Below are positions 1-64,000 of a DNA stretch of 64,000 bases, in pieces. The DNA lies in contig JAXDDX010000010.1 of NCBI GenBank assembly GCA_034670405.1, forward strand, positions 1,884,001-1,948,000. The letters are read 5' to 3'. How positions within the stretch are numbered: the first letter of the stretch is position 1; every line of letters begins with the position of its first letter. Source of the stretch: Hoplostethus atlanticus (lineage: Eukaryota; Chordata; Actinopteri; Trachichthyiformes; Trachichthyidae). A program made the position numbers and the translations under genes. Below the pieces are notes generated by a model, which was not told the origin of the DNA, searched no databases, and was given only the letters and a program-made list of their open reading frames with translations.

Positions 1-305
1 GCATGCGCGTGCACACACACACACATGCACAAGGACATATATACAAACACAGATTACTCTCTGTCTCAGTACCAAAAGTGATTGTCCAGTAATAGGCGTT
101 AATTTAATAAAACAAAATAATTGTCCTTTGTGCTTGAATCTTATTCTCATCAATCTCTTTGGATAGCGATATACAACAGCTTTATGGATTGCCCACTGTG
201 ATACTGAAGACATTATCTTAGCTACTGTTTCACCTTACTGATGGCAAATTAATTACACTCTGCAACCAAATTGTAAAGTATATATTCTCTATTTTTCTTT
301 TTCAG
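1..305 (+). other. unc13c: Sequence upstream of exon 1, probably intron
   Basis: This stretch is AT-rich with a short CA tract near positions 9-26. It ends in a strong pyrimidine run followed by AG at 304-305, which looks like a splice acceptor. I infer that it is the end of an intron following an upstream noncoding exon outside the window. I see no TATA box or CpG-rich core promoter in it. Confidence 0.55.
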
Positions 306-503
306 AGCAATGCGCCTTGTCTTCAGGAGGGCCACTGGATTTAAAAGTATATGTGAGTCTCCACTCAAACTGCGGTTTCATTGAATCTGATCTAGGCTTT
401 CACTGTCAAGCACAGGTTGATTGTGCCTGGCTCACCAACGCTCTGTTCTCAGCCAACTTCTCCTTCACTGCATGAAATAAAGCACTCTACAGGATTGCCC
501 TCC
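306..503 (+). promoter_or_regulatory. unc13c: 5' UTR part of exon 1 with three short upstream ORFs
   Basis: The leader lies between the acceptor AG at 304-305 and the ATG at 504. It contains an upstream ORF at 310-384 (24 codons plus stop), a start-stop pair at 351-356 (ATG then TGA), and a three-codon ORF at 472-480. The main frame has a stop at 393-395 and no ATG before 504, so none of these extend the protein. Other AGs preceded by pyrimidines, for example near 450, could serve as alternative acceptors. A role in lowering or conditioning translation is inference only. Confidence 0.5.
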
Positions 504-3500
504 ATGGTTTCTGCCCTAATCAAGAACATATCATCCTACATTGAAAAGATTTGCAAAGGAATGTTTACAAAGAAATTGGCGAACCCGACAAAGAAGAAAG
601 AGAGAAGCGAAAATAAAGAGCCAAAATTGACCACTGATTTGCAAGCACATAATCTAACTTTCTCTACCACGCTCAAGACCACAGTTAAAAAGATCTCCAA
701 ATGCTCTTCGGCACGTAACATCTCGCTTGAAGAAGACGACAAGAACGACTGTTCATCCCTCTCACCCACATTCAGTTATCGTGTAGCTATAGCAAACGGA
801 CTCCCCAAAAACTCTCTTCTTTTGAATAATAATGAACGTATCTTCTCAGAGGTTCTTTCAATTAATAGCAGTTTCCCTGACTCCTTGAGTGAGACCAAAC
901 CTGTCCGGAGACTGGATGAGCATAAATCACACACTATGCCAGTAAGACGTAACAGGAAGAGCCTCATTAGTTTGGCTCCTTCTGATGGTAGCTCAGAGGG
1001 TGAACGGGTGGAACGCTCCAGTCTGCACACGCTTCGGCTGGGTGCCCTACGCAAGCTAAGAAAATGGAAGAAGAGTCAGGAATGCGTCTCCTCAGACTCT
1101 GAGGTGAGCAACTGGAGGAAGACCCTGGGCATCCGGAGCAAGTCCCTGGACCGTGCCGGCCGGCAGCAGAAGAGCTCCACCCTGGAGCCTGGCTCCTCCT
1201 CCACGGGGTGCATCAGCCAGACCCAGGATGTCATGGAGATGATCTTTAAGGAGCTTCAGGGGATCAGCCAGATAGAGACAGAGCTCTCTGAGCTGCGCGG
1301 TCATGTAAATGCCCTAAAGAGCTCCATTGATGAAATATCCAGCAGTGTGGAAGTAGTTCAGAGTGAGATTGAGCAGCTTCGCTCAGGATTTGTCCAGTCC
1401 AGAAGGGAAACACGTGATATCCATGACTACATAAAACAGATTAGCCACCAGGCAAATAATTCAACCCTGAGGTTCATCAATGTTCCTGAGGAAAGGTCAG
1501 AGAAAACTGAGAGTCTTATATATAAAATACTGAAAGACAAAATGGGATTCATGGATGCACATAAAACAATTAAAATTGAGCTAGCTCATAGGTTAGGTCA
1601 ACAAAGAGAATGTTCCAATGCAAAACCTCGCCCTATTATTGTTATATTTGCAACACCCCAAGAAAGGGATTTTGTCTTAAAAAAATGCTATAAACTTAAA
1701 GGCACAGGTATTACAGTCTCCACTGATAGCTTAACCCATGATGGAAAGGAGAGAAAAGACAAAGCGATGTCTTCCTCACAGACCTATGAAAGCATGGATA
1801 TAAAGGTCTCAGGAAAGGATAAAGTAGTGGAGAGTGACGACTGGGATTCAATGGACAGTGATAAAGAGTTAGATGAATTGAGCAGAAATAAATATGCAAT
1901 GGTGATTTCAAAACCTGTTCACAAAAGCAAATCAGAAAAGAGGAGGTCCCATGACCACAGTCGGTCAGGAGATGAAGCAGGCTACTCGGGCTCAGTTCAC
2001 TATGCCGATGACACTTATGATGACCCAGACAAGCATGTGAAGGCATACTACTCAGATATGACCCCTGGTTGGCTTTCCCAGAGTGACTACTCTACCCCTA
2101 AACTCAGCCGCTCTGAGTCTGACTGCTCGAAACTCTGTCAGTCCTACTCTGAAGACTTCTCAGAGAGTCAGTACTTTACACGGGCTAATGGATGTTCCCT
2201 GCTGTCCTCCTCTGATCAGGAACTGTGGCAGAGAAAACAGGAGGACATGGCCTCATCCTGGTATGCTACCCCTAGCCACCCACTCAGCCAGGAGAACCAA
2301 CCCTATGCAGAACACAATGAGGTTGAGACCACAGAAACTATTGACAGTGGGGTGAGCAATGGACTTGTCTGCATGTCTGGGGACAGAAGCCACTACAGTG
2401 GCTCCCAGGTCTCTCTGCAAGGTGACCTCTCACCCTGGAAAGACTGGCATCATTTGGAGCAAGGTGCTGACTCTGGCCTGGAAGCCTCCATAGAGGTTAG
2501 CAGCCCCTTTGACCCATCAACCATCCCTGGTTTCCCAGAGAACATCACTAAATGCCAGGAGGTTGATTTACAATTTGAAGGGGATGAAGATTTCATGATG
2601 CTTGACAGAGACTCCGCCCTGCCACCTATAACAACCCACATCATTCCTTCTATCACGGAAAGGGAGTCTGTCATCAAAACATCTGTTCGCCAATCTAAAG
2701 AGGGATGTAAAGCGATCACTAAAGAAAGCACTAAAGTGACATCTAAAGATGCCCCTAAAGCTTCTTCTAAAGTGACACATAAAGTGGCTCCTAAAAATGA
2801 AAACTCTAAAATATCCCCTAAAGAAGGCCCTAAGGTATCTGCTAAGGTTTCACCTAAAGTGTCCTCTAAAGCAACTCCTAAAGAGTTACCTAAGGACCTT
2901 CCTAAATCAACAGCTAAAGAATCTCCTCAAATTATCCATAAAGAGAGTCCCAAACTCACACCTAAAGAGGCTACTAAGGCCCCCCCTAAAGAAGTGACTA
3001 AAGTGGCATCTAAAGTCACTTCTAAAGAGGTCACTAAAATCTCTGCTAAAGTGACCCCAAAAGATAGCCCGATATTGACTCCTAGAGAAAGTCCTAAAGA
3101 GTCACCTAAAGAGAGCCCTAAAATAACACCAATAGAGAGCCCTGTTGCAACCCCTAAAGAGTCTCCTAAAGAGCCCCCTAAAGAATCCCCTAAGGTCATT
3201 CCTAAAGACCCCCAACAAGTTGCTCCTAAAGAGGGTCCAAAAGTCGCTCCTAAAGAGGGCCCAAAAGTCACTGCTAAAGAGCTTACTAAAGAAGCTACAA
3301 AACCGACCCCAAAGGAAGCCCCTAAGGAGGTCCCTAAAGTAGCCTGTAAGGAGGCCCCTAAAGTAACCTCTAAGGAATCCCCTAAAGTGACCCCTATAGA
3401 AGCCCCTAAGGTTGCACCTAAAGAAGCTCCTAAAGTAGCCGCTAAGGAGATTCCCAAAGTGCCCCCTAAGGAGGCTCCTAAAGTGACCCCCAAGGAAGCT

Positions 3501-4587
3501 CCTAAAGGGGCCCCTAAGGAAGCCCCTAAAGCAGCTCCCAAGGAAACATTCCCTGAACTGGATATCAATCATAGCTTTCACCAGACCCAGAATAAGTCTG
3601 CAACCATGTACCGCAGTCAGAGTGAGATTCGGACAGAGAAGGTTGAGGAGGTGCCCAAGTCCTGGAGCAGCAGGCTCAGCATAGATCTCAGTGAAAAGTC
3701 TTTTGGTTTTGGTTTTGGCTCTACACTTCAAAGGGCCAAGTCAGCCCTGGAGGTTGTCTGGAAGACTGGCTCTCAGAGTACCCCTGCTCCCCCTGAGGAG
3801 CCTGCCAACTCATCTTCCTCTTTTATGGGCCGCTTCCGCACCCTGTCCACCTCCACCGCCAATGATTCCAGCACTACCATAGACTCAGATGTCTACACAG
3901 AGCCCTTCCACTGCAAAGCTGAGGATGAGAAACCAGCTGCAGCAGCAGAAGCTGGGGAACAGCCAGTGGATAATGAGACCCACTATGTTGAAGTGATGGA
4001 GCAGGTGCTAGCTAACCTGGAGAACAGAACTAATGCTAATGAGACAGAGGAGACAGACGAGCCTGTGCAGGAGTATGAGACTTCTCAGGACTATGATGTG
4101 TCTGATGACATTGATGCCTCTCAAGACTATGATGCCTCTCAGGATTTTGAGGCCTCTCAAGATTTTGAAGCCTCAGAGGACTATGAGGCAAATAAAGAGA
4201 CACACGTTCTGGAGTATGACTGCAGTTTGGATGAGCGGTATGATGAAGAGTACAACCAGGATTATGAAACTCAACTGACTGAGGATACCGCCGAATATGA
4301 TGCCATGGTGGAGTATGTGGATGTGGAAGAACCGGATGAGACAGAGGACAATGATATGACAGAGGAGATGGAAGAGGGAGATGAGGAGGTGGAGGAGATA
4401 ATGGAGGAAGCCTACGCAGTGTCTGAAACAATGAAACAACAGCAGGAGGATGAAAACAAAAATGTCCCAGAGGAGAAGTCCGCAGAGGCACCACCCAAGA
4501 AGCGTGTTCGTCCAACGTTCAAGGAGGCAGCACTGAGGGCCTACAGGAAACAGATGGCTGAGCTGGAGCAGCAGATCCTGGCAGGGG
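504..4587 (+). CDS. unc13c: unc13c exon 1: long N-terminal region of Munc13-3
   Basis: This single exon encodes residues 1-1361 plus one base. Munc13 proteins prime synaptic vesicles at active zones by opening syntaxin-1; the long N-terminus distinguishes Munc13-3 from Munc13-1, which starts with a C2A domain. The ATG at 504 is chosen because the following residues match the remembered Munc13-3 start (a hydrophobic stretch, then KGMFTKKL) and an in-frame stop lies at 393. Visible in order: a conserved Ser- and basic-rich block (1-240), coiled coil (242-312), LINE ORF1p-like globular segment (323-419), Ser/acid-rich linker, Lys/Pro repeats (about 728-1014), a conserved block around MYRSQSE, an acidic tract (about 1178-1325), and a basic amphipathic helix (about 1334-1361) with hydrophobic positions F1339, L1344, Y1347, M1351 and L1354. 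Calmodulin binding has been reported near this place in Munc13s; here it is inference. The donor G|GTATGA gives phase 1. Reading into the intron would stop at 4641. Confidence 0.95.
1227..1440 (+). other. unc13c: Predicted coiled coil in Munc13-3 N-terminus
   Basis: Residues 242-312 show heptad-like spacing of I, L and V with many E, K, Q and S and no proline, as expected for a parallel coiled coil. The segment is nearly identical to the corresponding part of mammalian UNC13C as I recall it. It directly precedes the ORF1p-like segment, the same order as in LINE-1 ORF1p. It may mediate self-association or active-zone scaffolding; that is inference. Confidence 0.75.
1470..1762 (+). other. unc13c: LINE-1 ORF1p-like (RRM plus C-terminal) segment inside Munc13-3
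   Basis: Residues 323-419 follow the layout of LINE-1 ORF1p globular domains. There is a first strand with RFINVPEE, then a helix, then [10 protein letters not shown] (compare the 'I-x-x-AHR-x-G' signature of ORF1p), then KPRPIIVIF and ERDFVLKK (compare 'RPIIVRF ... VL'), and finally a KLKG-x-G-I-x-V-S-T-D segment followed by a charged helix. The DNA here is more AT-rich than the flanking exon. The segment is in frame, uninterrupted, and present in mammalian UNC13C as I remember it, so it is not a recent insertion. Family assignment rests on pattern recognition alone. Confidence 0.55.
2686..3545 (+). repeat. unc13c: Coding minisatellite: Lys/Pro-rich tetrapeptide repeat
   Basis: About 285 residues are made of degenerate four-residue units of the type P-K-E-x or P-K-V-x, encoded by a roughly 12-bp unit such as CCTAAAGAAGCT. 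Mammalian UNC13C, as I recall it, has no such block here, so I infer a lineage-specific expansion. The region is strongly basic and probably disordered, resembling KSP or PKEx tails of neurofilament or histone H1-like proteins in composition. Because the unit is a multiple of three and lacks stops on either strand, long antisense ORFs appear over it. Confidence 0.9.
4080..4188 (+). repeat. unc13c: Coding 18-bp tandem repeat: acidic hexapeptide units
   Basis: About five or six imperfect copies of an 18-bp unit encode hexapeptides of the form S-Q-D-Y/F-D/E-A. They lie at the start of a long Asp/Glu-rich tract (about residues 1178-1325). The phase-preserving unit suggests replication slippage within a disordered acidic region. 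The acidic tract directly precedes the basic amphipathic helix at the exon end, so charge pairing between the two is possible. Confidence 0.85.
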
Positions 4588-5998
4588 GTATGACTCTTTA
4601 CTTCTTATTATCTGTCTGTCAAAGTGCCATTTTGATGTTGTAGTGATTACATGCTTCTACATATCCATCACACAGTCATAGCGTTCATGTAAATAGTAAC
4701 TAGTCAATCACCATGAATCAGAGAAATAAGCAGCTGGGATTTTTTTTAAACTTCAGTTATGTCATAATAGTAAGTCCTCAATGCTATTAAAGTGTTCCCC
4801 TGCAATCAAATCTAAAATGTCAACAAAAATATATGTTTTGCTATTACTTGCAATTGTTATTTAAAGTTCTTATCATGCTGTATGACAGTATGATAACATA
4901 GAATGTTTCACCATGTTCTTCAATATTTTGCTCATCAATATCAAAAGTATAGAAACTCACTCCAGTTCAGGTTTCAATTCTGTGGTGGAGACAAGCCCAA
5001 GACTTGGAACTTTGGTATAACATTCTGGAATATATGGGAACCTCAGACTTTGTTCCACTGGTATGGAGGATTTTTGGATTTGGTAATTGATTTTGAGGGG
5101 AATGATAAAGTGAGGAGAGGACTTTCTCTGAAGGTGGATGCCAGGGTTAACGTCTGGTTTAGACTTTGTATTCCCATAGGCTCTCTTGTAGTAGATTGGA
5201 GTTTTGGAGATAGGATTGTCAGACATGGTGTTTGGGGGTGTGTAATTTCTCATCAAAATCACTGGGGGGCACGACAGTAAGTGTGAACAATGTACATCCT
5301 TACATAGCCACATAGTACCCTGCATTTGGTGGCAATATCTGTCTGTGATGGTTGCATTTTGTCTCTTTTATAAATGTAGTTAGAAATATTTTATAATTTC
5401 TCCCAGTAGCAGAATATTGTACCATTACTCTAATCTGCATTACAGTTTTTAAAATGGCACCTGGAGTAGTTGCATTGAGTGAATCATAATACAGTGCAGA
5501 CTGGAGTTGATGGATCGAGGCTTACTCAGAGAGGTGGCTTAATAAAAATGGGAGTGTATAAGTGGTTAGGATTGATTCATTGAAGCAAAAATTAAAGTCT
5601 TTCAAGTGGAATAAAAAAAAAAAGTTTTCCATATGAGCTGTGGTGGGGCCCAGGGAATTTCCACTCTTACTTAAAATGAAAAGGCTCTTGACCTACATGT
5701 GGAGCAGCCACTATGAGCTTCTGTGTTCACAATAAGGCAGGTGCTGTAGTAAATGGAATATAGGCTATACCTGAAGGCTACGATGGATATGCGACGCATA
5801 TGTGCACAAATTGCCCACATACAGTGTGAGCAGTTTACAGTGGTCACATACACAAAACATCCTTCAGAGAACACAGGACTGTTATTTATTAAACCTCTCA
5901 GATTAGGAGAGCTACAGTATTTCTTTCTCTGTGATATCTGATATCTACCAGCCCATGCCTGCCACATATTAAAACCAATAAAATGTAGTTGACATAAA

Positions 5999-6141
5999 AG
6001 AGTGGTTCTCAAATCAGAGTATTTTCCGGTTTTCCATCTCATCATGTAGTTAATTGCATTCACCTTAAAGGTATAAATCAGTTCTTGAATAGATTAGAAT
6101 GAAACCCAGCAGGCATCTGGGTCTGAGGATTGAGAGCCACT
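5999..6141. mobile_element. hAT-type MITE with 8-bp target duplication
   Basis: The ends are inverted: AGTGGTTCTCAAATC on the left and the complement of GATTGAGAGCCACT on the right. They are flanked by perfect 8-bp direct repeats GACATAAA at 5991-5998 and 6142-6149. The terminal motif and 8-bp duplication are typical of non-autonomous hAT elements. It has no coding capacity. Confidence 0.75.
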
Positions 6142-6819
6142 GACATAAAACATTATAAGACAAGACATAGAGATGACAGTACACTGTGCACCATGTATTA
6201 TTCAATTATTTTGGACACCTCTCTTAGCATAGTCTGGGCCTATATACCTTAAGCCTCTATCAATATTTGTAATGATCTAAAATCACTTGTCATGTGACTA
6301 TAAATCAGCACTTCCCATTTATTTTTCTTGATGTGCAAAGCCTTTACAATTCAAGCTGCTAGTACACACATCAGGAATAGAAGACAGCACAGCTTCTTAA
6401 ATAGGTATGACACTGAGTATCCCTCTGGGATTAATAAAGCATGTTTCAACTCATCCTTCTCAACACAGTGAGAGTAAATCCAGTATTTCAGTGCATGGAT
6501 GGCAGCTCTTTTAAGCGGTGCAGCAACAGTGTAGGCAGGTTTGTCCCACTGTAGGCAGGACCACCCTATTTGGACAGTAGTAGGGGAAACACTGATATAC
6601 AACTCAGCATGTTTTACATTGCAAACAACTCTCAGATCAGCAGAGATCCTTTTCTAAGATACATATACTGGCCCTGGGTGTTATTTTGGTACATTTATAG
6701 CTGTCAGCCTAGATAAAGCTTGGGTGCAGGATCAGTGCTCCCTGCCCTCACTGTGTTGATGACAGTGTGGCAGGTCTTTCGGCCGCCTTTTAGGACAGAT
6801 AGTTAAGAGTGGAGAGTGG

Positions 6820-6821
<2 letters not shown>

Positions 6822-6869
<48 letters not shown>
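6822..6869. repeat. (CT)n microsatellite
   Basis: An uninterrupted 48-bp CT dinucleotide repeat in the intron after exon 1. Confidence 0.95.
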
Positions 6870-6872
<3 letters not shown>

Positions 6873-8052
6873 CTCTAAGCTGATAGGTGCTCTCCGTGCT
6901 CATGCTCTGAAGCGTGCTGGCTGGGCTTTTTGGGAGCTGTGAAGGGAGTCTCAGCAGTGCTGCCCACTCCTACCAGGCCTGTCTTCACTCGGCTACAGCA
7001 GCGTCTGTATTCAGATGCTAATTCACACTCCCAAGGGCATTCTGTAACCAGGTCAGCCTTGCTTAGAATATTTATAGAGGTCTGCAGCTAGTGAAGTTGC
7101 TGCTTGCTCCTAGGGGAGCAGAGGAGGCAGACCCTCTTCATGCTTAGTGCACCATATCTAGAAGAAGTGTGGCTATGAAAATGCAGATAAGGAGAATGAG
7201 GAGCCTCTGTTGTTGTTTTAGGTGATACGGTCCACATGCTGCTCCAATATCACTGCTCAGCTGACTGCCTTTAGAAATAGGGAAAGCCTTCCCTCCACAA
7301 CTAACGTGCACAGCTGGGAAGAGTCATGACTCCCGGTTTACAATATAGTTGTAAAAGCAGGAAATAGTCATGCACACAGCTTCCTGTACAGTTTGTTTTT
7401 TATATATTTTTTTTGTCTTTGACTAAAATGAATCAGCTGTGGGTGCCTGTAGATAGTTTGCCTTGGATGGAGACAGATCTATCAACAGCTTGCGTCTCAC
7501 CCACTGCCATGCACATAGCAGGATACTTCACATATGCCTTTTGTGTTCCTTGGCAAAACTCTTACATAATGTAGCGAGCTTAAGTGCTTTCTATCAGAAA
7601 ACCTCAGGTGCCATTAGGCCTGTTAAAGGGAAAGGCCGCCCTAAAACAGAACTTACAGATGCTATTCATATGACTTGGGCAGCTAAATATGGGATAAATG
7701 TACATGTGTCGTTTTGGTTTTTTAAGTTTTAAGGCATTAGTCACAGCTGCCGAAGTCAATTGAAATCTCACTCTCTAGTGTCAGAATGCGCATTTGACTT
7801 TGACTAGATTAGGGTCGATTAGATTATCCATGTCATATTTAAGCAATGACATACTACAGGGTGTACTATATTGTGGTTATTGGCACCGGTGTGCTGCGAT
7901 CGAGAAACAAGGCTCTAGGCCGAGGCAGGTTGTACTATATCATATGGTTATTTTATGACCTGCTGCTTGAGTATGTTATTGCTTTTATACATTTTTTCTT
8001 AATCATTTCAATCATTAAACAGATTGGAACTTTGGGTATTAATTATATAGTT

Positions 8053-8472
8053 TTATTTTGGTCCTCTGGCGACAAAAAGTACTCCGCTGACAGTAATCAG
8101 CTGACAGAGTCTGGTGTCTTGTCTTGACCGGACTTTCTCATTTTGTTTCCCAAGAACACATTATTAGTTGATGTGAACTCAACATCCTTCATTAGACACA
8201 TGGCTGACAGGAGGCTTGTTTAAGTAACTGTAAAGTCCGGCTTTCAGTCCAACATAACTGTTGACACCATGAAGCTCGCCTTTGCCATTTCGTACCGACC
8301 CATAAAAGTGTCTCAGCACCCGGTTTAACTCTGCCTTCTCCACTGACTTGAGGTCAATCTGGTTACCCTGTGCTTTGCCCAGCTGTGTTGATTGAATGAA
8401 GTGAAGCGTAAACAAGGCGATACTACTCAAGTTGTGAGGCACAGTTCCTATATCGCAGTTATAAGCACTCAT
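8053..8472 (-). pseudogene. Crypton / KIAA1958-like tyrosine recombinase fragment
   Basis: On the minus strand the conceptual protein contains KAELNRVLRHFYGSVRNGKG, then GVNSYVGLKAGLYSYLNKPP. This resembles the N-terminal, core-binding-like part of Crypton-derived proteins such as KIAA1958. After a stop at the end of that frame, the similarity continues in another frame (VEFTSTNNVFLGNKM). At least one frameshift and several stops show it is dead. The catalytic part of the recombinase is not visible. Cryptons are DNA transposons using a tyrosine recombinase; the assignment is from remembered family sequence. Confidence 0.6.
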
Positions 8473-9352
8473 GGCATACCTCTCAATGCGCGTATGAAGC
8501 TAAATGTTGTATAACACAGTATAACCTGGTTTTGTGGAGATGAGCCCTCAGTGCTCTATTCCTGGTTCATGCCTGCAGGGATTCCTTTTTTTGTGTTGAA
8601 ATTGAACTAAATAAACCACCAACCTGCTACAGCCACAATCACTTAGTCACAGTGGAGAAAATAGGAGATAGGGAGAACATTGAGTGCTAATATTGCAGAT
8701 GTAATTGAGTGGAATCTCTATGTGAGCAGGAAATAGCCCGGTTATGTATTGTAGCTGTTTTGTGGTGTTCGTTGACTCTGTTTTTGTGTTTCTGTTGGTC
8801 CAACATTGTCAGCTGTGGCCAGTACCTAATATAAGTCACTCTGTCCATCGGCCGGTAGGTTTGTGTGGATTTTAGTCCCGGAGTACCTGCACCAATTTGG
8901 TGACATCATATCACATGCTTCTTTTTTCTTGTTTTCCAAAATTTTTCATTTCAAGACCATGTGCTCCTTGGATCTACCCACTGTGCTCAAATAAGTCACA
9001 ATTCTATCATCATCATTTTTATGGTGAGGGCATGCTCATACACATTCAGCACACACCTTTGCTCATGGCATACTTTGTCATTGTGCATGTGCTGGAAAGA
9101 AGTTTTACTTTTGGTGACCTTTCTTTGTGCTTACGAGCACCAATATATTTTTTTTAATTAGTGGCCAACAATGTCATTTTACAACATCAGATTCCTTGTT
9201 CTATACGCCAGTCATCAGTGATTTCCTGGTCTCTTGATAACGTAATGATTCTTGTACTGATATTGAGGGCTTGCTTCTGTGGTTCCATACATGTAACTGT
9301 TGTTATTTGTGTGTGTGTGCACTCGCCTCAATTTATGAGTGTGTGTATCTGA

Positions 9353-9353
<1 letters not shown>

Positions 9354-9406
<53 letters not shown>
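9354..9406. repeat. (TG)n microsatellite
   Basis: A 53-bp TG repeat in the intron after exon 1, preceded by a looser TG-rich stretch. Confidence 0.95.
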
Positions 9407-9407
<1 letters not shown>

Positions 9408-10953
9408 GTAGTAGGGGTCAGTACCTGGTCATACTATCAGCCATGTGCAGGCTTTGCTGTTTCAGTGAGCTCTGGTCGATGTGCTGTGTGACCATGGGTG
9501 TCGCCACTGAAGTGCAGGATTTACTGCTACTGCTGCTATTTCAACACATTGCCCACAGCACTGCCAAGTTTCCTCCACCAATCGATTACATTTTTATTTC
9601 ACCGATTTAAGACCTCTCTGAAATGACCTTTATATCAGCATCCTGGTCTATCTTTGCGGCATGGTTTAACCTAGTGTAGCTGCAGGCTAGCCTGGTTGAG
9701 CAGATGACTCTATCTTGTGTAGCTGTGCTGTAAGTGGCTGAGCTGGTCGCTGTCCATGGTACTCTTATAAAGCTTAGCTTGTGTTTCAAGTGTCGCAGAC
9801 TGCACTGTGGTGTGCAAAGTCTGGGGTTAATGCAGTGGCAACATGTCGTCACTTTTACTCGAAAAGGTTCTGGTTTCTCCAAAAATTCCTGCTCTTCAGA
9901 AAGGCAAACTGGTTGATTTTCTCATTGACTACCATGCATTTTTTAAAATGGTTCATTGTTCCCACGGGGACCAGTCATGGTGAAAAGGTATGCACTCATG
10001 GTACTAAAAGGCACTTTGGTTAAAAGCATCCACCAAATGGCATACATTATGTTATCAATAAATTCTTAGGCACATATAGTTTTGTTATGGATTGCTACTA
10101 TTTTACCAAAAAATAAATACAAACCATGACAGAGATGGGTTTGCCTTTTCGAGGGCATATATAGCAAATGGCACAATTCTTATTTTAACACAAGTTCTTC
10201 TTTGAACACAGGCGTATTTCTGAGGTAATCTGAATCACTCGTAAGGGATTCGTAAGGGTGAATCACCTGTTCTCCGCCCAACACATTGTTGGAGGGCCCG
10301 CTGTCTCTACGGGCCCCCCCTACCCCACGGGACCCAGTGCAACACTGTCTATATTTACGTCCCTGATCGTACCTGTCAACACCAAACAGTGTATCACGTT
10401 TCTGTGCAGAGCAGCCATTTGTGAACAGCTGTTTTCTGTGTGTAGCGCATTTGATCATGATTATGCTGGCATTTATCACCTACAGATCAATAGCAGGGTA
10501 ATTACACCTGTGCAGTCTTACTTATTTAAAGGGCTTACCCTCTCAGTTTGTCTCTAAAATGGCAATATGATACCAACCGCTTACGCGTACCTAATGTCCC
10601 ATGTCTCCATGTCTCTATGGGTGTTAAGTCATTTAATGTTATTGATCAAAGGGACCTTTTGGTATTTGTGCTGTATTGATTTAAAATGTTGTATCTACTA
10701 AATGAATGATCTTCACAAAGGCTTCTTTGTGTAACAATGTGTTTTTACAGTATATATGCCTCTGTTCATAGCCCTTATCACTCGGGCGCACATTGACTCT
10801 GTCTCCATTTCTGCATACATTTATTGGCAAAGAAAATTGTGCCATCACTGTACTACTAGATTAGTGTCCTGTCCTAACTAAGTGTGTGCCTGTCTTTGAG
10901 TGAGCAGCTCCTTTCTAACTCTCTGCCTTCCTGTCCTCCATTTCTCCTTCCAG

Positions 10954-10976
10954 ACAGCAGTGCTTTGGACACTCAG
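10954..10976 (+). CDS. unc13c: unc13c exon 2 (23-nt small exon)
   Basis: The acceptor CTCCTTCCAG and the donor CAG|GTTTTA enclose 23 nt. With the G left over from exon 1 they encode D-S-S-A-L-D-T-Q (residues 1362-1369), leaving phase 0. Mammalian UNC13C, as I recall, has D-S-S-S-V-D-E-K and four more residues at this position, so both placement and phase agree. It sits between the N-terminal helix and the linker before C1. It may be alternatively spliced together with neighbours, but skipping it alone would break the frame. Confidence 0.8.
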
Positions 10977-11749
10977 GTTTTAAGTCATTGTTTATCATTA
11001 ATGACCACGCCCTTGTGATTTCCCTGTTTCCATTCGCGTGTACATCTTTGCATGTGTTCGTGTGTTTGCATGTGTGTTTTTTTTTACGTGTGGTTGTGTG
11101 TCTTTGTGTTTACGTGTGTGCGTTCAGTATCTGTGCGTGTTTGTGTGTATATACCTGTAAATGAATGTGAAATGATCTACCTTTGCATGTGTGTGTCTGA
11201 GTGAGTGTTTGTGTGTACCTGTAGATAAATGCATGTGTGTGTGTGTGTGTGTGTGTGTGTATGACAGTCCATTCAAGCATCAGAGAATGCTGCATGCACC
11301 TCTTAGCCATCTTCCTGTCACATTGTGCTGTTTATCTTTTTCTTCCTCTCTTTTCGGAAAATTATTTGTGTTTCAAACTGGACAATTGGTCAGTGAGGAG
11401 GGAGCGTTATAAAACAGGCAAATCTGGCCTGAAGCACAATGAGCGGCAAAATTCTCACACTTGAGCCCGCAAATTACAATGACGTGGAATAATTTGGTCT
11501 CTTGCCTGTGGTGCTTCCCTCCCTTCTCCCTGCGCTGTATTCCTCCTCTCCTCCCATTTTTAGTTTATCTCACTTGTGTCCTCATCTGACCTCAGCATTT
11601 ACTGTATTTTCCCCAAGTTCAGCTTTTTTTCTCCGCCTTTCTGTGGCTATTGTGCGCTGCCTCCCCCTTATTTGTGTGCAGGTAAAGTGGCCGCGTGCTG
11701 CCGATATGTCGTGCCGTATCTGACACTTCGCTTTCTGTTCTCTCTGCAG
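10977..11749 (+). other. unc13c: Intron after exon 2
   Basis: A 773-bp intron rich in TG, with a (TG)n run at 11234-11260. It ends with TTCTCTCTGCAG before exon 3. Nothing else recognisable. Confidence 0.8.
11234..11260. repeat. (TG)n microsatellite
   Basis: A short TG tract about 250 bp downstream of the 23-nt exon. Confidence 0.9.
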
Positions 11750-11796
11750 ACTGGCAATGTCCTGGATCCCAAAGTCCTCGGCCTGCAGCCTGGAGG
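11750..11796 (+). CDS. unc13c: unc13c exon 3
   Basis: This 47-nt exon encodes residues 1370-1384 plus two bases (T-G-N-V-L-D-P-K-V-L-G-L-Q-P-G). It corresponds to the mammalian S-G-N-D-L-D segment that precedes the conserved [11 protein letters not shown] block. The acceptor CTCTGCAG and the donor GG|GTGAGT are both strong. Phase 2 is completed by the first base of the next exon to give glycine. Confidence 0.88.
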
Positions 11797-15400
<3,604 letters not shown>

Positions 15401-15406
15401 GCTTTG
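15401..15406 (+). CDS. unc13c: unc13c candidate 6-nt microexon
   Basis: Six bases, GCTTTG, lie between a CACAG acceptor and a strong GTAAGC donor. They encode Ala-Leu in phase 0. Exon 4 ends VRDL and the next exon begins TLAARK, while mammalian UNC13C, as I remember it, reads VRDVAM-TLAARK and Munc13-1 has DLAM at the same place. The two extra residues are therefore exactly what is missing without this microexon. Neuron-specific microexons of this size are well known; whether this one is constitutive or regulated cannot be seen. A chance AG-6-GT pattern is possible, but phase, position and residue match make it unlikely. Confidence 0.75.
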
Positions 15407-15879
<473 letters not shown>

Positions 15880-16352
15880 TAGTCTGCATGAAAATCACTG
15901 TCCGGTCATGGTGAAGTCTGGCTGGGTAATGGAGGCCAAGATTCTGCAGGAACATGGGGCATTGAGGGAACACTAATCCCATATTCTCGTTATTTTTTTA
16001 GGAAAGCTTCGCCAAGCCTGGGGATGCAGGGTAGAGGGGTGGGAGGTGGGTGTGGAGGTTGACTGAGGACATAGCCTGGATAGTGTGCCGTGAGGGAAGA
16101 TGGAGGGGTGGGTCTTGGGGGGGCGTTGACTGCACAGTGGGTGGGCGGGAGTTGGATGGGGGCTGGTTGGAACACTTCCAGACTTTCATAGCTGTGCTGT
16201 TTGCTGCGGCCAATGTACTTGATGGATGCCCTGGGATCAGCTTGCCAAGAACACAAGCCTCCAAATTAGATGGACTGCATTAGTCACTGGCCTTATTTCT
16301 TTAACTGTACATGCAGCATGCTGTCACTATTCAGCTGGATATTTTTCCTGAC

Positions 16353-16376
16353 TCTATCTATCTATCTATCTATCTA

Positions 16377-16445
<69 letters not shown>

Positions 16446-16457
16446 TTATCTATCTAT
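16353..16457. repeat. Compound (TCTA)n/(TCTG)n microsatellite
   Basis: A tetranucleotide repeat of about 105 bp with alternating blocks of TCTA and TCTG units and one TTTA variant near the end. Confidence 0.95.
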
Positions 16458-17032
16458 GCTCTTTCCATCAGATGAGTTTGTACAGAAAGAACTGAAATTG
16501 GGGAGGTTATTAAGAGATTGCCCCATCGCTTCATTTAGACAATGACCTGCATTTAATAATGAACATTGTGCTTCAGAGAAAGCAGAGCAATAGAGAAAGG
16601 GCAGAATGTCTCAATCGATGGTGAGAGAATGTTTTGCGCTGACCTCCAAAGCTCTCTCTGCATTAATTGATTGCAATCCTTCCTTCCCAAAGGGAGGAGA
16701 GTGTTCTAGGAGGCAAGTGGCAAGCCGAGTGCAGTTCCTCGGAGAGACAAACAAGCAGGCAATTTTTACATTGTCTCATGAGCTACATTTGTCTGCTTAA
16801 GCCTACAGGATTACTGGATTCAAATGAACTCTGTACATCATGGACAAATTGTTCAGCTTTTAAAACAAGAGCCTTGTTTATATGTCTGTATGGCTTATCT
16901 ATCTCACACACTTAGTCTTCATGGTGCACATGCTCAGTAGTCTAAAGGGACAGGGTTTGGATTGCTTACTGAGGGCTATGGGTTTGATTGAAGGGACTGT
17001 TTGGCCTTTAGGGATGGACGGCTAATGCCCCT

Positions 17033-17269
17033 GATGAGGGACAAATGACACAATAGATGGAGTGTGTTAATTGGTGTACGAGGGCAGCTGAGTCTTGGGC
17101 ATAGTTGGAGATTGTGCAGCATTGGTAAGTAGGACTTGAACCGTACGGATGGATGTCCAATATTCTGATTAGGGATGAACAAGGCGATGGATGGAGTGTG
17201 CTAGTTGGTGGTCGAGGGGAGCTGAGTTCCAAGCAAAGCTGCAGATTGTGCGGCCTTGGTAAGTAGGAC
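17033..17269. repeat. Two-copy tandem repeat, ~134-bp period
   Basis: The segment 17033-17133 is repeated at 17167-17269 with moderate divergence. Shared landmarks are GATGGAGTGTG, the AGCTGAGT block, and an identical end TTGGTAAGTAGGAC. Each copy ends in a donor-like GGTAAGT, but I see no coding potential between copies. Confidence 0.8.
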
Positions 17270-17365
17270 GAGCAGATGTCAGTTTTATCTGCTGCATTAA
17301 GTCCAGGAGAGTGCATCCCTGTGAGGACTGTGAGAGTGCTCAGTAAATGACCATATGCTGTTTAG

Positions 17366-17441
17366 AAGAAGAGAGGAGATAAGAGAAGAGGAGAAAACAG
17401 GAGAAAAGAAGAGAAAAAGAAAGAAGAGGGGAGAAAAGGGG
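17366..17441. repeat. Purine-rich low-complexity tract
   Basis: About 75 bp of almost pure A/G on the + strand. Such homopurine tracts can adopt triplex structures; no function is evident. Confidence 0.8.
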
Positions 17442-20256
17442 GGTCACGACCCCACGGCTCTAATGTCTCTGATGTCACTGATCCGGTAGCCATGTTGAAC
17501 AATCTGCCCTATACTCCCCTCGCTGACTCATCTCGCCCCCACCTCGATCTCTGTCAACTCTCTTTCTTTTACTTTGTCTCTCTTTGAATTCCATACAGTT
17601 TAATTTGAAATGGCTTACACTGCTATAGCCAACATATAACACCAGCAGCAACAGTATTACTAGCCATTACTAGAGTAAAGACAGTGTATCAAAAAATCTA
17701 TCTAGAAATCTAGAAATTCAGAAGTATTTTGGAATGAATAAACAACAATCCCAGTGAACTCTCTCTCTTTATCCTTTTTTATTTCTCCGTTGCTCACCCT
17801 CTTGTCTCCCTTTTCAGAGCAGAAAGAAACAATGTGTGTCGGCTGGCTTAAGGTCTGTGCGTCCATTCGGTGTGCTGAACGACACATGATCTGAACACCA
17901 GAGCCTTTTAACCATGACTGTCAACATAAACCGGTTGACCTCACGCACATGTTTACCTACTGAGATAGAGAGGGAGAGGCTTAGTTTTATTTGGCTGGAC
18001 AGAGGATGAGGGGGGAACGGAAGCAGCTGGAGGCCAGACATGGGTCACAGTATCTGCAAATACTAATTCAGCTCGGTGGGGTTTACTGCTTCAGGGCATT
18101 TATTTTAAAATAGATGCCTGTGATTAAAACTTTAAAATACTTGGCTGTGATTGTCCAGTTTCTGGCACTCATCAAATTGTCAGATGGGGTAAGTCTCACC
18201 CAATGTCGCACCACAGAGACTCAAAAACAAACCATCAAATTTGCAAAAAAACATTTGACCCAAGTCTGCGTCAAGTGTGGATCATGGAATTCACATAGAT
18301 TCCTTGTTAGGGCTGAAGATGTAGGTGGAGTGAAAGATTAGAGAAGGTCAGAGCTGAATGAGGAGGATGGTGATGGCAACGAAGTAGTTGACAAGAGCGA
18401 GTGGTGAAATTGGAGAGGAGGGGTGAAAGGAGGAGCATAGAGATTAGATTGTTTTCTGTCATGTCGTGCTCAGGCGGAGGCTGAGGCTGCAGATCAGTTC
18501 TGGCAGTGTCTCTGCACAGCATCACCAGGGTTACCTCACAGTGTAACACATGAGACTCACATGGAGCATGCTTCCCACTCCTGCCACTCAGTGTGATATG
18601 CAGTGTCAGGAGAGAGAGAGAGCAACAGAGAGAGAGAGGGAGGGAAACGCAGAGACAGAAAAAGAATGTGGTAGAGATTTAGAAAAAAATCAGTTTGCAA
18701 GGTTTATACACAAAAAAGTGAGTATAATAGTGGTATATGATACATGAAACTAGTTACCTGCATTCACAGTTGAATTATGAATCTGCTCATTCTAGGAATG
18801 GCCATGGAAAGGCCAACGCAGAAAACGAGGCGTATAGACACTTTAAAAGGTAACTAACCTCCAGGTCTTACAATATTTTAAAAACAACATTTCTGAGTTT
18901 AACTTTAACAGTTCTGTTGTCAGTCAGCTCAATGAGAAAGATGGAGATTGAGAGAGCAGGGGTTTTCAGCGCCTCCGCTCATGGAAACTTCAGCTTACTG
19001 ATCCCCCGTGGGGTGTGTCAGTATTAGAGGATTCAGCAACATTAATTCTGGGGAGGAGGTTTCCTTGTGTGCCCCTGGTCTAGGGCTTGTGAAATTGGTG
19101 GACGACTCTCAGACATCTGCTTCATCTCATCTTCCTCAGATTAAAAGGGGAATCATTTTCTTTGTCTCTCTCTCCGGGCATTTCATTAAAAGTCTTCCAG
19201 GGTACGGGAGGCATGCTGTGGCGGCTCAGAGCAACAGCGATGCAAAGTCCCGCTGTGTTAGATTACCCTGTTGTCTTGTCATCTGGTATCATTTAATCAT
19301 CCGTGCGAGTGAGTGTGTGCACGCATGTTTGTGTCTGTGTGTGTGTCCATTTGTACACCGGGTAGTCTTCACTGGAGTTCAGCGGTACTGTTAAGATGTG
19401 ATATATTGTTAGCACACAAAGGGCTTTGAGTGAGAAAAGAGGGAGAAGTGGAGAAGAGCAGAGCTCAATAGAAATGGAGAGAGTACTTCTAGATTTATTT
19501 CACCACCGTACACCTCTCTCTCTCCGTCTCTTGCTCTCTCCATCTGGACAATTCTCACTGTAAAAGCCTTATTTACTGCATCCATTGATTCTCCCATCAA
19601 GAATTGGCAAATCCTAGCCAGTTATCCAGTCTTTGTCGACAGCAGCACCGGTTCAGTAAGCATTCAATTTGAAGGGACTTCCCTTACAGTAAGCAATCAG
19701 TCTGGACAGGCCTCCACTGGAGTAGAGTGTTTGGTTGGAGAGGTGTTTGACTGTAAACCACTCAGTGTGAACAAAGCCTGCAGGCTAGGGAAGCTTTAAT
19801 CTAAATGTGATGTGATGCAAGGCTGGTTTACTCTCATATGGCTGACCTCTCCAATGATGATCAGGCTATCACAAAGGCATCAGCAAGGCCTCATATAAGC
19901 TAAACCTGTTAGACGCCCTCCTCTAAGAAAAATGTTTGGAAATTGCTGCAATACTGATGAATGATAGCTGCAGGTTGGGGGACTTACACTGTATAATTGC
20001 CACCACTGAGATGCAGTGCATGAATTGTAAATAGCATCCAGATAAGATTGCAGATCAATTTGAATTGGGCCCACTGAGGCTGTTCTGTACTCGGACTAAA
20101 AGTTTCTGTTATGATGTTTGACTTTCCTGGTCCCACAGCAGATGCAATAACATTACTCTGTTTTTCAGTCCCAATCTCTAAATCTATTGAACTAACCCGA
20201 AAAGCAATTCAAGTACAAACTTGTTTTTGAACTCATCCATTGGTTTTCAGATCTGA

Positions 20257-22568
<2,312 letters not shown>

Positions 22569-24810
22569 TAAACCGTTAACACATCAGGCATTACGCGACA
22601 CTCACTACATAATGCCAAATGAGCATCTGTCAATTATTGTGTGTTCATTTTTTTCAAGATTTTGCTTGTATATTAAACATCAAAAAGCCCTAAATTAATA
22701 TTACAAAAGATCTATTATGTAGTAGGATGCATGAGTTTTCAGGCACACCTGACCCTTGACCTCTGAACCCTAACCTATTACCCTAAACTCAAACCTCTAA
22801 CCCCAAATCAACATGATTGTCATTACATGTCAGGCTTATCTCAAATGACAAATACTAGTATGATAATTATTATTTATTTGTGATTAACCTCTAGACCTTG
22901 ATCGTTAACCTCTGACCCCGAACCAAACAAATCAATGAAGTTTAATTAGATGAAATGGTATCTTTGGGTAAAAGCAAGTCATTGATAATGCCATGAATGT
23001 TACATTAGTCTCATGTAGACAATGATTTACAAGCTAGTCATGTCTTCAACATAGGAACCAAATTTGAGAAATCTAATTGAATTCTTAAACTGGTCTGAAG
23101 TGAATCTCTCTTGTTATTTTTAGAATGAAACTGAGATGAGAGCTGAGTTCATGACATATGGCCCTGATAAAAAAGAAATATGGTCAGCAATATGGGTTGA
23201 GCCTGATGAGAACTCATCAGGTTGCAAGAATGCTTGCCAAATGCTTAATGGCAGAAGCTAATTATACAGTATTCTAGGAGGTGGTAATAAAAACAAAGAA
23301 ACAATGATGAAAAATGATTACAGTCAGCAGGATTTCTTTCTCTATGCGCTGCAAATGACTGTGATCATTACGCCTTTTTTGAGCTCACCAGCGTGGTAAT
23401 CTGTTGCAAAGATGTGCTAACCGAACCTTGTACACGGTACCTCGGAAATGAGCTCCCCAGAGCAACACTAGCTCTCTTAGAGATGTCAGTCAAAATGCCA
23501 TGCCCCTGTGTGTAGTTTGACAGTGCAACACTTCACAATTTCTTCAGAAGAGGGAGAATGATTTTGTGGTTGTTTTGAGCCCACATTTCATTTAATTATT
23601 AATAATTCTGCACGTTTTGGGTCAATATTATCTGCTTGGGCTACATAACATGTACATGTAACAATCCAACTAAAACAGTTTCTCTTGGTGGGGTCTTAAA
23701 GGGAAGTGAAGGAACCCTGAACCAGCACTGGTTTCATTACAGTAAACCACCAGCCCTTTAGGGTGTACGCAGAGGAAACCAACAGGTAACCAATCTGTTG
23801 AAACCCTCAAAGCTGGCAATATATTAGACTTACATAAACATTGATTCACAGTAATGGCGAGGGATGCTACAGTTTATGCATGATTGCCAATACAAGGGTG
23901 ATGTAACTGCCCCTTATGCAATAATCTAGGCTGAGTGCTTGTGTAGAAGCCTTGCCTGAATATTGGAGGAAAGGGTTAAATGTGGGTTTGCTGTTGTTAA
24001 ATCTGTGGGGGTAGTGAATGAGTACAGTCTCCGCTTCCTCCACAGCGACCATCAAAGCATCACTGAACCCCCAACTGCTCTGTACAAGACTGTTGTAGCA
24101 CTGTGAGTGTGTGACCCTCCTCTTACAGCTACTCACCCCAGACCTCTGTCAATACGAATGTGCATTTGCCTTGTTGAATAAGGGTGAAGATATTCCAAGA
24201 AGGCACAACAGAAGATGCAAGCAACCCAATTCTTTATACCCAGCACTGATCAGACTTCAGTCTACAGTAGCCTCTCATCGGCGTACTTAACAGCAACAAC
24301 ATTGCCATCTTCAACAAAAATGTATACAGTGCCCCTCTACCTGACTCAATGCTTTCTGTGCATATGTTTATCCCTCTGTAGACCCAACCATGCATTTCTA
24401 CTTGCAGAAGTTGTCAGTTGAGTAGCTTTACATATCCCTCATTTGCTCTATTTTTATACTTCATATTTATATTCTTTGCTGTATCCCTCTACTGATTGCT
24501 GCTGCTGCAAAAAAGGTTAATCTTATCTTAACATTGGTATCACTAACATATTATAAAAAAGAAACACAGGCAACATTTCTACCAGGCCCCTGTTTTATCT
24601 CACTACTGCTGGTTACTGAAAGTAGGCCAGGAGGTTATCTCTCTAGGATTAACCCCCCATGCTCCGGTCTGTCTCCTCCGCCGGCGTGGCTTCTCGCTTT
24701 TGGGGCGTCGTCTCTCTTCGCTCCAGTCCATCTCCATGGTAACTGTGCCGAGCCCGGGCTCCGCTCTGACTTATTGCTCAGCTTGCATTTCTGCCAGTGT
24801 CAATACACAG

Positions 24811-24945
24811 GAGGGGAAAGAGAGAGAAAGAGAAGAGGAGTGAAAGAGAGGAAGAGAAGAGAAATAGAGGAAGGAAAAGGAGAGAGAGAGACAAAGAGAG
24901 GAAAAAGGGAGTAAGATGAGAAAGAGAGAGAGAGAGAGAGGGGAG
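24811..24945. repeat. Purine-rich (GA-type) low-complexity tract
   Basis: About 135 bp of A/G-rich sequence with runs of GA on the + strand. It generates short meaningless ORFs on both strands. Confidence 0.85.
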
Positions 24946-26439
24946 AGGCAAGAAAAACCCAGGGCTGCATTAATCTATCTTGCAACGGGCTTATTGAACT
25001 TCCCATTTTAGAATGTATTTATTGAGTCGTAATTTATTTATTATTCATTTGAGAAACACCAACTGGCATTGATTCTGTAGCACTCTCACAGTGACCATGA
25101 GATATTCTGTATCAGCTGAATGGGCATATTAAGAGCTGTGGTGTTAAATGTTTCTCAGCGACTGTGAGATATGAGCCTTCAAAGTCCCATAATCAGCTGA
25201 TTCTGATATATCCAATAATCACCAACTCCATTTCCTGCCAATGCACTGCGCCAGTCACCCCACCCAGACTACCCTCCCATACCGAGGAATTAATGGAGGC
25301 TTCTCAAACAAACATGCACTGAGTAGATTCAGTCTCCTTCATTTGACGTACCTTTGCTTGCATCGCCATTGACAAACTTCATCTTCCTTGCAACTTGAGC
25401 ATTTGGTGTGATATCTTTTGTCACTTTCATTCAAGCGTCTTGCTCGAGGGCACCTCGATGGTGGTTGTTGAGGAGTGTTAATCATCAAGGTTGTCAGGTA
25501 AACATGTAACTGAGAAAACTCGATCTGCTCCGTTCAGTTACCTTTCCTTACATCATAACTAGACGCATCCTGTCTTTATGCCTTTGGGTATGTCTCTCCC
25601 ATCTCTGCTCCTCTTTACTCGTCTTTAACCTGGAGAAATATTTCACTTTTGCTTCACAAAATGTCTAAACAATGAATAAAAGAGAAGGTGGAAGATGGTA
25701 ACTTGAAATAAAATGAGGCTATATAAGAATAGAAAATAAATAAATAAAAGAGACACAATAAACAAGAATATAATACTTGTTTTTCTTCCAGCAACGGTCT
25801 CTCTTTACCCTGCTTGTCTCTCTCACATCCCTCCTTTGCCTTTTATGGAAGACATTTGATTTTGAGTCTGTCCAGGGAAATATGGCCATAGCTCCTCTTT
25901 TGTTGACGTCCTTCATACTCTGCCCACCAACTCCTGTCAGCATTTGGCTGAGGGATATATATGTACTCTGAATTATTTAGACTGTCACTTATGCATATTT
26001 AATGCCCAGTGTCCTTTCTCCTTCTATGGCCCTGTGAAATACTACTGTCTCTCCTCCTCCTGGACCTCCCTCCACTTTGAGAGAGCGTTTGGTCTGTGAC
26101 TCTGTATGTGTGTCTGAGATTGTACCTGCCTGGGTGTGTGTACATTGTATATTTCAGCTTGCCCCCGATTAAGTTTGCATCACTGTGTCTAATAAACATT
26201 TATATTGGAGAGAGACACTCGAGGCTTATCATGACCCAGCAGACCTTGTGGATGCAGATGCAGATACAGCTCTTATGTAAAGGCCATTTGTTCTGCTGCT
26301 GCTGTTACTGTACCCTGCTGCCCCAAGGTTTTGATTTGTTTACATAGCCATCTATTATACTATTATTGATGTTTTTGTTTTCACTGTGAAATGTATTGTC
26401 TGATGTTTTTATGCAAAACCTTGGAAATAATAGGCAAGG

Positions 26440-26640
26440 TGCTCAGGGGGAAAAAATAAATAAATCAAAACAGGAAGGGGAGCCACCAGTAATGCAGAAA
26501 TATCAATATTTATTGGGTACCTGAAGGCACACGTGGAGTTCCAATTTCACAAAAGCACGAAAATAAAGACATGGCAGCGAACGGTTACACAGACAGACAC
26601 ATAACCTTTTTGCCGATAATGGCTTCTTCAGGTATAGGCT
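26440..26640. repeat. Probable dispersed repeat with CTTCTTCAGG-type end
   Basis: The segment includes TTTATTGGGTACC, a partly degraded CAGCGAACGGTTACACAG and GGCTTCTTCAGG. This combination recalls non-autonomous vertebrate repeats carrying a 'GAAACG ... CTTC-TCAGG' core. I cannot name the family, and the borders are approximate. Confidence 0.4.
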
Positions 26641-26967
26641 AAGTACAGGCTTACTGCAGCTACACAAAAGATGATAGTATGTGACAAGGACTGTGTGTGG
26701 AGGTGGAGGGTGTGTCTTTGAAGCCGAGCTTGACGCAGCATGGGAATGTTGCAGTAGTGGCCAGACTCAACACACACTAATGCAATTCTAATACCAGTGT
26801 ATTTTTTTTGTTTACTGTACATACATTTGAGCCTATTTCGGGTTTTATTACATTCTATTGTTACACATGAATAGTTCAAAATCTGGCATTAGAAGACAGT
26901 TCTCACATACCTCACTTTTCTTGATGCTAGTAGTACATTAAGTTACAATGAATTAAAAATGTTTTAG

Positions 26968-27210
<243 letters not shown>

Positions 27211-27365
27211 TGAGTGCTTTCTATAGATAGTTTTGGAAAAGTATAGTGAATTGACTTTCAAATACAACTAGATTAAAAGAAACACTAAGAATGATTTGGA
27301 CATATTATGTGGCCCAGGTTTGGCTCCAACCCACTGGGCATTGCCAAGACATTATATATATAAAT

Positions 27366-27374
27366 GGTGGTGGT

Positions 27375-27414
<40 letters not shown>
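27366..27414. repeat. (GT)n microsatellite
   Basis: A 49-bp GT repeat about 160 bp downstream of the exon 9 donor. Confidence 0.95.
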
Positions 27415-27417
<3 letters not shown>

Positions 27418-28206
27418 TTCTAACAAAATGTGGGTAAACAATTCAACAAGTGAATGATTTTAATGGTGAAGAACTTATGGGAGGACATTTTTATGTTTCT
27501 GCGATTCTGTGTGTGTTTGTGTTTTTTGTGTGTGTGTGTCCAGTTGTGGTTATGGGCTAGGCTCTATGCAGTACCTGTAATGAGACGCCAGTGGTGGCTG
27601 TAATAAAACTCTTTCACCCTACTACAGGGATGTAGATTAATAGAGCGATACATTACTGTGTGCCCGGCAGAGAGCAAAGCCCCTGACTAGTGCAGCAGCA
27701 GCCGGCACTTAGAAGGGGATTAGTTAAAATAATACTGCAGATACTGTTTGTCTGGCTGTCACACCCAAGATGTCATTAGATCAAAGCGTAATCTGTCGAT
27801 TTTAATTCCAGCGCTGAACCTTCTGACCCCCATCTAAAGCTAAGTGCTTTGACCACCTCTGTTCTATTTAGCAGTAGCATTACTGTGAAACTTCTGTCAG
27901 ACGCACAGCTGGATTGGGGGTGTGAGGGCGGGCGTGGGTTGGGGTGTTGGGGAGGGAGTCAATAAGTAAAGTGTTTTATTTTGTATAATAGAGGTTGTAC
28001 AGAAAAAAAAAAATGCAGTCATCAAGTAAAGTCATCCTTGGTCTGAATGGCCACATAGTACAGTTACTACAGTTACTACAGTTACTCTTGCAGTACACTA
28101 AGCTATTTCCATTCCATTGGGAGAGTAGGAGATGGAGAGGAAAGGTCAGTTTGGACAGGCTGCATCTCAGGGGAATTTATCCTGTCAAGCAGAGGGACCC
28201 TATCTG

Positions 28207-28270
28207 CACACACACACACTACACACACACACACGCACACACACACACGCACACACACACGGGCACACAC
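28207..28270. repeat. Interrupted (CA)n microsatellite
   Basis: CA repeat with a few CG and CT interruptions. Confidence 0.9.
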
Positions 28271-28329
28271 ACCTATGCAAGAATTCTTCTCCATATGTCA
28301 CTTAGGAACGCATCAGGAGGTGTGAGTGA

Positions 28330-28632
<303 letters not shown>

Positions 28633-29377
28633 TGACCATTTGAAAATCATTATGATACTTATTCTGAAATATTCAGTCAACATTATTTCTGACATTTCAT
28701 TTGCAATTAAATTTGTCATTTTTTCCTCTGCACATTTCTATCACACTGTCACTATAATAACAGCATATTAACACAAATGCATTGTCTGATGAAGTGGGGT
28801 CCATTGAAGACTGTCATCACTGTCTGCTGATGGGTGTGGTCTGGGTACTTTTCCTTTCACCACAGGGTCTCTTGCTACTTCCTCTCTCGTACATCCTCGC
28901 CTCACTGTTACCACGCTACACAAGGTCGAATGGCACTGTAATGGGAGCTCCCACTTCTGTTGAAGTATTATGACTGGCGGATGCTCTCTTTGTTTGCCTC
29001 TCTAGCTAAAAGGAAGCAATTTGCGGTAATAGTGACCCCTGCCCACTGGTGCTGCTCAGTGCCTTTTTAAATGTTCACAATGAATGTTTAAACAGGCCTT
29101 TGCTGATGTGGGTGTCCACCCCTCCAGCTGCTCTCTTGTCTAAACCTCTTCAGCTCCTCTTCAATCTGGGCTTTTGCATTTTGTGTTTCCAGGCTCAATC
29201 TTTTTGTCACATTGTTATTTTTCACTTGTCTGTCTCTTGACCAATTTACTGTAGTGGAACATTTTCACTCAATGGAAACAGCAGAGGTAGAGTTGAGTGT
29301 GTTAGCACAGAGAGAGGCCAGTTGAAGTCTGTGACCAAGGTTAGCAGCTGTAGTTTGGGCTCTTAGACATGTCAGGA

Positions 29378-29378
<1 letters not shown>

Positions 29379-29415
<37 letters not shown>
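29379..29415. repeat. (GT)n microsatellite
   Basis: A 37-bp GT repeat. Confidence 0.95.
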
Positions 29416-29417
<2 letters not shown>

Positions 29418-29782
29418 ATGTTTGCGTGTACAGATTAGTGTCCAGTCCCCCAGGATACAACACATGATACAAAGAGATGCTAAAGCTCAAAGGGTTTTAC
29501 TTTGCAGTGGAAAGCAGAGCGAGAGAGTGACAGAGATTGAGCTGTTAACTGTTACTTGTCACAGTAACATTTATATACTAATGAAGAATTGACTGTTGTT
29601 ATGAGTTAAAGTGAAACATGAGTGAAAAATGTAGTAAAAGTGAGTCTTAGTGAATTTTGCCAGGTCGCCATTTTATAATATTAAGTAAAGTGAAATAACA
29701 TTTCTGATCCCTGCTAGTGAACCTTCAAGACTAGTTAGAGTGACAGAACAAAGGAATTTACTATAAAAAGTACTACATGTAG

Positions 29783-30425
29783 CATTTTAATAAGCAATAT
29801 ATCATTGTCAAATTAATTTTGATACTTTGTATAAATGTAAAACTGTATGAGACCATGGTTCAGACAGTTAGTAGTAGCCTGTCTCATGCCAGTGGTATTG
29901 TTAGTGCCAGTGTTTCTCAAAATTAAGACCACATTTCCCATACAAACCTTTGCTTCCTGTCACAAAGAGGATCTTTGTGGAAGCTCCTCTATTGTTGATA
30001 TATCCCCCCTCACCCTCCCTGGCATCACTCTGCGTGTGTATCTTTTGAAGACGTTCTCTCTTTCGCGTTACTCAAAGTAATAAACATGTCAGAAGTGCTT
30101 TTCCTTTCACTTTCAGTCATTCCACCATGTGCCGTTGTAAGAAACTCTTAAAGCTTTAGGTTTAGCTCTGTACTGGAAGAACAGTGGGCCCGTTTTGTGC
30201 TTTAAAGCATTATCCCTTTGTGCCATAAAGCAAAATTTCCTTTGTGCTGAAAATCAATCCAGCTGATTACCCGTGAAATCCGATCCAGTGGCACACAATG
30301 TAAAAATGAATGCAGTGAAGGGGCCAGTAGAGGCTGCCAATATTTTTGTTTGTGTACAGTAATTATCTTAATGACTCAAAATTAATGTGGAAATGATTTA
30401 TTATTAAAATGCTTCACGTAGCTTC
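29783..30425 (+). repeat. Dispersed repeat copy A (pair with 59020-59480)
   Basis: Several collinear blocks match the second copy in the same orientation: ATCATTGTCA near the start, CCAGTGGTATTGTTAGTGCC, TTCCACCATGTGCC, a CTGGAAGAACAGTG block, TTTGTGCCATAA, GTTTGTGTACAGTAATTAT, and ACTCAAAATTAATGTGG followed by CACGTAGC. There is no coding potential. It is either an old transposon family or an intronic duplication; I cannot name it. Confidence 0.75.
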
Positions 30426-30431
30426 CCTTAA

Positions 30432-32998
<2,567 letters not shown>

Positions 32999-34044
32999 TG
33001 ATCTATGGCCCTTTACCTCGCCCATCCGTCATTGTCTCATTCCACAGAGTGGAGGAGAGCAGGAGATGAGAGAGGAGAGGAGAGGAGGAGAGCAGAAGGA
33101 GGAGAGGAGTAGTAAAGATGTCCCCTCAGCGGAATCTGAACTCATAGGACTCTCTGGCTCCTGTCTAAGTTTGATTGATTGATCGCTGGTCTCTTGGAAA
33201 AACTCTTAACCTTCTTTGGCCACATTGATTGTGGACACACATAAATAGTGGCTTCTCTCTCAATCTCTCTCTCTCTGTCCTACACAGACACATATGCACA
33301 TGCAAGCACATACCAGCTCGAACATGAAACAAAGTAGTTTGATATTAAATTCTCCAAAGTTTCTTTACATGACGCATGTTCCACTGCAGTGTGGTGTTGA
33401 TGCAATGGTAGCCACTGCAGATGCATCTGACCTGCATCTATCCTCCAGTACAATGCTAGTGGCTGCTGTAGGCGTCTTTTCTCCAGTGATGTACATTGGA
33501 ACTGTGGTGTTAAAGGAAAGGGATGCACACCCTGTTGTACATCCCTGACAGCGCTGAGAGCTTAGCTTGTTTTTGGAGTTTTCAGTTGTTGCTTAGTAAC
33601 AAGAGAGGAGGAGCCCAGTGGATACAGGCTGTAATGTCTCTCAAATCATTTTCAGATCATTCCTTGCACCTCCAGGCTTAAAGAGCATGTATGTCACCCT
33701 GGCAAGCATGTATCTCCTTTAATTATCCTTCAAGTAGCCCCCTAGTAGCCTGAGGGCAAGCATGTTGTATGGGCCCCCCGATTACCCACCCTGTACATCA
33801 TGCTTCAGCTCTTTATCCTTCAAGATCCCATATTAATAGTTTATAGTTTAGGTTGTATTCAGGCTTCTCTGATGAGGCCATTTTCAATTTTAATTGTGCC
33901 TACATGCACATATATTCCAATGGGAATTAATATCACAAAATGCATCTACACTCAGATGTGGGTCAGGGTAAATTTTTATTGGCCCTTGGTGGTTGGATGC
34001 AGCAGTTAATAATCTGCACATGAGAAAAAGTGTAAGAAGGTAAG

Positions 34045-34105
<61 letters not shown>

Positions 34106-34135
34106 TGTAGTTGTAGTTGTAGTCGTAGTTGTAAG
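34045..34135. repeat. (TAG)n trinucleotide microsatellite
   Basis: About 90 bp of TAG units with TTG interruptions toward the 3' end. It reads as stop codons in one frame and as poly-threonine on the opposite strand; neither is a gene. Confidence 0.95.
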
Positions 34136-35928
34136 AAGTAGTTGTGCCAACATTTGACTTCTTCCCAGTAGTGGACTGTTGTGTGCAGTAAGGAGTGTGA
34201 CTTTTATGACAGCAACACCTGTATATAAAGCTGTATGTTTACTGGTCTGTTGATGCAAGTCAGTAAGGTGTTGCAATGTGACACACTGTTGTTGCTATGT
34301 ATTGCAATGTGTGAGGAATCGTTACCACCTGACAGGCTCTTTTAGGGCAGACAAGCAGAGCAGTAAGTGGCTATATTACAGCTAGCACAGGTGAAGTTAA
34401 TGCTTCTGGCTTGCACCTCGTTTAAGCTTGGCGTTTTTCATAGCAACGCTTATTATGCTTCACCAGGAATTTATGAAAGGTCCTGCCATCCCAGTACTCT
34501 TCATCACAGCACCTTGACTCCCAATCACTCCTGACATGATGGCTGTATAAATCACAGCAACAAAGACTCTCCCTCTCTCTCTTGTGCCCTCCACCCCAAG
34601 ATACCACTCTCTCATTTTCCCTTTTCTTCATCTCGCTCGGTGACTCCTTGCTCTCCCCTCTCAGTCGCTCACTCTCTCATCATCGTTTTCTTGTTTCTCC
34701 CATCTCTCATTTCCCCTGAAAGCACAAATTGATATGTGACTGTGTGCATAGTACATATTTTTAAATATGTACATACATCAGTATGTGTGGATTAGAAACA
34801 GAGGCAAGTTAAGGCTGCATTTTGAAAATGAGCGCAGGAGATACAAAGCACCATGGGAATTCGGCGGGTGCCATCATCACTCTCTTTGCTCGCCTCCCCC
34901 AAGTGCTCCTGGGTAATTTGGAGGCTGAAAGCAGAGTAATTAATTAGGCCACCCAATGAGAACGTATTTGTGTTTCTATTTGTGTGTGTGTGTGTTTGTG
35001 TGTGCGTCCATGTGGGTGTGCTCATGCATTTTTGTGCTTACTTCATCTATACTCGGGAGGAGGAGTAGGGCTGTAAAATGTAATAAATCATTCCACATAG
35101 TGCCATTTGACTCCCCTTTCAAGATGTTTCTGTTCTTGAAATCCCCGTGCCCCAACCCCACCTGGCTCCAAGGTGCCAAGATATATATAGGCAACACAAA
35201 AGACACAAGACAAGGGTGTCATTTCAGTTCTTGGTCAATGTTGATTTGTTTACATTTATTTATTTTTAGTAGTTTATGATCAACTCCAAGTCAAGTTTGT
35301 AATTCATGTTAATGACAAAATAAGTGGATTGCATCTTTAGTGATTTATAAAAGCTAAAGGTAATTTCAATGAAAGGTGTGAATGCTATAGATATACATTT
35401 CTGTCTATCATATTCTTTAATAATTGATGATCAAATGACCATTCAGTGGAATTTAGGTTAAAGTCAATGAACATTTGAGGCCTAAGATCGTATTATGTGG
35501 ATACAAAACTCAGCAGGGTGTAGGGAAGTCTGTTTATTCATATATTTCAGAGTGGGAACCATACAAATGCTTTATTTATAGAGCTCAGCCTACTTCTGTG
35601 TTTTTAAGCTGCAAGCATCTTTACTGTAAAGTATCCCACGCATCCAGATGTGTGGTTGCTATTGGTTACAGGCCAAGGCTGATAAGAAAGGCCTGGCCTG
35701 TATTCAGAAAATCGGCATCCAGTACGCACTATATGAATGGGGATTAAGTTGTCAGTCACTCTTGATATGCTATATATATACTATAGGTGATCCCACACTG
35801 TTTGTGAAACAGGAGTATGAAGTGTTAAAAATGAACATATGCTCTTCAGCCAGACAGAGATCCCTGCTCAAACCAAACCTCTCAGGCTCCCAGAATTAAT
35901 TATTGCTCGGTAGTTCGGTCACAGATGG

Positions 35929-35951
35929 TTTGTGTGTGTGTGTGTGTGTGT

Positions 35952-35988
<37 letters not shown>

Positions 35989-36000
35989 TGTGTGTGTGGT
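35929..36000. repeat. (GT)n microsatellite
   Basis: About 70 bp of GT repeat with two CT interruptions. Confidence 0.95.
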
Positions 36001-36947
36001 TTCTCAGCAAATCAAAAGTGGTAATGCACGCATCCCTCTCATTGTCTGCAGTTGAACGTTCAGGAGAATGAGGAAGGTAGAGAGGGACACTTTTAGTTTC
36101 TGTCTTCTCTTTGTTCACTACTAAGTGTTGAGACTCTGATTGTAAGTTCGGGTTTGTCATGGGACTCACCTTATCAGAAAACACTGAATTTGTCTGTGTG
36201 ACACATTGATTTTCACAGTAGACATGTAGACACATCTTCCCTGTATCTTCCCCCTGATTTTACATCAATCTTGCTTGCTCCATCTGTTATTTTACAGCCT
36301 TACATCTTAAATATCATACATGGCTTTAATTTATGGCATCTTTTGTCATAGAAACAGCTGTCACACTTTTTATTATATGCACTGCACACAACATTGAACA
36401 TTGAACATTGAATTCTGCCCCCAAAAGTAATTGTTTGGAACATTCACACTTTGTTCTCTTTTCAGCATTGTATTGTGTATTGTGTTACAGTATGTCTATT
36501 CAGATCTGTTTTACAATATGGCCTCTACAGTATTAAGTTGTGGATAGATGCAGGGTAGGGGACACCTCTAGAGGCTACAAATGAACAAAAGAGCAGCCGG
36601 TTGTATTTGTACAGTAAATTTCTTTGTATTTAACTAAGCCCTTATGTTCTTTTCAGCACCGCCCTGCTTCACATTGACACATTCACAATACAGCCACAGT
36701 CCTCTACTGTGGTTGGAGGGGATAGGGGCCTCACTCAGGGGTAGTGATGAGGTAAGAGAGAGCATTTCTCTTTCGCTTTCTCTGCCTAGAATTTCCTATC
36801 TGGTCTGGGCAATCTTCTGGTCACAAACCTACTTTTCTAACCTTTATTGTTGTGATTCTGTTGATCCCTGAAGGAGAAATGTTCTTTGCAGTTGCCCCCC
36901 ACACAGATCAGAGAACAGAGTCCGCTACAAATCAGCACCCTCTAAGG

Positions 36948-37120
36948 CAGTGGTTCCCAATCCAGTCCTCAAGTACCCTCCAGCTCTACAAAGGCACACC
37001 TGAACCAATTAGAGGCTTCACATTTTCATGATACCTTAATTGGTTCAGGTGTGCCTGAGTAGAGCTGGAGCTAAAACCTGCAGGACAGGGGGTACTTGAG
37101 GACTGGATTGGGAACCACTG
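36948..37120. mobile_element. Palindromic hAT-type MITE, 173 bp
   Basis: The element begins CAGTGGTTCCCAATCCAGTC and ends with its near-perfect reverse complement (GACTGGATTGGGAACCACTG). The inverted arms extend inward through GTACTTGAGG and a CACCTGAACCAATTA core, so it could fold into a long hairpin. It is flanked by near-identical 8-bp repeats, CTCTAAGG at 36940-36947 and CTCTAATG at 37121-37128. It lies 182 bp upstream of exon 13. Confidence 0.92.
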
Positions 37121-37205
37121 CTCTAATGGATTCAGTGCATTGTTTAAAAACACGTCAGCAGGGCAGATGCTTGTTGTCACAGGGGCCTGAACCTGGGCCC
37201 TCTAG

Positions 37206-38598
<1,393 letters not shown>

Positions 38599-38624
38599 TG
38601 ACAGATAGGCTACGCCAAAATAAA

Positions 38625-38939
38625 GGCCCCCTTTACACCTGGAATTAATGCGTCATGTATCTGGATTGTGCCTTAATATGATTTAGCTGGATTACATTTA
38701 CACCTGACATCAAAATGCGTCTCGGGTAAACATTGCAATAGGAATTCTCTTTCCCCACATAATGCAGATTGCCATGTACTTAATAATAATATTTCTGTCC
38801 TGTAAAATTGACTGTTCTCCATCCATGATCCATCCATCCATCTCCATCCATTTAAACCAGGAATTTATGTGTTTTTTGGTCTATCCCAATACAATCTCAT
38901 CACCCAGGACACATGTTAATGCCAGGTGTAAAGGGGCTC
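38625..38939. mobile_element. MITE with ~25-bp terminal inverted repeats
   Basis: The left end GGCCCCCTTTACACCTGG and the following AATTAATG are mirrored at the right end by CATGTTAATGCCAGGTGTAA and GGGGCTC. The internal sequence is non-coding. The flanks both read AAA, but the target duplication is too short to assign the superfamily with certainty; Harbinger or Kolobok types are candidates. Confidence 0.75.
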
Positions 38940-41129
38940 AAAGTTACCACAGCTTTGGATGTCCTGGCATAAAGAGATGTTCAGTTCAGCTCAGTTCAGT
39001 TCAGTGAGAGTCAGCAATGATCTCCATTTCTGGACAGGGAGATACCACATTAACAGTTGGTTCAATAAATATCTACATTCTAAGTGTGATGTGTCAGACA
39101 GTAAGGTAAATTGAATGTACATGTGTGTACTTTTGGGTGCAAATGAGTGTATATGGCGTATGTGGTGCCATAGGGATGAATTATATGCTTCTGGAAGATG
39201 CTGAATCATGGCTTTGAGGCCTTTTTCAGGACTGAAGCTCTGATCTTTAACGATGATGATTTGTGATCTTGAGTGATGCTGAAAGTGGGATTGGAACAGT
39301 AGCAATGATAGAATAATTCATTGATTGATTTATTCATGCATCAACATTTCTTGATAATTCAAAGAAAAGCAATATGTGCAATACGCTACTCTGCACCAAA
39401 GACCACATCGCATACACTGTCCTTCAACATTAATAAAATGAACTGAGAGAATCAAACATTACACCATATAGACTAAAGGTAAAATTCCCAAAGTGCTAGT
39501 ATGGTTATAAAAGGACTGTAGTCAGGCACATAAATATCTACAATCATCCCGGGACGTCAACGGGCCCATTGGCATCTAAAGAAATAGTGGGCCTCATTGT
39601 CCAATAAGTAAACCCCTTAGTGAGTGCCCGAACACACTGTCAGCCATGGTGGTTATTGACAGCCGTCTAAATGGCTGTAAACTATACTGATTTAATGGCC
39701 ACGTGTCAAGCGTTGACCAATATTACTTCATTTTTGTTTGCTATTTTTTAAGTGCTTATCTTGATGTCAAAAACAAATAACACATTGTCTGTTGTTTTGG
39801 AAAGTTTTCTAGGAAATATATCTTTACGTGTCCAATGTAGCAATACATGATCATATAACCTATGTAACCCACTTTTTTGGTCGAGTCGGAGTAATCAATA
39901 ATCACTACCTAGCCACTTAAACACAAAAGTGGAGCACAGAAGAGGAGGGAGAAAAGAGAGCAGGAGGAAGAAACAGCTTTTCACAGTTTTTCACAGCTGC
40001 TTTGTTAGCAGCAACATAATCACCCTAAGAGACTGATAAGTGACTGCAAGTTTCCTCTTCGTTTTGCATGTGCAATACAATGATCACTAGGCTTTATCAG
40101 CGCCAAAAAACATTAGGTATTAGGTCAAATTTAATTAACAGGGATAAATGACTATGTGCGAACAGGTGCAGTAATATTTCATAGCCTACTGGAGTCTGTC
40201 GCACCAATAGCCTCTAGGTGTTACATAACATGTGTTAGCAAGCTTGTTTGTTTTGCTATGTGTGCATCATTATCTGGTTGACCTGTCACAGTTTGAAGCC
40301 TTATTAGGTTGTACCCCTACAGCCGCTGCTGTCTGTGGTGTCGATCAGGGGTTACGTTTGTGGTATGCCAGTTGGCACAGTGTCGTCCGCTTGTCATTTT
40401 CACAGTTGTCCACGCTGTGATAGATATACCTGCTAATTTTATATGATGAATAGCATGGTAGTGTACAAGTGTTTATGTGGAGGAGGAGGGGGAGCCCAAC
40501 ACATTATGCTTGCCCCTGTCACTAAACTGTTAAGCCATGTCATGTGTTTTTGTATTTATATCCTTGTAGGAACCAGTCATCAATCATTTTCCTGGTCTTC
40601 ACATCTTAAAAGGGTTAGTTTAGGGTTAGGACCTGGGTTTAGGGTAAAGGTTAAATATAAGGAATTAATGAGGTTTACCAGGCTATTCTCCGTAGCATGT
40701 AAGCGGGAATATGAATGGAATAGTTCTATGAGTAGCCCATAAAAACAGCTTAATGGAAATATTGTCTTATTTAGAGTTAGGTTAATAGTTTATTGCAGTC
40801 CATGTAAATGTAGTCAATGTGCATGTAAAAAACGTTGTGTAGGCTATAATCGTGTCCAGTAAAAATTCCGTCGACAAGAAGACGATAATATCGGTTTCGG
40901 TAAATTTTCGGTTTATCTTCCAGCCCTACTGTGTGTTAGGGTGCACGTGTCCGTGCACGCAGTAGGCCAAAGTGTCTGTAACAGGATTAGCTGTCCTGGG
41001 TTTGTTCTGGGAGATTATGTATGTAATGATTTCAATCTCCCTGAGTAGAAAGCAGCAGCACCTTCACTGGCCTCAGAGTGGCGATGGCAATCAGAGATGA
41101 TTTTCTGGACGAGGTTCCAGTGGAATTGG

Positions 41130-41168
41130 CACACGCACGCACACACACACACACACACACTCACACAC
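41130..41168. repeat. (CA)n microsatellite
   Basis: CA repeat with GC interruptions at its 5' end. Confidence 0.9.
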
Positions 41169-41189
41169 ATATACAGTATATAGACTTAT

Positions 41190-41340
41190 ATATAGTCTTG
41201 CTATCTTTATGGGGACCTTCCACTGACTACATCTCTGACCCTAACCTTAAACCTAAACCCAAGTCCTAACCATAACCTGTCCTCACTTTGGAGGATTTTT
41301 GTTCTATCCTTGCGAGGACATGTGGTCCTCACAAGTACAG
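41190..41340. repeat. Dispersed fish repeat (GGGGACC ... GTGGTCCTC type)
   Basis: Contains ATGGGGACCTTCCACTGAC, an array of CCCTAACC/AAACCTAAACC-like words, and TGCGAGGACATGTGGTCCTC before CA-rich sequence. I recognise this as a pattern seen repeatedly in teleost introns but cannot name it. Confidence 0.45.
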
Positions 41341-41579
41341 AAATACACATACATACACACACATAAACTCACACATTCACACTGCATGATGAACTGTAGC
41401 TGACAGATGACCCACTCACCTTTAATGTGACACAAAAGGCAATGTGTTGAGGGGCCGATTGCTTTAGTTTCCCTGTTTGTTGCAGCTCACTGTGAAGCCA
41501 CGTGTGATTACAGTGACACACCCCGATAGCAGCAGAGCCTGTCTCCTAGGCAGACAGCAGGTGAGAGTGGTGAGTAAGG

Positions 41580-41618
41580 ATGAGAGAAGGACAGTGGGAG
41601 AGAGAGTGTAGTTTGAGA

Positions 41619-41665
<47 letters not shown>

Positions 41666-41870
41666 TGGAGGTGGAAAGAGAGAGGGGGGGGTTATTTGGA
41701 GAGAGATGAGATGGATTGAGTTGGAAGGAGGGAAAGGGAGAGGAGGAGGGATTTGGACACAGAAGAGTTGGAGGGAGAGAAGGAGAGAGAGGTGGAGCAT
41801 TTGGAGGGAGAGAGACATGGAGAGAGGGTGGGAGTGAGATGGAGGGTGAGAGAGGGTTAAGTGAAAGAGA
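41580..41870. repeat. Purine-rich region with (GA)n core
   Basis: About 290 bp of G/A-rich + strand including a (GA)n core at roughly 41621-41660. It creates long low-complexity shadow ORFs on both strands. Confidence 0.9.
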
Positions 41871-42013
41871 GATTGGCTTCTTTATTTCCAGATGGCTGTC
41901 TGGCGATGACACGTTCACTGAGAGCCGTCACAGAACATCACATTTGCCTCACCTGCCAGCACTGCCCCACTGCTCTCTTGTCAAGCCTGCCACAGGCCAA
42001 TGGTTCACTCACG

Positions 42014-42080
42014 CGCCCACACACACACACAAACATACACAAACATACACAAACATACACACACATACACACACACACAC
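42014..42080. repeat. CA-rich microsatellite
   Basis: CA repeat mixed with an ACAAACATAC unit repeated three times. Confidence 0.85.
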
Positions 42081-43795
42081 AAAATCTCTTTTTCTCTCTC
42101 ACTCAAGCCATCACAGAGAGGCAGCCTGCCACTACTGGACAGTAATAAGATTCAGATCCTGCAGGCCCCCCTGTTCACCGTATGGATTTCCCTATAATGA
42201 CATTCTGAGGCAGATTGAGTTTGCTTTTGTAAAACACAGGGCTTGAATAAGCAGAGAGGAAGGCGAAGTACAGTTGCCACTCTGCATTTTGCTACACTGG
42301 CGTTTCTTTCCCCTAAACCTTATTCTAACAATCATGATACACCGTGGCACATTGTAATAGCCGATTTGTCCCAACTGGGATTTGCGGGTTTCTCTGGGTT
42401 GGACATTCAGTATTCAGTATTCAGAGCAGGCGGGGAGGGATAGGGCTGCTGGCTTAGTTTGGACAGTTTGATATAAAGTAGTATTTGTTTAGTAAGCGCC
42501 CCTGGGAGTTGTGCACTATAGTCTTAAATGGAATTGTGCACAGTATCGGGCCTTTAGAGACAAGGTTACTTAATGCAAACAGCTCGTGGGTGCTATGTGT
42601 AGTGCGGTGGTTCCTGCCACCTCCGTCTGCAACTGAAAACAGACCAACTGAAACAGCTACAGGTACAGTATTGACCAACTATGTCTGCAGCAGGATTTTA
42701 TGATACTTAACATAGTTACCCACAGGGGTTATCCACAAGGTTGCTATATAGCACTGGGAGACTGAATCCAGTGTCAGGGTATACTTCTCCATTTGTGCTA
42801 CAAGACATCACATCTCATGCAATCACATCTCTCACAGTCCACTTGCAGCGTACAACCATCCTCCGTAATCCTCACCCCTCAGACAAACATGTTTTCTCTC
42901 TCTTGCAATGGAAGAAAATGTAGAAAGAACAAAGCTCGATCTGCTTTGTTGGAAGTATGTGGGATAATCTGGTTCTTCACAGTGGAAAACCCACATAATC
43001 CAGAGCTAGCCCTTTGAAATGTGTGACAACAAGCTGAAAATTCCAACACAAGAGACAGAATGCAGCATCTTTCACTGAGTGCAAAGGATGAGAAAACCTA
43101 GTACCAACCCTGACACCTCGACTACCCTCATACCTTGTACATTACCAGAAAAAGATGATGCTATTGCAAGGGCAGGGCACCTCAAAGTCACATAATGTAT
43201 AAAATTCAGCTCCCTGAGGAAAATAAAATAAAACGATAATACATTTAAATAGATAAAATGACAAAGAAACAAATTCATATTCAAGATGAAAGACCAACAG
43301 CAAACTCAGCAAACATGCTTCATTAACCGTGGATAAGCGATAATGTATACTGAATAATGGTGCCTAATGTTAGAATAGTTAATATTTTTACTGTCACATA
43401 TTTTTACTTTGTCTTTTGGAAGCAGTGGAAACAGCAATAGGAACAATTAAACTACTTGGAGTGGAGATTAAGGTACATCCCTTTTGTATTCTTTTGGTAT
43501 TAAATGGGAACAAATTGCACTTTATCTCACTTGTTAATGTTAACAATCACTGCTGCTTAATACAAGAAATCCACACATCTGAAAAAGATCTTTAGAGATA
43601 AAATGACAAGTTGGTCTTTTCTTTTCAGTTAAATCTGAATTAGACCTGATATTAGATATAAGATCACTTTAGTTTGACAACTGGAATTTGTATTTTCATC
43701 TATACCTCCAATGTATGTACGCAAGCACGCGCACACACGCACACGCGCGTGTGCACGTGCAGCAGCAGCATAGCCATATGCATTCTCTTAGAAAG

Positions 43796-43880
43796 GTCAG
43801 AGTGCAGGGTTGGCCGCAGTGCAGCGTCCCTGTGGCAGTTGGGGGTTCAGTGCCTTTTTAAGGTCACTTCTGCAGTGTGA
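43796..43880. repeat. Remnant of a common fish dispersed repeat
   Basis: The stretch with CAGTTGGGGGTTCAGTGCC followed by a TCACTTCTGCAGTGTGA end resembles the frequent teleost pattern 'GGGGTTCAGTGCCTTGCTCAAGGGCAC'. Family not assigned. Confidence 0.4.
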
Positions 43881-44084
43881 GTTAGCAACATAGATACATC
43901 AGCAACCCTCCAGTCTCCTTCCTCAGCGCTGCAATAATAAGTAATGGTTCTTAGTTTCTAATGTTAAAGATTGTAAAAATCTGAGGGCCAAGTTGAAATC
44001 AAGCCAGGAATTTTGACATATGGTTTGATGTCGGAGGACAGCGCTGGCCTAGGCTGTTCAAGATACTTCTAATGAAGTCAAGGG

Positions 44085-44403
44085 GGGCAAATGAGAGAAC
44101 CTTAGACTTGCTCTCATTTAGCTGGAGAAAATGATTGCCAGCCAGGATTTGATGTCCTCAAGGCAGTCATTACAGTCCTTTAGGGAACACAGGTCACTGG
44201 GTTTCAAAGGGAGGTATTCTGAACAATAAGGCCCAGTGGGACCATATAGATGGAGAAGAGGATAGGCCCTAAATTGGTCCCTTGAGGGACACCACAGGTG
44301 GTGGTAGCAGAAAAGCAGAGAAGGTTCAGTTTCTAAGGAGGCAAACCACTTGAGATCTGTGCCCTGAATGCCAACCCCATGCGCTCTTTGGATGAAAACA
44401 GGT
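44085..44403 (-). pseudogene. Decayed non-LTR retrotransposon reverse transcriptase fragment
   Basis: On the minus strand the frames spell HGVGIQGTDLKWFAS, then (frame-shifted) CGVPQGTNLGPILFSIYMVP, then LPLKPSD, DCLEDIKSW and LQLNES. This is the order of motifs around the catalytic core of Rex/L2/CR1-type LINE reverse transcriptases. The segment that should carry Y-x-DD is deleted between the P-L-G and L-P-L-K-P blocks, and there are frameshifts, so it is inactive. Confidence 0.8.
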
Positions 44404-44528
44404 CCAAGGCACTCCAAAAATCTGTTAAAAGCCTTTATTCTATTTGACAAGTCATAATTGTACGGTAAAAACAGGACCCAGCATGTTTCAGCCGAAACGC
44501 GTAGGGCAGTGTTTTAAGAGTGCCTTGG
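44404..44528. mobile_element. Small TIR element abutting the LINE remnant
   Basis: A perfect 11-bp inverted pair, CCAAGGCACTC at 44404-44414 and GAGTGCCTTGG at 44518-44528, encloses 103 bp. The interior includes GTTTCAGCCGAAACGCGTAG, a motif seen in several non-autonomous vertebrate repeats. It ends exactly where the reverse transcriptase similarity stops, so it probably inserted into or next to the LINE. Confidence 0.55.
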
Positions 44529-47500
44529 AGCTCTCTTTTTTCCACATGATTACCAGTACTCCCTCTTCTTGTTGCCAGAGGTTTAACCAAGAACTTCTCA
44601 GTCATTAGTTAGTCTAACTCTAGGCTAATCTGTCAACTCGCATTATAATAACCAACCCAGTGTTACATCACGTGCAAAGATACTGAAAACCACTATTTGA
44701 AAAGATAAAGTGTTATGATGAAGCCACACATTGTGTAATCCAGAATCAGAGCTGAAATGCATTGTGTCAGAATGACTGACAGTCAAACGGTGCAGGCTGT
44801 ATTAAAAGGTTACACATGTGCCTCAGCTAATCATCACACTATTCAGCTGAGTCATAGCTAAAATAATAAATGACGACTTAGTCAGGTTTGGTTTAAGTCA
44901 AGTCATTTATTTCTAAAGCGCTTTTAATAAAACAAGTTCATCACAAAGTGCTGAAGAGAGCAACAAACCTTTTATCAAAATTGTATTGATTGCATTGAAG
45001 TCCCAATTGGGCTTGGCAAATCAGCTCACTGTTAGCTTTGTTGATGTTTGTGTCTTTGGATGGAATTAATATTTATTGTCTGCCTGCATTCTTGATACAA
45101 GAACTGACAGTAAGTGTGAGTGTTAAATGTGTGTTGAAGTGGTAAATGGTTTGCTTACATGTTTGTATTTTAATTTATGGTAGAAGACATTTTCACCGAA
45201 TCCAGGTTTTCAAGAATCTTTAATGTATTTTGAAAAACTCCCTGTGGTGGACGTTACACAGGATTTAACCTGTGAAGTGCACTTTGTTCAATATGCTTTT
45301 TAAGTTTAAGTTGAATTGTTTTTCAGTACAATTACAAAATATGATGGAGATAGTCCCTTATTGAAACCTTCATTATAATTTATATAAATAATTTTCTTGT
45401 AGACGTGCTGTTTGGTACTCAATATATTTCTTGAACTGTTGGCATCTGCAATCAAAGCACGTTATCACATTTCAAATCGGTAGCTAACACCACAACACTT
45501 TGTTTGTGAGCAGCATTTTGCTTTTTGCAAGGAACCCACTTATCTCTCTTGCAACTATAATGACTATCAGTGAGTACCTGACTTTAATCACTATAATTCC
45601 CAGTTATACAATAAATTGTTTGACATCAGAGAATCAACAAATTAACAGATTCAAACTGCTATGCAGTGAAGCATTTACTCCACTTACATATAACAACTAT
45701 GATAGGAATTCAGTATGTTTCTGCATGAACCATTTCATTTTTAAATTATTCAGCAGACTCAATGAATGGATTTTTATAGAATTCTCTGTGAGTAATTTTT
45801 AGTCCTTCTTAGGGTGGTTTTCTTCTCCTGGATAAAGCCGGTAATGCCTTTGATTGGAATGGGAAGAAACCAAGCATTAGCTTAACATCACTAAAAAAAT
45901 GCAAAGCCCTCAGTGGATTAGCAAAATGTTCTTAGTAACACAATCTCATCATTAAATGGTTTCACTCTACATTTGTAGCAATCTTTGCATTCAAATTACA
46001 CTAGAAGAATACATTTGTTTTTCAGAGATAAAGAATTTGTTTTTCAGTGATCACTCTCATCAGGGAGACATTACTAAGAAATTGAATCCTTATTAATAAC
46101 ATGATGAATTGCGCCACACCAGAGTAATTTTGTGTTAAGATGAGGACAATTCAGATTGCCAGGGAAGTTGTTAAAAGTATACAAAGTTGAATATCTGTGG
46201 AGTCTGCAGATATATTTAATATATTTGTGATTATCCTTACTCCTCTCTGGTACTTATTGTATTGTCCTATGTGGTAAACCCCACCCATCTGGTACCCGAA
46301 GTAGGTTCAAACAAATACTGACATAGTTAGAATTAGTGTCCCTTAAATAGGAAAGTTAATTGAACAGTTAAACAAAATGTTTTGTCCGGGAAGTCAGTTG
46401 ATATCAGTAACTTTAAGCAACTATTATCGGCCATTTGATGTTCCAGCATGGAGCTCTCAGATTGTATTCAGATAATGATATTTCATTCAAGGCTGCAGTG
46501 AAAGGTGGTATTGATATCAAATAGCGGTTTCATTGGGTCTGAAGGCCACATACTGTACATGTGTGGTTATTGGTTATTGGTTATTGGTTATGTCATGTCC
46601 AGGAGAGAAAGGGAGGAAAGTGTTACGGGCTTCTCTCCATACCTCTAATGAGACTCTGGGGGTGGCTGCAAGAAAATACTTTTCTTTCCCTCTAAATTAA
46701 GGATGCAGATTAGTGTGAGTATGGTGAGGATTGGGTGAGATCGGATGTTGGATAGACCTACTTTAATCACATTTAAAATATTTAAACCGAATAACTAAAA
46801 TTCCTCGGAAAGAAATTATGAAATACTAGAGCAACAATATTGTTCCTATAAAAGGCACTGACGCAAACTGTCTTGTTCTGAGGCAAAAGCTCTTTTTACT
46901 ACAAATCAGCAACCAAATATTACTCTCCGACCCACATTTACTTGTGCAGGATGTGTGTCAACCCTGTCTGCCTGGAGGCTGTTTGGTTTGTGAGCTGGCC
47001 AACACGTTTGCCTCTAAAGGACACCTTTCCCCTTGATCATAGGGTCCAGAGAAATATCAGCTCCCACTAGACAGCTGACTTGGCTCTTCGTCTTTGAAGC
47101 ATCAACCCCCGAGGCCATCCACATCCTCTCCTCATTCTCCAGAACAGGGATAGAAAGTGCATGCTATGGACACATTGCAAAATTTGTGTTTTTACTCTCT
47201 CTCGGTATTTCAGTATTTCAGGTTTATGTTGACTTTATATAATTTTTGTTCTGGCAAACTCTGTTGTCTTTTTTTTTTTTTTGGGGGGGGGCGGGCAGTC
47301 AACTTGAATTATCTCAGACAGCCTAATAAAAGTCCCTCACACTCCTCACGCTCAAACAAATAGCAGGCAAGTTTCGCTTCTGCTGATTGGCCATTATCTC
47401 AGATAGACTCTCCTGTGCTTGAGCTGTCAAACCTAAAGGCTGCTATGCCGATATTTTATCTCTATTTTCTGGATGTTTACTCAGGTTCTCCGGCGCTCAT

Positions 47501-47826
47501 TTATTGAATTGACAGAGGTAGAGGAGGGAGAAGAGGAAGAAAGGTCTTATTAGAGCATTGAGCAAGGGGGGAGAAGTAGGATAATGTATAGGGCAGCAAT
47601 GCCTTTCCTCAGGGCTGTCAGGCTTTATATGCTCCCCGTCACGCTGCTCTGAGCAGCCTGATGACTTCATGGCCCTGAAATAGAGGTTTTCATCAGCGGA
47701 GACCTCCCTTGTCCACTAAACGATTAGACAGACAGTCATTTAGTTATGATTGCTGGGCGTTGTTCCGTAATCAATTTCAATGTTTGGGCCTGAGCGACGT
47801 GATGCGGTGGGTGGGTGTGATGTTAA

Positions 47827-57093
<9,267 letters not shown>

Positions 57094-57179
57094 GTTTCCA
57101 CAGGAGCTGAATATGGGCAAGATCAGCGCCGAGATCACGTGGAACCTCTTTGCCTTGGATATGAAGTACGCCATGGAAG
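57094..57179 (+). CDS. unc13c: unc13c exon 18: MUN region, last exon in the window
   Basis: Encodes residues 1977-2005 plus one base: [20 protein letters not shown] then ALDMKYAME. The mammalian protein continues with E-H-E-N-Q-R. Acceptor TTCCACCAG; donor G|GTCAGT, phase 1. I searched the remaining 6.8 kb for the next exon (the Y-M-N-L-H-F-K-V-K-W region) and did not find it, so the gene continues beyond the window. Confidence 0.95.
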
Positions 57180-59019
57180 GTCAGTAATGCTGCCGATCAG
57201 ACATATCTTGTGCTTGCGTGTGTGTGCCAGTTTGTGTTTGTGTTTTTTATGGGGGTGAATGAGAGCTACACTACAAAAAAACTTTTTGTGAGGAGTTATG
57301 TCTCTGTGTATCAGGGTGTTGTTTATTGGCTGTTTCTGGCTGTGGTCAGCTGTACTGCCTATCTGGATTACACTGCCGTGATTTCCCTCTATTGATCAGT
57401 ACAGAGAGAGTGGAGCGTGTTTTAATCAACGTAAACCATTGATTAACCACAGAAGAAATGCACAGGAATGTGTAGGAGGACCAAATGGTTTCAGAAGGAT
57501 AGAAAAATGAGAATACTCCACAGTGATGACAATTTGCTGGTCGTCACTTCTTTAAGGGCACATTTTAGAGCATCCACCATCCGTCATTCCTTGACAGCCA
57601 TCGTGCTGCCTCATTTATACAGGAAATTCACCTCAAAACATTATTCACATTTAGTATTCCTATTATCTGGGGCAGTTCTGTGTACATTTCATAAACATGA
57701 GTCAGTCTTCCTACAAAGCCAGTCACCAGAGGCCCGGGACTCTCTCAATGATCAAGCAATACATCTCGGAGCTGCTCCATTGGGAGGAAGACAGACGCTC
57801 TGATTTAAGCATGGGTTTTGACTTCAATCCCTCCCCCCTCCTTCTCTCCCTCCTTCCCCCGGGAGGGCAGCAAACCTCCTGGAGGTTTAATGAAGTAGAT
57901 ATGTTTTTTGTGGGAGGTTTATGGTTCAACTCCCCAGTATATGTGGTGAGGAGGCAATACGCAGAAGGGGTCTGAGTGTGGCGAGGTGATGGGGTTGGCA
58001 AGGTTAAAATGGCAGTGTGTGTGTGTGTCCGTGTGCGAGTGTGTATGTGTGCATGCAAGGACTCAGCAGTGTGACAGTACCTAGGGCTGTGATTTTGTGT
58101 GGATTTTTCCTCTGCACTTGGCACGTTTGTGGCTCCAAATGGCAACGAGAGGCAACTGTTTGAAAACTGTCTCAACTTCCAGAAATCATGTAATGTGAGA
58201 TCAGTAAACTACACACGGCACGCTCATGTTTAACAACACTGCCAGTCTAATCACTTTAATCCAAGAGGTTACCAATGGGTCGAGAGAGGCAAAAGATAAA
58301 ACGTTGGTCACGTTGGTTGGTTTGTGATTTAGGCTGATAACACGTGTGCATTTTCACATACAAATCTTGCCTAGTGTAGCTTTAACCTGCAACCCCCACT
58401 TCCATGGTGTAAAAGACATGTTGAGAGCATAATGTTGCTCGTTCGCTAATACCAGGAGAGAGGTAGAAAGGGGGAGCGGTAAGAGGAGCTGGATGATCGG
58501 ATTGAGGTCAAGGATTGGGAATGCTCCTTAGACTGTCTGTGTGTAGGAGAAGCACTAAAAGAGCTTCTTGATGATTTATCCTCATCTACACAGCACCCGC
58601 CTGCTGCTTTCTCCCTGCCAAACCGCCTGCGTTACTATGGAAACCAGGTGCAGAGACTAATTCATCCACCTCACATATACATATACATAAACCCACACAC
58701 ACATGCACATACATACACATGCATGCGTGCAGCCAGCATATATAGATACTGTACTTCCATTATGGTTTAATATATGAGAGGGGTTTAAATGTGTTTATTT
58801 GGCCTGGGGAGAGGCTACAGTATATATGTGGTATAAGCCTATAAATGTGGCCATGCATCAGATTTTTATAAGACGTGTGTGTGCATGTGTTTGTTTATGT
58901 GTGTGTGTTTCTGTGTTGAGGTAATGAGCAGCTATAAATCAGCTGCAACATTTCTGGATTGTGAGCTGAGAATTATACTTCACACCCCAGACCTTAATGT
59001 TTTTTAAATGCGCTGTGTG

Positions 59020-59480
59020 TTTGGGTTTTAAACATCGATACATCATTGTCACATTAGTTGTGATACCTTGGTATAATTACTGTAAATAAATGACGCCATG
59101 GTCAAGACAACTGTTAACCTCTATCTTGCACCAGTGGTATTGTTAGTGCCTCCTCCTCCCTGTCGTTTGTCCACAGTTTATTTTCTTTCGATTTTAAGTG
59201 ATTTTTTCCATCAGCCTTTCACTCCTTCCACCATCTGCCATTACAAGGAAACTCTGAAGTCTTTAGCTCCCTTTGTGCTGGAAGAACAGTGTCCTCTGGC
59301 CTTTTTGTGCCATAATACAATCCAGGAGATTTCCCAAACATCTGACCAGGTCACACCCAATGTAAAATGCAGTGTAAAGACAGGAAGGTCTTATTTGTTT
59401 ACAGTAATTATTATTAATACTATTGTCTCAAAACTAATGTGGTAATACATTATTGATGTTACAAGGCTGCACGTAGCACC
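59020..59480 (+). repeat. Dispersed repeat copy B (pair with 29783-30425)
   Basis: Collinear with copy A over most of its length and in the same orientation. Shared blocks include CATCATTGTCA, CCAGTGGTATTGTTAGTGCC (identical 20-mer), TTCCACCAT, CTGGAAGAACAGTG, TTTGTGCCATAA, ACAGTAATTAT, and CTCAAAACTAATGTGG followed by CACGTAGC. Copy B is shorter because of internal deletions. Confidence 0.75.
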
Positions 59481-60421
59481 ACTAAATCAAAACAGAATCA
59501 TAATCAAATCCAGAACATGTGACCACCTAGGGTGTTACTGGCTGCTGTCACAGCAGGTTTGTGTGTGTGTTTGTGTGTGTGGGTGTTCATGAGTAGCCTC
59601 AGGCTGTCTGTGCTACAAATGGAGACAAGAATCATGCACTCGGTCACACATACCCTCTTCCGCACTCCTTGAGCCCGAACCCTCTTCCCATCTCGTCAGT
59701 ACATCACTGGCCGCCCACAGGGACACATGCCAGAAGGAGGACATGACTGTCATGTTCCTCAGAGGAGAATTTCATATGAAATATTGCTCATTTGTTGTTG
59801 GTCTTGCTAGCTGTTGGTGTTCTAGATTTGCTTCGTAGTTATGGCGGAGAGTTTGAGAAATCATAAACCTTATTACAGCACGATGCAACAATTGCAAACC
59901 ACATAATCTGCTTTACCGTATAGATTGTAAAACTGCATAAACAACACAAACAGCGGCTGCATCACCGCCGCTGAAGGTTTTCATTGTCTTTCTCATCTTA
60001 AATACACAATACAGAAGTGAAACATGAATGAACATACATTACACACTAGCGTGTTTTAGATTTAATCATCACATGTAGTATGCCGGCTAGTATCCAATAT
60101 CAAAGACAGCATCAGTGCCTGAGGTTGGGCAGGGTAGAGGACAGTGTATGTGTGTGTGTAACAGTCGGGACCTGTATTTTGAATGGACAGACTCTTTAAT
60201 CATGATACGTGAGCACACACAGCCTTTATTCACTTTGCACAGTTCACACACAGTTCACGGACCCCACTGGGTCTCTGAATAAACGCACCACTTCACCACT
60301 CAAGTAATCTATAACCCAGGTTCGTTGGTCGGTTGGGTTTTCCACCTTTCGTTCAGATCACAGTGTGAGTCAGTTGTTGGCGTACGCCCTCAGACCCAGC
60401 CTCACTGCAAGAGAGATCATA

Positions 60422-60670
60422 CAGCTGCACGAAAAAGTTTGTGAACCCCTTTGAATTATCTGCATTTCTGTATGAATGCCTCCTAAAATATAGTCTGATC
60501 TTCATCTAAGTCATAAAAATAGATAAACACAATGTGATTTAACAAATAACACAAAAAGTTGTACTTTTACTGGTGGAACCTCCTTTAGCAGCAATAACCT
60601 CAACCAAACGTTTCCTGTAGTTGCTGATCAGACCTGCACAGCGGTTAGGAGGCATTTTGGACCGTTTCTC
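60422..60670 (-). mobile_element. Tc1-like transposon fragment with transposase C-terminus
   Basis: The first part (GAAAAAGTTTGTGAACCCCT and GTCTGATCTTCATCTAAGTC) is the terminal region of a widespread fish Tc1-like family. The second part, on the minus strand, encodes the end of the transposase: WSKM-P-P-N-R-C-A-G-L, then NYRKRLVEVIAAKGGST. The rest of the transposase and the other end are missing, so the copy is dead. Confidence 0.88.
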
Positions 60671-61844
60671 TGGCTACGCAGGTGATTACTATTCCAGTAG
60701 AGATTGTATAATGGATGTGTTTGAGGTCCAGATGGATCATTTTTGAGGTTACAAAGAAGAATTTGAGCTTGATGTAATGTGGGAGAATGTGAGGTTACAG
60801 AGAAGTGTGAGAGCGGTTCAGTAGGAAATGCGTCTTATGTTAAGGAGAGCAGTGAATTCACATGGGATCCAATTACTCTAATAGTTGCTCACTGCTTTCT
60901 ATAGAGATCAGTCACAGGACAATAATGTAACTGCACGTTCAAGGAGCTCATGGCTAGCAGCTGTTAGTGGAACACCAGCTGGATTTGACTGAGCAGATTT
61001 GAGTATTTTGTGCAGGTAATTTTATTTTTTATTTGCCTGGTGTGACATTTTCTCAGGTGTGACATTTTACCAAGGAGCTTGTTTCCCTGTCTCCACCATT
61101 ATACCTACAGCTTCACTGTTTTTAGCGCTCTTGCTTACAGCTCAAACGGTTTTGTCTGTGTGTGTGGGGGGGGATGTGTGTGTGGGTGTGTGGGTGTGTG
61201 TTGAGGTGATGAGCGGACAAAGCTGCAGAAAGATCTCTGCCCAAGTGTTTACTGTATTTTTATGTATGAATGCATTTGTGAGTATGTGCATGCAGTACAC
61301 ACCTGCATCCTGCAGTGTGTACGTGTGTTCATGCCAAAAGCACACATGCATGTGTATGTGTGCTTTTCACAAGGTGGATGAAAACAATGAGGTTGAAATA
61401 ATGAGGTTGAACCAATCCAGGTCGCTGCCTCGCTTTCTCATCCAAACGGATGGATGTAACTCAGAGTGACCTGTTTACATAAGAAGGCACACGGGAGTGG
61501 CAGGGCGGCTGACAGGCAGACACCCTGAAGGAGGCGGGCCAGAATGCCCTGCTTTTTTGGTCCGTGTGTGTTTGTGTGTGTAGGTCGGGTCTGTGCGTGG
61601 AGGCGTGCGTGCATGCTTGTGTGTGCATTTATGCAAGCATTCAGTTGTGCAAGTAAGTGAAAGAGAGAGTGATCGAGAATAAAAGAGAAAACTATGTGTG
61701 TCTGTGCGTGCACACGTGCACGCTTGTCACTTAATGAAGTCTTTGATGCATCCTTTGCTTCCCGCTCTGAGGCCTTTGGTGCCAGGGCCTGTTCAGAAAT
61801 GGATGCTGCTAATTTTAGCATCTCTGTGTGAATCTGTGTGTATG

Positions 61845-61990
61845 TGTGAGAGAGAGAGCGCTGGAGAGAGAGAGAGAAAGAATGCGAGGCAAGACAAAAT
61901 GAGAACAAGAGAATGGGAATGAGAGAGAGAGAATAATAATGATTATGATTACAAGACAGAGAGCGAGCAAGAGAAAATGAAGCAGAGGCA
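61845..61990. repeat. GA-rich low-complexity tract
   Basis: About 145 bp of GAGAGA- and AGAGAA-rich sequence. Confidence 0.85.
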
Positions 61991-63836
61991 CGTGGAAGCC
62001 CATGGCAGGCTAGCTGGTAGGTCAGACGGCCCCAGGGAGAGCGAGCACAGGAAGAGAAAAAGGCAAGCAGGGTCTGAGATAGATGATCACATCCCAACTC
62101 TTACTGCACTACTACTGCACACAGTTAGAATTACGGAAAGGAGAGCCAGGTCACCAAACCTCAGCATGACTCAGTGGTGTGTGGAGGTGCTTAAAAAAGA
62201 GGTTGAAATGAGTATTGCCACTTGGAGAGTACAGTTCAGTCAACATGAAAGACCAAAATAGTTTTGCAATGAAAGCAATGAAACACTGTGTCTGTGTCTT
62301 TGGCACTGAAAGCAAAGAGAGGGGATTTTTAGCCAATAAAGAAAGAAAGTACTTTGGGAGCCAAAAAAATCAAAATAGCTCCATGATAATATCAGCAGTG
62401 TCTCTGGTTGTTGGTCGATCCATTGTCAACACTGGGACTCAGAATAGTTTCCTGATGAAGTTTTATAGTATATATCACCAGTACTGTATAGTTGTTAAAT
62501 GGCTGCGGTCTCCGAAGCGTGTCATTAAAGATGCAATGCTTCTGCAGACCATTAACTCATCTTCAGCCTATTGGAACTCTTTGGAATACTTTAATTGAAT
62601 TTCAATTCATGTACCTTGGCCAGGGGGGTTTGGTTTCCACAGAAAGACATTGTTTATGAGGCTTTGGCATGGCTAAGCCGTGTGCTGTCTTGCAGCCTGA
62701 TTTTAATAAGCTAGTCTGTCCTCTGACCATTAGTCTCTAATGTCTTTGTGCAGTTTGTCAGCATAGCACCGTAAACTAAACCCTCATCTCCTCTCTGCAC
62801 CTCAGCTAACAGCCAATGGCTTTTTATATTGGTGTAAAGTTTATAAAGCGCAGAGGTCCTGTCTTCACCGTGCAGGTAGTGCTTTCATTTTACACCTAAA
62901 TATTTTATAAAGGCTGGTTTCAAGTGGTTACACTCATGCATTCATTTAAAAAATCTATTGGTAGTCCCAAAAATGTCAGACTTTGTAGGTGCCATTAAAA
63001 ATGATGGATAATCTTCTGGTGTAAAGGATTTTTCTGGACTTTCTCTAATTTATCTTTCACAGCTGTTAGAAATTATGACATTCTGGGCCGAATGCATAAA
63101 TCCAGCTTTTATATCTCTTTTTGAAAAATGAATCGTAAAAATGGAGCATGTGATGGATCTTTATGTTCTGTATAATCTGTGTGTGTAAGTGTCAGTGTAA
63201 GTGTTTATTTTGCGAATAAAGACTTTCCACTGGCCTAAAGGAATCACCACTATGTTGACAATTGATGTGCAGATTAGTAAGAGATGTTTACAATTTACAG
63301 ATTTACAAATTTACACTGCCAGAACATACAGTATCTGAACTATAGTGAACCGGAGTGGACTGTTGCATCAGTGTCCAAATGCTCTGTATGTTGGAGTCAC
63401 ATCAGTAAGCGTTAGTGTCTCAATGGGCTCTGGTATTATGGTAGAGCGCCATGTCACTAGGCAGCTTAGGAGGCCCTTTGACAGAACTGGGTCAGAAGCT
63501 AAAATGAAGGAATTATGTCTCAGAGATGTATACTGGCCTTGGCTGCCACTCTGGTACTGCAGCCTCTTGTCTTGGGAATATCTGTCTATTCACACATTCA
63601 TATAGATATGGTCACAGAATGTAGATTGGACCATGGGAGTGCTATGGAGAATTGCTGCCGTTCATCCCGGGCATTTAAATCAATGAGGCAGAGAGTGAGT
63701 GAGTCCCCTATGAGTTTGTCTGTCCCTGTGGGCTGAGTCAAACAAGATGACATCCTCACCAGGGACCTTGAGCCGACTCGTCTCTCAGGACAGCCCTCAC
63801 TGTTTACCACCAGCAGGGCATGCACAGACACAAATG

Positions 63837-63993
63837 ACACACACACACACACACAAACAAGTTCAAACACACACACCACAGGCACACTTAGATAGGCACA
63901 CACAGACATGCACATAGACAAACACAGCCAATTACACATGTAACCTCCCCACCACCACCACCACCACCACACACACACACACACACACAGACA
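63837..63993. repeat. CA-rich and (CCA)n microsatellite cluster
   Basis: CA repeats with interruptions, then a (CCA)n run at about 63949-63969, then CA again to near the window end. Confidence 0.9.
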
Positions 63994-64000
63994 CACATAT

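Follow-up and report, generated by a model that had tools for sequence, protein, structure and literature searches.

Arc and other gag-derived proteins are found at synapses; they come from retroelements of the LTR type and have the fold of the Gag capsid. Among LINE elements, the known case of a domesticated ORF1p gene is L1TD1, a gene of placental mammals that is at least 106 million years old according to its published description (PMC4161310). On the side of the host proteins considered here, the N-terminus of bMunc13-2, the UNC13B product, is described in a review as binding ELKS1, which is important for synaptic recruitment (PMC5830537), and Munc13-3 is reported to be almost exclusively cerebellar in rats (PMC8762327). 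Here we analyse a stretch of 64,000 nucleotides from Hoplostethus atlanticus (positions 1884001-1948000 of contig JAXDDX010000010.1, in a genome of 633 Mb; hereafter the window) in which the large N-terminal exon of UNC13C, the gene for Munc13-3, very probably encodes an RRM-like domain descended from LINE ORF1p, placed in frame after a coiled coil also present in two other UNC13 genes. It seems that, long ago, part of a mobile element became incorporated into a protein of neurotransmitter release.

The UNC13C gene in the window

The N-terminal coding exon (504..4640, plus strand) is a single open frame of 1379 residues from an ATG at 504 to an in-frame stop; judging from the sequence, its true end probably lies before a donor-like GTATGA at 4588-4593. 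We scanned seven further exons downstream in the window against Pfam, five of which match: C1_1 at 20278-20625 (E = 3.7e-14), C2 at 27067-27210 (E = 2.5e-15) and, below the cut-off, at 28411-28578 (E = 0.002), and MUN at 49208-49408 and 54939-55076 (E = 4.5e-7 and 7e-12). A divergent N-terminal exon followed by C1, C2 and MUN domains is the arrangement of a Munc13. The paralogue is most likely UNC13C, a letter we assign because the exon resembles what we take to be human UNC13C (the presumed human sequence below), the first 600 residues of which align with the fish exon at 61% identity. Residues 1-241 have no other match in the 633-Mb genome at E<=0.1.

Several repeats are visible further along the exon. 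Lysine/proline-rich repeats of the type K-E-x-P-K occupy 2998-3545, with periods of 12, 24, 36 and 96 nt, and similar motifs can be seen in the translation from about 2740. The presumed human sequence seems to be without this stretch, and the repeats are possibly a fish expansion. A tandem repeat with an 18/36-nt unit at 4068-4189 encodes an acidic stretch. Between exons of the gene there is also a weak reverse transcriptase (RT)-like match (38950-39090, E = 0.007).

The RRM-like domain and LINE ORF1p

The domain covers residues 318-410 (1455..1733, plus strand) and is recognized by profile E values, reciprocal searches and a predicted beta-alpha-beta-beta-alpha-beta order, the LINE profile match within it extending over residues 321-409 (nt 1464-1730). 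It is preceded by a coiled coil (residues 242-295; 1227..1388) and a linker (residues 296-317; 1389..1454), both likewise on the plus strand. A first-pass annotation had read the whole segment as an ORF1p-like module of coiled coil, RRM-like and C-terminal domains (CTD), in frame and free of stops. The open frame is indeed there (residues 242-419 of the 1379-residue frame, starting at nt 1227), and the motifs that were named occur in the order given: RFINVPEE (residue 323), a ten-residue motif (356), KPRPIIVIF (374) and ERDFVLKK (387). The remark that the segment is AT-rich is also correct (GC 0.367 at 1456-1785 versus 0.469 for the whole coding sequence), but GC3 is just as low elsewhere in the exon (0.28-0.32 over residues 716-935, against 0.31 over residues 331-440), so that AT-richness is not diagnostic and was dropped as a sign of foreign origin.

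When the UNC13C segment was searched against its own genome, 13 further places matched at E<=0.001. Two of these, L004 and L007, match through the coil only; the five that we inspected (L002, L003, L005, L006 and L008) are ORF1-like frames, three of them (L002, L003 and L005) with RT or endonuclease frames downstream (Pfam RVT_1 or Exo_endo_phos); and the remaining six all recur in the list returned by the L002 ORF1 query. A query stripped of the coil found seven non-self places in the 633 Mb at E<=0.01 (best 6.3e-7), every one of which is also found by the L002 LINE ORF1p query. In the opposite direction, the ORF1 parts of L002 and L005 retrieved 52 and 108 places, including the UNC13C exon at E = 6.1e-8 and 6.2e-6, respectively. 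Judged by these searches, the relation between UNC13C and LINE ORF1p is reciprocal. Viral and prokaryote contigs scanned with the segment yielded no relative. LINE ORF1p families are diverse in this genome, and on several contigs their ORF1 frames are open and adjoin an endonuclease or RT frame; among the 15 LINE loci of our alignment (A1), such an endonuclease or RT frame was detectable beside ORF1 in 12.

Individual LINE copies share no more than about 20-33% identity with the domain. We built a profile from 27 ORF1p RRM rows of the same genome, excluding UNC13C; the rows are the frames of at least 200 residues among 47 ORF1-like frames that remained after removal of contained duplicates. 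It was run against 1323 sequences (six UNC13C pieces, four L004/L007 frames, 313 other window frames and 1000 shuffles), with E values computed for a nominal 25,000 proteins. UNC13C residues 313-440 scored 54.9 bits (E = 1.1e-14) and the whole exon 49.8 bits (E = 4.6e-13), the runner-up being a shuffle at 11.1 bits. None of the 313 other window frames or the four L004/L007 frames was listed at E<=100, and neither were the UNC13C coil, residues 1-312, the piece from residue 441 onward or the reversed segment.

This profile is partly circular in that it contained loci that UNC13C had itself found, and these were removed in two steps. Dropping the places matched by UNC13C left 21 rows, still including L035, L045 and L047, near-copies of dropped rows, and gave E = 1.5e-13 for residues 313-440 and 5.7e-12 for the whole exon; removing in addition all rows at least 55% identical to dropped ones left 17 rows and gave E = 1.1e-12 and 4.4e-11. 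Across the LINE-only profiles, UNC13C thus scored 43-55 bits, compared with 12.0 bits for the best of 1000 shuffles. The ORF1p groups of this genome, which we take to be L1/Tx1-like and CR1/L2-like, each find the domain on their own (E = 1.7e-13 for the 23 L1-like rows and 2.3e-11 for the four CR1/L2-like rows). Searched against PDB, a LINE-only alignment of 14 rows returned five matches at E<=1, all of them LINE-1 ORF1p or ORF1 protein (best 2.1e-20). The proposal of an ORF1p-type RRM in the Munc13-3 N-terminus is therefore upheld by LINE-only profiles at E values of 1.1e-14 to 1.1e-12, and we regard homology of the UNC13C domain to the LINE ORF1p RRM as being, at the level of sequence, as good as proven.

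General databases give a fainter signal. The Pfam match that the first-pass annotation had suggested looking for came out right as to family and short as to strength: Transposase_22 is the sole family to match residues 314-426, but it does so below its cut-off (E = 0.0041, 17.8 versus 22.4 bits). None of five controls (one reversed and four shuffled copies) matches Transposase_22, the reversed copy hitting another family at 0.028. When the coil is included, Transposase_22 drops to seventh place (E = 0.015), most of the families ahead of it being coiled-coil ones, and against the whole exon it reaches E = 0.12. As calibration we used seven whole LINE ORF1p of the same genome: L009 and L036 pass the cut-off, L005 and L065 match below it, and L002, L003 and L022 have no match at E<=1. 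Because five of these seven true LINE copies miss the cut-off too, the low score of UNC13C is not counter-evidence; the failure to detect L002, L003 and L022 suggests that the Pfam model under-counts the ORF1p RRMs of fish. PF02994 as a genome query found only two places, and the genome searches were therefore made with protein queries. In PDB, coil plus RRM retrieved ORF1p first (two sequences at E = 1.2e-4, among 14 listed at E<=10), and the RRM alone had LINE ORF1p as the top four of six listed, at E values of only 0.022-0.091.

Two single-sequence AlphaFold models, both of low confidence (pLDDT 52.8 and pTM 0.46 for the first, 61.1 and 0.53 for the second), agree on strand-helix-strand-strand-helix-strand, which is the RRM topology that the first-pass annotation had put forward as a check. 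Foldseek ranked LINE-1 ORF1p 1-3 among 350,542 PDB chains for the first model (E = 0.016-0.031), while for the second, where assorted alpha/beta-plait proteins came up, ORF1p was at rank 14 (E = 0.048); neither model produced an E value below 0.001, and the hits are not significant. The predicted structures are in keeping with the RRM fold class and, at this confidence, do not by themselves show kinship with ORF1p.

In a tree of 26 rows (L012, L027 and L053 of the 27 profile rows were left out), UNC13C sits on a long, unresolved branch and is flagged, along with L022 and human L1, among the long ones. Since this tree fails to place the domain, we name no donor LINE clade. A stretch of 4-6 residues before the CTD strand is absent in UNC13C, as it is in L002, L003 and L022, which is a hint, and only a hint, of donor kinship with these three.

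The coiled coil and the C-terminal domain

Over UNC13C residues 242-320, the best a/d register is 83% hydrophobic, compared with 14% elsewhere. By BLAST, the coil is 45% identical to L004 over 53 residues and 43% identical to L007 over 56, and both matches stop at residue 295, where the linker begins. The two coils, in exons at C42:1364162-1367320 (L004) and C8:1238754-1241915 (L007), are 78% identical to each other, and the L004 coil as a genome query finds only three places: L004, L007 and UNC13C. Searched with a conserved UNC13 exon from the window (22290-22514), the genome gives five places: the window gene, C42, C8, C166:676283 and C46:3079871. The C42 place follows the L004 exon at about 10 kb downstream, and the C8 place the L007 exon at about 5 kb, in both cases on the strand of the coil exon, so that L004 and L007 belong to UNC13 genes. 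They are probably a UNC13B pair, with UNC13A at C166 and C46 and UNC13C in single copy. The five UNC13-like places therefore include three with the coil and one with the RRM; at L004 and L007, neither the genome search nor the 27-row profile found an RRM.

How ORF1p-like is the coil itself? Against a profile of ORF1p coils (16 non-redundant of 26 LINE coils), the UNC13C coil scores 16.4 bits, a value reached by 101 of 1000 heptad-preserving shuffles (best 24.1), and the L004 coil 5.2 bits. The R-h-x-x-h-E motif, the trimer motif of ORF1p, is absent from the UNC13C coil, likewise from 11 of the 26 LINE coils. The first-pass annotation had made the coil part of the ORF1p module; a coil shared with other UNC13 genes at 43-45% identity, whose ORF1p-coil score falls within shuffles, argues otherwise, and with the L004 coil query matching only UNC13 genes we set an ORF1p origin of the coil aside. 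As far as these comparisons reach, the LINE RRM sits behind a native UNC13 coil and is not part of a whole ORF1p module.

The C-terminal domain fares little better. What can be recognized is a remnant (1692..1754, plus strand) made up of the first CTD strand (residues 397-408) and R417, which stands at an invariant LINE arginine. An extended profile running to the end of ORF1p (23 of the 27 rows, 157 positions) matches UNC13C at positions 4-96, and residues 405-520 have no match to it. The CTD that had been claimed thus breaks off at profile position 96 of 157; with neither a full CTD nor an ORF1p-type coil detected, the UNC13C segment is, by these measures, not a complete ORF1p.

Origin, function and known systems

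The host-gene frame is intact. At E<=0.01, two ORF1 queries hit the UNC13C exon and nothing else in the window, two endonuclease queries have no match in the window, and an RT query finds just the weak fragment mentioned above, 37 kb away. This is what we would call a domesticated sequence. In the presumed human UNC13C, 52 of 54 coil residues are identical to the fish, as are 63 of 95 over residues 318-412 (66%) and 26 of 83 over residues 438-520, and the domain matches the 21-row LINE profile at 5.6e-9. If this human sequence is right, the domain would predate the fish-tetrapod split, since human UNC13C keeps it, and would have been retained by selection; its age would then probably exceed 400 million years.

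Other histories have to be weighed against this one. The long UNC13C branch might be explained if the domain were a common cellular RRM, or a ferredoxin-like domain, with a convergent likeness to ORF1p, and the second model does match many alpha/beta-plait folds about equally well, a cellular RRM appearing at rank 50 of 50 shown, just as TIA-1 RRM1 appears at rank 9 in the list of the first. We nonetheless consider convergence very improbable in the face of LINE profile E values of 1e-12 to 1e-14, of Pfam matches that include no cellular RRM family among those shown, and of a coil-free genome search that yields only places a LINE query also finds. Nor do we give appreciable weight to a recent LINE insertion or an assembly artefact confined to this fish: ORF1p copies are common enough in the genome to supply one (the 52 and 108 places), but the frame is intact, the compared LINE copies are distant, and the presumed human sequence both retains the domain and matches the LINE profile. 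A poly-A tail and a target-site duplication were sought around the domain and not found, as expected for an old event: there is no exact direct repeat of at least 9 bases between 1380-1480 and 1700-1900, and only one run of at least six A, an A7 at 1679. Improbable too, if less extremely so, is capture of a whole ORF1p (coil, RRM and CTD) by the common ancestor of the coil-bearing UNC13 genes, followed by loss of the RRM, but not of the coil, in all of them except UNC13C. The presence of the coil in three UNC13 genes would fit, as would a coil-RRM junction that is gapless relative to several ORF1p and genome matches of the segment that extend into the coil; yet coil-to-coil scores do not rise above heptad-preserving shuffles, the L004 coil query finds no LINE, and the trimer motif is missing, for what this is worth given the many LINE coils that also go without it. 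We therefore prefer a LINE RRM joined to a UNC13 coil. The direction would have been from LINE to host, with the RRM captured on the UNC13C branch or lost in the other UNC13 genes, followed by long purifying selection; the simplest reading is a gain by UNC13C after its split from UNC13B, although loss in the others is possible.

What the domain might do is less clear-cut. It is basic (pI 9.48, net +6), within the range of 15 LINE copies (pI 8.7-10.7), and retains E330, H362, R363 and R417 of the residues invariant in these copies, whereas N319 and L360 stand at columns with R in 15 of 15. The invariant arginine aligned with R417 presumably lies in the region of R261/R262 of human ORF1p. Opposite human R206, R210 and R211, in an alignment numbered with the N of NLR as N157, UNC13C has Q, S and N. 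These three arginines are described as required for RNA binding by human ORF1p (PMC9839780), but they are not general features of this genome's LINEs either, which makes their absence weaker evidence. For R261 and R262 of human ORF1p, a part in binding nucleic acid is reported (PMC9410894, PMC6501352), and high-affinity binding, a property of the trimer only, also uses this pair in the C-terminal half (PMC9410894). A human R261A mutant is nevertheless reported to take RNA into condensates (PMC10202459), so that other parts of ORF1p can bind RNA too.

Could UNC13C, then, still bind single-stranded RNA in the manner of ORF1p, its coil and RRM forming multivalent RNA-binding oligomers at presynaptic sites? 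The charge, the retained residues, R417 in particular, the behaviour of R261A and a coil-then-RRM order that copies ORF1p all point that way; we remain doubtful in view of the replaced R206, R210 and R211, the loss of LINE-invariant arginines at 319 and 360, and a CTD most of which was not found. The first-pass suggestion of RNA binding or Arc-like assembly finds no support here, with these two invariant arginines gone. General searches of Pfam and PDB with the segment turned up no capsid family. Unlikelier again is the fuller proposition that Munc13-3 carries a working retrotransposon-derived nucleic-acid-binding domain on an oligomeric coil, and that RNA or ORF1p-type condensation helps to organise release sites, for example in the cerebellum. 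We favour over RNA binding, while placing the chances of being right and wrong about level, a protein-interaction module on the UNC13-shared coil, with a putative partner. The domain would no longer work as an ORF1p RNA chaperone, a role we disfavour because the CTD is missing and two LINE-invariant arginines have been lost. As a compact interaction module carried by the UNC13 coil, it might help to position Munc13-3 at the active zone, thereby contributing to isoform-specific release properties. Does a domain of ~100 residues affect the position of Munc13-3, vesicle priming or RNA binding? This is the question that the locus raises.

Set beside LINE ORF1p (human LINE-1 ORF1p, PDB 2w7a, 2yko and 2ldy; PF02994), the UNC13C segment has the N-terminal strand, the E, HR and P-R-x-I motifs and the first CTD strand, and its RRM follows a coiled coil. 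It differs in having no recognizable CTD beyond that strand, in having a coil of UNC13 origin, in the loss of two LINE-invariant arginines and in being part of a large synaptic protein. With Arc it has in common that a retroelement-derived protein is found at synapses, but the derived part of Arc is a Gag capsid fold and that of UNC13C a LINE RRM. With bMunc13-2 it has the coil in common, if L004 and L007 are UNC13B as we suppose, whereas no RRM match was found there.

A full-text literature search returned no description of an ORF1p-derived domain in UNC13C or Munc13-3, though papers elsewhere may describe one, and the main text of the L1TD1 paper does not mention UNC13 (PMC4161310). Relative to the literature searched, with L1TD1 as the known domesticated ORF1p gene, a lone LINE RRM in UNC13C may be new. 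Like UNC13C, L1TD1 is described as a host gene with a LINE ORF1p RRM in its coding sequence; but whereas UNC13C has a lone RRM within a larger gene, nearly all of L1TD1 derives from ORF1p, coil, RRM and CTD included (PMC4161310). If our reading is true, the lone LINE RRM of a synaptic gene would be a second case beside L1TD1, structurally different from it and probably much older.
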